Origin: Methanobrevibacter sp.
GTDB lineage: Archaea > Methanobacteriota > Methanobacteria > Methanobacteriales > Methanobacteriaceae
Reading direction: 5' to 3'
DNA: 51,786 bases
Assembly: GCF_017447225.1 (NCBI RefSeq)
Contig: NZ_JAFSNZ010000081.1
Span: 1-51,786, forward strand
Shown here: positions 1 to 51,786 of the stretch, piece by piece
How the letters are laid out: every line of letters begins with the position of its first letter
How positions within the stretch are numbered: the first letter of the stretch is position 1
Made by a program: the position numbers and the translations under genes
Notes under the pieces: model-generated
Told to the model about the DNA's origin: nothing
The model's input: only the letters and a program-made list of their open reading frames with translations
The model's database searches: none

Positions 1-1
1 T

Positions 2-169
2 GGTCCAATTATAAAAAGAGTTTCTAAAATTAATGGAAATCAGCTATATTTAACTAGCGACAATACCGATGTTGAATATGACTACATAAACGGTACGATG
101 TATGAAACAAAAGGAATTTCAACATGGGTTGATATTGATGATGTTTATGGAGTGGTCGTACAGTACTAG
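2..169 (+). CDS. C-terminal end of a signal peptidase/S24-S26-like protein (partial)
   Basis: An open frame enters from the left edge and gives 55 residues before TAG at 167-169. It contains IIKRVSKINGNQLYL, then SDN, and later a hydrophobic VYGVVVQY ending. This order (KRV, a glycine-containing turn, a D-N pair, then a final hydrophobic strand) resembles the C-terminal beta barrel of S26 signal peptidases and S24 LexA-like peptidases, but the catalytic Ser/Lys part lies outside the window. The frame converges on glnK and overlaps its last bases by about 3-4 nt. The family assignment is tentative because only the tail is visible. Confidence 0.45.
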   Translation, partial: GPIIKRVSKINGNQLYLTSDNTDVEYDYINGTMYETKGISTWVDIDDVYGVVVQY

Positions 170-504
170 ACTGCACGATCTCCTTCTTCACCAGTTCTTA
201 TTCTTATTACATTGTCAATCGGATAGATGAATATTTTACCGTCTCCAATGTTTCCGGTATAGGCGGATTTTTTAATTGCGTCAACAATTAAGTCAACTCC
301 TTCATCTTTTACGACAATTTCTACACGTGTTTTGGGGATTAAATCAATGCAATAACTTGAACCACGGTAAGATTCTCTTATTCCTCTTTGACTTCCTCGA
401 CCTTTTACTTCTGATACGTTCATACCTTCACAGCCTACATCAGATAAGGCTTGTTTAACTTCCTGATATTTTTCCTGTCTAATTATTGCAACTACACTTT
501 TCAT
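166..504 (-). CDS. glnK: Nitrogen regulatory protein P-II (GlnK)
   Basis: 112 residues, the normal PII length. The T-loop (about residues 36-55) reads GRGSQRGIRESYRGSSY and places Tyr51 at the position that is uridylylated in bacteria. The second PII signature, TGNIGDGKIFIYP, lies near residues 83-95. GlnK senses ATP/ADP and 2-oxoglutarate and blocks its partner ammonium channel AmtB. That gene lies directly upstream, 11 nt away on the same strand, so the two form an amtB-glnK operon. A good ribosome site (aggag) precedes the ATG. Nitrogen control is expected through the GGAA-N6-TTCC operator upstream of amtB. Modification of Tyr51 in this archaeon is not implied. Confidence 0.96.
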   Translation of the reverse strand: MKSVVAIIRQEKYQEVKQALSDVGCEGMNVSEVKGRGSQRGIRESYRGSSYCIDLIPKTRVEIVVKDEGVDLIVDAIKKSAYTGNIGDGKIFIYPIDNVIRIRTGEEGDRAV

Positions 505-515
505 TTTCGTGGCTC

Positions 516-1733
516 CTAGTTAAAGTTATATGCTGATTCTTCATGGAGATTTGAATCTAATCCACCAATTTCTTGTGATTCGTCAACTCTTATACCATCC
601 ATTGCTTTATCAAGTATTTTAGCTAGAACAAAGCTGATTGTAAATGCATATACTATTGTAGCTAATACACTTATGATTTGGATAAGAACCTGTCCTGGAT
701 TTCCATAAATCAGTCCTGCTGTTCCGCCGATTGCAGGTACTGCAAATATTCCTGTAGCTATTGCTCCCCACATACCTGACATACCGTGAATTCCCCATAC
801 ATCCAAAGCATCATCATATCCTAATTTAGCTTTGAGTGTGTAGATTGCAAAGTATGAAACTAACGGAGCAACTGCACCTATTATTAAAGCACCGAATACG
901 TCAACGAAACCTGCTGCCGGAGTAATTGCAACTAAACCTGCTACTCCACCGGATATTGCACCTAAAATTGTAGGTTTTCCAACGATATATGTATCTAAAA
1001 TACACCACACAACTAATGCTACAGCAGCTGAAACGTTTGAAACAATGATTGCATTAGCTGCCAGTCCGTCTGCCGCAAGACCTGATCCTCCGTTGAATCC
1101 CATCCAACCAAACCATAGTAATGCTGCACCGAGTACTGCATAACCTAAGTTATGAGGAATTAAAGCAGTGTTTCTTCTTTTTCCTAGAACTAATGCTACA
1201 GCAAGAGCGGAAATACCTGAATTAATGTGAACTACAGTTCCTCCTGCAAAATCAAGAGCATTCATCTGCATTAACCAGCCTCCACCCCATACCCAGTGAG
1301 CGATAGGGAGATATACTAGACAAGCCCATATCGGTATGAATATTACCCAAGCTTTGGTTTTCATCCTTCCGACAAGAGCTCCTGAAATCAGCGCTGCAGT
1401 AAGGCCTGCAAATGCGCACTGGAACATTACAAAAAGTAATGTTGGTATTGATCCTGTTAAATCATCAAGTCCAATTCCCTGTAAGAAGAAGTTGGACGGG
1501 GAACCTATAAAACCATATAGGGACGGTTCACCAAATGCTAGCTGATATCCGAAAATTACCCAGATTATACTTACAATTGAAAATGCTATAAAAGTTAAAA
1601 ACATTGTGTTTAAGACATTTTTCCTTTTACTTAATCCTCCATAAAAAAATGCTACAGCCGGAATACTCATTAATAATACTAAAAGACTACAAATAAGGAC
1701 CCAAGCAGTATCACCTGCACTAAAAATAACCAT
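516..1733 (-). CDS. amtB: Ammonium transporter AmtB
   Basis: 405 residues with about eleven hydrophobic helices, the usual Amt/Mep/Rh size. The Amt signature starts at [13 protein letters not shown], with the first pore histidine at His169. The second pore histidine is His316 in [12 protein letters not shown]. It conducts ammonia/ammonium across the cytoplasmic membrane and is gated by GlnK, encoded next in the operon. The short hydrophilic tail (about residues 380-405) is cytoplasmic. The promoter region holds a TATA-like AT stretch (about 1811-1842) and an NrpR-type operator at 1787-1800, so expression should rise under nitrogen limitation. The ATG at 1733 has only a weak upstream purine stretch (gagag). 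Confidence 0.96.
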
Positions 1734-1783
1734 ATTATCTTTTCTCTCATTATATATTAAATTTAAATTAATTTTTTTAACTA

Positions 1784-1810
1784 GTCGGAAGACGGCTTCC
1801 TACTTCCGAC
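1784..1810 (-). promoter_or_regulatory. NrpR-type nitrogen operator upstream of amtB-glnK
   Basis: Positions 1787-1800 read GGAA-GACGGC-TTCC, an exact match to the GGAA-N6-TTCC operator bound by the methanogen nitrogen repressor NrpR. A wider inverted repeat surrounds it: GTCGGAAG at 1784-1791 and CTTCCGAC at 1803-1810. It sits 54 bp before the amtB ATG and just downstream of the TATA-like stretch at 1811-1842, a place where a repressor could block initiation. The match is seen directly; binding by NrpR is inferred from the known consensus. Confidence 0.75.
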
Positions 1811-1962
1811 AAATATATTCTGTTCAAAATACTATTTAAATATTTGGATTTTTCAAAAAAGATTATATAACAGTTAATACAAAAATAGATTACAGTATAG
1901 TTTAAAAATCAAATTATACCAAAATAAAAATATCTAAAATCAAAATAAAAAAATGTGTTATT

Positions 1963-2241
1963 ATGAAACAATCAATCAAAGTGAATTTATTAATATTTCT
2001 GATTATTGCTGTAATTGCATTTGTTCTAAGCACTGCATTTGCAAGTGTAGTTGTCATCGATAATTCCGATGCCAAAAAAATTACCGCAATAGAAAATGAC
2101 TCATTCGAACCTCATCAGATTGAAGAGGTGCCTGTAATAATTCCTAAAGTTGAAAATACAACAGATAACACGACATTTGATAATATAACTTCAGACATTA
2201 TTGAAGTGGCTGATGATACATGGAATAGCCTATTAGGGTGA
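1963..2241 (+). CDS. Small secreted or membrane-anchored hypothetical protein
   Basis: 92 residues. A short basic start is followed by a hydrophobic helix at about residues 8-28, which is a signal peptide or N-terminal anchor. The rest is acidic and Asn/Thr-rich, with two N-glycosylation sequons (both NTT). No catalytic motif is visible. The stop codon overlaps the start of the HD phosphohydrolase gene, so the two are probably translated together. It opens a plus-strand run that continues through mobA. The function is unknown to me. Confidence 0.65.
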   Translation: MKQSIKVNLLIFLIIAVIAFVLSTAFASVVVIDNSDAKKITAIENDSFEPHQIEEVPVIIPKVENTTDNTTFDNITSDIIEVADDTWNSLLG

Positions 2242-3473
2242 CTAAATTGAGTGAAAAAAGAAAATTCATAAGAGACAGCGTTTATGGAGATATAGAATTA
2301 TCCGAATTTGAAGTTGAAGTAATGGATATGCCTCAATTCCAACGCATCAGAAGAATCAAACAATTGGGATTGATCAGTCTAATATATCCTGGAGCAAACC
2401 ACACAAGATTTGAACACTGTGTCGGTACAATGAATTTAGCATCAAAATTGGCTACAAAATTAGATTTAAGTGAGGATGAGATTAATCTGGTCAGAATTTC
2501 CGGCCTTCTTCACGACATCGGTCACGGCCCATTTTCACATGTATCCGAAGGAGTGCTGTCATTTCCACATGAAGAACTCAGCAAATACGTGATTGAGAAG
2601 ACATCAATGCATGATCTGCTTGATGAAAAATTCAATACCGATGATATCATTGACATAGTTAACGGAAAAGGATATTTAGGTCCAATAATATCTGGAGAAT
2701 TGGACGTTGACAGAATGGACTACCTTCTAAGGGATTCACATAATACTGGAGTCGCTTACGGAGTAATTGATTATGAAAGAATCATATCAAATTTAAAATT
2801 AGATGACGGACTGGTTTTAGATATCAAAGGTGTTCAGGCTGCAGAAGGAGCATTGGTATCAAGATACTTCATGTATCCTAGCGTCTATCAGCACCACACC
2901 ACAAGAATAGTTAATTCAATGTTCAGAAGGGCGCTTAAAAGAGAAATTGATTCAGGAAAAATCAAAGAAACGGACATGTACAAATACGATGATTCAGACA
3001 TTATTTCCCTGTTCAGACAGAGCGATGATGAAATAGTCAGGGATATGATAAACAGACTAGACAACAGAATTATCCCAAAAAGAGTGAAAACCATAAGGCT
3101 GGATAATTTTAAAAATCCTGAAAAATTATATAAAATATCTCAGGAAACATTAAGAAAAGCTGAAGAGGAAATAGCCGAGGATTTCAATATGGATAAAAAC
3201 TATGTTTTCATAAACATTGCAGAATATCCTCGTTTTGATGAAATGAAAACCCAGGTAAGCGTTGATGACAGACTATATCCTTTAACCGAAATCTCAAACA
3301 TAATTGGTGCATTAAGCAAAGCAAGATTCAACATACCTGATATCAGCGTTTATGTGCCTGCAGAAGAAAAGGAAAGATTTGAAAAATTGAAACTGAATCA
3401 TTACCTGGATTTACCTGAAGTGGATAGAGAAAAATTCCATGGAATCCACTATGACCAAATTAAACTGTTTTAG
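2238..3473 (+). CDS. HD superfamily phosphohydrolase (dNTPase/SAMHD1-like, COG1078 type)
   Basis: 411 residues. The metal-binding HD motif set is complete: RFEH (His60), LLHDIGHGPFSH (His92-Asp93, then His96 and His101), and DVDRMDYL (Asp161). This pattern is typical of COG1078 proteins related to dGTP triphosphohydrolases and SAMHD1, so hydrolysis of a (deoxy)nucleotide is likely, but the substrate cannot be read from sequence. The open frame starts at GTG 2238, overlapping the upstream stop. A TTG at 2247 is a strong alternative because GGGTGA at 2236-2241 makes a good ribosome site for it. It is 9 nt from ubiX and probably cotranscribed. Confidence 0.88.
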   Translation: MTKLSEKRKFIRDSVYGDIELSEFEVEVMDMPQFQRIRRIKQLGLISLIYPGANHTRFEHCVGTMNLASKLATKLDLSEDEINLVRISGLLHDIGHGPFSHVSEGVLSFPHEELSKYVIEKTSMHDLLDEKFNTDDIIDIVNGKGYLGPIISGELDVDRMDYLLRDSHNTGVAYGVIDYERIISNLKLDDGLVLDIKGVQAAEGALVSRYFMYPSVYQHHTTRIVNSMFRRALKREIDSGKIKETDMYKYDDSDIISLFRQSDDEIVRDMINRLDNRIIPKRVKTIRLDNFKNPEKLYKISQETLRKAEEEIAEDFNMDKNYVFINIAEYPRFDEMKTQVSVDDRLYPLTEISNIIGALSKARFNIPDISVYVPAEEKERFEKLKLNHYLDLPEVDREKFHGIHYDQIKLF

Positions 3474-3482
3474 GAGAATAAC

Positions 3483-4031
3483 ATGATAGTTGTAGCAATA
3501 ACCGGAGCGAGTGGAGTAATATATGGAATAAGATTACTTGAAGCTTTAAATGAATTGAAAATTGAAAACAGCCTAATCATAAGCGATGCTGCAAAAACTG
3601 TCATCAAATCCGAAACTGACTTTGAAATTGAAGATATTATTGAATTATCTGATAATTATTATGAGTTTAATGACCTGACTGCATCAATAAACAGCGGCTC
3701 ATTTAAATTTGAAAGTTTAGCGATTGTTCCATGTTCCATGAAAACATTATCCTCAATAGCTAATGGATATGGGGACAATACCATTACAAGAGTTGCGGAC
3801 GTTAGTCTTAAAGAAAGAAGATGCACAGTTATCGTTCCGAGAGAAACCCCTCTTAGAACGGCACATATAAAAAATATGCTTACCTTATCACAAGAAGGAG
3901 CTATAATTTTACCTGCAATGCCAGGATTTTATTCAAATCATGACACTGTAGATGAACAGATAAATTTTGTTGTCGGTAAGATATTAGATTCCTTGAATAT
4001 AGAAAATAACTTATTTAAAAGGTGGGAATAA
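3483..4031 (+). CDS. ubiX: UbiX-family flavin prenyltransferase
   Basis: 182 residues, the family norm. The FMN-binding start TGASGVIYG (residues 7-15), PCSMKTLS (83-90) and RETPLR (120-125) are all present. The family transfers a dimethylallyl group to FMN, making the prenylated flavin cofactor of UbiD-type decarboxylases. A UbiD partner is not in this window. The ATG has a good ribosome site (aggag). The stop touches the cbiT start directly (TAAATG), showing tight coupling in the operon. Confidence 0.92.
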   Translation: MIVVAITGASGVIYGIRLLEALNELKIENSLIISDAAKTVIKSETDFEIEDIIELSDNYYEFNDLTASINSGSFKFESLAIVPCSMKTLSSIANGYGDNTITRVADVSLKERRCTVIVPRETPLRTAHIKNMLTLSQEGAIILPAMPGFYSNHDTVDEQINFVVGKILDSLNIENNLFKRWE

Positions 4032-4595
4032 ATGTTAGATGATATGGATTTTATTAAATCATGCAATGTTCCAGGACCTACAAAAGAAGCAATAAGGGCA
4101 ATAATACTCTATAAATCAGACGTTAAAGACACAGACAATGTAGTTGATGTGGGATGCGGAACTGGAGGAATTACTTGTGAATTTGCACAAAGGGCAAATA
4201 CAGTTACTTCTATCGATATAAATCCAGAAGCTATTGAAATGACTCAAAAGAATCTTAAGAAATTCGGACTTGGGCAAAACGTTACATTAATATGTGATGA
4301 TGGGGCCAATGCAGTAAAGGATATTGACGATATTGATATCGCCATTGTAGGGGGCAGTGGCAGACAATTGGAAAATATTCTGGAATTGATTGACTCAAAA
4401 TTAAATTCCAACGGCCGAATTATTGTTACTGCAATATTGGTTGACACAAAAGTGGAAGCAGTGAACAAGCTGAAAGAATTGAATTATAATCCTAAAATCA
4501 TGGAAGTCAACATTTCAAACGGCAGAGTCCTTGACCGGGGGATTATGATGATGAGCGAAAACCCAATAGCCATAATATCAGCTAAAAAAAGATAA
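4032..4595 (+). CDS. cbiT: Cobalt-precorrin C15-methyltransferase, decarboxylating (CbiT)
   Basis: 187 residues, a single class I SAM-dependent methyltransferase domain. Motif I is VVDVGCGTGG at residues 37-46, followed by an acidic ribose-binding position in TSIDINPEA. The N-terminal VPGPTKEAIRA segment is typical of CbiT. It acts in the anaerobic cobamide branch, methylating C15 and decarboxylating the C12 side chain; methanogens need cobamides for the Mtr methyltransferase. It starts directly after the ubiX stop. Other small methyltransferases share motif I, so the assignment rests on the N-terminal segment and the length. Confidence 0.85.
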   Translation: MLDDMDFIKSCNVPGPTKEAIRAIILYKSDVKDTDNVVDVGCGTGGITCEFAQRANTVTSIDINPEAIEMTQKNLKKFGLGQNVTLICDDGANAVKDIDDIDIAIVGGSGRQLENILELIDSKLNSNGRIIVTAILVDTKVEAVNKLKELNYNPKIMEVNISNGRVLDRGIMMMSENPIAIISAKKR

Positions 4596-4611
4596 ATTTG
4601 GAGATTATAAA

Positions 4612-5373
4612 ATGGATGACCATAAAAGATGGAAAATCAAATTTTCACTTGTAATGGTTATAGCAATAATAGTTATTTATGGATCCAACATACTGATTTT
4701 AAAAGACCCGGAACATGTTGTATCATACATATGGACACATTTAGGATTCATTCCAGTAGATATTCTTGTTGTAGCATTTTTACTTGATGAAATAATAAGC
4801 AGAAAAGAAAAAGAAGCAATGATGGAAAAATTAGATATGATTATGTCCACATTCTTCTCAGAACTTGGAAATGACTTGATTAAACAGTTAAGCTCTGTAA
4901 ATCAGCATAAAGCGGACACCAGTTATTTGGAGTCCATTAAAAACTGGACTGATAAAGATTATGAAAACAGATTAAACGAAATCAAAAATATAAACATTGC
5001 TTTTAAAGCAGATGTTGCACCGGAAGACAGGGAAGCATATCTAACTAACATGAGGAATTTACTTGTCAGCAAAAGGGAATTCATCATTGGACTGATAAAT
5101 AACCCAAATCTTCTTGAAAAAGAAGAGTTTTCCGGATTATTGAATGCAATTCTCCATTTGGATGAGGAATTGGAACACAGGCCTGACTTGAGCAAAGTCA
5201 CTGATGTCGATTTCAATCACCTGAACGGAGACATGCAAAGAATTTACAACAAGTTAGTTCACGAATGGATTTACTATTTGAAATACTTGAACAAACATTA
5301 CCCATACATGATAGCATTGATTATACGTACCAATCCATTTGATGAAAAAGCGGACGCATATGTGAAGGAATAA
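4612..5373 (+). CDS. Two-helix membrane protein with long cytoplasmic domain, hypothetical
   Basis: 253 residues. Two hydrophobic helices lie at about residues 10-30 and 40-60, followed by a charged, mainly helical region of about 190 residues (61-253). No enzymatic motif is visible. It lies 16 nt after cbiT and 4 nt before mobA, so it is part of the same plus-strand run. I do not recognise the family. A sensor or scaffold role is possible but not supported by any motif. Confidence 0.75.
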   Translation: MDDHKRWKIKFSLVMVIAIIVIYGSNILILKDPEHVVSYIWTHLGFIPVDILVVAFLLDEIISRKEKEAMMEKLDMIMSTFFSELGNDLIKQLSSVNQHKADTSYLESIKNWTDKDYENRLNEIKNINIAFKADVAPEDREAYLTNMRNLLVSKREFIIGLINNPNLLEKEEFSGLLNAILHLDEELEHRPDLSKVTDVDFNHLNGDMQRIYNKLVHEWIYYLKYLNKHYPYMIALIIRTNPFDEKADAYVKE

Positions 5374-5377
5374 GAAA

Positions 5378-5989
5378 ATGAAATCTGGTATTATTTTATG
5401 TGGAGGGCAGAGCAGAAGAATGGGTCGGGATAAAGGATCTTTAATTATTAAAGACAAGCCCATGATTAAATACATACTTTCCACATTGAATAATGAAATA
5501 GATGAAGCGATAATTGTTTTAAATGATAGCGAAAGGATTGATAGATATAAAAAATTTATTAATCCTGACGACTATTCATATGACGTGAAATTTGTTGAAG
5601 ACAAAATCAAAAACAAAGGCCCTATTTCAGGCATTTTAACCGGCCTTGAAAACATATCATCACAACATGCAATTGTATTTCCATGCGACAGCCCAAACAT
5701 GACAAAAGGCACTATACAGACTCTTTTTAATGAAATAAGTGATGAATATCAGGCAATTGTACCATACCATGACCCGAAAAATAAACTAAAAACATCCGAA
5801 CCTCTGCATTCAATATACGATAAGAGCATTATTCCATTAATCAATGAACTGATTTTAAATGATTCCCTGCACATCAAAGGAATAATAGAAAAAATAGAAA
5901 CAAAATTTGTTTTAATAGACAATAAAAAAATATTAAAAAAAGAATTTGAAAATCTTAATCGTCCAGAAGACCTAAAGATATTCGATTAA
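5378..5989 (+). CDS. mobA: Molybdenum cofactor guanylyltransferase-like protein (MobA)
   Basis: 203 residues. The nucleotidyltransferase signature is clear: GG at residues 9-10, then SRRMGRDKG (residues 12-20). The metal-binding aspartate is Asp104 in FPCDSPNM. MobA adds GMP to molybdopterin; methanogens need the dinucleotide cofactor for formylmethanofuran and formate dehydrogenases. The last 18 bp overlap the 3' end of rrp42 on the opposite strand, so the two transcripts converge without a spacer. Related nucleotidyltransferases (for example CofC-like) are less likely given the SRRMGRDK signature. Confidence 0.9.
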   Translation: MKSGIILCGGQSRRMGRDKGSLIIKDKPMIKYILSTLNNEIDEAIIVLNDSERIDRYKKFINPDDYSYDVKFVEDKIKNKGPISGILTGLENISSQHAIVFPCDSPNMTKGTIQTLFNEISDEYQAIVPYHDPKNKLKTSEPLHSIYDKSIIPLINELILNDSLHIKGIIEKIETKFVLIDNKKILKKEFENLNRPEDLKIFD

Positions 5990-6757
5990 TTCTTTTGTTT
6001 TTGAAATTGCGGTATTTACAGCAGAGAATATATCATCTTTAGTTAACGGATGAGCTCCACCTTTTTGCATAGCACAAATTCTACCTTCTTTAGTAACTCC
6101 AACATTTAAACGTGCACTTGCAACACGTTCTTCAGATAAAGTTGGGTCTAAAACCATTTTATCACCTATTTTAACGAAAGTGCACATAGCCACTTCATTG
6201 TTAATAGGTAAATCAAAGGTATTTTCCTTATCGATTACAACTTCATCATCAACGATAGTTGCGGTTGGTATTTTTGTGCTTTTGAGTGCTGCCATTACAG
6301 CAAGCTCTGCAGTGTCAAAGAGATTACCGCAGTTGTCGATTACATGCAAGTCAATGAATAACATCCATACATGTTTACCTTCTTCAACACAGAGTTTATC
6401 CAATTCAACCAATTCACTTTCACGGATTCCTCTATCAACTACACGTGCAAGTTCAATAGAGTCATCACCAGGTGGTCCTGGTTCAAAAGTAGGATCAGCC
6501 ATTGGCAACATTTCACAATTGGTCATTAATACTCCAAGATCCGGGGTGTCCGGGAATGGACTACCTAATTGAGGTTTAACACCAACAATAACTTGGGTTC
6601 CACCGATTTTTACTCTTGCAGAACCTTCAGCTTTAGAAATAACATTAGTTTCAATGGAAATATCCCTGTATTCATCAAGGGCTCTTCCATCTTCTCTTTT
6701 ATCATTAAAAATAAGGTTTGTAATACTTTCTCTTGTAATTTCTGGTACTATATCCAT
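5972..6757 (-). CDS. rrp42: Exosome core subunit Rrp42 (RNase PH-like, non-catalytic)
   Basis: 261 residues from the ATG at 6757. The open frame extends to a GTG at 6766, but GGTG placed 6 nt before the internal ATG favours the shorter form. It has the RNase PH fold: an N-terminal EDGRALDEYR segment, then VIVGVKPQLG, and a C-terminal RICAMQKGGAHPL. In the archaeal exosome Rrp42 pairs with catalytic Rrp41 to form the hexameric ring that degrades RNA 3' to 5'. It follows rrp41 by 9 nt and is the last gene of the block, converging on mobA. Confidence 0.95.
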   Translation of the reverse strand: MDIVPEITRESITNLIFNDKREDGRALDEYRDISIETNVISKAEGSARVKIGGTQVIVGVKPQLGSPFPDTPDLGVLMTNCEMLPMADPTFEPGPPGDDSIELARVVDRGIRESELVELDKLCVEEGKHVWMLFIDLHVIDNCGNLFDTAELAVMAALKSTKIPTATIVDDEVVIDKENTFDLPINNEVAMCTFVKIGDKMVLDPTLSEERVASARLNVGVTKEGRICAMQKGGAHPLTKDDIFSAVNTAISKTKELIEYL

Positions 6758-6766
6758 ATTAAACAC

Positions 6767-7459
6767 CTATTCTGTAGAGTATTTTTTCATTAATGCTTCT
6801 TTTTGAAGCTCACTTACTTTCATACATCCTTCCATAGCTAAATCAATAGCTTTTTGGAATTCTTCTTCAGTTAAATCACCATCACTTTGGAGTAAAGTAA
6901 TTTCTCCGGTTCTTGGCATGATAGCAATAGGAACATCAGCTTGACCTTCTTTATCTTCCACTTCTGATAAATCAAGCACTACTTCATCATTAACTTTACC
7001 TGCAGCACATCCTACAACAATATCTTTCATAGGGACTCCTGCATCAACAAGAGCAACAGAAGCTGCAGTAATACCTGCGCAACGAGTTCCTCCTTCTGCT
7101 TCAATTACTTCGATATAAATATCAACCATGGAACGTGGATAGTTTTCCAACATCAAAGCTGGTCTTAATGCATCAGCAGTGATTTTTGAAATTTCTGAAG
7201 ATCTTCTGTCAGGACCTGGCCTTTTTCTGTCATCTACTGAAAACGGTGCCATATTATATCTGCATCTAATTACACCAGTATTAGGTTCAAGTAACCTTCT
7301 AATATATGATTCTCTAGGTCCATAAACAGCAACTAAAATCTTATTTCCACCTACTTCAAGGTAAGCAGAACCGTCAGCACGTTCAAGAACACCTGCTTCA
7401 ATTTTTATAGGACGTAATTCATTGTACTTCCTACCATCCTCTCTAATCATTTCAGACAT
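6767..7459 (-). CDS. rrp41: Exosome catalytic subunit Rrp41
   Basis: About 230 residues from the ATG at 7459, chosen because GAGGT lies 8 nt upstream; the frame is open to 7474. RNase PH family: the phosphate-binding and RNA-binding arginines lie in [11 protein letters not shown] (about residues 80-90), and [12 protein letters not shown] carries the two aspartates expected at the active site. It degrades RNA phosphorolytically and can also add A-rich tails. It is 24 nt downstream of rrp4 and immediately upstream of rrp42, the standard archaeal order. Confidence 0.97.
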
Positions 7460-7483
7460 ATTAATCAACCTCATTAATTGAAA

Positions 7484-8527
7484 TTATCTATTATTTAAAA
7501 TAAATGAATTATTTTTTGAGTTATCACTGTAGGATAAGTTTTTATCTTTTTTATTTTGGTTTTTCTTTTTTAACTCTTCAATAACATCATAAAAGTTAGG
7601 TTTATCCTCAGTTTCTTTTTCTTCTTCAGCTTCATCTTCAACATCATCAGATTCAGATTCTACTTCAATTTCTTCTTCAGCATCCTCTTCAACATCATCA
7701 GATTCAGATTCTACTTCAGCTTCCTGAATTTCTTCACTTTCATCTTTGAGTTTAGCTTCAGCTTCAGCTCTTTCTTCTTCTTCCAATTCTTCTTTAAAGT
7801 TTTGGAGTTTAGGTTTTTCTAAAACAAATTCTTCTTCTGTTTCTTCAACAGGCAATTCGCCGTCAATAGCTAAGCATAACTTGTTTTTGATTTTATTTGT
7901 TAAACCTGAAGTATGAGCTTCGACTTCAATAGTATGGATAATTTCACGGGTAAGTTGTTCCATGTCCTCGTCACCTTTGACCCAAACAAGACCATTCTGA
8001 CCGACAACGATTTTACAGTTGGTTTTGTTTTTGATCATGTTAATCATAGAACCTTTTTTACCGATTAATCTAGGCACTTTAGTTGGGGAGATATCTACAA
8101 TGATTCCTCCTTTGAATTTACCTAAACCACGGCCTTTTAAACCAAGTTTGGCTTTTTTAACTTCATCCACATCAATTACTCTTAAGAAAAGTACATCTCC
8201 AACATCATATACTTTATTAAGTTCTTTTTTATCCCTACCGAATACTTCAAAAGCAGGTAAAATTCCAGAATATGGAGAATTAATGTCTACATCCCACATT
8301 GAGAATCTAACATCATTAATCTTACCGATTACGACATCTCCTTTTTTAGGAACATATTTGCTTTTGAGAGGGATTACTCTAATTTTCTTATTTCTTAGAG
8401 AAACCAATCCTATTAAAGAAGAACAGATTTTGCCATCTTCTTTAAAAGTTCCTCTTCCCGGATAATAATCATCATCAGCTAATATTTGTCCAGGAATTAC
8501 TAAATTTTTATCTTCCACATATATCAT
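7484..8527 (-). CDS. rrp4: Exosome RNA-binding cap subunit Rrp4 with long acidic tail
   Basis: 347 residues. The normal part is an N-terminal domain (1-60), an S1 domain (about 62-135) and a KH domain (about 140-205) with LIGKKGSMI carrying the GxxG loop. Rrp4 forms the RNA-binding cap on the Rrp41/Rrp42 ring. Unusually, about 110 further residues follow, very rich in Glu and Asp. They include a 17-residue unit starting [10 protein letters not shown] that is present twice in tandem (51-bp DNA repeat, starting at 7641 and 7692), and then a Lys/Asn-rich end. Archaeal Rrp4 usually stops soon after the KH domain. Confidence 0.94.
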
Positions 8528-8551
8528 AAATATCCCACTCTATGAACATGA

Positions 8552-9253
8552 TTATTTAATAGTTTTTGTCTCTGCTTCACCGCCTGAAATTTCAGCCATC
8601 TTAGCAGTGAAAGAGTTTTGAAGACCACCAGGCATTTCAACAATACCTATCCAAGAACCATCCTGTTGCCATTCCTCATTTAAAATTTCACCAAATCCGT
8701 GAATAACAGAATAAGCACCACCTGCAGCGGAACCAGGTAAACGAACAGCAACTTTAACTTTTTCAAATTTAATTGGAATAAGTGGTTTGATGGCTTTAAG
8801 GGCTGTTTGAACTTGCTGATTTACAGAAATAAATGGATCAAATCTGACTTTAGCCTCATCACATGCATTTTCAATTCTTTGAACAGGATGAGGAAGTCCA
8901 TTTTGAGGGTTAATAGCTTCCTTAGCAATAGTATTAATAACCAGTTTCCTCTTATCAGCCTGCATCTGTCTTTTCTGATCTGCAGTTAATTGAACAGTTC
9001 CTTTCTCAAGGATTATTTTAGAAACTTCAATAGGATCTGTAGTTTCAAAAATTTTATTCATAGCTTCATCAGAAGCTTTATCTCCTTTCTTGGAGTCTTT
9101 AAAGATTTCTTCAACAGCTAAAAGATCTTCAATGGCAACATCCTGTCCATCAGGATTCCTAAACTCAGCTGCCAAATCTGGGTCAACCAATATCTCAAAA
9201 TGTTCACCACTAAATTCATATTTAGCTATTATTGCTTCATCTACATTAACCAT
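8552..9253 (-). CDS. Ribosome maturation protein SBDS (Sdo1 homolog)
   Basis: 233 residues, the normal archaeal SBDS length with three domains. The N-terminal domain carries the FEILVDPDLA...FRNPDG block. The central helical domain has RKLVINTIAKEAINPQNGLPHP, and the C-terminal ferredoxin-like domain has VRLPGSAAGGAYSVI. SBDS helps release the anti-association factor aIF6 from new large ribosomal subunits. It sits between psmA and rrp4, its classic place in the archaeal exosome superoperon. The ATG at 9253 is preceded by a good aggagat site. Confidence 0.96.
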   Translation of the reverse strand: MVNVDEAIIAKYEFSGEHFEILVDPDLAAEFRNPDGQDVAIEDLLAVEEIFKDSKKGDKASDEAMNKIFETTDPIEVSKIILEKGTVQLTADQKRQMQADKRKLVINTIAKEAINPQNGLPHPVQRIENACDEAKVRFDPFISVNQQVQTALKAIKPLIPIKFEKVKVAVRLPGSAAGGAYSVIHGFGEILNEEWQQDGSWIGIVEMPGGLQNSFTAKMAEISGGEAETKTIK

Positions 9254-9286
9254 TGAAATATCTCCTAACTACGAAATTAAAAAATA

Positions 9287-10078
9287 TTATTCTTCATCAC
9301 TTTCTTCAGAATCTTCAATGTCTGCTTCATCTTCGACTTCTTCCTCTTCCTCTTCTTCAGCAAGAACGTCTTCAATGTAAGAAGCAACATCATCTTTGGA
9401 AAGTTTTACGTATTTACCATCTTCTTTTTTGATGACAGCTATTTCAACATTGTCTGAAGTAGTATCATGTTCAGTAGATTCGTTGATAGCTCTGATAGCT
9501 AAAGCAATAGCATCATCGATTGATAAATCATCTTTGTATTCTTCTTCGAAAATTTCCATTGCGGAGGATCTTCCAGAACCTATAGCGGTTGCTTTGTATT
9601 CTATTAATGCTCCACTAGGATCAGTTTCGAACAATTTACATTTATCATTATATACTCCACCAATGATTAAAGCAGAACCGAATGGCCTTACTCCACCATT
9701 TTGGGTATATAACTGTAACATGTCACATAATTTTTTAGATAAACTGTCTACCCTGATTGGTTCGCTGTAAGTAATTTTATTAATTTGAGCTTCCACTCTT
9801 GCTCTTTCGACCAATGCTCTTGCATCAGCTACAAGACCAGAGGTTGCAGCACCAATGTGTTCATCTATTTTGAATAATTTTTCAATAGATGAGGATTCTA
9901 CTAAGGTAGAAGTAGTTCTTTTATCCACTGCTAAAACAATACCGTCAGGACATTTAATTCCTATAGAAGTGGTACCTCTTTTAACAGCTTCTCTTGCATA
10001 TTCCACTTGGAAAAGTCTTCCATCTGGGCTAAATACAGTAATAGCCCTATCATATCCAGCATTTTGTAAAGGTTGCAT
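9287..10078 (-). CDS. psmA: Proteasome alpha subunit PsmA
   Basis: 263 residues. The alpha-type signature [12 protein letters not shown]...[10 protein letters not shown] is at residues 9-33, and the alpha N-terminal extension needed for gating is present. Alpha rings cap the 20S core and receive unfolded proteins from AAA ATPases such as PAN. The last about 25 residues are almost entirely Glu/Asp, an acidic tail echoing the one on Rrp4. The ATG has gaggt 6 nt upstream. It is the first gene of the psmA-SBDS-rrp4-rrp41-rrp42 segment and has a 215-bp AT-rich gap before it, which probably holds its own promoter. Confidence 0.96.
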
Positions 10079-10293
10079 AATATTACCTCACATTTAATAA
10101 ATATTTATAAATATCAAATCTAATTCAACTACTAAAAAATACAAAATTAAAACCAAATCTCCATGAAAAGGTACTTTTAATTTTAATCATGAAATATAAT
10201 TAAAATATTTTTTTCTTTTTTCCATAAATCCAATTGTTATTTATATATTTAATATATTAATAAAGTTTTCTATTTTAAAATAACAAAAAGTAA

Positions 10294-10650
10294 TTAAATG
10301 AATTTTGAACATCCTTTTATGGTGCCTGAAATACCAATGCATGAAATTGAAATCTGTCTTCTGTTGAAGTTGTTAACAAGAGCCAGACTGGATCTTACCT
10401 CATCTTCAAAATCCCTTTGACATCTCAGAATTGCCTTATAGCCTTTATAAAAAGAAATTTCGGAATTTTCAATTAGTTCAATTGTCCATAAGTTAAAATT
10501 AGCGGTGTTATTTTCCCCCTGAAAACGCACACAGGCTTCCCATGCAATGGAAGTGAAATCATTTTTAGTCAGCTCCTCTTCAGACTTGATATCAAGCACA
10601 AGATAATGATTATGTTTTCTTTGTGATTTTGGAAGAACCTTGAGTTTCAT
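10294..10650 (-). CDS. rnp2: RNase P protein component 2 (Pop5 homolog)
   Basis: 118 residues. It begins MKLKVLPKSQRKHNHYLVLDI, which resembles the start of archaeal Pop5 (KxxLPxxRxxxRYLxFxI). It ends with a cysteine-containing ISCIGISGTIKGC segment typical of this subunit. It forms a heterotetramer with Rnp3 and supports catalysis by the RNase P RNA in 5' maturation of tRNA. The start overlaps the rnp3 stop (ATGA), so the two are translationally coupled. Confidence 0.9.
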   Translation of the reverse strand: MKLKVLPKSQRKHNHYLVLDIKSEEELTKNDFTSIAWEACVRFQGENNTANFNLWTIELIENSEISFYKGYKAILRCQRDFEDEVRSSLALVNNFNRRQISISCIGISGTIKGCSKFI

Positions 10651-11348
10651 TGTCCAACCACCTTAACTCCTGATAATATCAAGTTTTTTCTGTCCTTACT
10701 GAAAGCCAATATGTTTTTCGCCACATCAAAAGAATTAATTACCTCTGATGATGACAAACCGGTCTGTTCAAATACTGATTGAAAATCCTTTACCGTCCTA
10801 ATGTCAAAAACAGATTCTGCTCCTGAGGACAATATTAAAGGAAATCCGTATTTTCTGTGTAAAGCGTATATGTCCCTGAAATTCGCAAGCACTTTTGACC
10901 TGTGGGACAAATAGGATTTGAGGATATCTGTAAAAAACAGCTCGATTGCAACATTGTTTTCCTTGGCTTCACGGGCCAGAATATGATTCAGACCTGAATC
11001 GTATCTTTTCAGATATGGCCTTGACAAAACATCAATCTGATTATTTTCAAGAGATGTTCTGTTTATCTTCAGATTTCCGCCTAAAACAGATATGCATGAA
11101 GATCTGTCCCTGTATTTACGGACAGTCTTTCTAATTTCTGAAGGATTATTTGATTCAATATATAAAGTGCAGTCAATGTCAATCAACTCTTTTAGCTCCT
11201 CTTTCAAATCATTCATGAATGTTAAAGCATCATCATATTCATTTTGATTATATGAAAAATTGATATGTCTCCAACCATAGTTGTGAGCCTGAACAGCCAG
11301 TTTTAAATTCATATCATAACTGCTGCCTTTAATATTTAAATCAAACAT
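10647..11348 (-). CDS. rnp3: RNase P protein component 3 (Rpp30 homolog)
   Basis: 233 residues with a TIM-barrel-like pattern: YGWRHINFSYN near the N-terminus, then CISVLGGNLKINR, HILAREAKENNVAIEL and PLILSSGAES strands. It is the RNase P partner of Rnp2, encoded directly downstream with a 4-bp overlap. No convincing ribosome site precedes the ATG at 11348, and a TATA-like ttaaatatg lies about 25 bp upstream, so a leaderless transcript is plausible. In many archaea a ribosomal L15e gene precedes this pair; here a zinc-ribbon gene does. Confidence 0.9.
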   Translation of the reverse strand: MFDLNIKGSSYDMNLKLAVQAHNYGWRHINFSYNQNEYDDALTFMNDLKEELKELIDIDCTLYIESNNPSEIRKTVRKYRDRSSCISVLGGNLKINRTSLENNQIDVLSRPYLKRYDSGLNHILAREAKENNVAIELFFTDILKSYLSHRSKVLANFRDIYALHRKYGFPLILSSGAESVFDIRTVKDFQSVFEQTGLSSSEVINSFDVAKNILAFSKDRKNLILSGVKVVGQ

Positions 11349-11386
11349 ATTATCATTTTAATATTTCATATTTAATTAATCTTACT

Positions 11387-11420
11387 AAAAAAAAGAAGAT
11401 GTGATTTGATTGAAATCACA
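11387..11420 (-). terminator. Intrinsic terminator after the zinc-ribbon membrane protein
   Basis: On the minus strand an 8-bp stem (TGTGATTT / AAATCACA, positions 11400-11420, 5-nt loop) is followed by a T-rich run (11387-11394). It lies 10 bases past the stop of the gene at 11431 and upstream of rnp3. Confidence 0.65.
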
Positions 11421-11430
11421 AAAATTTTAA

Positions 11431-12036
11431 CTATTGATATCTATAGAATTCAACTTGCCAGCTGACGGTTTCATAGTAATCTATAGTAAATGTCTGCGGA
11501 GATGAGGATGAATAAGACAGGGAATTGGATCTTGTTTCAACAGCACTTGTTGAACCCCAATCAACACCTGCAGACTCACCATTAGAACCAGTAACATACA
11601 AATGATTTGTCGCATAGTTCTTAATTGGATAAGCAGACAGTTTAATCATTATTTCACCTGCCGGAACACTAATAGATTGACTACCACTTCCCGAACCGGA
11701 ATAAGAACCAATCAATTCCCAATCCTTTGTTTCACTTTCAGTTTTTGATATGGATTGGGTTGTAGCACCCTGGGAATCACCACTTTCACCAGCTGAAACT
11801 GAAGTATTATCAGAACTTGTGGAAGCCTGAAGCTGTGAATCACCACTCTGCATATTATTTAGTGCAAAATAACCTATAGATCCTGCTAAAATAACAATTA
11901 CTATGATTAATGCAGCTATAATTAATTTAGAGTTTGAACTTCCCTCTTTTGGTGGAACATATTCTAAACTTTGACCGCATTTACTGCAAAATTTAGCAGA
12001 TTCCTTATTTTCAAAACCACAATTATTACATTTCAT
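11431..12036 (-). CDS. Zinc-ribbon protein with single membrane helix and extracellular domain
   Basis: 201 residues from the ATG at 12036, giving MKCNNCG; the frame also has an ATG at 12045. A zinc ribbon (CNNCG...FCSKCG) occupies about residues 1-25. A membrane helix follows at about 41-63, then a Ser/Thr/Gly/Gln-rich linker, then about 90 residues with a beta-rich look (KDWELIGSYSGSGSGSQSI...) and a YETVSWQVEFYRY end. The zinc ribbon should be cytoplasmic and the rest outside. Such ribbon-anchor-sensor proteins are common in Methanobacteriales, but their role is unknown. A TATA-like aaatatataattta lies at about 12081-12094. Confidence 0.75.
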   Translation of the reverse strand: MKCNNCGFENKESAKFCSKCGQSLEYVPPKEGSSNSKLIIAALIIVIVILAGSIGYFALNNMQSGDSQLQASTSSDNTSVSAGESGDSQGATTQSISKTESETKDWELIGSYSGSGSGSQSISVPAGEIMIKLSAYPIKNYATNHLYVTGSNGESAGVDWGSTSAVETRSNSLSYSSSSPQTFTIDYYETVSWQVEFYRYQ

Positions 12037-12045
12037 GAAAATCAT

Positions 12046-12430
12046 TCAAAATAATTCATTGTTAATTATACATTCTATTTTCTATAAATTATATATTTCT
12101 ATAATCATCTTATCAATGTTTGAATTTAGTTATATACAAAATATGTACAAAATAACATATATGTAAAAAATATGTCTTTATTGTGTTTAAAAAATTATTT
12201 AAACATTTTTCTAATTATAAATTTAAAAAATTAAACAAAATAATAAAAATTTTAAAAATAACTAAAAATATAAGAAATAATGAGCATCTTTAACACAAGC
12301 AATATACATAATTAGTATATTAATTTAAAGTACATAATTAGACATTAATGTACAAAAATTTACATCAATCAAGTAAAAAATATGCTAAAATTCTAAAATC
12401 TTTTATATTAGAAACTATAAATTAACAACT
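12046..12430. other. AT-rich divergent promoter region
   Basis: A 385-bp gap between two divergent genes with no open frame worth calling. It holds a TATA-like box for the minus-strand zinc-ribbon gene (12081-12094) and one for the plus-strand HTH gene (about 12401-12409, tttatatta). GTACAT at 12330-12335 and ATGTAC at 12348-12353 form an inverted repeat, and further tgtaca/tacata-like words occur near 12134-12180. These could be operator sites for the adjacent HTH protein; that is inference. Confidence 0.4.
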
Positions 12431-12715
12431 ATGAGTAAAGAAAATGACGAGCTTTTGAAATTAACGTCTTATGTTCAAATCTCAAAATACAGAGAAAAAA
12501 CATTAAAATCAATTGGCGAAGATGTAAAAATACCTACCAACATCGCAAAGGACAGCGGTATTAGAACTAATCATATTTCAAAAGTACTTAGTGAACTTAA
12601 GAATAAGGAAATTGTAGAATGCATAAATGAAGAAGCTCGTAAAGGAAGACTTTACAGATTAACCGATACTGGAAAAGAAGTTTTAGATACTATTAAAGAT
12701 AAAGAAGAAGATTAA
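12431..12715 (+). CDS. Winged-helix transcriptional regulator
   Basis: 94 residues. The centre (about residues 25-85) reads as a winged helix-turn-helix: a helix with KIPTNIAKDSGI, a recognition helix IRTNHISKVLSELKNKEIV, then a wing ending GRLYRLTDTGKEVLDTI. This is the archaeal MarR/ArsR-like layout. No ligand domain is visible. It overlaps the 3' end of the opposite metallopeptidase-like gene by 4 bp. The target is unknown; the GTACAT/ATGTAC repeat about 80 bp upstream is a candidate autoregulatory site. Confidence 0.8.
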   Translation: MSKENDELLKLTSYVQISKYREKTLKSIGEDVKIPTNIAKDSGIRTNHISKVLSELKNKEIVECINEEARKGRLYRLTDTGKEVLDTIKDKEED

Positions 12716-13695
12716 CTAAAATTTTCAAATTTTTTCTTTATATACTCTACTTCCTCTCTTGCTTCTTTATTATTAAATAAGAAATAGAAGTATGAAACAA
12801 ACCATTCAATAAATATGCTATTTTTCTTATCATCATCCAGAACAGACTTATCGTAACCGTGAATAACATCCCTATTTACATCAGGAGTGTCCTTTCTGAA
12901 TTGAAGTAGAATCAGTTCTCTTAAATTATCATCAATATACTTTTCTAAATTTTCAACAACATCATATGCATATGAATTACCAACCTGAATAAACTGATTC
13001 AACTGTTCAAAATCAATATCTCCTATTTCATGAAGACATTTATTGAAAGAAGAGAAATTCTGATAATCCAATGGAATAAAACGATTTTCTACAGTATGTG
13101 CATAATATTCATTCATTATCTTGATATCCGAAATAGTCAATACAAATTCCACAAAAGCCTTTAGGGCAGGAGATTCCTTAACATTTAAAATGTTAGATAA
13201 GAATCTTACACTTAATTCAAACAATAGAAAGTGAGCCAATTCATGAACAATAGCTCCAATTTGCAGAGAATCCTCTAAACGATCATCAAATAATATGAAA
13301 ACATTAGCACTTTCGCCATGAGCTATACCGCTTGATTTGGGAATGACTGGAGTGAATCTGGTGACTATCTGCAATATCTTTTCTTTAGGAGTGATTCCTG
13401 TAATTTCAACATAATCCAACTTCTTAAAAATTCCCTCCAATATGTCCCTATATTCAATACCTGAAATTTTAGCATTTAACATCAATGCCAAATTACCCTC
13501 AGTGAATAAATCATCAAAATCAGCAATAGCTAAAGGAAAAATCTCATTATGGCATTTATCACAGCAATTACTGGAATCCGAATTTTTATGACCACAATAC
13601 GGACAGATATTTTCCTCAACGAGATAACATCCGCAATGTGTGCAATAATTGTTTTTCTTAAAGTTAAATGTTCCGCAAACATCACATCTTTTCAT
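12712..13695 (-). CDS. Zinc-ribbon protein fused to an HExxH (IrrE/ImmA-like) metallopeptidase domain
   Basis: 327 residues. Two zinc ribbons open the protein: CDVCG...YCTHCG (residues 4-21) and CPYCG...CCDKCH (31-49). At 151-155 HELAH is a gluzincin HExxH motif, preceded by a strand ANVFILFDDRL (130-140). NEYYAHTVENRFIP at 195-208 could supply the third zinc ligand (Glu196). Strand, HExxH and a downstream E-x2-A pattern ending in a proline match the ImmA/IrrE layout. The C-terminal about 110 residues are helical without a motif. It follows the seven-ribbon gene with no gap. Protease activity is inferred; it could be a catalytically competent stand-alone enzyme or a sensor. Confidence 0.7.
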   Translation of the reverse strand: MKRCDVCGTFNFKKNNYCTHCGCYLVEENICPYCGHKNSDSSNCCDKCHNEIFPLAIADFDDLFTEGNLALMLNAKISGIEYRDILEGIFKKLDYVEITGITPKEKILQIVTRFTPVIPKSSGIAHGESANVFILFDDRLEDSLQIGAIVHELAHFLLFELSVRFLSNILNVKESPALKAFVEFVLTISDIKIMNEYYAHTVENRFIPLDYQNFSSFNKCLHEIGDIDFEQLNQFIQVGNSYAYDVVENLEKYIDDNLRELILLQFRKDTPDVNRDVIHGYDKSVLDDDKKNSIFIEWFVSYFYFLFNNKEAREEVEYIKKKFENFS

Positions 13696-14598
13696 TTAAA
13701 CACCATTCAAGAAATTTTTAACAGAATTCACAGTATGTGAAAATGTCTTTTTGCGACTAAGGGTCCTTTTAATATTTTTTCCACAATTCGGACAGAATTC
13801 ACAGCCATAATCGACAATTTTACCGCAGCTGCATACAAGCCTATTTTTTATGCTGCGATCAGGATTTAATCTTTTTCCACATGAAGAACATATTTTTTCC
13901 CCAATAGGATTTCTAGTACCGCAAACACATATTAGTTGAGTAATCTCTTCATTCAAACTATTTCCGCAGTCCACACAAAAATCAGCCACTAGATCATTTA
14001 AAACAGAACAGACACATCGTTTTTTCATTCCGTCAATATTCACATACCTATCTAAAGGAAGACCGCAATTATCACAAAATAGACTATCTTCATCATTTTC
14101 CTTACCACAATTGCAGAAGACTGAATTTTCATATTCCCTGTGGAAATTTATGTCAAAATCATCTTCTTCCTCTTCTTCATGCAATTTACGGCCACACATA
14201 TCGCAGAATTCACTGTCTGGAGAATTATAGGCACCACATTTGCAGAGAATATCTTCTGTAATAAAATCGTTAATGTTGAATTTTGGCTTTTTGGTTCTTT
14301 TAATGAAACGGCCAACACCCTTTTTAATGCGTTTAACCCCACAATGATGGCAGAACTCATTATTGATTTCATTCAAATATCCACAGGAACATATGTCATA
14401 TTTAAAATCAGAACCAATATTAATGGTTGGTGAAAAATCTATATTAAAATTAAAAAAGCCTATATTATGAATTGGGGGAGTGAATATGTAATTATCATTA
14501 CTATCTTCAGAAAGTGTTTTAGCACCGCAATCAGGACAATGCTCATCATTTGGAGCTAATCTCTTTCCACATTCAGGACAATAATTCCAAAACCCCAT
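13696..14598 (-). CDS. Protein with seven tandem zinc ribbons
   Basis: 300 residues. Seven zinc-ribbon units are spread over the whole length, with linkers of 10-50 residues. The first is canonical (YCPECGK...HCPDCGAK). Five of the other six start with a C-x-C-G knuckle instead of C-x2-C-G: ICSCG, LCKCG, FCNCG, ICVCG and VCSCG. The remaining one reads RCVCS. Each is closed by a normal C-x2-C-G. No membrane helix or enzyme domain is present, so this is probably a protein- or nucleic-acid-binding scaffold. It is 11 nt downstream of the DHH gene and directly abuts the metallopeptidase-like gene; the three are probably cotranscribed. Confidence 0.75.
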   Translation of the reverse strand: MGFWNYCPECGKRLAPNDEHCPDCGAKTLSEDSNDNYIFTPPIHNIGFFNFNIDFSPTINIGSDFKYDICSCGYLNEINNEFCHHCGVKRIKKGVGRFIKRTKKPKFNINDFITEDILCKCGAYNSPDSEFCDMCGRKLHEEEEEDDFDINFHREYENSVFCNCGKENDEDSLFCDNCGLPLDRYVNIDGMKKRCVCSVLNDLVADFCVDCGNSLNEEITQLICVCGTRNPIGEKICSSCGKRLNPDRSIKNRLVCSCGKIVDYGCEFCPNCGKNIKRTLSRKKTFSHTVNSVKNFLNGV

Positions 14599-14609
14599 AA
14601 TATCATAAT

Positions 14610-16871
14610 TTATAATTTGGATAAGGATTTAACCTCATTAACTATTTCTGATAATATCTCTTCACCCAATCCCTCAATATATTTTACAGAACCGGCACAT
14701 TCATGTCCTCCACCATCTACACCTGCTGAAGGTACTTTAACGGCTAAATTTGAAACTATATCATTTACATTAAATCCGAACTCTGCATTAACCGCATCAG
14801 TGGCTCTGAATACACCGAAATCAGGGCCATGCCCTAAAGTCACAATTGGTTTATCCTCTCCGATTTCATGCAGCATCCTGTCATGGACAAAACCGCATGT
14901 TTTTCCAGGGGCAGGGAAAGTGAACTTATGAGCATATTTTTCAACATCAATAATATTGAAGTAAATTCCGTTTTCAAACTGTGTGCTTTTAATGTTCGGA
15001 AGCACCGCCTTAAGCTGAGTGTCAATTCTTTTCTCATATTCTTTATATAAAGCATCAATCATCTTATAATGCTTATCGAAATTATCTACCGCCAGAATTG
15101 TGTCCATGATTCCTCTACCATTCATGAATCTTAGGAAATATGATTCAAAGTCTATACATTCTGCAACTTTTGCCAAATGCTCTTTAGTGAAGTCTTTCTC
15201 ATAAGCAAGTTCCAGATATTGGTAAACTTCACCACATTCGGCACGGTCTCCCAATGCAGCAATGGCAGGCAAATGCTGAATCAGCTGCTTAACATCAGGA
15301 TTGATGATGTGAGCAACCTCTGTTGCCAATGCACCTGCAGTCAGCTGTGAGTCTCCTCCGACAAGATACGGATTAACATGAGTATCAACGTATTCATCTA
15401 CAGCAACAGTTGCATTCATAATTTCACCGTCTTCCTCTTCAACTGTCAATAAATCTCCAGGAGAGTGGTGATCGATTACAACAACTTCAATATCATAGAT
15501 TTTGGCCTGCATAAGTGCAACAATATCCTCTTCTGTGGAACCGTTATCCAATAAGACAATTAAAGGTAATTTCTGACCGTGTCTTTCCTGGTCTTCCAAA
15601 GCAAATGATAAATCTTTTACAACATCTTCAAGTTCGTAAAACGGAGCTTTGGATGGAGAACGTTTGAAATAATAGTATTGCGCATCATTGCTTGGATTAA
15701 TTTCTTCAATCAATGGAACAACTGCTTTTTCCATTGCAACTCCAGCACATATTCCGTCAGCGTCATTGTGATGTCTGAGCAAAATTGTTCGCCCGTCAAG
15801 AATTGCCCTTCTGATTTTACGTGCAGCTTCCCTCATCTTAGGTTTAAGTTTGTTTAAAATATCACTTTTGACCAAGAAATCAACATCTTCAGGTTCAGCT
15901 TTCTCATTTAATGCATCGTCAATTAACTTATGTAATTGCTCTTTTTTAGAACCGTCAAGTTTTACCATTGAAGATGACTCGATTTGTGTCTTTCCACCGT
16001 GCTGATTAACGTCACCAATGATTTCAACGGCATCACCTTCAGCAATGTCAGGATATGCCCGGACTCCAGCTTCATCAAAAGCAGCGACTTCAGTAACCCC
16101 GCTTTCATCAGTGATTGTGAAAATTGTCGGACCGGAAGTCTGCTGAACCTGTAGAACCTCACCGTCAATTCGAACCATCTTACCCATCTTGCTTTCCAAA
16201 TTATCGATAACAGTTCTTTTAATAGATTTTGTTAATTTAATGAGCCTGTGATTTCTGACATATGCCGGAGCAAAGTCAATTTTGCCTTCCCTTGACTTGA
16301 TGGATGTGATAAATACAATTACCTCTTCACCTACAGAATATCCTGAGACTTCGCCTCTCATCAATCCCCAGACATTATTGTTCAGGCTGATGAAGGCACC
16401 ATACTTTTCAATTCTTGTGATTTTACCTTTGTATAGCTTATCACGATCCATATCCCTCATTTCACATAAAGGATCCAATACATAGACATCTTTTACTTCA
16501 TTTTCACGGGCACGACGTTTTTCTTCTGCTTCTTTTTTCTCTTTACGTTTTGCTCCGCATTCAGCACAGATATCATATTTTTCATCTAAAGGCTTGCCGC
16601 AGTCACGACAGACATTAACCTGGCCTGTACCTCCACAATATTGGCAATCCTCATAAACTTCAACCTGACCTTTTCCATTACATGCTTCACATGGAATATC
16701 CTGTTCTGCACCTAAATCAAATTTAGCTCTAGCGTTATTATTTACTCCTTTAAAATGATTTCCAACATCAAAAGAATCTTCTTCATAACCTGTTCCTCCA
16801 CAGCTAGAGCATTCCTTGTAATCTACAACAACAGATCCAGAACCATTACACTTTGGACAATTTTTTTTCAA
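14610..16871 (-). CDS. DHH-family (RecJ-like) phosphoesterase with zinc-finger, S1 and OB domains
   Basis: 753 residues from a TTG start at 16871. TTG is chosen because GAGGT lies 7-8 nt upstream and the protein then begins MKKNCPKC; the frame extends to 16919 but would overlap the upstream gene. Domains: DnaJ-type CxxCxGxG knuckles plus a zinc ribbon (about 4-110), an S1 domain (about 145-205), an OB fold (about 225-310) and DHH/DHHA1. DHH motifs: HNDADG (368-373), LLDNGS, IDHH (466-469), and GGGH (about 720) of DHHA1. The combination indicates a single-strand-specific exonuclease or phosphodiesterase related to archaeal RecJ/GAN. The substrate is not determined. Confidence 0.88.
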   Translation of the reverse strand: MKKNCPKCNGSGSVVVDYKECSSCGGTGYEEDSFDVGNHFKGVNNNARAKFDLGAEQDIPCEACNGKGQVEVYEDCQYCGGTGQVNVCRDCGKPLDEKYDICAECGAKRKEKKEAEEKRRARENEVKDVYVLDPLCEMRDMDRDKLYKGKITRIEKYGAFISLNNNVWGLMRGEVSGYSVGEEVIVFITSIKSREGKIDFAPAYVRNHRLIKLTKSIKRTVIDNLESKMGKMVRIDGEVLQVQQTSGPTIFTITDESGVTEVAAFDEAGVRAYPDIAEGDAVEIIGDVNQHGGKTQIESSSMVKLDGSKKEQLHKLIDDALNEKAEPEDVDFLVKSDILNKLKPKMREAARKIRRAILDGRTILLRHHNDADGICAGVAMEKAVVPLIEEINPSNDAQYYYFKRSPSKAPFYELEDVVKDLSFALEDQERHGQKLPLIVLLDNGSTEEDIVALMQAKIYDIEVVVIDHHSPGDLLTVEEEDGEIMNATVAVDEYVDTHVNPYLVGGDSQLTAGALATEVAHIINPDVKQLIQHLPAIAALGDRAECGEVYQYLELAYEKDFTKEHLAKVAECIDFESYFLRFMNGRGIMDTILAVDNFDKHYKMIDALYKEYEKRIDTQLKAVLPNIKSTQFENGIYFNIIDVEKYAHKFTFPAPGKTCGFVHDRMLHEIGEDKPIVTLGHGPDFGVFRATDAVNAEFGFNVNDIVSNLAVKVPSAGVDGGGHECAGSVKYIEGLGEEILSEIVNEVKSLSKL

Positions 16872-16881
16872 TTTAAAAACC

Positions 16882-17382
16882 TCATTTAAATAAATCCGGA
16901 TTATCTTTAACCAAGTCATTTCTGACTTTTTGGAATTCTAAAGCGTCATTCATTAATTCATTAGCTTCATATGCATAACTGTTACCTGTACCATTCTGAT
17001 AGCTTTCAAAATAATCTATTGATTCCAACAGGTAATCCGTAGCGTTCATTTTAAGCTTCAACTCTTCCAACAAAGTATTTACATAACTCTTATAAACATC
17101 ATCAGTAGTTGACGTGAAATTCTCCTTAATGCTGGTCAACTGAGAAATACTTTTATTAAAATTGTTTGACGCCGAAATAGCTTTATTCCTTGATTCATCA
17201 TAATTTTTATCATTTAACAAGTCAACAGCTTCATTATAATCTGAATCTCCCGCAGCAATACTTTCACTGATATCCGGCATGATTTTATTGACAGAGCTTT
17301 CAGTATTATATAAATAAATAACGGAAGCTGAAAAAACAATTAAAATAACTATAAAAATTATTACTTTAGTATAATTTGACAC
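16882..17382 (-). CDS. N-terminally anchored extracytoplasmic helical protein, hypothetical
   Basis: 166 residues. A membrane helix spans about residues 7-25, followed by an extracytoplasmic, mostly helical region with many Asn/Ser/Asp and heptad-like leucines (for example VNTLLEELKLKMNATDYLL). No catalytic motif is present. Its TGA stop lies inside the ribosome-binding site of the DHH gene (10 nt before its TTG), so the two are coupled. The association with a cytoplasmic nuclease is positional only. Confidence 0.7.
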   Translation of the reverse strand: MSNYTKVIIFIVILIVFSASVIYLYNTESSVNKIMPDISESIAAGDSDYNEAVDLLNDKNYDESRNKAISASNNFNKSISQLTSIKENFTSTTDDVYKSYVNTLLEELKLKMNATDYLLESIDYFESYQNGTGNSYAYEANELMNDALEFQKVRNDLVKDNPDLFK

Positions 17383-17440
17383 ATTATACTATCTATAAAA
17401 AGATATTATTAAAAGTTTTTATGAGAAAAAAAGTTAAATA

Positions 17441-17474
17441 AAAAAAGAAAATTTTAAGAAATAAATCTTAAAAT
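17441..17474 (-). terminator. Intrinsic terminator after the superoxide reductase gene
   Basis: A 9-bp perfect stem (ATTTTAAGA at 17451-17459 with TCTTAAAAT at 17466-17474, 6-nt loop) starts right after the stop and is followed on the minus strand by T-rich sequence. It marks the end of the metY-nifS-nifU-superoxide reductase run. Confidence 0.65.
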
Positions 17475-17840
17475 CTATTCGCTGGACCAGAGTCCGTGCA
17501 AGTTACAGAATGCGTATGCAACTATACCATCAGTTGAGTTAACAGTGAAGGTTGCTTCTGCAACATCTCCTGGTTTGAAGCATTTTGCGTATTGTTCAGC
17601 ACCTGCTTCAACAACAACAAACTGAATGTAGTGGTCATCATCCATTGGGTGAGCTGCTTCACCGACTTTTACGGTTACTTTGTCACCGTCGATTTCTACT
17701 ACAGGTTTGTGTTTAGGTGATTTTTCACCTTCAGTTTGAACAGGGAATTCAAACATGTGATCGTTACATACGTTTTCATCGCCTTCAGCTAAAACTTGGA
17801 TAATACTTCCGCATTCGTTACATTTTAATATTTTTGCCAT
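17475..17840 (-). CDS. Superoxide reductase (desulfoferrodoxin-like) with incomplete desulforedoxin site
   Basis: 121 residues from the ATG at 17840, which lies 9 nt after aggag; the frame opens at 17849. The catalytic Fe(His)4Cys site is complete: His44 (KHKP), His64 and His70 (HPMDDDHY), Cys112 and His115 (CNLHGLW). Lys43 before the first His is kept, but the usual Glu of the EKH motif is Pro42. The N-terminal desulforedoxin-like segment has Cys7, Cys10 and Cys25, but the adjacent fourth cysteine (normally CC) is Asn26, so the Fe(Cys)4 centre probably cannot form. It reduces superoxide to peroxide. It lies 48 nt after nifU, before a terminator, so it probably shares that transcript. Confidence 0.9.
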   Translation of the reverse strand: MAKILKCNECGSIIQVLAEGDENVCNDHMFEFPVQTEGEKSPKHKPVVEIDGDKVTVKVGEAAHPMDDDHYIQFVVVEAGAEQYAKCFKPGDVAEATFTVNSTDGIVAYAFCNLHGLWSSE

Positions 17841-17888
17841 AATAAACATCTCCTTATTTATTATAGTAATGTATAACTTTAAAAGTAT

Positions 17889-18263
17889 TTAACTCTGATG
17901 GGTTTCGTAATAGTTTTCAATAGCTGCCTGAAGACCATCAGCCGCAAGGTTTGAACAGTGCATTTTGACTGGTGGGAGCCCATCCAACTCTTCAGCTACA
18001 TCATTACGGGAAATCTGTAAAGCTTCATCCAATGTTTTTCCAACGGCAATTTCAGTAATCATACTGCTGGTAGCAATAGCTGCCCCACAGCCGAATGTCT
18101 GGAAAGAAATGTCTGCAATCTTATCATCTTCAACTTTGATGTAAATTGTCATTAAATCCCCACAGGTCGGGTTTCCGACTTGACCGACACCGTCAGCATC
18201 TTCCATTGGCCTACAGTTTCTTGGGTTTGCAAAATGATCCATTACTTTATCACTATAATCCAT
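17889..18263 (-). CDS. nifU: Fe-S cluster scaffold protein NifU/IscU
   Basis: 124 residues from the ATG at 18263 (ataggag 8 nt upstream; the open frame begins at a GTG at 18272). The three scaffold cysteines are present: Cys34 (NPTCGD, with Asp36 that destabilises the cluster for transfer), Cys59 (FGCGAA) and Cys103 (MHCSNL). It is the single-domain form, equivalent to the NifU N-terminal domain or IscU. It receives persulfide sulfur from the cysteine desulfurase encoded 11 nt upstream. In the operon with metY and nifS it ties cysteine supply to Fe-S assembly. Confidence 0.95.
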   Translation of the reverse strand: MDYSDKVMDHFANPRNCRPMEDADGVGQVGNPTCGDLMTIYIKVEDDKIADISFQTFGCGAAIATSSMITEIAVGKTLDEALQISRNDVAEELDGLPPVKMHCSNLAADGLQAAIENYYETHQS

Positions 18264-18274
18264 ATTAACCACTC

Positions 18275-19459
18275 CTATTTTCTTCCTACAATAGCATTAT
18301 AATCTAATTCATTATTCCATAAAGGTGACATTTTCCTTAATCTTTCAACAGACTGAGCAATAGCTTCAACAAATTCATCCACATCAAAAACATCACTTTC
18401 AGGAGCAAGTGATATTCTTAAAGAACCGTGAACATCTACAGGGTCAAGTCCCAAAGCAGTTAATACAGGGGATGCTTCAAGAGTTTTTGATGAACAGGCG
18501 GAACCTGTAGAAGTCTGATATCCTTTTGAATCTAAAAGAAGTATTAATGATTCACCTTCAATAGCTTTAAATCTGAAATTGATTACGTTAGGTAATCTTT
18601 GGTCTCTGTCACCGTTCAAATAGGATTCAGGAATAGTGTCTAAAACTTTTTCAATGATTTCATCCCTGATTTTGGATAATTTCTCCGCATGTTCGTCTAA
18701 TTGACTACAAGCAAGTTCAGCAGCTTTTCCAAATCCGACAATTCCTGCAACATTTTCGGTACCTGATCTGATTCCTCTTTCCTGGCCTCCACCGTGGATG
18801 AGAGGAACTAATCTGACACCTTTTTTGATATATATTGCACCAACACCTTTTGGACCATTGATTTTGTGTGAAGATACGGACAGTAAATCGATATTCTGTT
18901 TTTCAACATCAACTTCCACTTTTCCAAAAGTCTGAACTGCATCTGTGTGGAATAATATATTATTCTCATGAGCAATTTTACCAATTTCTTCAATAGGCTG
19001 TAAAGTACCTATTTCATTGTTTCCGTGCATAATGGTAATCAATATTGTTTCAGGAGTTATTGCTTCTTTCAAGTCCTCGATTTTAATGATACCGTTATCA
19101 TATACAGGCAAATAGGTTACTTTGAAATCTAAAGATTCTAAAAAGTGCAATGTCTCTTTAACAGCAGGATGTTCAATTTCTGAAGAAATGATGTGTTTTC
19201 CTTTTTTCTGTAATTTGAATGCTACTCCTTTAATAGCCAAATTATCAGATTCGGATCCGCCGCTGGTAAAGATTATTTCATCTTTTTTTGCATTGATGGA
19301 ATCAGCTATTCTTTGTCTGGCTTGTTCCAATGCTTTTTTAGATTCACGACCAACTGAATATAATGTAGAAGGGTTACCGAATTCATCTTTTAAATATGGT
19401 AACATCTCTTCCAAAACTTCTGAACTAATTTTAGTTGTTGCTGAATTATCTAAATACAT
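18275..19459 (-). CDS. nifS: Cysteine desulfurase NifS/IscS
   Basis: 394 residues, class V aminotransferase fold. The N-terminus MYLDNSATTK, Lys199 in SSHKINGPKG (PLP Schiff base) and Cys322 in GSACSSKTLE (persulfide) are all present. The spacing around the active-site Cys (a short loop with a GSAC start) fits the NifS/IscS group I. It converts cysteine to alanine plus enzyme-bound persulfide for NifU. It lies 28 nt after metY and 11 nt before nifU, so a metY-nifS-nifU operon is very likely, under the palindromic operator at 20844. Confidence 0.96.
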   Translation of the reverse strand: MYLDNSATTKISSEVLEEMLPYLKDEFGNPSTLYSVGRESKKALEQARQRIADSINAKKDEIIFTSGGSESDNLAIKGVAFKLQKKGKHIISSEIEHPAVKETLHFLESLDFKVTYLPVYDNGIIKIEDLKEAITPETILITIMHGNNEIGTLQPIEEIGKIAHENNILFHTDAVQTFGKVEVDVEKQNIDLLSVSSHKINGPKGVGAIYIKKGVRLVPLIHGGGQERGIRSGTENVAGIVGFGKAAELACSQLDEHAEKLSKIRDEIIEKVLDTIPESYLNGDRDQRLPNVINFRFKAIEGESLILLLDSKGYQTSTGSACSSKTLEASPVLTALGLDPVDVHGSLRISLAPESDVFDVDEFVEAIAQSVERLRKMSPLWNNELDYNAIVGRK

Positions 19460-19487
19460 CCATATCTCCCCATTTTATATATTATTT

Positions 19488-20786
19488 TTAAATTTTATCT
19501 AAAGCTTGAGTTAAATCATCAATTAAATCATCAGCATCTTCCAAACCAATGGATAATCTGATGAAATCAGGTGTAACTCCAGTAGCTGCTTGTTCTTCAG
19601 GAGTTAATTGTTGATGAGTTGTACTTGCAGGGTGAATTGCTAAACTTTTAGCGTCACCGATGTTTGCAAGGATTGAGAATAAATTCAAGTTTTCAATTAC
19701 TTTTCTTCCTGCTTCTTCTCCGCCTTCTACACCGAATCCTAAAATACCTGCAAAGTGATTTTTCAAGTATTTTTTATTGGTTTCGTAAGTAGGGTGTGAT
19801 TCCAAACCAGGATAGTTTACCCAATTAACTTTCGGATGGGATTCCAGGAATTTTGCTACTTTCAATGCGTTTTCGGAATGTCTTTTCACACGTACATCTA
19901 AACTTTCAAGACCCTGTAAGAATATGAAACTGTGTACTGGTGCTTGAGTAGCTCCTAAATCCCTTAATAATCTTGCTCTTGCTCTTACAGTGAAAGCTAA
20001 GTTTCCGAGTTCAGGCACGTCTCCGAATGCATCCCAGAATACTAATCCGTGATAACTTGGATCTGGTTCGGAGAAATTAGGGAATTTACCGTTACCCCAG
20101 TTAAATTTACCGGAATCTACAATGTATCCTCCAACAGCTGTTCCGTGTCCGCCAACGTATTTTGTTGCGGATGCTGCAATGACATCAGCACCATGAGCTA
20201 AAGGTTGTACTAAACCTACACCGATGGTATTGTCCACGATTAATGGAATATCATGACTATGTGCAATTTCTGCTAATGCTTCGAAGTCAGGAACATCTAA
20301 TTTTGGGTTACCGATTGATTCGCAGTATATTGCTTTGGTTTTTTCATCAATTGCATCTTCAAATGCCTGTAAATCCTGAGAATCAACAAATTTTACTTCT
20401 CTTGCCAAATCTTTGAATGTGTAATCAAATAATTGATATGTTCCACCGTAAAGATTGTCAGCTGACACTATGTTATCACCAGGTTGGGTAATATTTAAGA
20501 TTGCGTATGAGATAGCAGCAAGACCACTTGATGTTGATAAACCGGAATGTCCACCTTCGATAGCAGCAATCCTAGCTTCAAATACATCACTAGTTGGGTT
20601 TGTAAGTCTGGAGTAAATTTGACCAAACTCTTGAAGGGCGAATCTTCTTGCAGCTTCGTCTGAATCTTTAAATACGTATGAAGTCGTCTGATAAATAGGT
20701 ACAGCTTGAGCTCCAGTTGCCGGATCTGGTTCTTGACCAGCACGAACACCTAAAGTCGCTAATTTATAATTCTTTTCGTTACTCAT
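19488..20786 (-). CDS. metY: O-acetylhomoserine sulfhydrylase (aminocarboxypropyltransferase)
   Basis: 432 residues, the length typical of MetY/Met17 rather than of the shorter cystathionine synthases. The PLP lysine is Lys209 in [15 protein letters not shown]. The N-terminus [26 protein letters not shown] and the mid-region [18 protein letters not shown] are characteristic. It makes homocysteine from O-acetylhomoserine and sulfide, a direct sulfhydrylation route to methionine. No homoserine acetyltransferase is in the window. The promoter carries the shared palindrome described at 20823-20871, so the gene is probably co-regulated with cysK. Confidence 0.94.
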
Positions 20787-20822
20787 TAAATTTCACCTTA
20801 ATTATAATTTTTTTAAAAATAT

Positions 20823-20871
20823 GTCATATGTTATATGACTAATATAACAATAGTTATTTTTAATATATAAA
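20823..20871 (-). promoter_or_regulatory. metY promoter with shared sulfur-regulon palindrome
   Basis: Read on the minus strand: a TATA-like ttatatatta (about 20861-20871), then ATAAC-N4-GTTAT at 20844-20857 (ATAACAATAGTTAT on the plus strand), then a second palindrome GTCATAT-GTT-ATATGAC at 20823-20839. The start site expected about 25 bp after the TATA box falls among these palindromes, a repressor-type layout. The 14-mer is identical to one at 24778-24791 in front of cysK. Confidence 0.6.
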
Positions 20872-20880
20872 TGTTTTGAT

Positions 20881-20968
20881 TAACCTAAATATCAGGTTAA
20901 AAAAATAAATAAACACTGTTATATTACAATATAACATAAGTTATTTAATGTATATAAACATTGTTATA
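20881..20968. promoter_or_regulatory. Cluster of further palindromes upstream of metY
   Basis: Between the metY promoter and the end of cysS are TAACCT/AGGTTA (inverted, 20881-20899), a perfect 9-bp inverted repeat TGTTATATT-AC-AATATAACA (20917-20936), and AACATTGTTATAT (about 20957-20969). The latter two use the same GTTAT/ATAAC half-sites as the promoter-proximal operator, so they may be upstream regulator sites. Confidence 0.45.
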
Positions 20969-21003
20969 TTTTTTAGAAAAATGAAACGAAAAATTCAAAA
21001 GTC

Positions 21004-21037
21004 AAAAGAAAAAAAGAAATAGAGATTTTAAATCTCT
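21004..21037 (-). terminator. Intrinsic terminator after cysS
   Basis: AGAGATTT at 21021-21028 and AAATCTCT at 21030-21037 form an 8-bp stem just past the cysS stop, followed on the minus strand by a T-rich run (21004-21019). It separates the tRNA-Cys/cysS transcript from the metY promoter. Confidence 0.65.
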
Positions 21038-21041
21038 GAGT

Positions 21042-22382
21042 TTAGTCGTTTATTTCATAACCTAAACCGATTAGGTCATCACGTATTTTATCGGACAGGT
21101 CATACTGTTTGGCTGCCCTTAACTGGGATCTGACATCAGTGATTAAATCAAGCAATTCATCAGAGCCTGCTGAAACCTCTTCCAGATTAAAGTCAATTCC
21201 CAAAATATAGGATACATCATCCAAAAATGATTTGATAGCTATTTTATCGTTTTCGGACAATTCAATATTTTTGCAGTCGTTAATCAATACGAATATTGAA
21301 GCGATAGCCTTTGGAGTGTTGAAGTCATCATCCATACTTCCAAAGAATTCATTCTTAGCAGCTTTTAAGGATTCCAAATCAGAATCCGCATCACCTGATT
21401 CGACATCCAAAGAGGAATAGAATTTCTTAATTTTTTCCAGACTTTTTTCAGACTGGTGAAGTGAATCCTTAGAAAAGTCAATAGGACTTCTGTAATGGGT
21501 GGACAATACAAAGAATCTGAATGTGTCCGCATCCCAATCCTCTAACAGTTCACGGATTGTGATGAAGTTATGCAATGATTTTGACATTTTTTCTCCGTTA
21601 ACATTCAAAAATCCGGTATGCAGCCAGTATCTCACCATTGGAGATTTTCCGCTTACAGCTTCCATCTGTGTGATTTCTGCCTCGTGATGAGGGAATATTA
21701 AATCCAAACCTCCTCCGTGAACGTCATACTGTTCGCCGAAGTAGTATTCGGTTATTGCTGTGTCTTCAATGTGCCAGCCAGGTCTTCCGTCACCCCATGG
21801 GGAAGGAAATACCGGCTCGTCAACACCATCACGTTTTTTCCACAAAGCAAAATCCTGTTCATTTCTTTTTGTGGTTTGAACCAGCTCTCTGTGGGATTCA
21901 AGTTCATCGACTTTACGGTTTGACAGTTTTCCGAATTCCTCGAATTTTTCTATTTCAAAGTAGACTCCGTCTTCACTTTCATAAGCAAAACCTTTGTCTA
22001 TTAATCTTTGAATTTGGTCAATTATTTCGCCAAGATGATCAGTTGCTCTTGCAAATAAATTAACGCCTGTCACATTTAATTTGGTCATGTCTTCAATGTA
22101 TCTTTTTTCGAATTTTCTGGCTATATCATGTGCCGGAATTCCTGACTCTTTTGATCTGTTAATGATTTTATCATCAATGTCTGTAATGTTTTGAATGTAA
22201 AAAACAGCATATCCTGAATATTCCAGATATCTTTTTATTGTATCAAAAGAGATGTAGGTTCTTCCATGACCGATATGTGCATCATCATAAACAGTAGGAC
22301 CGCAAACAAATAAGTTTACACGGTCTTTATTAATGGTTTCAAAATTTTCTTTACTACGAGTTAATGTAGAATAAATATCCAT
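21042..22382 (-). CDS. cysS: Cysteinyl-tRNA synthetase
   Basis: 446 residues from the ATG at 22382, preceded by gaggaa. The open frame runs on to 22448, but those extra 22 codons lie in the linker and the tRNA gene and are not coding. Class I motifs: HIGH at residues 36-39 and KMSKS in NGEKMSKSLHNF. The zinc site includes Cys27 in FVCGPTVYDD and the WHIED region. It charges tRNA-Cys directly, so this organism does not depend solely on the SepRS/SepCysS route. It lies 34 nt after the tRNA-Cys gene on the same strand and is followed by a terminator. Confidence 0.96.
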   Translation of the reverse strand: MDIYSTLTRSKENFETINKDRVNLFVCGPTVYDDAHIGHGRTYISFDTIKRYLEYSGYAVFYIQNITDIDDKIINRSKESGIPAHDIARKFEKRYIEDMTKLNVTGVNLFARATDHLGEIIDQIQRLIDKGFAYESEDGVYFEIEKFEEFGKLSNRKVDELESHRELVQTTKRNEQDFALWKKRDGVDEPVFPSPWGDGRPGWHIEDTAITEYYFGEQYDVHGGGLDLIFPHHEAEITQMEAVSGKSPMVRYWLHTGFLNVNGEKMSKSLHNFITIRELLEDWDADTFRFFVLSTHYRSPIDFSKDSLHQSEKSLEKIKKFYSSLDVESGDADSDLESLKAAKNEFFGSMDDDFNTPKAIASIFVLINDCKNIELSENDKIAIKSFLDDVSYILGIDFNLEEVSAGSDELLDLITDVRSQLRAAKQYDLSDKIRDDLIGLGYEIND

Positions 22383-22416
22383 AAAAAATTCCTCGAAAAA
22401 TAAGTTGTATAAATAG

Positions 22417-22488
22417 AGGCAAGTAAGGGATTTGAACCCCTGTTTCATGGTCTGCAGCCACGCACCTAAGCCACTCGGTTAACTTGCC
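22417..22488 (-). tRNA. tRNA-Cys (GCA)
   Basis: 72 nt on the minus strand. The acceptor stem GGCAAGT/ACTTGCC is perfect, and the discriminator is T (U73), as required for cysteine. The anticodon loop is CTGCAGA with anticodon GCA on a 5-bp stem with one G-U pair. The T arm carries GGGTTCAAATCCC. No CCA is encoded and no intron is visible. A TATA-like tttatata lies at 22529-22536. The gene directly precedes cysS, and no promoter-sized gap lies between them (34 nt). Confidence 0.96.
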
Positions 22489-22558
22489 AATTAAAATTAA
22501 AGTATAATAAAATATTAGATTTTAATAGTATATAAATATTACTAAAAATCTCAATATT

Positions 22559-22936
22559 TCATTGTTTTATCTCAGACCCCATACAAGATTGACAATCTTC
22601 ACTTAAATCGGCCTTATTAATGCCCAATTGATTTATCACATCTGATGGTTCAACATTCTTACAGATTGAACAGGTTCTTGGAATTAAATCTGCTTTGGTA
22701 GATTCGCCGGTAGACAACTCTAAAGCAAAATCCTTAACCATCTGTCTGACATGGTCATCCAATTTGATTCCGCTGCCTCTCTTATCTGTAATGTATTGGG
22801 ATACTGCAGGTTGAGTAATATCCATAAGTTCAGAAACATCTTTCTGTTTCATCCCTAAATTTAACAATTCTTTAGCTAATTCTGATCTGATAGCAGGTAT
22901 TACATACCATACGACAATTTCACAAGGCGGTTTCAT
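22559..22936 (-). CDS. HTH transcriptional regulator with C-terminal CxxC...CxxC, candidate sulfur/Fe-S regulator
   Basis: 125 residues. The N-terminal half is an XRE-like helix-turn-helix of the archaeal COG2522 type: ELLNLGMKQKDVSELMDITQ then PAVSQYITDKRG, with the recognition helix at about residues 41-52. The C-terminal part has Cys89-x2-Cys92 and Cys115-x2-Cys118, enough to bind zinc or an Fe-S cluster; Cys5 is also available. It begins 11 nt after the cysE stop, so it is probably cotranscribed with cysE. Its position in the middle of the sulfur island and the palindromes around it make it the likely regulator, by inference only. The ATG has a modest upstream site (ggag-like). Confidence 0.8.
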   Translation of the reverse strand: MKPPCEIVVWYVIPAIRSELAKELLNLGMKQKDVSELMDITQPAVSQYITDKRGSGIKLDDHVRQMVKDFALELSTGESTKADLIPRTCSICKNVEPSDVINQLGINKADLSEDCQSCMGSEIKQ

Positions 22937-22947
22937 AAAAATTACTC

Positions 22948-23646
22948 CTATTTTTTTAGTTTGATTTTATCCAAATCCTCAGTATTTGTATCTTCTGTAA
23001 GGCAAATTTCATTTTTCTCAAATAAAATTTTAATATGCTCGTCATTTTCTTTAAGATGTTTTGTTAAAGTGTTAATAGCATCAGCAACAGGGTCAGGCAA
23101 CTTATTGTGATCCAAATCAACCAAAGAGGTTCTTTTTGATTTGACAATTCTTCCGGGAACTCCAACACATGTTGATTCCGGAGGGACATCCTTCAGCACA
23201 ACAGCACCAGTACCTATCTTTGAAAATTCACCGACAGTGATATTTCCCATCACTTTAGCTCCAGCGCCAATAATCACTCCTCTTTCAATGGTAGGATGTC
23301 TTTTGGTTTTTTGGGTTGATGTTCCACCAAGGATTACTCCCTGATAAATCAATACGTCATCGCCGACTTCAGCGGTTTCTCCGACAACAACACCCATTCC
23401 ATGGTCAATGAAAACACGTTTACCGAAAGTTGCTCCAGGATGAATTTCGATACCCGTGAGAAATCTAGCTAAATTAGAATTCATCCTTGCAAGAAGCTTA
23501 AAAGAATGAGTCCAGAGATAATGGCTAACCCTATGCATTATAAGTGCATAAAATCCAGGATAACATAAGAATATCTCAAGAGTGCTCCTTGCTGCAGGAT
23601 CCTTATCCTTAATCGCTTGAATTTCACTTTTCAACCTGTCAAACAT
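22948..23646 (-). CDS. cysE: Serine O-acetyltransferase CysE
   Basis: 232 residues from the ATG at 23646 (the frame also has a TTG at 23649). A helical N-terminal part is followed by left-handed beta-helix hexapeptide repeats from about residue 65: [39 protein letters not shown] and [16 protein letters not shown]. His in FIDHG and the conserved HPTI segment mark the acetyl-CoA/serine site. It makes O-acetylserine, the substrate of CysK encoded upstream. The C-terminal about 55 residues are charged and longer than in the short CysE form. The HTH regulator gene follows 11 nt downstream. Confidence 0.94.
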
Positions 23647-23695
23647 CAATAAACCCCAAAAGTTTAAATAAATAAAATTTATTCATGGCATAAAA

Positions 23696-23755
23696 ATATT
23701 ATACCATATGTTATAATTCATTTAGTATTAAATATTTATACACCATGTTATATTT
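23696..23755 (-). promoter_or_regulatory. cysE promoter region with degenerate sulfur-regulon motifs
   Basis: ATACC-ATAT-GTTAT at 23701-23714 and ATACA-CCAT-GTTAT at 23738-23751 keep the GTTAT half-site and the 4-nt spacing of the metY/cysK palindrome but differ in the other half. The first has one mismatch. TATA-like tataaata (about 23733-23740) lies between them on the minus strand. Weaker evidence than at metY and cysK. Confidence 0.4.
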
Positions 23756-23776
23756 AAATGTTTTTTAGTATGAAGC

Positions 23777-24724
23777 TTATTCGAACAACCAATCTACAGA
23801 GAGATATCTTTCACCGTTATCCGGTAAAATAGCGATGATTCTTTTACCTTTGTTTTCAGGTCTTTTAGCTAATTCCAATGCAGCAAATGTTGATGCACCT
23901 GAAGAGATTCCTGAAAAGATACCTTCTTTTTTAGCCAATGCAATTAATGTATTACCCGCATCCTCATTAGCTACAGGGAAAATTTCATCAATTACGTTTT
24001 CATCATAAATTGACGGTACGAAACCTGCACCGATTCCTTGGATTTTGTGAGGTCCTTTTTCACCTTTCCCTAATGTTTGGGAGTCTTTTGGTTCGACTGC
24101 TACAATCTGTACATCAGGAACTTCTTTTTTAAGGACTTTACCGATACCTGTGATTGTTCCGCCTGTTCCGACACCTGCAACGACAATGTCAACATTTCCT
24201 TCAGTGTCTCTTAAGATTTCCTGAGCGGTTGTCTTTTCGTGAATTTCCACATTAGCCTGATTATCGAATTGACCTAAAATAATAGCATCAGGATTTTCAT
24301 CAGCAATTTCATTAGCTTTTGCAATAGCTCCACCCATCCCTTCACTACCAGGTGTTAATACTATTTCAGCTCCGAAAACTGCTAATAATTTTCTTCTTTC
24401 AACAGACATGGTTTCAGGCATTGTTAAAATTAATTTATAACCTTTTGCCGCTGCTGCAAAACCAAGTCCGATACCAGTGTTTCCACTGGTAGGTTCAACA
24501 ATAACAGAACCTTCTTTAAGTAATCCTTTTTCTTCTGCATCTTCAATCATTGCAACTGCAATACGATCTTTTACGCTTCCAGTCGGATTGAATGATTCAA
24601 TTTTTACATCTACTTCTGCGTCCAAATCTTTTGTCAAGTTATTTAATTTAACAATTGGAGTGTTACCTATAGCATCAATGACACTATCTAGAACTCCTCT
24701 TTTTAATTCAGGTACATTTACCAT
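23777..24724 (-). CDS. cysK: Cysteine synthase (O-acetylserine sulfhydrylase)
   Basis: 315 residues, fold type II PLP enzyme. Lys52 in NPTGSVKDR binds PLP, TSGNTG (79-84) is the substrate loop and GTGGTITGIGK holds the PLP phosphate. It condenses O-acetylserine with sulfide to give cysteine. The ATG follows aggagataaaaact. It has its own promoter with the strongest set of operator palindromes (24778-24819), and cysE follows downstream after a separate promoter. The CysE/CysK route is bacterial in style; in many methanogens cysteine comes from tRNA-dependent synthesis instead. Confidence 0.96.
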   Translation of the reverse strand: MVNVPELKRGVLDSVIDAIGNTPIVKLNNLTKDLDAEVDVKIESFNPTGSVKDRIAVAMIEDAEEKGLLKEGSVIVEPTSGNTGIGLGFAAAAKGYKLILTMPETMSVERRKLLAVFGAEIVLTPGSEGMGGAIAKANEIADENPDAIILGQFDNQANVEIHEKTTAQEILRDTEGNVDIVVAGVGTGGTITGIGKVLKKEVPDVQIVAVEPKDSQTLGKGEKGPHKIQGIGAGFVPSIYDENVIDEIFPVANEDAGNTLIALAKKEGIFSGISSGASTFAALELAKRPENKGKRIIAILPDNGERYLSVDWLFE

Positions 24725-24775
24725 AGTTTTTATCTCCTAATTTTTATTTTTTAAAAAGGCATAATAAAAGGGTAA

Positions 24776-24838
24776 TTATAACAATAGTTATTTTTTTATA
24801 ACCAATGTTATATAACATTGTTTTAATATATAAATATT
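24776..24838 (-). promoter_or_regulatory. cysK promoter with three overlapping sulfur-regulon palindromes
   Basis: Minus strand: a TATA-like ttatatatta (about 24825-24836) is followed by AATGTTAT-ATAACATT (perfect 16-bp palindrome, 24804-24819), ATAAC-CAAT-GTTAT (24798-24811) and ATAAC-AATA-GTTAT (24778-24791). The last is identical over 14 bases to the metY site at 20844-20857, and the TATA decamer is shared too. The sites cover the expected transcription start, as for a repressor. Confidence 0.65.
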
Positions 24839-24846
24839 TCTAAAAA

Positions 24847-25470
24847 TCAGCTCCCATCATAGTCACACAAGTAACTGACCGGACACATTTCACATTGAGG
24901 AGATGTGGGCTTACAAATATTCTGACCAAATTGTACCATCAAATCATTCAGTTTAATCCATAAATCCTTTGGAGCAATCTTGGATAATTCAATCTCTGTT
25001 TCATCAGGATTTTTAGTGTTTACCAAACCCATTCTGTTGGAGATTCTGTGAACATGGGTGTCAACAGGAATTGCCGGAAGCTCAAAAGCAAACACCAGCA
25101 CGCAGTTAGCAGTCTTGCGTCCAACTCCCGGAAGCTTGACAAGTTCCTCCAAAGTGTCCGGCACTTCACCATCATATTCATCAATCAATATTTGTGAAAC
25201 TTCCTGAATACGTCCCGCTTTGACACGGTAAAATCCTGCTGGCTTAATCAGTTCCTGAACATCTTCTGTTGGGGCTTCAACAACTTCATAAATGTCTTTA
25301 TATTTTGCAAAAAGATTATTGGTGGCCTGGTCAGTGTTCTCATCACGGGTCCTTTGAGACAAAATGGTTCTAATCAGTACCTTATACGGATCATGGTCCA
25401 GAAAAACCCTAATTTCAAAAACATCATTCAGCTCTTCAACAATTTTGATAATCCTATCTGTTTTGCTCAT
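24847..25470 (-). CDS. nth: Endonuclease III (DNA glycosylase/AP lyase)
   Basis: 207 residues. The helix-hairpin-helix LPGVGRKTA contains catalytic Lys119, and Asp137 in VDTHVHR is the second catalytic residue. Four cysteines with spacing C-x6-C-x2-C-x5-C (186, 193, 196, 202) bind the 4Fe-4S cluster. It removes oxidised pyrimidines in base excision repair. Its start overlaps the aroA stop by one base (TAATG), so the two are coupled. It lies just upstream of the cysK promoter. Confidence 0.96.
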
Positions 25471-26786
25471 TATACCAGCTCCAATTCAAAACCGATTTCT
25501 GCCATTGCCTCAATAAAATTAGGAAATGACACATCAAATACTTCTCCATTTATGATTCCAATTTCATGTCTTAATCCGACTAAAGAAAATGCCATAGCTA
25601 ATCTGTGATCACCGCAGGAATCCACAGTTCCTCCGTTAATGCCACCAGTGATGCTCATGCCGTCTTCAAACTCTTCCAACTCACAGCCAAGTTTTCTGAG
25701 CTGCTTGCAGGTAGTGTCAATTCTGTCTGTTTCTTTTACACGGGCATGCTTTACTCCAGTGATGTTTGTAGTTCCTTCAGCCATTGCGGCAAGAACAGCT
25801 ACAGTAATCAGTAAATCAGGAGCATTGGACAGATCAACGTCAATTCCCTTAAGGTTGCCGTCAGAGGATATTTCCACATAATCGTCATGAACTGTTATAT
25901 CTGCACCCATTCTTTCCAATATTTCCAATATTATCTTATCCCCCTGTTTGGACTTTTTAAACAGGTTTAAAATCTTAGCATGACCGCCATTTATAGCAAC
26001 AGCTGCAAGAAGATATGATGCAGATGAATAGTCACCTTCAACAGTATACTCGCAGGCATTATAGCACTGTTTTTTCACTTTAAACTCATCGATACGGCAA
26101 TTCTGATATTCCTTAGCGCAATCCTCATGTTTAATGTAAAAACCTTTTAAGACCTTTACACCGAATTTTTTCATGATATCCAATGTCATGTCAACATAAG
26201 GACGGGACTTGAAATCCGGCAACACAAATAAAGTAACTCCTTTTTCAGACAGAGGGGAAGAAATCAGGATTGATGAAATGTACTGTGAACTGACACTTCC
26301 GGAGATATTTGTCTCGCCGCCAGCATACCCCGGACTGATTAAAATAGGTGCTTTTCCGTTGTCATTGACGGATTTTGCATCAACGCCAAGATATTTTATG
26401 GAATCCATAAGCAAATCCATAGGACGGGTCTGTAAAGACTCATCACCAGTTAAAATAACATCATTATCAGATAAGGCAGATACGCTGGTCATCAGACGCA
26501 AAGTAGTGCCTGAATTAGCCAGATCTATTGGTTCTTCACTGGAATTATGCAGTTTTCCGCCAGTACCAACAACTTCCAGACAATCATCATTTTGAGTTAT
26601 CTTAGCCCCTAACGCTTTACAGACATTAATTGAAGCTAAAGTGTCTTCGGAAAATAGCATATCATATAATTTGGAGGTTCCATTAGCCAGTGACGCTAAA
26701 ATAACTGCCCTGTGAGAATAACTTTTTGAAGGAGGCGCTTTTACAACACCACCGATATCAGAAATATTTTTTACCTTAAGTTTCAT
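25470..26786 (-). CDS. aroA: 3-phosphoshikimate 1-carboxyvinyltransferase (EPSP synthase)
   Basis: 438 residues, the usual length. [19 protein letters not shown] (from residue 18) holds the substrate-binding Lys21-Ser22 and Arg26. [11 protein letters not shown] (about 88-98) is the second signature, and VKETDRID lies in the C-terminal half. It transfers enolpyruvate from PEP to shikimate 3-phosphate for aromatic amino acids. It is coupled to nth by a one-base overlap. No other shikimate gene is in the window. Confidence 0.97.
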
Positions 26787-26839
26787 TTTTATCTAAAAAT
26801 AGTTATGAACTAAATAAATAATATAATTTACCCAAATTT

Positions 26840-26866
26840 AAAAAAAAGTGTATGAAAAAATCATAC
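26840..26866 (-). terminator. Intrinsic terminator of the adhesin-like gene
   Basis: GTATGA (26850-26855) and TCATAC (26861-26866) form a 6-bp stem with a 5-nt loop, overlapping the stop codon of the adhesin-like gene. On the minus strand a run of T (26840-26847) follows. Confidence 0.6.
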
Positions 26867-28561
26867 AATAGAAAATTTGAAAGGATGAAATCCATTTGCA
26901 AAAAATGGAATTTCAACAGTTGAAACAGCATTGTTACAAACAATACTGAATGAATAATTATTAAAATCGAAATTAAATTCCATAATTGACGTTTTCAATG
27001 AAACTGAATGATAATTGAAATCAATGAAAAAATTGAAAAATGAATTTTCAATATTTGCACAATTATCCCCAACATCAAAATTAACCAGATATGGCATTTC
27101 ACAGACATCTGCAAAATCCATGCTTTGATTTAAGGAATATGAATTAATAGAAATGACATTTTCAAAATCATTGAAATTTAAAGTATCCTTCACGAACAGA
27201 TTCAAATCATTCACTGAAAAATTGAAAGATAACGCCTTCAAATCAATTAGCTCAGCAAATAAGCTAGTTTTCCCGTAACATAGGATAAATTGATAATTTC
27301 CATCACAATCCAGTTGAATATTATAATCAATTATGTTGAGCTTGAAATCATCATTCAGACCCGACGACCGCATATTAAATTTTGACTTATTCATCGAAAT
27401 ATCCATTAGAAACTTGAAGAAATCATTAATCTGGCCCGGAATAAATTTATCCAGTGAAAAGAAATTATAAACTTCTTTTAAGATGTTGACTTCAATTATT
27501 TCAAAATGCACATAACTGCCAATAGTTTTAAGGCAATTATCTATCAGAATGAATGAATGTTCGCCGAAAATGCTGCCGGTGAAATAGTCATGAATTATTT
27601 CATTCTGTTTGTTTGAAATAGAGAATATAGCTTCACCATAATTGGCTTTATTTGAAATAAAATAAGAGTTTTTCACAACCAATGAAGCAGAAATTCCAGT
27701 GAATATGGCACCACCATAATCTGCAGAATTATATGCAAAATATGATGAATCAACTTCAAGCAAACCACTATTTTTATAAACGGCACCACCAGCATATGTT
27801 GCTGAGTTATTTATTGCAACAACATTAGTCAAATATGAAATAGAGCCATTATCATAAATAGCACCACCATATGATGCTTTTGAATCCTTGAATAGTGAAT
27901 AAGAAACGTTTAACTTGGAACAATTTGAATATACTGAACCACCTAATTCAATAGCTGTGTTATTATAGAAGTTTGTATTATGAATAATTACCTTGGATGC
28001 ACTAGCGACATAAACCGCACCACCAGCATAAGTTGCATGATTATTAATGAAAGTGGAATTATCTATATCTGTAAGTGAAGCATAATTTCCAACATTAACT
28101 GCACCACCATAATCTCCGAAATTATTCTCGAAAATAGAATTAAAGGCATACAGCTTAGCATTATTCTTTATTGACAGATTATTTAATGTCAAAGAGGATA
28201 TTGATAGAAATCCCTCAGACACTAAAGAATTGCCCAAACCATTAATAACAGTCATATTTTTTGATTGTCCAATAAGGGTAATGTTTTGAATAGTTATGGA
28301 TTGATCCAAATTATACTCACCATCGGCAAAATAAACTACAGAACCATCAACAAGTTTATCTGCAGATAAGAACTTATATGGTGAATTCTGAGTTCCATTA
28401 CCATCATTCAATGATGAAGCATCAAAATAAATGTTATTTGATATCTGATTATCAGCATCAACAGATTGTGAATCCAATGAAGTGACATTATCATTAGCAA
28501 AGCTAATTGGAATACAGAATAATATTAAAATTATTATTAGAAACATTATGTATTTTTTCAA
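26861..28561 (-). CDS. Adhesin-like secreted protein with Pmp-type beta-helix
   Basis: 566 residues. A signal peptide covers about residues 1-22 (MKKYIMFLIIILILFCIPISFA). From about 45 to 310 a right-handed beta-helix is built from short repeats of the polymorphic-membrane-protein type: GGAVNVGN, YAGGAVYVAS, YGGAIYDN, YAGGAVYKN and YGGAIFTG. The remaining about 250 residues hold no Gly-Gly repeats, are rich in Phe/Asn/Asp and have no membrane anchor; I do not recognise this domain. Such proteins are a large family of Methanobrevibacter surface or secreted proteins. The ATG follows ggaggt. The gene ends in a terminator hairpin. Confidence 0.85.
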   Translation of the reverse strand: MKKYIMFLIIILILFCIPISFANDNVTSLDSQSVDADNQISNNIYFDASSLNDGNGTQNSPYKFLSADKLVDGSVVYFADGEYNLDQSITIQNITLIGQSKNMTVINGLGNSLVSEGFLSISSLTLNNLSIKNNAKLYAFNSIFENNFGDYGGAVNVGNYASLTDIDNSTFINNHATYAGGAVYVASASKVIIHNTNFYNNTAIELGGSVYSNCSKLNVSYSLFKDSKASYGGAIYDNGSISYLTNVVAINNSATYAGGAVYKNSGLLEVDSSYFAYNSADYGGAIFTGISASLVVKNSYFISNKANYGEAIFSISNKQNEIIHDYFTGSIFGEHSFILIDNCLKTIGSYVHFEIIEVNILKEVYNFFSLDKFIPGQINDFFKFLMDISMNKSKFNMRSSGLNDDFKLNIIDYNIQLDCDGNYQFILCYGKTSLFAELIDLKALSFNFSVNDLNLFVKDTLNFNDFENVISINSYSLNQSMDFADVCEMPYLVNFDVGDNCANIENSFFNFFIDFNYHSVSLKTSIMEFNFDFNNYSFSIVCNNAVSTVEIPFFANGFHPFKFSIV

Positions 28562-28658
28562 TGAAAGACCTCCATGAATTCTACATTATATAATATGACA
28601 GTTATCGTATAAATAATATTACAATCCATTTAAGTAGATAATTGGATAATTATAATAC

Positions 28659-29222
28659 ATGAAAGAAATTGAAAAACTAAGAGCCGGACTTGAATACTGT
28701 TTTGATGATGAGGAAGTAGCTGATTTGAAACTTAATGCAGTCAAAAACTGTCAGATATACAATAATATTGATGAAACAGACAGACAAGCAAAATACAATT
28801 TTTTAAAAGAAATGCTTGGAAGCATTGGTGAAAATTCAGGAATTGAAAGAGGATTTAACTGCGACAATGGAAAAAACATCTTTATCGGAAACAATTTCGT
28901 TGCAAACTACAATGTGACAATCTTAGATGTCAAGGAAGTATATATCGGAAATGACGTGATGATCGGACCTGGCACGACAATAACCACAGTAGGCCATCCG
29001 ATCAATCCGAACGGAAGAAGAAAAAGACTTGCACAGGCAAGTGAAATTAAAATTGGAAATGACGTCTGGATTGGTGCAAATGTTTCAGTGCTGCCTGGTG
29101 TGACCATCGGAAATAATGTTATAATAGGTGCCGGAGCAGTCGTTAATCGGGACATACCGGACAATTCAATGGCCGTTGGCGTGCCTGCAAAGGTAATTAA
29201 AGAGATTGAAAAACCCATATAA
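28659..29222 (+). CDS. Maltose/galactoside O-acetyltransferase-like hexapeptide transferase
   Basis: 187 residues, the LacA/Maa length. A helical N-terminal cap ends with NCDNGKNIFIGNNFVANYN. A left-handed beta-helix follows with VYIGNDVMIGPGTTITTVGHPIN (catalytic His in VGHPIN), IKIGNDVWIGANVSVLPGVTIGNNVIIGAGAVV and a final GVPAKVIKEI. It transfers acetyl from acetyl-CoA to a sugar hydroxyl, but the sugar is not determined. It is transcribed divergently from the adhesin-like gene with a 97-bp shared promoter gap. Confidence 0.9.
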   Translation: MKEIEKLRAGLEYCFDDEEVADLKLNAVKNCQIYNNIDETDRQAKYNFLKEMLGSIGENSGIERGFNCDNGKNIFIGNNFVANYNVTILDVKEVYIGNDVMIGPGTTITTVGHPINPNGRRKRLAQASEIKIGNDVWIGANVSVLPGVTIGNNVIIGAGAVVNRDIPDNSMAVGVPAKVIKEIEKPI

Positions 29223-29739
29223 ATACTTTTTGTTATGAGTGAGGACAATATTTATCAGTCAGAACAATATTTATCAGTGAGCTCAACAAGCTTTAAATAT
29301 GTAAATAATCATAAAAACTAATTGACATCTTAATTGATGTCAAAATATATACCAAAATTCAACATTTAAGTCTAATGGATAAACCATTAGATGAATAGGG
29401 TGAGATTATATTAATTAAAATAGGCTCATGTGAATCATTAACAACAACAAAGTGAAAGGTTTTCAAAAATGCTTTTCACTAACACATCACCACATACATT
29501 AAAATGTATGTTTAATCTCACCCTATAACTTGTTTTATTATAATACTTATTTAAACTTTTTTTACGTTTAAAAGCAATATTACAATGACTTTAGAAAAAA
29601 ATAACAACATTAGAATATTGTTTGAATCTAGAAAAAATAGCAATTAAAAATTATAAGTGGGATGAGAAATACAATAAATTCATAATTTAATGTTTATTTC
29701 AATTAGGAATTCAAAAAAAGAAAAACAATAAGAAGTAAC
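29223..29739. other. Gene-free 517-bp gap with direct repeats and folded element
   Basis: No protein gene is supported. From left to right: a 15-bp direct repeat ACAATATTTATCAGT at 29245-29259 and 29264-29278 (19-bp period), and an 8-bp hairpin TTGACATC/GATGTCAA at 29322-29343. A TATA-like aaaatatata follows at 29342-29351, then the structured element 29371-29526 and a T-rich stretch at 29558-29563. The valS terminator is at the right end. The stretch 29565-29710 is plain AT-rich DNA. Confidence 0.6.
29371..29526 (+). ncRNA. Candidate structured non-coding RNA
   Basis: The element is built from perfect inverted repeats. A leading hairpin TCTAATGG/CCATTAGA spans 29371-29391. A 14-bp closing stem pairs ATAGGGTGAGATTA (29395-29408) with TAATCTCACCCTAT (29513-29526). 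Inside lie hairpins AGTGAAAGG/CTTTTCACT (29451-29480, one G-U pair) and ACATACATT/AATGTATGT (29492-29511). A TATA-like box at 29342-29351 lies about 25 bp before the first hairpin, and a T7 run at about 29557-29563 follows the last. This fits a transcribed RNA on the plus strand, though the palindromes read equally well on the minus strand. I do not recognise a known family; it is not RNase P, SRP or 7S RNA by its visible motifs. Confidence 0.45.
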
Positions 29740-29755
29740 CTATCTGATTACTTCT
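29712..29755 (-). terminator. Intrinsic terminator overlapping the end of valS
   Basis: AGAAGTAA (29731-29738) and TTACTTCT (29748-29755) form an 8-bp stem around the valS stop codon, followed on the minus strand by T-rich sequence (29713-29725). Confidence 0.65.
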
Positions 29756-32454
29756 AAAATCATATCTAAGTTTTCAGATTGCAAGATATCTACTTTTTTA
29801 CCTGATGCTCCCACAATCTCTTTTTTAATATTCAACATATCTTCACTTACTACCAGTTCACCGATAGCCAGTTCATGATTTTCAGCCAATATTGAATCAA
29901 TTTCATCCAAAGGAGTTGATTTTAGATAACCTATGATTTTACCTGCGTCCCCTTTGAATTTAGGTCCGATTTGAGACATGTCAGGTTCCACTTCGATGAT
30001 TTTTTCGTGAACTTCCGGTTTTCCTGATTTGATAGCTAAATCTTTGATTTTTAAGGTACCTTCAATATCATCAGCAAAGTCTTCAAAGATGCTTATTAAC
30101 TCATCATCTGTGGTGTAGACATTAACTTCTGCAAGTTCAGCATTTAAAGGTATTTTAGAAGCGGATTTGAATCTTCTTACTTCATCTATTAAATCAATAG
30201 TAGTATCTCCTTTAGTTTCAAATTCTTCACTTATGAGTTTGCTGTTAACTTCAGGCCAGGAAGTGGTGTGTATTGATTCATCATCAAAGTACTGATAGAC
30301 TTCTTCTGTAAAGAACGGTGCGATTGGAGCCAATAGTTTAAGTGAAGTTTCCACAACAGTCCTTAAAGTATATTTGGCCGCACGTCTTGATTCATCACTG
30401 ACATCACTGTATAGTCTGTATTTTACTGCTTCAATATATTCGTCACAGAAATCGTGCCAGAAGAATCTTTCTATTGATGTGATTGTATCTGCGAAGTTAT
30501 ATTCTGCAAATGCGTTATCCACTTTAATGTTTAGGCTGTTTAATTTGGATAAAATCCATAAATCAAGAGGTCCCAAATTATCTTTAACTTCATCATATAA
30601 TACTTCCTCATCGAATATCTGCATGCTGATAAATCTGAATGCATTCCAGAATTTTCTTAGGAATCTGTATCCGTGCTTGATGTCTTTCCAGTCGAATATT
30701 ACATCAGATCCAGGAACGCTGTTTGCTGCCCAGGTTCTTAAGGAGTCAGCACCATATTTTTCAATTACCTCTTCAGGTCCGACTACAAACTCAGGTCTTG
30801 ATTTACTCATTTTGTTTCCGTCTTCACCGAATACCATACCATTGATTACGATATCATCGAATGGTTTTTTGCCAGTTAAAGCAAGACATCTGAGTGTTGT
30901 ATAAAATGCCCATGTACGGATAATGTCATGTCCCTGCGGACGGATATTTGATGGGAAATGATTGACGTAATCCTCATTTGGCCATCCTGCAATGGACAAC
31001 GGTGAAATTGATGAGTCCATCCAAGTGTCTAGGACATCTTCTTCAGGGATGAATTCTTCACATCCGCATTCGCAGGCATGTTTAGGTTTGTCTTGAGTTG
31101 GATCAATTGGTAAGTCTTCAACTTCAGGTAGAATTACAGCTCCGCAGTCTTTACAGTACCATACTGGGATTGGAGTTGCAAATATTCTTTGTCTTGAGAT
31201 ACACCAGTCCCATTCCATTGAATCTGCCCAGTTTATCATACGGGATTTCATGTGTTCAGGCACCCATTTCATTTCATCGGCTGCGACTTTGGTTTTTTCA
31301 ATCAAATCCCTTACAGCTACAAACCATTGTTTTTTAACGAGAATTTCAATAGGAGTTTTACATCTCCAGCACTGTCCGACATTTTGGTCTACCTGTTCCT
31401 GTTTTAACAGATATCCTTCACTGTCCAAGTCTTCTATGGTTTGTTTTTTACAGGTCTGCAAGTCCATTCCTTCATATCTTCCAGCAGCTGCAGTTAATGT
31501 TCCGGTTTCATCGATTGCATTGATGATTTCCAAGTCGTATTTTTGAACCCAGCTTACGTCAGTTTTATCCCCAAATGTACAAATCATTACTGCACCTGTA
31601 CCAAATTCAGGATCTACTTCTTCATCTGCAATGATTTTTACTTTCTGATGTGATAACGGTACTTCAACATATTTTCCTAAAAGGTGAGTGTATCTTTCAT
31701 CTTCAGGGTGAATTACAACAGCAACACATGCAGACATCAATTCAGGACGGGTGGTTGCAATAAGGATACCTTCATCTGAAGGGTCAGCCTGTTTTCCTGA
31801 TGCCTGTGATGATACTATATCTTCATATGAATCTTCAACTGCAGGAGGGAAGTTGACATAGTTCAAAAATGTTGTGTTATCCGAATATTCAACTTCTGCA
31901 AAAGCAATAGCTGTCTCACAACGAGGACACCAGTTTACCGGGTGAATTCCCTGATAAATCAATCCTTCTTCATACATTTTTAAGAATGAATACTGGGTCT
32001 TTTTCATGTATTCAGGAGTCATTGTTACGAATTCACGACTCCAATCCTGTGAATAACCCATTGCCTGCATCTGAGCTTTCATTTTAGCAATGTTATCAGT
32101 AGTTAAATCAACACAATATTCTCTGAATTTTGCACGTGAAACATCATTTTTCTTGATTCCGTGAGTTTCTTCAACCTTTACTTCAGTTGGAAGACCGTGG
32201 CAGTCCCATCCCTGGGTGAACAATACATCATTGCCTTTCAGTCTTCTGTATCTTGCGTTCATATCAATGTAAACCCAATTCAATACGTGACCCAAGTGAA
32301 TTGAGCCTGTTGGGTATGGAGGGGGAGTATCGATTACATATCTGGGACGAGAGCCATCTCCAAGGTATTTGTAGATTTCTTCATCTTCCCATTTCTTCTC
32401 CCAAACCTTTTCTTTTTTGAAATCATAGTCTTTAGGAATTTCTTGGTTTGACAT
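29740..32454 (-). CDS. valS: Valyl-tRNA synthetase
   Basis: 904 residues, class I synthetase. The signature [13 protein letters not shown] has HLGH at residues 53-56; NKMSKS lies near residue 550. The editing domain contains [15 protein letters not shown]. Zinc-binding CPRC, CWRC, CKDC and CECGCEE clusters are present, as expected for the archaeal/eukaryotic form. It charges tRNA-Val and edits mischarged threonine. It stands alone with its own terminator and a 142-bp upstream gap shared with the ABC exporter promoter. Confidence 0.97.
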
Positions 32455-32541
32455 AAATTTTCTCCTAATTATAGATAAAAATAATATTATTAGTTTTATA
32501 ATTTATTGTTTATAAAAATATTCAATTTAATATTCAAAACA

Positions 32542-32598
32542 TTTATATATGATAAAAGTCTAATAGGTACCTATAAAAAATAATTTGGAGGTACCTAT
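32542..32598 (+). promoter_or_regulatory. ABC exporter/marR promoter with two copies of a palindromic operator
   Basis: TATA-like tttatatat at 32542-32550 is followed at the expected start site by ATAGGTACCTAT, a perfect 12-bp palindrome (32563-32574). Its core AGGTACCTAT recurs at 32589-32598, where it overlaps the ribosome site (ggaggt) and the first two bases of the ATG. The copies are 24 bp apart. The MarR-family protein encoded as third gene of this operon is the obvious candidate to bind. Confidence 0.6.
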
Positions 32599-34306
32599 GA
32601 GAAATATCTTAAGACCGCTTAAAAGCAAAATTCCACAAATAATAATGGTAATAATCTTTCTGATAATTCAGGCATACTGTAACCTTACATTACCTTCATA
32701 CACCGCAAATATTGTAAATATCGGTATTCAAAATGCAGATATTGACTATATAATGAATACAGGTATGATGATGTTGGCAATGGTTGGAATTTCAGTTCTG
32801 GCTGCAGTTTTTTTATCATACTTTTCAAGCAGAATATCCTCAGGGTATGCAAAAGACTTAAGAAAGATAGTTTACAGGAAAGTTCTCAAGTTTTCAAACC
32901 ATGAACTCAATGACATATCCAGGTCATCACTCATCACCCGTACAACAAATGATATCAATCAGATTCAAAGTGTTATCGGCATGGTATTGACAACACTGTT
33001 ATTTGCACCAATTCTTGGAATAGGAAGTGTAATTAAAGCATTTGAGCTTGGAACCGACCTGTCATGGATTATTCTAATCACATTCATAGTGGTCGCATCA
33101 CTATTGCTTATAATAATTACAAGAGTGTTGCCGTACTTTAAGGTAACGCAGGAAATAATCGACAAGATGAACAGGACTTCAAGAGAAATCCTTCTTGGAA
33201 TTCCAGTTATAAAAGCATTTGTAAAGCAGAAAGTAGAACAGGAAAAATTCGAAAAGATAAATCGGGAATTTGTTGACGTTAACTTATATGTTTACAGAAG
33301 AATTTTCATTCTGATACCGTCAATGAGTTTAATTATGAATGTAATGATTGTTTTGATACTCTATTTCGGAGCATACAATGCCCTCAGCTCATCAATTTTA
33401 ACAGGAGACATTATCGCATTCATCCAATATTCAACACAGATTGTAACGTCCTTTATCATGATGGGCGGATTTTTAATCATGCTTCCAAGAATCATTGTTT
33501 CCGGAAGACGTGTTGCGGAAGTTCTAAACACTGAAATCACAATTACCGACGGTGAACTAACAGAAATTAGTGATAAACCCAGTTTGGAATTCAAAAACGT
33601 TTCATACAAATACCCTAGAAGTGAAAAAGAAACATTAAAAGACATCAATTTTAAATTGGAGCCGGGAAAAACCACAGCAATCATAGGAGGAACAGGAAGC
33701 GGAAAATCCACAATCCTCAACCTGATTCCAAGGCTGCAGGATCCGACTTCAGGAGAAATCCTGATTAACGGCAGAAACATTAAAGACTACACTCTAAAAG
33801 CGCTGAGGGATAAAATCAGCTTTACGCCACAAAAAGCAATTCTTTTCCAGGGAACTGTCAAATCAAACATGCTTACAGGAAAGGATGATGCGAGTGACAG
33901 CGAAATTGAGGATGCATTAAAATTGGCACAAGTCGATTTCATTGATTCGATATATGACAAAGTTTCACAGGAAGCGTCAAATTTCTCAGGAGGACAGAAA
34001 CAAAGACTGTCAATAGCCAGAGGAATAATTGGAAAGCACAGCTTTTATCTGTTTGATGACTGCTTTTCAGCACTTGACATGAACACGGAAGCAAAAGTGA
34101 AAGACAACCTGTACTCACTGTCAGAGGACTCATCCATATTGATTGTATCCCAAAGGATTTCAACAATAAAGGATGCTGATGAAATTATCGTAATGGACAA
34201 CGGTGAGATAATTGATAGGGGAACACATGACGAGCTGAATGAAACGTGTGATGTATATCACGAGATAGTATCTTCACAAATCGACAGCATGGAGGTGACA
34301 TTATGA
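32597..34306 (+). CDS. ABC exporter half-transporter with degenerate Walker B (LmrC/BmrC-like)
   Basis: 569 residues from the ATG at 32597, 5 nt after ggaggt; the open frame begins at a TTG at 32585 inside that site. Six membrane helices (about 15-305) precede an ATPase domain: Walker A GGTGSGKST (364-372), Q loop TPQKA, signature FSGGQ (463-467), Walker B FYLFDD. The catalytic Glu after Walker B is Asp488, which marks the non-catalytic half of a heterodimeric exporter. The partner gene overlaps by 4 bp (ATGA). With the MarR regulator downstream the set resembles bacterial multidrug systems such as LmrCD; the substrate is not determined. Confidence 0.92.
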   Translation: MRNILRPLKSKIPQIIMVIIFLIIQAYCNLTLPSYTANIVNIGIQNADIDYIMNTGMMMLAMVGISVLAAVFLSYFSSRISSGYAKDLRKIVYRKVLKFSNHELNDISRSSLITRTTNDINQIQSVIGMVLTTLLFAPILGIGSVIKAFELGTDLSWIILITFIVVASLLLIIITRVLPYFKVTQEIIDKMNRTSREILLGIPVIKAFVKQKVEQEKFEKINREFVDVNLYVYRRIFILIPSMSLIMNVMIVLILYFGAYNALSSSILTGDIIAFIQYSTQIVTSFIMMGGFLIMLPRIIVSGRRVAEVLNTEITITDGELTEISDKPSLEFKNVSYKYPRSEKETLKDINFKLEPGKTTAIIGGTGSGKSTILNLIPRLQDPTSGEILINGRNIKDYTLKALRDKISFTPQKAILFQGTVKSNMLTGKDDASDSEIEDALKLAQVDFIDSIYDKVSQEASNFSGGQKQRLSIARGIIGKHSFYLFDDCFSALDMNTEAKVKDNLYSLSEDSSILIVSQRISTIKDADEIIVMDNGEIIDRGTHDELNETCDVYHEIVSSQIDSMEVTL

Positions 34307-36108
34307 GCCCGCCACCGGCAAGAAGAAAACCTCCTGAAAAGGCAACAGACAACAGAAAAGCAATAAAAAATATATTATTCCTATTGAAAGACTATAAACT
34401 GAAAATAGTGCTCACAGTAGTGTTCGGTATTGTTTCAACTGTGTTCAGCGTCATTTCACCATTATTGATTGGTCTTGCAACAACCACAATATTTGATGGA
34501 ATCAACAGAATTATGAATAACACAGGAACAATAGACTTCAATTCCTTATTATTCTATTTAAGTGTGGTTGTAGTCCTTTATATCATAAGTTCAGTGTTTT
34601 CATACCTTCAAAGCTATGTATTAATTGACATTTCAACAGACATCAGCTATAACTTAAGATCAAGGATAATGGAAAAGATCACATCACTTTCAATGGACAA
34701 TGTTGATGAAAACAAAAGGGGAGACATATTATCAAGGATTACCAACGATGTCGATTCACTCCAAAATGGAATTACACAGGCTTTCCTTCAGATGCTGACC
34801 GCAATAATAACAATCATAGGCGTTTTTGTAATGATGCTCTACATCAATGTATGGATGACGCTTGCAACAATAATTCTCGTGCCAGTATCATTTTTAATGA
34901 TAATTCTCGTTACAAGATATTCCCAAAGCTATTTCCTTAAACAACTTGTCTTTAAAGGCAGTCTGAATGCGCAAATCGAAGAGACATTTACAGGTCATGA
35001 CATCATACGCGCATTCAACCAGGAGGAAAAATCAATTGAAAAATTCGAACAGGACAACGATGAATGGTACACACAGGAATGGAAATCACAGTTCTTCTCA
35101 AGCCTTACAGGTCCTGCAATGAACTTCATTTCAAATTTTGCATATGTTCTTATTGCAGTTCTTGGAGCAATATTCGTGCTTGAAAAAGCAATAGCTGTTG
35201 GAGACATTTTAGCATTCTTCCAATACATTGAAAACTTTACAAGACCAATCCAGCAAATCACAAGAGTGATGAGTCTTGTTCAAACAGCAATGGCGGCTAC
35301 TGAAAGGATATTTGAATTTCTGGAACTTGATGATGAGGAAAACCCATCAGACAGACAAATCACAGATATTGAAAAGGAAATTACCTTTGAAAATGTCAGC
35401 TTCGGGTACACTCCAAATGAAAAGATCATTAAAAACCTATCATTCAATGTCAAAAAAGGTGAAAAGATAGCGATTGTCGGAGAAACAGGAGCAGGAAAAA
35501 CCACAATAGTCAAACTGCTAATGAGATTCTATGATATTGATGGGGGAGAAATAAAAATTGATGGAGTAAACATAGAAGAATACGATAAACACTCAATAAG
35601 ATCACTTATCGGAATGGTTCTGCAGGATTCCTGGCTGTTTTCAGACACCATTGCAAACAATATCCGTTACGGAAAACTGGATGCAACTGATGAGGAAGTT
35701 ATGGAAGCGGCAAGCCAAGTTTATGCTGATAACTTCATTAAGCAATTACCTGACGGATACGACAGCCTTTTAAATGAGGATGTTGACAACATTTCCCACG
35801 GACAAAAACAGCTCCTAACAATAGCTAGAACAATACTGTCTTCCAAAAAGATATTGATTCTGGATGAAGCAACATCAAGCGTCGATACAAGAACCGAAAA
35901 ACTGATTCAAAAGGCAATGGACAGGCTTATGGAAAACAGAACCAGCTTCATTATAGCACACAGGTTATCCACCATCAAGAATGCGGATAAGATTATAGTT
36001 ATTGAAAATGGTGAGATAATAGAATCCGGAAACCATGAAGAACTGATTGCCAAAAAAGGATATTATTACAATACACTAAATACACAAAATAAGGAGAATA
36101 TAATATGA
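34303..36108 (+). CDS. ABC exporter half-transporter, catalytic partner (LmrD/BmrD-like)
   Basis: 601 residues. A Pro/Arg/Lys-rich N-terminal leader (1-22) is followed by six membrane helices and an ATPase domain: Walker A GETGAGKTT (393-401), signature ISHGQ (497-501) and Walker B LILDEATSSVD with catalytic Glu522. The signature departs from LSGGQ, so this half has the intact catalytic Glu but a weak signature. This is complementary to the partner (good signature, no Glu). Together they form one competent and one degenerate ATP site. It overlaps both neighbours by 4 bp. Confidence 0.92.
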   Translation: MSPPPARRKPPEKATDNRKAIKNILFLLKDYKLKIVLTVVFGIVSTVFSVISPLLIGLATTTIFDGINRIMNNTGTIDFNSLLFYLSVVVVLYIISSVFSYLQSYVLIDISTDISYNLRSRIMEKITSLSMDNVDENKRGDILSRITNDVDSLQNGITQAFLQMLTAIITIIGVFVMMLYINVWMTLATIILVPVSFLMIILVTRYSQSYFLKQLVFKGSLNAQIEETFTGHDIIRAFNQEEKSIEKFEQDNDEWYTQEWKSQFFSSLTGPAMNFISNFAYVLIAVLGAIFVLEKAIAVGDILAFFQYIENFTRPIQQITRVMSLVQTAMAATERIFEFLELDDEENPSDRQITDIEKEITFENVSFGYTPNEKIIKNLSFNVKKGEKIAIVGETGAGKTTIVKLLMRFYDIDGGEIKIDGVNIEEYDKHSIRSLIGMVLQDSWLFSDTIANNIRYGKLDATDEEVMEAASQVYADNFIKQLPDGYDSLLNEDVDNISHGQKQLLTIARTILSSKKILILDEATSSVDTRTEKLIQKAMDRLMENRTSFIIAHRLSTIKNADKIIVIENGEIIESGNHEELIAKKGYYYNTLNTQNKENII

Positions 36109-36626
36109 ACAACGAATTGTTATATCTCAAGCTATTCAGATTAAGCCATATGATGGATATAAACAATAAACGATGCAATAAAAAGACAATAACTAAAGGT
36201 CAGGGCAGAATCTTGATGATTTTACAAAAAAAAGATGGAATATCAACAAAGGATCTGGCTGAGATAATGGACATCAGAGTAACATCTCTTAATGAAACAC
36301 TCAACAAGTTAGAACAGAAAGGATATGTGAAAAAGGTAAAATCTGAAACGGATAAAAGGATTTTACTCATATATTTAACAGACAAAGGTCGTGAATTTGA
36401 ATTCATTAAACTAAAGGATGTAGATATCTTCAACTGCTTGAATGAAAAAGAAAAAGAGGAATTCAACGAATATCTGAATCGTGTGACCCTGACATATCAC
36501 AATAAGCTGAAAAATGAAAATCCCGAATTTGAAAAAATGTTTAAACACAGACAAGAGCTGTTTAAAAAGCATTTTGGTGATATTAATCCTGATGAAACAT
36601 GGTTTTTAAACAAAAATATTAAATAA
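36105..36626 (+). CDS. MarR-family transcriptional regulator
   Basis: 173 residues. A winged helix lies at about residues 25-100: GRILMILQKKDGISTKDLAEIMDI, recognition helix VTSLNETLNKLEQKGYV and wing KVKSETDKRILLIYLTDKGREF. Flanking helices would make the dimer. The start overlaps the exporter stop (ATGA), so it is the third gene of the operon and probably represses it through the AGGTACCTAT sites at 32563-32598. The ligand is unknown. A terminator hairpin overlaps its 3' end. Confidence 0.9.
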   Translation: MNNELLYLKLFRLSHMMDINNKRCNKKTITKGQGRILMILQKKDGISTKDLAEIMDIRVTSLNETLNKLEQKGYVKKVKSETDKRILLIYLTDKGREFEFIKLKDVDIFNCLNEKEKEEFNEYLNRVTLTYHNKLKNENPEFEKMFKHRQELFKKHFGDINPDETWFLNKNIK

Positions 36627-36646
36627 TCCACTTTAGGATTATTTAA
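36619..36646. terminator. Bidirectional hairpin terminator after marR
   Basis: TTAAATAATCC (36619-36629) and GGATTATTTAA (36636-36646) form an 11-bp stem with a 6-nt loop between the marR end and the end of the opposite pseudogene. A related sequence (ggattatttaat) recurs at 36991-37002 at the end of the intact paralog. Confidence 0.6.
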
Positions 36647-36920
36647 TGTTTAGTATACTTTTTATAGGTAATTCTGTGATTTCAGCAATTTCATCATTTG
36701 CAAATCCTTTACGCACCATATTTTTAGCAATTTCAAGTTTACATTCCACAAATCCTACTTGCCTTCCTTCTTCCCTACCAATTTGTATGCCTTCTTTTAT
36801 TCCATCTTTTCGTCCTGCTTCTTCCGCACGACATATCATACCATCGATTCTAGCATTTAATATATCTTGACTTGTAACTTCACCTCTTTTTTTGTCATGT
36901 TAAACCTCTTTATAACATAC
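36639..36920 (-). pseudogene. Decayed C-terminal fragment of an Rpn/PD-(D/E)XK-type gene
   Basis: The last 66 codons (from 36839) read ICRAEEAGRKDGIKEGIQ... to SILNIK and align with the C-terminus of the intact gene at 36994-37917. Upstream, the DNA still matches around the MTKKEVEVTSQD region, but one base is missing near 36885 (gaggtgaag against gaagttgaag), which breaks the frame. Homology fades beyond about 36920, so the nuclease domain is lost. This is a remnant of a tandem duplication followed by decay. The 66-residue open frame itself is unlikely to be functional. Confidence 0.75.
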
Positions 36921-36993
36921 CTTAAGAAATTAGTGAAACTAAAAAAGATGACACCCTAGTTAAACAAAAGAAATATTAAATAACCACTAAGGA

Positions 36994-37917
36994 TTATTTA
37001 ATATTTAACACACTTAATCTAGGTAATCCAGTGATTTCAACAATATCATCCGTCGCAAACCCTTTATTCACCATATTTCTAGCAGTTTCAAGCTTATTTT
37101 CTTCTCTTCCTTCTTCTCTACCTTCTTTTCTTCCTTCTTCTCTACCTTCTTTTCTTCCCACCTCTTCTGCACGACATAACATTCCATCAATTCTAGCATT
37201 AATAATATCCTGACTTGTAACTTCAACTTCTTTTTTTGTCATTTTTAAACCTCTCATAGCTTTTTTAATGTTCTTTTCAGTAGTTAGATGTTTTCCTGAC
37301 CATAAAATTAAACATTTTCTTAATATTTTCAACAAATCCTCATCAATAATTAGATTATTATATATTTCAATTAATTCAATGATGATGTTTTCTTTATTCT
37401 GGTTTGATCGGTATGTTGGCATCCAAATTATGTCTAATGCATCATATGCATTAATTACTTGATTGTTTTGTATTTTGTATTTTATATTATTTAGTTTTAC
37501 TGATTGCTCTTTTTCTTTTGAGTTAATCCATGTAGGATTATACACTGATGTCGGACTTGCATAATCCACTTTGAATTCTGGTATATGTCCAGTGTTGAAT
37601 ATGAATGGATATACCAGTTTTTTTGTAGCAGCATGCAGCACAGTCTGATACTGGAAATTTCTGCGCATCAAATCCTCTGTTATGTTTGTGTGATGTTCAA
37701 TATGAACAACATCACCGTTTTTTAGAAGATATGCATGATCAATATTTAGATCCCTGAAATCCTGTGAAAGATATCTTTTAGGCAGCAATTCGGCAATATC
37801 TTTAATATTTGTTAGAAATTCCGTGAATTCTTCAATTTCATTATCACAAATGCTGAAAATCTTATCTTCAGTATCGTATTTATTAGGAAGTGAGGAATCA
37901 ACAAGTTTATTTTTCAT
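36994..37917 (-). CDS. Rpn-family recombination-promoting nuclease / PD-(D/E)XK transposase-like protein
   Basis: 307 residues. The N-terminal about 150 residues look like the PD-(D/E)XK nuclease fold of the Rpn/COG5464 group: DLNIDHAYLLKNGDVVHIEHHTNI, where Asp and the IEHHT strand stand in for the D...(E/Q)xK core, then RRNFQYQTVLH. A C-terminal helical region contains Gly-Arg-Glu-Glu repeats (about 255-275), a hallmark of these proteins, and ends DDIVEITGLPRLSVLNIK. In bacteria the family promotes RecA-independent recombination; the role here is unknown. Its paralog next door is decayed, suggesting a mobile or unstable family. Confidence 0.75.
   Translation of the reverse strand: MKNKLVDSSLPNKYDTEDKIFSICDNEIEEFTEFLTNIKDIAELLPKRYLSQDFRDLNIDHAYLLKNGDVVHIEHHTNITEDLMRRNFQYQTVLHAATKKLVYPFIFNTGHIPEFKVDYASPTSVYNPTWINSKEKEQSVKLNNIKYKIQNNQVINAYDALDIIWMPTYRSNQNKENIIIELIEIYNNLIIDEDLLKILRKCLILWSGKHLTTEKNIKKAMRGLKMTKKEVEVTSQDIINARIDGMLCRAEEVGRKEGREEGRKEGREEGREENKLETARNMVNKGFATDDIVEITGLPRLSVLNIK
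37109..37156. repeat. Two perfect 24-bp tandem repeats within the Rpn-like gene
   Basis: The 24-bp unit at 37109-37132 is repeated exactly at 37133-37156 and encodes the Arg/Glu/Lys/Gly octad of the repeat region. Being a multiple of three, it can expand or shrink without breaking the frame. The decayed paralog has the equivalent region in a different, shorter form. Confidence 0.8.
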
Positions 37918-38193
37918 ATATTTTTCACCTCAAACAATTAATTATTAAATGTGTTAATATTAAATAAATTAATATATAAACATTTCTTTTTTAATATAAA
38001 AAATGAATAAAGGAAATTTTTACAAATCAAGTGAAAATTACCGCATTAAAGCAATATTAACATGAGAATATAATTTTTATAAATGATGATAGAATTTCAA
38101 ACACGGAACAAAAATTACAAATCAATAGATAAATATATTATATTTAATAATCATAGATAATTATATTATAAATTTTTAAAGGACTGTTAAATA

Positions 38194-38553
38194 ATGCACT
38201 TACTATGGTTTTACGTTGCAATTGTTTTAGCTTTAAGCGATATACTGCACACACAACTGATGTGGAAAGTATTGAATAACTTTTACATCATATTAGGTGG
38301 TTTAATCTATCATTCCGTAGACAATTCCCCTTTAAAGACATGGGTAGTCCACGAATTGATGGAAGCGGCATTTCACTTTATTGTCTTGTCAATTGTATTC
38401 CTATCACCGACCGTAGGTATATTAGCAGCCACAATTCATTTTATAATAGATGTAAGCCACACGTTCTTAATTGGCCATATGGGCGAATTGGAACACAGAG
38501 CTTTGCATTTTTTAATTGAATCAGTATTTTTCATTTTAATTTATGGACTGTAA
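38194..38553 (+). CDS. Small His-rich integral membrane protein, hypothetical
   Basis: 119 residues with three or four membrane helices. Histidines and acidic residues fall in or at the edge of helices: SDILHTQ, VHELMEAAFHF, HFIIDVSHTFLIGHMGELEHRALHFLIES. Such H/E/D placement is seen in membrane metalloenzymes and metal transporters, so a metal site is possible, but I do not recognise the family. It lies 26 nt before pheT on the same strand and may be cotranscribed with it. The ATG at 38194 lies after an aggactgtt stretch that could serve as a weak ribosome site. Confidence 0.7.
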   Translation: MHLLWFYVAIVLALSDILHTQLMWKVLNNFYIILGGLIYHSVDNSPLKTWVVHELMEAAFHFIVLSIVFLSPTVGILAATIHFIIDVSHTFLIGHMGELEHRALHFLIESVFFILIYGL

Positions 38554-38579
38554 ATATTAAAATTAATGGAGTATATTAA

Positions 38580-40241
38580 ATGCCAGTTATTACATTCAAA
38601 TACCAGGATTTAAAAGATTTAGGAATAGATATGGAAAAAGATGAATTAATAGACACATTGCCTATGATGTCCAGCGACATTGAGGACTTTGATGATGAAG
38701 AAATCAAAGTGGAATTCTTCCCTAACCGTCCGGACAACTTGTCTGTTGAAGGAGTAGCCAGATCTTTTAAAGGTTTTATTGGTCAGGAAATTGGTATTCC
38801 AAAATATGAAATCACATCCTCCGGAGAAAGCGTTATTGTAGAAAATGATGTGGCTGAAATCAGACCATACATTGCTTTTGCAAAAATTGATGATGTCGAT
38901 TTTACCGGAGACAAACTCAAATACATAATGGATTTCCAGGAAAATCTCCACTGGGTAATCGGTAGGGACAGAAAAAAAGTGGCTATAGGTATCCACAATG
39001 CAGATGTTGTAAAAGCTCCATTCAAATACATTGCAACTCCAAAAGAGGAAAATGCATTCATTCCTCTTGAAAAAGATACTCCAATGACTCCAGATCAAAT
39101 CTTAACTGAACATGACAAAGGTAAAGATTACGCTCATCTGATTGAAGACTTTGAAAAATACCCATTGATTTTAGACTGTGATGACAATATCCTTTCAATG
39201 CCACCGATCATCAACGGTGAGCTAACAAAAATCAAGGAAGACACTAAAAACATCATTGTTGATGTAACAGGTACTGATGAGCGAGCAGTTAACCAGGCAT
39301 TGAACATTATCTGCTGTTCATTTGCGGAAGTTGGAGGAAAAATAAAAAGCATGGAGGTTAAATATTCCGACAAAACCATTGTCAGTCCCGATTTAACTCC
39401 ACAAGAAATTAACGTTCATGTAGACACTGCAAATGAACTTATTGGTGGAATTAACCTAAATGCTAAAGACATTAAGGAATTGTTATTCAAAGCAAGGTTT
39501 GATGCCGAAATATTAAATGACAATGAACTGAAAGTTTATGTTCCAGCATACAGAGTAGATATTTTACATGAAGTGGATATCGTGGAAAACATTGCTGTAC
39601 AATACAGAATCAACTCAATTGAAGCTGAATTGCCTGATATCAATACCGTTGCATATGAAAATGACTGGTTTAAGGCTGAAGGAACAATCCGTGAAGTCAT
39701 GGTCGGTTTAGGCTTCCAGGAAGTAATGAGCTTGATGTTAACCAATGAGGAATCACATTACGAATTCATGAAACAGGCTGAAGAGGATCACGTTCAGGTA
39801 GCAAGACCGATCACAATTGACAGAACCATGATTCGTACAAGTCTAATCAACAGTTTAATGGAATTTTTAGAAGACAACAAGCACGAAGACCTGCCTCAAA
39901 AGATATTTGAAATTGGTGACGTTTTATATATGGACGAATCCAGAGAAAATAAGGTCAGAACTTCTAAAAAATTAGCTGCGTTAAGTTGTCACTCAACTGC
40001 AAACTTCACTGAAATCAAATCAATTGTAACAAGCGTTCTTTCAAATTTAGGCTATTCAATGGAAATAGCTGACAGTGAAAATCCATCATTTATTGAAGGA
40101 AGAGCTGCTGATGTGACTGGAGAAGCTGAAAACGGATTCATTAAAGGATTCTTTGGTGAAATTTCACCTGAAGTCATTACAAACTTCACATTAGAATATC
40201 CGGTTGTTGCATTTGAAATTGAATTTATTAACAAAGAGTAA
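38580..40241 (+). CDS. pheT: Phenylalanyl-tRNA synthetase beta subunit
   Basis: 553 residues, the archaeal/eukaryotic short form without the bacterial N-terminal tRNA-binding domain. Recognisable parts are [23 protein letters not shown] near the N-terminus, the B5 domain ([19 protein letters not shown] near 320-340) and the C-terminal class II-like core with [15 protein letters not shown] and [11 protein letters not shown]. It pairs with the catalytic alpha subunit PheS, which is not in the window. The stop codon overlaps a terminator hairpin. Confidence 0.96.
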
Positions 40242-40254
40242 TCACTCTTTTTAA
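40233..40254 (+). terminator. Intrinsic terminator overlapping the pheT stop
   Basis: AAAGAGT (40233-40239) and ACTCTTT (40244-40250) form a 7-bp stem with a 4-nt loop that contains most of the TAA stop, followed by further T residues. Confidence 0.6.
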
Positions 40255-40274
40255 TAACCATACCATTTATTTTT

Positions 40275-40421
40275 TTAATACCATGTCTTTTTCATCTGTA
40301 CATCTATCTGTTCATAGCTGACATTTGTATTATGTGAAATATCAAACGGCAGATTAGTTAAAAGTATTGCTATTGCAATGATTACAATGACAAGTATTAA
40401 AATTATCAACCATTTTTTCAT
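40275..40421 (-). CDS. 48-residue single-helix membrane protein
   Basis: A short frame of 48 residues starts with ATG at 40421, one base after the yjbQ TAA stop. It begins MKKWLIILILVIVIIAIAI (one membrane helix, about residues 4-22) and ends with a polar tail of about 25 residues, MKKTWY at the C-terminus. The close coupling to yjbQ and the clean basic-then-hydrophobic start argue for a real gene. The function is unknown. Confidence 0.55.
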   Translation of the reverse strand: MKKWLIILILVIVIIAIAILLTNLPFDISHNTNVSYEQIDVQMKKTWY

Positions 40422-40422
40422 T

Positions 40423-40821
40423 TTAATCACTGATGAATTTTAAGCTGACTGTTCTGTTTTTTCTAGGCCCGTCAAGTTCTATGAAAAATACTGACTGCCA
40501 GGTTCCCAGGTCCAGTTTTCCCCCAGAAATTGGCAATGTTTCACTTGAAGACAGCAAAAATGATTTCAGATGAGATTTTGCATTGCTATCTATACGGTCA
40601 TGCTTCCATGAATATTTATCTGAGACCAAATCATTCAGCATCACTTCCAAATCATCCAGAAGTCCGCTTTCATTTTCATTGACAACAATAGCTGAGGTGG
40701 AATGCCTGGAGAAAATATTAACAATACCCGAATCGATATCTATCTCCCGATTAATCATGGATGTGATATCAATTATTTCAAAATGCTTGTTTGAATTTAG
40801 AATAATTTTTTTAGATGACAT
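40423..40821 (-). CDS. yjbQ: YjbQ/UPF0047 family protein (secondary thiamine-phosphate synthase-like)
   Basis: 132 residues, the family norm. Conserved elements are SRHSTSAIVVNENES (residues about 37-51), a DL(E/D)-type acidic stretch, and a C-terminal ISGGKLDLGTWQSVFFIELDGPR. The histidines and Glu form the putative active site. The E. coli protein has weak thiamine-phosphate synthase activity, but its true role is unclear. A 48-residue membrane protein gene follows one base after the stop. Confidence 0.9.
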   Translation of the reverse strand: MSSKKIILNSNKHFEIIDITSMINREIDIDSGIVNIFSRHSTSAIVVNENESGLLDDLEVMLNDLVSDKYSWKHDRIDSNAKSHLKSFLLSSSETLPISGGKLDLGTWQSVFFIELDGPRKNRTVSLKFISD

Positions 40822-40874
40822 TGATAATTGATTTATAAAAACTAGTATAAAAAAATAAGAAAAAAGAGTTAATT

Positions 40875-42689
40875 TTAATCGAACTCATTTTTACGTCTAT
40901 ATCCATATAAAAATACTGCAACGATAAATAGAAGCGCCAATACAATAACAATTGAATTGTCCTGTAATGGATTTGCTTTTTTACTTACCTGAGATAAATC
41001 ATAGGCTTTTCCATCATTTTCAGAATCCCCTGGAGAAGATGAATCACCAGACTCAACACTGCCTGATTCAGCAGCATTTTCCTGACCTCGTGACTGTTCC
41101 TGTTCACCTAACTGGGAACTGGATTCAGACATGACATTGGAACTGTTGGTTCCGTAATTGGCAATGATATTGCCCTGATTATTAGATACGGTAGTGGAAT
41201 TACTATTGGTATTGGAAGTATCGCTACCGCTATTTGAAGAGGAGCCCCCCTGTCCATCATTTGAACCATCAGTTGAATTTGATGAACCGCTGTTGGAACC
41301 TGAACCTGATGATGAGCCGGAGCCAGATCCAGATCCACTTTCACCATTAGAATTTGAACCTGATGAAGAACCTCCGTTATCGCTGGAAGATGGAGAATAC
41401 TTTTCTACAGTTTCCTTACGGTAATCAGGTACTTTTTCACCATGCTTTATTTCAACTTCATGACTTTGACTTGAATCAGTTTCAACTACTCCTTTACCGT
41501 TTTGAATCTTTACACTGTATTCCTTACCGTCGACAGAAATCTTTTGGTCAAAGAATGCGAAATCATTAACAGGTTCGCCGTCTTCATAAATCTGAATACC
41601 AATACCGTTTGATATGGATGTGAAATCCATGGTTAATATCTTTGCAAGAAGCATCGGACATATAAATGTATGGACATCATCATTTGAATCAAAATAATTA
41701 GGACCTAGCTTGAACTGTTCTTTTGATGGGTTGTTTTTAGCCTGGAAGTTTTCATTATGCATTAAAGCATTATATGAAATGTCAGGTTTTTCTTTGTTGA
41801 CAGTTTCATATTCTTCTCCGAATAAGAAACCGTTTCCTGTTTCAAAACCACCCAATTCAGAATCTGGATCCATACGGTTGAATTCCAATGTATTATACAT
41901 GAATTTGTCGCCGCTTGACTGTGCATCCATATAGATACCATTAGTATTCTCGTAAACATGATTATAGGTAACATTATTGTTGGAAGACCTGTTGTACATG
42001 GAAATTCCGTTGAATGAATTGAAAAAGACTTCATTCCACCAGATGTTAGAGGAATACATGTTTGATGTTTCAATTCCTGATCTTCCATTGTTTCCTATAG
42101 TATTATTGAATATAGAGATATTTCTTATATCCTGCACCTGAATACTGTTTAAAAGGGCATCATGAACATAATTGTAGTTTATCTGCACATTATCTGAGTT
42201 TTTAACCAAAATATTGTTTACTGCCTGAGATACAGTGTTGTTTTCAACAATAGTATTAGATGATTTATCTAAAATGACAGCATAATCAGCGCCGGCAGCA
42301 ATTATATTAAATCCTGATAGGATACTGCCTGAACTGTTTTGAGTAAAATAGAATCCGAAAGTATTGTCAATGCCTGCCTTTTCATTGACGGAAGGACTGA
42401 CATTTATTGTACTATTTTTATTTGAAAATATTTTCAACTGTTTGTCGATGACTAATGATATATTATCATAACTTTCGGATATGAATTCAAATGCATCTCC
42501 ATTAGTAGCACCGGAAATCATTGTCTGAATTTCATCATTGGACAAGTCAGAAGTTATAATATAATTCGTTCCATTGTCAAAATTACTAATAACACTCTCA
42601 TCACTAGCTGAAACAGTAGAAATTAAGCATAAAGCAAATAAAAATATAATAAGCACATTAAATACAATATTAAATTTTTTTGTAATCAT
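40875..42689 (-). CDS. Adhesin-like surface protein, NosD-type beta-helix with Ser/Gly/Asn linker and C-terminal membrane anchor
   Basis: 604 residues. A signal peptide covers about residues 1-28. A right-handed beta-helix of NosD/parallel-helix repeats follows to about 270 (FNIIAAGADYAVILDKSSN, ENNTVSQAVNNILVKNSDN, MYNRSSNNNVTYNHVYEN). A globular segment runs to about 420, then a 130-residue Ser/Gly/Asn low-complexity linker. A hydrophobic helix (about 575-595) with a basic YGYRRKNEFD end anchors it. The linker would lift the helix domain through the pseudomurein wall. It is divergent from the next adhesin gene. Confidence 0.88.
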   Translation of the reverse strand: MITKKFNIVFNVLIIFLFALCLISTVSASDESVISNFDNGTNYIITSDLSNDEIQTMISGATNGDAFEFISESYDNISLVIDKQLKIFSNKNSTINVSPSVNEKAGIDNTFGFYFTQNSSGSILSGFNIIAAGADYAVILDKSSNTIVENNTVSQAVNNILVKNSDNVQINYNYVHDALLNSIQVQDIRNISIFNNTIGNNGRSGIETSNMYSSNIWWNEVFFNSFNGISMYNRSSNNNVTYNHVYENTNGIYMDAQSSGDKFMYNTLEFNRMDPDSELGGFETGNGFLFGEEYETVNKEKPDISYNALMHNENFQAKNNPSKEQFKLGPNYFDSNDDVHTFICPMLLAKILTMDFTSISNGIGIQIYEDGEPVNDFAFFDQKISVDGKEYSVKIQNGKGVVETDSSQSHEVEIKHGEKVPDYRKETVEKYSPSSSDNGGSSSGSNSNGESGSGSGSGSSSGSGSNSGSSNSTDGSNDGQGGSSSNSGSDTSNTNSNSTTVSNNQGNIIANYGTNSSNVMSESSSQLGEQEQSRGQENAAESGSVESGDSSSPGDSENDGKAYDLSQVSKKANPLQDNSIVIVLALLFIVAVFLYGYRRKNEFD

Positions 42690-42947
42690 GTAAAATCTAC
42701 TCTCGATATGTATTTTAAATCATAACAATATGACTGATTTACACTTAATTTTATTAATCGTTATGTAATATAAAGTTTTGTAATAATACAATCAAAATAA
42801 AAGATATGCTTACCTTATTTTAAAAAATACTGAAATATAACATAGTTATGATAATTTATTTAAATAAACATGTATAAACAATATAACATTAAATGTATAT
42901 CGAAATAATATTTTTTACATTTAATAATATTCAAATCGAGGAATAAT
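42690..42947. promoter_or_regulatory. Divergent promoter region between two adhesin-like genes
   Basis: 258 bp of very AT-rich DNA with no gene. It contains ATAAC-ATA-GTTAT at 42837-42849, similar to the sulfur-island palindrome but with a 3-nt spacer, and several TATA-like stretches (for example 42855-42868, aatttatttaaata). A ribosome site gagg lies just before the plus-strand ATG. Confidence 0.4.
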
Positions 42948-45900
42948 ATGAATACTAAAAAAATAATTTTATCAATATTTTTAGTTTTTATTGTCCTTTT
43001 GAGCTCAAGCATGGTATTTGCTGAAGATGTATTAGATAACAGCTCTTCATCAGATGATGTGCTTGCCATAAGCGAAAATGACAATATTCAAACATCTTCC
43101 CAACAGACAATCAGTGCTGGTTCAAACAGTACGACCATACAAGACACTATTAATGGCATGTCTGACGGAGATACATTAAATTTTGAAGAAGGAACATATA
43201 CAGATATTTGTATATATATTGACAAAAGCATCACAATCAACGGAAACGGTGCAACCTTAATCGGATACTCCTCCCCAGGTGTCAATAATACAAATATCCC
43301 TGAAAAAGTTAGAGCAACCACCGCTGAAGGAGGATATGCTGTTACAAACTTTGCAACTGTATACCTATTGAATGCGGAAAATATCGTAATGAGCGGATTG
43401 AAAATTGTAGGTCTTGATGATTCAATCTACTCCAACGCAGCATTATACATCAGTCAAGCAAAAGGAGTAAAAGTTGACAACAACACAATCGAAGGTTCAT
43501 CATGGGGTATTTACATGACAAGTTCTCCTGATGGAACTGTCTCCAACAACTTGATTGAAAACCAGAAAACCACAGGATTTTTAAATTTCGGTTCTGCAAG
43601 AACTTTAATTACCAACAATACCGTAATCAACGCTAAAAACCATGGTATTGACGTAAGACACGGAACCGGACCAAATGTACAGGTAATTAACAACACAGTA
43701 ATCGGCTCAAAAGAAGGAATTTATCTCATGCACTCCAAAGGCCATACTGCAACCCAAAACACACTTATTAACTGTTCAATCAGTTCAATAACCTGTTACG
43801 GATCATCAGATGTTAACGTATATGACAATACAATGTACAAATCAAGAATTGGTGTATTATTAGGTGGAGGATACTCTGATATTACTATTGGGGAAAACAA
43901 ATTCCAATTAGATAACTTGCCATTCCCACCAACATTCGTCTACTATGTAGCAACTGCACAATCAGATTATCAAAGTGCAACCAATGATATTGGAGTTTAT
44001 ACTGATTCCAGTTCAACCAACGAAACATATTCAAATATAACAAATATTCCAACTCCAAAAGAAATTGTAATTGATTATAACACCATCTTAGCTCCAACAG
44101 GAACTACATACAATGTTTCTGCTGATGCAAGTTCAACCGAAATACAATCAATTATCGACTCAATGGCAGATGGAGACACTTTAAGCTTTGCTGAAAATGC
44201 AGTATATGAAAACATTTCCATCTACACAGATAAAAACATCAAAATAATCGGTAACGGTGCAACATTAATCGGATATGATAGCCTCAACAAGGAAAATGTG
44301 CCTGAAAGAGTAAGAAACCAAAGCAGTGAAGGAGGATATGCAGTTACATATTATGCTGTATTATACACATTAAACAACACAAATGTTGTTATTTCCGACT
44401 TAAACATCATAGCCAGATTCCCTGGATACAACACTGCAACTGTAGGTGCGACAACTGAAGAATATAAGACCGCAGGAATTTACGCTGATGCAAGTACCAA
44501 CTTAACAATAACTGGATGTGAAATTGAAGGTGCATCATTCGGTATATTCATGCAATACTCAGGTGATTCAGTCATTACAAACAACAAGATTCATGACCAA
44601 TACACAAACGGTATGATTAACTTCGGTTCACCTAGAAACATAATTGCAAACAACACAATTTCAAATGTAGTAAACCACGGTATTGACGTAAGACACGGAA
44701 CCGGACCAAACGTCATCATATTCAATAATACAATCAACGGTGCAAAAGAAGGAATTTATCTCATGCATTCAAGAGGACATATGGTTTACAACAACACCAT
44801 CATGAACGCAAAAATCGCTTCAATTACTGCATACGGATCTGGAAACGAATACATCTTTAACAACACCATGATTCAGAGCAGAATCGGTCTTTTACTTGGT
44901 GGAGGATACTACAATGTAACTATCGGTCCAAATACTTATAATTTAGACTTCTTACCATTCCCACCAACATTCGTAACATACATTGCATTTGCGGATGACC
45001 AATACCAAGGAGCATCTAAAGTTCAAGGAACATACAGTGACGGTGCATACTTACCTCCTGCAACAATCATTGCAGAAGATTTAACCAGCAATTCTACTAA
45101 AATCACATACAGTGCTATTTTAAAAGATAACAGTGGAATAGAACAAGCTAATGAAACTTTAATCTTTGCAATCAATGGCGAAATATTGACTGCAGTCACT
45201 GATGAAAACGGAACTGCTAGTGTTAGTACAATTTTACCTAATGGAAACTATACTGTTGTCGTTGACTTTTATGGAAATGACAAATTAGGTAAAAAAACCG
45301 AACAAGCAACAATTGCAGTCAACAGTCCTATTGCAGTTGATTTAGAAGCTCCGGAAATTGAAATGTATTTCAAAAACGGCACTAAATTTAAAGTAACATT
45401 AACTTCAAACGGAACCGGAATTGCTAACCAAAGTGTAATCATTACACTCAATGGTGTAAACAACACCCGTACAACAGACGAAAATGGTACTGTTAACATG
45501 AACATTAACTTAAGAAGCGGAGAATATGATGTTGCTGTTTACTATGATGGTAACGGCAGCTATGACCCAGCAAAAGTTAATTCCAAAATAACTGTTTTAA
45601 GTACTATTTCTGGAAAAGACATTACTAAAATCTTCAAAAACGGCACTCAATACTACGCTACCTTTGTTGATGGTCAGGGAAATCCTTTAGCTAACGGAAC
45701 CGAAGTAAAATTTAACATTAACGGTGTAATGTATCAACGTAAAGTTAATGAAAATGGTACTGCAAGATTAAACATTAATTTAGCTCAAGGAACTTACATT
45801 ATTACTGCAACCCACCCTGAAAACGGTGAAACTGCATCCAATACCATCACAGTTCTTCCAAAAATCACTGAAAACAATGATTTAGTCAAATACTTCAAAA

Positions 45901-46367
45901 ATGATTCACAATACGTTGTAAAAGTATTGGATGATGAAGGTAATCCTGTTGGTGCAAACGAAACCGTTACATTTAACATCAACGGTGTAATGTATGAAAG
46001 ACTAACCAACGAATCCGGATACGCCAAATTAAATATCAACCTACAAGCAGGAGATTACATAATCACTGCAATGTATGGTGGATGTAATGTAGCAAACAAC
46101 ATTACCGTAAAACCAATATTAAATGCAACAAACATTAACATGACCTACAAAGACGGAACCCAATTCAAAGCAACATTAGTTGACGGTCAAGGAAATCCAT
46201 ATTCAGGTCAGAATGTTACATTCAACATTAACGGAGTATTCTACGACAGAACTACAGACGGTAATGGAACTGCTGCTCTAAACATTAACTTAATGGCTGG
46301 AGAATACATTATAACCTCAAGTTATAACGGATGCAATATAGCAAACACCATAAAAATTACCGCATAA
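42948..46367 (+). CDS. Large adhesin-like secreted protein: two beta-helix modules and five Ig-like repeats
   Basis: 1139 residues. A signal peptide covers about 1-26. Two homologous beta-helix modules follow (about 48-385 and 390-700), each opening with a TIQDTI/EIQSII...GDTL stretch and containing HGIDVRHGTGPNV and GIYLMHS. The DNA of this core is identical over 32 bp at 43644-43675 and 44679-44710. Five Ig-like repeats of about 85 residues fill 704-1139, each with FKNGT or a similar turn, FNINGV and DENGTA...NINL. Many NxT/S sequons suggest glycosylation. There is no membrane anchor or pseudomurein-binding repeat, so it may be released or held non-covalently. A strong terminator follows directly. 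Confidence 0.9.
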   Translation: MNTKKIILSIFLVFIVLLSSSMVFAEDVLDNSSSSDDVLAISENDNIQTSSQQTISAGSNSTTIQDTINGMSDGDTLNFEEGTYTDICIYIDKSITINGNGATLIGYSSPGVNNTNIPEKVRATTAEGGYAVTNFATVYLLNAENIVMSGLKIVGLDDSIYSNAALYISQAKGVKVDNNTIEGSSWGIYMTSSPDGTVSNNLIENQKTTGFLNFGSARTLITNNTVINAKNHGIDVRHGTGPNVQVINNTVIGSKEGIYLMHSKGHTATQNTLINCSISSITCYGSSDVNVYDNTMYKSRIGVLLGGGYSDITIGENKFQLDNLPFPPTFVYYVATAQSDYQSATNDIGVYTDSSSTNETYSNITNIPTPKEIVIDYNTILAPTGTTYNVSADASSTEIQSIIDSMADGDTLSFAENAVYENISIYTDKNIKIIGNGATLIGYDSLNKENVPERVRNQSSEGGYAVTYYAVLYTLNNTNVVISDLNIIARFPGYNTATVGATTEEYKTAGIYADASTNLTITGCEIEGASFGIFMQYSGDSVITNNKIHDQYTNGMINFGSPRNIIANNTISNVVNHGIDVRHGTGPNVIIFNNTINGAKEGIYLMHSRGHMVYNNTIMNAKIASITAYGSGNEYIFNNTMIQSRIGLLLGGGYYNVTIGPNTYNLDFLPFPPTFVTYIAFADDQYQGASKVQGTYSDGAYLPPATIIAEDLTSNSTKITYSAILKDNSGIEQANETLIFAINGEILTAVTDENGTASVSTILPNGNYTVVVDFYGNDKLGKKTEQATIAVNSPIAVDLEAPEIEMYFKNGTKFKVTLTSNGTGIANQSVIITLNGVNNTRTTDENGTVNMNINLRSGEYDVAVYYDGNGSYDPAKVNSKITVLSTISGKDITKIFKNGTQYYATFVDGQGNPLANGTEVKFNINGVMYQRKVNENGTARLNINLAQGTYIITATHPENGETASNTITVLPKITENNDLVKYFKNDSQYVVKVLDDEGNPVGANETVTFNINGVMYERLTNESGYAKLNINLQAGDYIITAMYGGCNVANNITVKPILNATNINMTYKDGTQFKATLVDGQGNPYSGQNVTFNINGVFYDRTTDGNGTAALNINLMAGEYIITSSYNGCNIANTIKITA

Positions 46368-46397
46368 GTGAATGAAATACCATTCACTTCTTTTTTT
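46368..46397 (+). terminator. Intrinsic terminator of the large adhesin-like gene
   Basis: GTGAATG (46368-46374) and CATTCAC (46381-46387) form a 7-bp stem with a 6-nt loop immediately after the stop codon, followed by a T7 run (46391-46397). Confidence 0.75.
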
Positions 46398-46528
46398 ATT
46401 TTTTTGTAAACCTTAAAAATTCATTATATTAAGGAATAACTAAATTTAAAGCTAATTTTTAGTTAAAACTAAATAATAAATAGAATAATTTAAATATAAC
46501 AAGTTTTAAAATAAGATTAAGTGATTAT

Positions 46529-47980
46529 ATGGAAAAAACAAATTATCTAATCAGAGAAAATAACACACAAAAAGTATATCTGACAGAAAGCACTATAGAT
46601 ATAATTCCTCTTTTAGAAGAAACATATCCATATATCATTAATTCAATTAAAAAAGAAGATTTTATACTTAAAAGTGAAAAATGCAATTTATTTAAAGAAT
46701 TAGTTTTTGAAAATAAGGTTGTTGGCTTCTGCTCATATGACTTTTCAAGAGAATTTATGACAGCTGCAATGAATAACATTTACATATTGCCGGAATTTCG
46801 AGGCAATGGCCTGTTTTTGGAAGAGCTTGAAAAAACAATGAAAGAACATAATAAACCAAGCATAATAGAACCTACAAGACATATTGTGGAATTATTGATT
46901 AAATATGGCTTTGCAAAAAAAATCAATGATAATATAGTCGCCAGTGCCATTGAATTTATTGTTCCTGGAGAGCATGTGCTGACAAATAATGAAATAGAAA
47001 ACGAAGAGGAACTGTCAACCCATTACTACGATTTAAATATCTGTGCCAGCATACATCTATTGGACAGCGAAAAATGTACAATAGCATATAGCTTGCCGTT
47101 AAATGACGATATACTAAGGTATGATTGCATAGAAAGCAGATCTAAACTGAATGAAGACTACTTCAAGAATATCAAAAATGTTTATGTGAATAACCAGGAA
47201 GAAATACTTGAGATTTTAGTTGATTTGGAAGAAAATCTTCCTTTAATAGAATATAGCCTTGAAGAGGTAATTGGAAGTGAAGATGAATTGTCTCCTTATA
47301 TAGAAACATTGATTGATGATGCACACATCACACACAACCAAGCATTGCAGATTAGAAATCAACTGAAAGAAGAATATGAAGCCGGAATGATTTTAAACGA
47401 ATCACTATTAATAAGATTGGCATACCTTTTCAATGTTCCCGAAGAGCCAAGGCTGATTACCCATGATGAAAAATGTCCTTATTGTGAAATGCCTGTTGAT
47501 GATCATGACAGATATTGTCATTACTGTGGAATAAACTTAAGTTATAATCCTGATGATGTTAAAAATACACTAATCAGCTCCATTGACCAATTCAACAATA
47601 ATTTGAATATTTCCGAAGACATTAGATACATCGCATATAAATTTCTGAAAATGATTAACGAAAAAATAGACTTTGAATATGCAATGTTTATGAGCAAAAG
47701 CAATTACAGTATTGACTTTAAAATATTGAAAAGGTTTCTGGATGAAAACAATTTCATAAAAAACAATGAAATAACTGATGAAGGGATTGATTTTATAAAC
47801 AGTCATCCTTTACATTACTATGAAAAATATCACATGAATATATTAGATTACACAAAATTTGAAGAATATTTCTGGCAAAATTCAGATTTGGATGGTAAAG
47901 AAATATGTTTAAAGTTTCTCGACAAATACGATGACGAATATATCGATGAAATAAAAGAAGAAATTAAAAAAAGTCATTAA
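46529..47980 (+). CDS. GNAT-like acetyltransferase domain protein with C-terminal zinc ribbon
   Basis: 483 residues. Residues about 1-150 look like a GNAT domain: KVVGFCSYDFS, then NNIYILPEFRGNGLFLEELEKTM, where RGNGLF stands for the acetyl-CoA loop RGxGxG, and IEPTRHIVELLIKYGFAKK. A middle region (150-310) is acidic with no motif. A zinc ribbon CPYCE...YCHYCG sits at 316-334, followed by a helical C-terminus of about 145 residues. Acetyltransferase activity is plausible but the loop is not perfect. The substrate is unknown. It overlaps the opposite small membrane gene by 4 bp. Confidence 0.65.
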   Translation: MEKTNYLIRENNTQKVYLTESTIDIIPLLEETYPYIINSIKKEDFILKSEKCNLFKELVFENKVVGFCSYDFSREFMTAAMNNIYILPEFRGNGLFLEELEKTMKEHNKPSIIEPTRHIVELLIKYGFAKKINDNIVASAIEFIVPGEHVLTNNEIENEEELSTHYYDLNICASIHLLDSEKCTIAYSLPLNDDILRYDCIESRSKLNEDYFKNIKNVYVNNQEEILEILVDLEENLPLIEYSLEEVIGSEDELSPYIETLIDDAHITHNQALQIRNQLKEEYEAGMILNESLLIRLAYLFNVPEEPRLITHDEKCPYCEMPVDDHDRYCHYCGINLSYNPDDVKNTLISSIDQFNNNLNISEDIRYIAYKFLKMINEKIDFEYAMFMSKSNYSIDFKILKRFLDENNFIKNNEITDEGIDFINSHPLHYYEKYHMNILDYTKFEEYFWQNSDLDGKEICLKFLDKYDDEYIDEIKEEIKKSH

Positions 47981-48195
47981 TAGGACTTTCTTTTTGATAA
48001 TGCAATATATACAATGAATATTCCAATCAATAGCAAGACTATTTGTGGGAAAATTGCAAATAAAATCACTGGAATTAACTTTAACTCAGCCAATATCCAT
48101 AAGATAGCATATATAATAATCACAATTCCCAAAAGAAGTAAAAATTTGTTAAGATAGCTTCTTATCGTATATTCATCCAAACCAGGAATAGGCAT
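47977..48195 (-). CDS. Small two-helix membrane protein, hypothetical
   Basis: 72 residues. Two hydrophobic helices (about 16-36 and 41-64) follow a polar N-terminus with MPIPGLDEYTIRSYLNKF, and a basic SKRKSY ends it. No motif was recognised. It lies 9 nt after rpiA and is probably the last gene of the egsA, UPF0179, rpiA run. Confidence 0.65.
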   Translation of the reverse strand: MPIPGLDEYTIRSYLNKFLLLLGIVIIIYAILWILAELKLIPVILFAIFPQIVLLLIGIFIVYIALSKRKSY

Positions 48196-48204
48196 CGAAT
48201 CACC

Positions 48205-48891
48205 CTATAGCTCTTTTGTACCTTCAGATGTTCCTACAATTACACGATCAACCATTTGTGAGAATATTCCGTTTTCAACAACCCCTGGAATAGAGTTCAA
48301 ATCAATTTCCAAATGTGCTGGACTTTCAATCTCATCGAATTTGGCATCAATTACAAAGTTTCCGTTATCAGTTATGACAGGACCGTCTTTTCTTTGGGCC
48401 ATTCTGATTTCACATTCAGCACCCATATCCTCCAAAGCCTGGATGACAACACGGGATGCGTCAGGAATTACTTCTACCGGAACTGGGAAAGTTCCTAAAC
48501 TTTCAACGACTTTAGACTCATCCACAATTACAATAAACTCTTTTGCGGCATAGTCTACGATTTTTTCTTTAGTGTGGGCTGCTCCACCGCCTTTAATGAG
48601 ATTAAAGTCACCGTCGACTTCATCTGCCCCATCAACAGATAAATCAATGTCATTTTCTTCCAAGGTAGTTATTGGAATATTCCATTTTTTAGCAAGCAAT
48701 AATGATTGGAATGAAGTAGGGATTCCTTTTACTTTAATTCCTTCTTCAGCCATTCTCATACCAACTTTTTCAATGAAATAATGTGTTGTGGAACCAGTTC
48801 CTAATCCTAAAACCATTCCATCTTCAACATATTCGGCAGCCTTATATCCTGCGTTCTTTTTACTGGAATCATTTTTACTAGCATTTTTCAT
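48205..48891 (-). CDS. rpiA: Ribose-5-phosphate isomerase A
   Basis: 228 residues from the ATG at 48891 (ggtg 6 nt upstream; the frame opens with a TTG at 48903). Signatures: [14 protein letters not shown] (ribose-phosphate loop), SVDGADEVD (catalytic acids) and [17 protein letters not shown] with the catalytic Glu and Lys. It interconverts ribose 5-phosphate and ribulose 5-phosphate, linking to nucleotide synthesis and, in methanogens, to the ribulose monophosphate route. It is 14 nt after the UPF0179 gene. Confidence 0.96.
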
Positions 48892-48905
48892 GACAAACAC
48901 CAAAA

Positions 48906-49343
48906 TTAAATAACAAAGCCTAAAGTAAGTTTATTAAGAATTAATCCTTTTTTACAGCCTTCCTTATGTTTTCCTTGATTCTTTAAAACAATACATTTAT
49001 CATTTTCGATTAAACCTTCAGGGAAACACAAGTCATGATATTCACAATAATCATCACAATCAGGAGCATTGTAAGTGAAAGTTGATCCTTCAAAGATATT
49101 TTTGGAAGTGGTCAGCACTTCAATTTCAGCTCTTTCAACTTCAACTGGAATTACAGCATTTTCGGCATGAATCGGACATTTTTGCTCATTATCCTTAACA
49201 TCAGTAATCACATATTTTCTGTTTACTTCCAGACTGCCTACACAAGATGATTTGAATCTGCAACTTTCACATTCTTCAGCCGGACCTAAGAAAACAAATT
49301 CTGTTCCTTCACTTGCCAAATCCTTACCAATCAATGTAATCAT
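48906..49343 (-). CDS. UPF0179 family cysteine-rich protein
   Basis: 145 residues. It begins [21 protein letters not shown] and carries many cysteines in clusters: [25 protein letters not shown] and two further Cys near the end. This matches the archaeal UPF0179 family, whose function is unknown. The cysteine count and pairing would suit one or two metal or Fe-S sites. The stop of egsA abuts its start. Confidence 0.85.
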
Positions 49344-50387
49344 CTAAATCACCTCAGTATTATATGCCAATTCATATGCGGCATCTTTTGAAATTCCGTT
49401 ATCTCCCAAAATAGTATATCTGTCAGGTCTTATTTTATGAGCCATCAATAATGCTTCAATAACATCCTCATCGGAAATTCCCAATTCCTTAGCGTTTATC
49501 GGTGCTCCGACAGCTTTAAGACAATCCCTTATGAATTTCCAGTCATCACCATAAAGCGCCATCATCAATATGCTTCCGACACCGCACTGTTCTCCATGTA
49601 ATTTAGGTTTTTCAAGTATCTTGTCAAGAGAATGTGAAAACATGTGTTCAGATCCGCTGGCAGGCCTGCTGGAACCTGCAATACTGATTGCAGTGCCGCT
49701 GCTGAATAAGGACTTCATAACAATCCGGGCACTCTCTTCAAGTCCCGGTTTGATATTATGAATATTATTTGTAATCAGTTTAGCAGACATTATTGATAGT
49801 GAAGCCGCAGATTCACTATACTCAACAAATTTCAGCCTATGAGCCAGTTCCCAATCCTTGACTGCAGTGAAGTTGGATATCAAATCGGCACATCCTGCAG
49901 ACAATAGTCTGAATGGGGAATTTGCAATGATGTTACTGTCCCCGATAAGTGCAATCGGTGCATTTGCCTTAACTGATGTGGATCTGTCAGGATTTTTTAT
50001 TGAAGCTAAAGGAGATACAATACCGTCGTGTGAAGCTGTTGTAGGCATGGAAACAAAATAAACATTCTTATTGAAAGACGCATATTTTGCAACGTCAATT
50101 ATTTTTCCTCCGCCAACACCAATGACCAGCGTGTCGGAGTCGATGTATTCTTCCACTTCACTTACACTTTCAAATGAAGCATCATCAATAATTTTGACAT
50201 CAACTTCATAATCATTCTCTTCAAGGTTTTCAACTGCATATTTAGCTCCGGCATCATAAGTATGATGGCCTGTGATAATTAAAGCCTTTTTTGACAGGTG
50301 TAAACCTTCCAAAATCTCAGCGGTTTCATAGATGACGTCAGGTCCTATGTAAACCTCACGAGGCATTTGTATTTTCCTATGATTCAT
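49344..50387 (-). CDS. egsA: sn-Glycerol-1-phosphate dehydrogenase
   Basis: 347 residues, iron/zinc-dependent alcohol dehydrogenase-like family. NAD(P)-binding GVGGGKIIDVAKY lies at about 90-102 and PTTASHDGIVSP at 115-126. The metal ligands expected for this family are Asp168 (CADLISN), His248 (GSEHMFSH) and His264 (LHGEQCGVG). It reduces dihydroxyacetone phosphate to sn-glycerol-1-phosphate, the stereospecific first step of archaeal membrane lipids. This gene is strong evidence for an archaeon. The ATG at 50387 follows aggag. Confidence 0.96.
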   Translation of the reverse strand: MNHRKIQMPREVYIGPDVIYETAEILEGLHLSKKALIITGHHTYDAGAKYAVENLEENDYEVDVKIIDDASFESVSEVEEYIDSDTLVIGVGGGKIIDVAKYASFNKNVYFVSMPTTASHDGIVSPLASIKNPDRSTSVKANAPIALIGDSNIIANSPFRLLSAGCADLISNFTAVKDWELAHRLKFVEYSESAASLSIMSAKLITNNIHNIKPGLEESARIVMKSLFSSGTAISIAGSSRPASGSEHMFSHSLDKILEKPKLHGEQCGVGSILMMALYGDDWKFIRDCLKAVGAPINAKELGISDEDVIEALLMAHKIRPDRYTILGDNGISKDAAYELAYNTEVI

Positions 50388-50461
50388 AAATATCTCCTAA
50401 AAAAATAACTATACATTTTTATATATGAAATCATTATATTAAATAACTTTTCTTTTGAAGT

Positions 50462-50794
50462 TTAATAGAAAAATTCCCTTAGGAATTTAATGATGTTAAT
50501 ATGCTCAATCCCTTCCATTGAATGATCTTCTTTATCCATACTTAAAACATACTTGGGATAATTATCTTTTATTAACATCAATGGCCTGAATTCACGTTCT
50601 ATAACATCATCATCTTCCAAATGATAAGCTACCTGAACATAGAACTTCTTATTATTTTTTCTACAAACAAAATCAATTTCATAATCGTTAAAACAACCTA
50701 CAGTAACTTTACAATCATTTCTAAGTAATTCCAGATATATGATATTTTCAAGAATTTTACCAACATTTCGTTGTTTTTCCTCAAGTTGAGATTT
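50462..50794 (-). pseudogene. C-terminal remnant of a DUF4143-type ATPase gene, cut by a tnpB element
   Basis: An open frame with no start codon at its left side reads, from the junction: KSQLEEKQRNVGKILENII, YLELLRNDCKVTVGCFNDYEIDFVC, then VQVAYHLEDDD, EREFRPLMLIKDNYPKYVLSMD and a final stop at 50462-50464. The order GKxLEN, EIDF, QVAY, REFxPL, IKDNYPKYVLSMD is diagnostic of the DUF4143 C-terminal domain of AAA ATPases that are common in methanogens. The upstream ATPase half is missing because the transposon end lies at about 50795. The rest may lie beyond the element, outside the window. Confidence 0.8.
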
Positions 50795-50862
50795 TTGAAC
50801 CTCCCCTCAGTAAGACGGAGGGGATTCGCATACCTAAAAAAAAAATATTTTGTATTTATTTT
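50795..50862 (-). ncRNA. Candidate 3' part of a TnpB guide RNA (omega RNA) at the right end
   Basis: TnpB proteins use an RNA made from the 3' end of tnpB and the element right end, with the guide from the flank. The stretch after the tnpB stop is short and ends in the GC-rich hairpin noted above (50803-50823), just before the host sequence. The RNA is inferred from the family; only the structure is seen. Confidence 0.35.
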
Positions 50863-51786
50863 TTAGGATAATTTTACTGCACCGGCGCACCGACGGCTAA
50901 ATCTTTTTAATCCTTCGTTAAGAATGTTGATTGCTGCATTGACATCACGATCATGGTATGTGCCGCATTCGGGACATTTCCAATTTCTTTTGTTTAAGTT
51001 CTTTGGGCCTTTTAGTTTTGTGTTTTTGTATCCACAGTTGCTGCATTTTTGTGTTGTGGGAATATTGGCCGGTATTTTTTCGAAGTCAGTATTGTTCCAT
51101 TGTGCTTTGTATTGGATTTTGTCCATGAATTTTCTGGGTGAGTTTAATTGTATTTTCCTACTCAAGTACGGATTGTGTTTCCAGAATATGATGTTTTCGT
51201 TTTGTACTGCTATAAATGAACTATTTTCGATGATTTGATGTGATTTTTTATCGTAATAGTCTTTTTGTTTGTTTTTTAGTTTTGCCCACCATTTGTTATA
51301 TAGTTTTTTTGCTCTGCGGTATCTGTTTGAGTTTTTTTTATGTGTGCTCATTATTTTTTGGTAGTGGATGATTCTATCTGTTTCTTTCGTTAAATCTAGA
51401 TTGGCTATCTCGTTTTCGTTGGAAAGAACTGCTAGTTTTTTGCATCCGATGTCAATGCCTATTTGTTGGTTGCCCTTTTTTTCAACAGGAGTGTGAATAC
51501 ATTTGACGTTAATTATTGCGTAGTATTTCATGTTTTCTTTTTTAATGGTTGCATTCTGTATTTTCACGGTATTGTCATGGGAATCACTTCCTTTTTTTAG
51601 TAGATCTTTGTATTCTTTGCTTGTTTTAAATTTTACTAATCCTAATTTTGCTAATTTTAATTTAGGATATCCATTTTTGTCATTGGTTATTCTTACATTG
51701 TTTTTGTTGTTTTGGATTCTGATGCTGTCTTTTTTATTCTTTTTACATTTAAACCTAGGATAATTTGATTTTAAATTAGGATTAAA
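50863..51786 (-). CDS. tnpB: TnpB, RNA-guided nuclease-like protein of IS200/IS605 (partial, N-terminus outside window)
   Basis: 307 residues are visible. The frame stays open from the stop at 50863 to the right edge; a GTG at 51567 is only internal, because upstream residues (NPNLKSNYPRFKCKK, YPKLKLAKLGLVKF) match the TnpB middle. RuvC-like core: GIDIG (first Asp), AVQNENI (Glu) and HDRDVNAAINIL (last Asp). A zinc finger CSNCG...CPECG lies before the third. All catalytic residues look intact. TnpB is an RNA-guided nuclease that helps retain the element. The element disrupts a host ATPase gene. Confidence 0.9.
   Translation of the reverse strand, partial: FNPNLKSNYPRFKCKKNKKDSIRIQNNKNNVRITNDKNGYPKLKLAKLGLVKFKTSKEYKDLLKKGSDSHDNTVKIQNATIKKENMKYYAIINVKCIHTPVEKKGNQQIGIDIGCKKLAVLSNENEIANLDLTKETDRIIHYQKIMSTHKKNSNRYRRAKKLYNKWWAKLKNKQKDYYDKKSHQIIENSSFIAVQNENIIFWKHNPYLSRKIQLNSPRKFMDKIQYKAQWNNTDFEKIPANIPTTQKCSNCGYKNTKLKGPKNLNKRNWKCPECGTYHDRDVNAAINILNEGLKRFSRRCAGAVKLS

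Follow-up and report, generated by a model that had tools for sequence, protein, structure and literature searches.

Methanosarcina mazei sRNA154 and sRNA41 are independently transcribed regulatory RNAs that act on mRNA stability or on ribosome-binding sites; both belong to a different genus from the element described here and are likened to it by description. The sRNA162 of the same species is intergenic, has a native promoter and terminator, and combines several conserved stem-loops with a single-stranded linker that masks a ribosome-binding site, and its homologs are confined to close relatives (PMC3510493). Literature searches returned no small RNA for Methanobrevibacter. Here, we describe an element in a 51,786-nucleotide contig of a Methanobrevibacter species (NZ_JAFSNZ010000081.1, called the window below) that is likely, judging from its comparison with related genomes, to be an independent plus-strand non-coding RNA gene with its own TATA promoter, our best guess at its function being a trans-acting regulatory sRNA. 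The element resembles sRNA162 in its intergenic position, in having an independent promoter (by sequence only in the present case), in its stem-loops and single-stranded linker, and in having homologs in close relatives. By contrast, the linker is the most variable part of sRNA162 but is among the most conserved parts of the element, which also has a long closing stem around a multi-branched domain that sRNA162 lacks. The likeness would be one of way of working and not of ancestry. We rate the RNA as a new family of a kind already described, intergenic methanogen sRNAs being what comes closest to it.

The element is housed in a gap (29223-29739) between two convergent genes, as a preliminary description of this DNA had stated, the flanking genes being an acetyltransferase gene on the plus strand and valS on the minus strand (Table 1). 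By its valS, whose homologs were compared in named records, the window belongs with Methanobrevibacter from the guts of ruminants and other hosts and is close to M. millerae. The neighbor of the acetyltransferase gene (26861-28561, minus strand) encodes an adhesin-like protein in which Pfam shows weak repeats of the polymorphic-membrane-protein type (Chlam_PMP). The preliminary reading of the element as an RNA is well supported by what genome comparison establishes, namely one copy per genome, a fixed position, pairing kept through covariation, a strand preference, and a conserved promoter, and the element is probably a regulatory small RNA rather than a mobile element.

Table 1. Features of the proposed RNA gene and its surroundings in the window, and GGAG elements at loci of other species.
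Feature	Position	Strand	Observation
O-acetyltransferase gene (maltose/hexapeptide type, sugar)	28659-29222	+	Pfam Mac and Hexapep
Leftward TATA element ATATAAATAC	29217-29226	-	Overlaps acetyltransferase stop codon; weak match to the promoter of the opposite-strand candidate RNA seen in other species
Three tandem 19-bp repeats, unit around ACAATWTTTATCAGTSAG	29233-29289		Conserved in relatives; proposed regulator/activator sites
Core promoter CAACAAGCTTTAAATA	29284-29299	+	TATA box 29292-29299; conserved in homologs
Proposed RNA gene	29320 to 29528-29563	+	Structured body to 29526; ends predicted from promoter, structure, and T run
Hairpin P0 (UUGACAUC/GAUGUCAA)	29322-29343	+	Perfect, 8 bp; 4/8 pairs changed on both sides
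Unpaired linker containing ACCAAAAUUCAACA	29344-29369	+	Conserved; AAAUUCARC in 11/11 homologs
Hairpin P1 (UCUAAUGG/CCAUUAGA)	29370-29392	+	4/9 pairs changed on both sides; 8 G.U versus 2 A.C cells
Closing stem P2, 5' arm ATAGGGTGAGATTA	29395-29408	+	8/14 P2 pairs changed on both sides
Core CAUGUGAAUCAUUAA	29427-29441	+	Invariant or near-invariant across nine closer homologs
P3, AUGUG with CACAU	29428-29432 with 29483-29487	+	4/5 pairs changed on both sides (L135, L110)
Hairpin P5 (AGUGAAAGGU/GCUUUUCACU)	29451-29480	+	25 G.U versus 1 A.C cells
Conserved ACAUCACCA	29484-29492	+	ACAUCA in 11/11 homologs, AUCAC in 10/11, AUCACC in 8/11
Hairpin P4 (ACAUACAU/AUGUAUGU)	29492-29511	+	Missing or altered in several homologs, and hence peripheral
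Closing stem P2, 3' arm TAATCTCACCCTAT	29513-29526	+	
T7 run	29557-29563	+	Candidate archaeal terminator
valS	29740-32454	-	
GGAG elements	L111:5631-5751, L118:6161-6279, L119:4334-4431, L120:4323-4413, L122:3077-3200		
GGAG elements	L123:4329-4442, L125:5602-5721, L129:4919-5038, L116:5653-5772 and 5895-6016		
GGAG elements	L112:3821-3921, L134:5608-5704, L153:2386-2480, L154:854-966		

The perfect 14-bp closing stem noted at the outset is P2, which pairs in the RNA as AUAGGGUGAGAUUA/UAAUCUCACCCUAU; its arms are separated by 104 nt and not by the 106 nt first given. Two internal hairpins had been described as well, and both are present as P5 and P4, as is the left-hand hairpin, seen at 29371-29391 and here called P1. 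Hairpin P0, which is kept in relatives, had been missed. Plus-strand folding of 29360-29540 gave -48.8 kcal/mol (z -6.7), a value equaled by none of 200 shuffles. The minus strand folded at -46.7 kcal/mol (z -4.8), and the extended segment 29320-29565 at -59.0 kcal/mol (z -7.5).

Several comparative results bear on this fold and on the nature of the element. First, in a covariance alignment of 11 sequences, 93.4% of cells were paired (32-46% when partners were slid by 1-3 columns as a control) and 26 of 54 pairs had changed on both sides, a number reached by none of 500 shuffles; because this alignment was fitted to the structure, the pair counts are inflated, with the P2 and P1 arms depending little on the fit. 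The bare sequences tell the same story independently of the alignment: P2 has been remade with other bases in two divergent species, at loci L071 (UAGGCGAGAUAUUA/UAAUAUCUCGCCUA) and L110 (AAGGUGGGAUAC/GUAUCUCACCUU), P0 has been remade in L110 (UAGCA-CCA/UGG-A-UGCUA), and P5 reads AUGAGG/CUUCAU in L071. Compensatory changes in the stems, which the preliminary description had named as support for an RNA, are therefore present.

Second, the non-Watson-Crick cells of the helices, read on the plus strand, comprised 42 G.U and 6 A.C combinations, a tally in which the P5 count leans on the fitted alignment and the P1 count (8 versus 2) hardly does. These 42 G.U cells would be mismatches on the other strand, which argues that selection acts on the plus-strand transcript. 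We had considered a minus-strand RNA whose promoter would lie on the right-hand side (TTTAAAT, ~25 nt beyond P2 in several species) because elements of other species, discussed below, lie on that strand, but the G.U/A.C asymmetry ruled it out.

Third, within the genus the element occurs in a limited set of genomes and at a constant position. A DNA search of 67 Methanobrevibacter genomes yielded eight close homologs, to which the left flank, used as a query, added a ninth, in G052. A covariance model derived from the pair of sequences most alike recovered exactly these ten genomes of the 67 (own genome included), with one match in each and E values from 1.2e-51 to 1.1e-10. A second covariance model added L110 (34 bits, E 8e-6), its remaining matches being near chance; L110 scored 47.9 bits (E 2.2e-13) against a sequence profile whose alignment includes L110. 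The element is thereby known from 10 other species of the genus. Its own genome (2.16 Mb) holds a single copy, and wherever a contig carries both neighbors the element lies between the acetyltransferase gene and valS, some contigs stopping short of the former. One copy per genome and conserved flanking genes argue against the tiny non-autonomous mobile element, expected in many copies, that had been offered as the alternative. A MITE-like element of ~130 bp could present the 14-bp stem as perfect terminal inverted repeats, but conservation of the flanks extends past the stem, compensatory changes have accumulated inside it, its position is shared among related species, and the similar-looking hairpins of other species are confined to the same neighborhood at 1-2 per genome, all of which makes a mobile origin extremely improbable.

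Fourth, conservation continues leftward to ~29217, through the three 19-bp tandem repeats and then CTCAACAAGCTTTAAATA. The promoter and the repeats were both absent from the preliminary description, both are kept in relatives, and L110, the most divergent homolog, has the core promoter at an equal distance. At the spacing between promoter and start that is normal in archaea, transcription would begin near 29320, at the base of P0, and we therefore extended the RNA leftward to include this hairpin; the left boundary first given (29371) was too short. The TATA-like box reported 25 bp before that boundary does exist (TATATA, 29346-29351), but the promoter at 29284-29299 is the better and more conserved one. 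As a promoter, the TATA at 29346 was rejected, being weaker and less TATA-like than the box at 29292-29299 and leaving P0 outside the RNA. The DNA after P2 is T-rich and contains the T run mentioned earlier, and a candidate 3' end falls within 29528-29563. With these predicted ends, the RNA transcribed from its own promoter would be about 210-245 nt long. The sole Rfam match within the window is a tRNA gene (22417-22488, minus strand), whose TATA box TTTATATA, ~40 bp ahead, can serve as a promoter yardstick.

The promoter also bears on whether the structure might instead be the 3' end or terminator of the acetyltransferase (or valS) mRNA, with no separate gene. Its location downstream of both convergent genes, and its stems followed by T-rich DNA, would suit such a role. 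However, the acetyltransferase stop codon precedes P0 by 100 nt, the conserved promoter and operator array intervene, P0, the linker, and P1 are conserved as well, and a terminator needs less than a 200 nt multi-branched structure. As for valS, the DNA that directly follows this gene on the minus strand (29699-29739) is itself T-rich, which makes it unlikely that the element serves as the valS 3' untranslated region, and the strand of valS is also disfavored by the G.U asymmetry. We regard a cis-acting role as unlikely in either case.

In Rfam 15, no family fitted the proposed RNA gene at gathering or relaxed thresholds. Reading the sequence for a box C/D or H/ACA guide RNA revealed no C/D boxes and no ACA with a kink-turn, and snoRNA families of Rfam gave weak, chance-level scores of 22 and 18 bits (cut-offs 60-65) that fell outside the folded part. 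Archaeal RNase P RNA (RF00373) and SRP RNA (RF01857) resemble the element in being stable and structured, in their length, and in having promoters of their own; both were rejected as identities, as each lies elsewhere in the genome and the element is matched by neither model. In the element, no reading frame for a protein is conserved, the short frames being broken by indels in several homologs. Translation of one of them, ATGTCAAAATATATACCAAAATTCAACATT (MSKYIPKFNI, 10 codons, 29337-29369), might explain conservation of the linker, and MS(N/K/D)(H/Y)I.KF(N/S)I is readable in most homologs. Nevertheless, the frame is interrupted in L005 and L135, ends after 3 codons in L110, ranges from 10 to 27 codons in length, begins within the stem of P0 with no Shine-Dalgarno sequence ahead, and accounts for none of P1-P5, and we consider this explanation very unlikely.

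In the mechanism that we propose, the TATA promoter, beneath the three-unit operator array, would drive an RNA that folds into P0, the single-stranded linker, P1, and then the P2-closed domain holding P3, P5, and P4. The stems would act as a stabilizing scaffold. Two stretches that are conserved and unpaired, one being AAAUUCAAC in the linker and the other ACAUCACC within P2, would base-pair with target mRNAs, the ribosome-binding site being the most likely place, and would lower translation once the operator array turns the promoter on. Pairing with mRNA is a tentative proposal. All 11 sequences retain two unpaired motifs, one in the linker and one in the P2 domain (AAAUUCARC and ACAUCA, respectively). 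The ACAUCAC segment resembles the 16S anti-Shine-Dalgarno sequence, and ACAUCACCA is the putative mRNA-pairing segment. In the complete genome of a relative (G004), ATGATTCACATG, a 12-mer complement of the core, occurs only twice outside the RNA gene, both times at gene starts, one belonging to a gene for a PAN-like ATPase and the other to a MazG-like gene. For the third predicted target, an HD-domain gene, no complementary site was present in the window species, where this one of the three predicted sites was checked. Duplex energies of the linker and ACAUCACC segments were no better than those of shuffled controls, that of the core CAUGUGAAUCAUUAA beat its controls only slightly, and the two most divergent homologs do not preserve this core.

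Such weak target predictions would fit an RNA that acts by binding protein rather than mRNA, as a scaffold, sponge, or RNP component (6S-like or protein-titrating). The long near-perfect closing stem, the highly conserved unpaired segments, and an architecture that is kept while inner lengths vary point the same way, but no familiar protein-binding motif was recognized (kink-turn and C/D boxes by reading; Rfam). We consider protein binding about as probable as pairing with mRNA, each being conceivable but less likely than not.

Other Methanobrevibacter species carry, in the same acetyltransferase/valS/aroA neighborhood, an element of 91-124 nt on the valS strand whose closing stem is GGAGAUGAGA/UCUCAUCUCC. 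This GGAG element is present once per genome, with two side by side in one genome (G039), and is preceded by a conserved TATA promoter, GTAAATATTGT-N-AAAAGTATATATAC, ~24 nt ahead on the valS strand. Wobbles in its closing stem are few but agree with that strand (2 G.U, 0 A.C), and we consider it a candidate second structured RNA. Like the window RNA, the GGAG element has a long closing stem and its own TATA promoter with a ACAATATTTAC-type upstream site; unlike it, the GGAG element lies on the other strand, has a different inner structure, and lacks P0 and P1. Covariance and profile searches detected no homology between the two. The best match of the GGAG promoter profile in the window (nhmmer; 29254-29208, minus strand) was weak (E 0.53) and lies at the acetyltransferase stop codon.

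The promoter string of the window RNA is found again, across many genomes of the genus, ahead of a gene that encodes a ~52-residue protein beside an aldo-keto reductase; in its own genome, it stands upstream of a flavodoxin-like gene. The protein family concerned (~46-63 residues, MPYDYYDYFLKQRNN...) adjoins the aldo-keto reductase gene and has the CAACAAGCTTTAAATA promoter ahead in the loci seen (L073, L076, L078, L080-L084, L086-L091; G004:1582968). A repeat with 19-bp spacing, ACAATWTTTATNAGTNAG, often in tandem, stands upstream of the TATA boxes of varied genes of the genus (window 29233-29289; L042-L054; L074-L091), including those for the 52-residue protein, a flavodoxin-like protein, and a trpE-like protein; at G004 548586, an array of it lies downstream of an integrase. 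This repeat is possibly the binding site of a regulator, and the array above the window promoter would regulate the RNA. The palindrome GACATC-N6-GATGTC was also tried as a regulon operator and rejected, with one mismatch-free occurrence in the genome and looser matches near control level; in relatives, it behaves as a hairpin, which is P0.

We offer the following combined picture as a speculative one, improbable in all its parts together: a new family limited to the Methanobrevibacter millerae group, in which the anti-Shine-Dalgarno-like segment would control the translation start of conserved genes (e.g., the proteasome ATPase) and the operator array, common to other structured RNAs and tiny proteins, would serve as the switch, the neighborhood being a fast-evolving site of regulatory RNAs with a different, opposite-strand RNA in sister species. 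Hardly any small RNAs have been described for the methanogens that dominate gut and rumen. Strains of the M. millerae group are cultivable, and an RNA gene that has comparative support, and for which promoter, strand, and invariant segments are specified, offers a direct test case. The common promoter/operator motif also ties this RNA to further unstudied transcripts, namely the second RNA candidate and the ~52-residue protein family.
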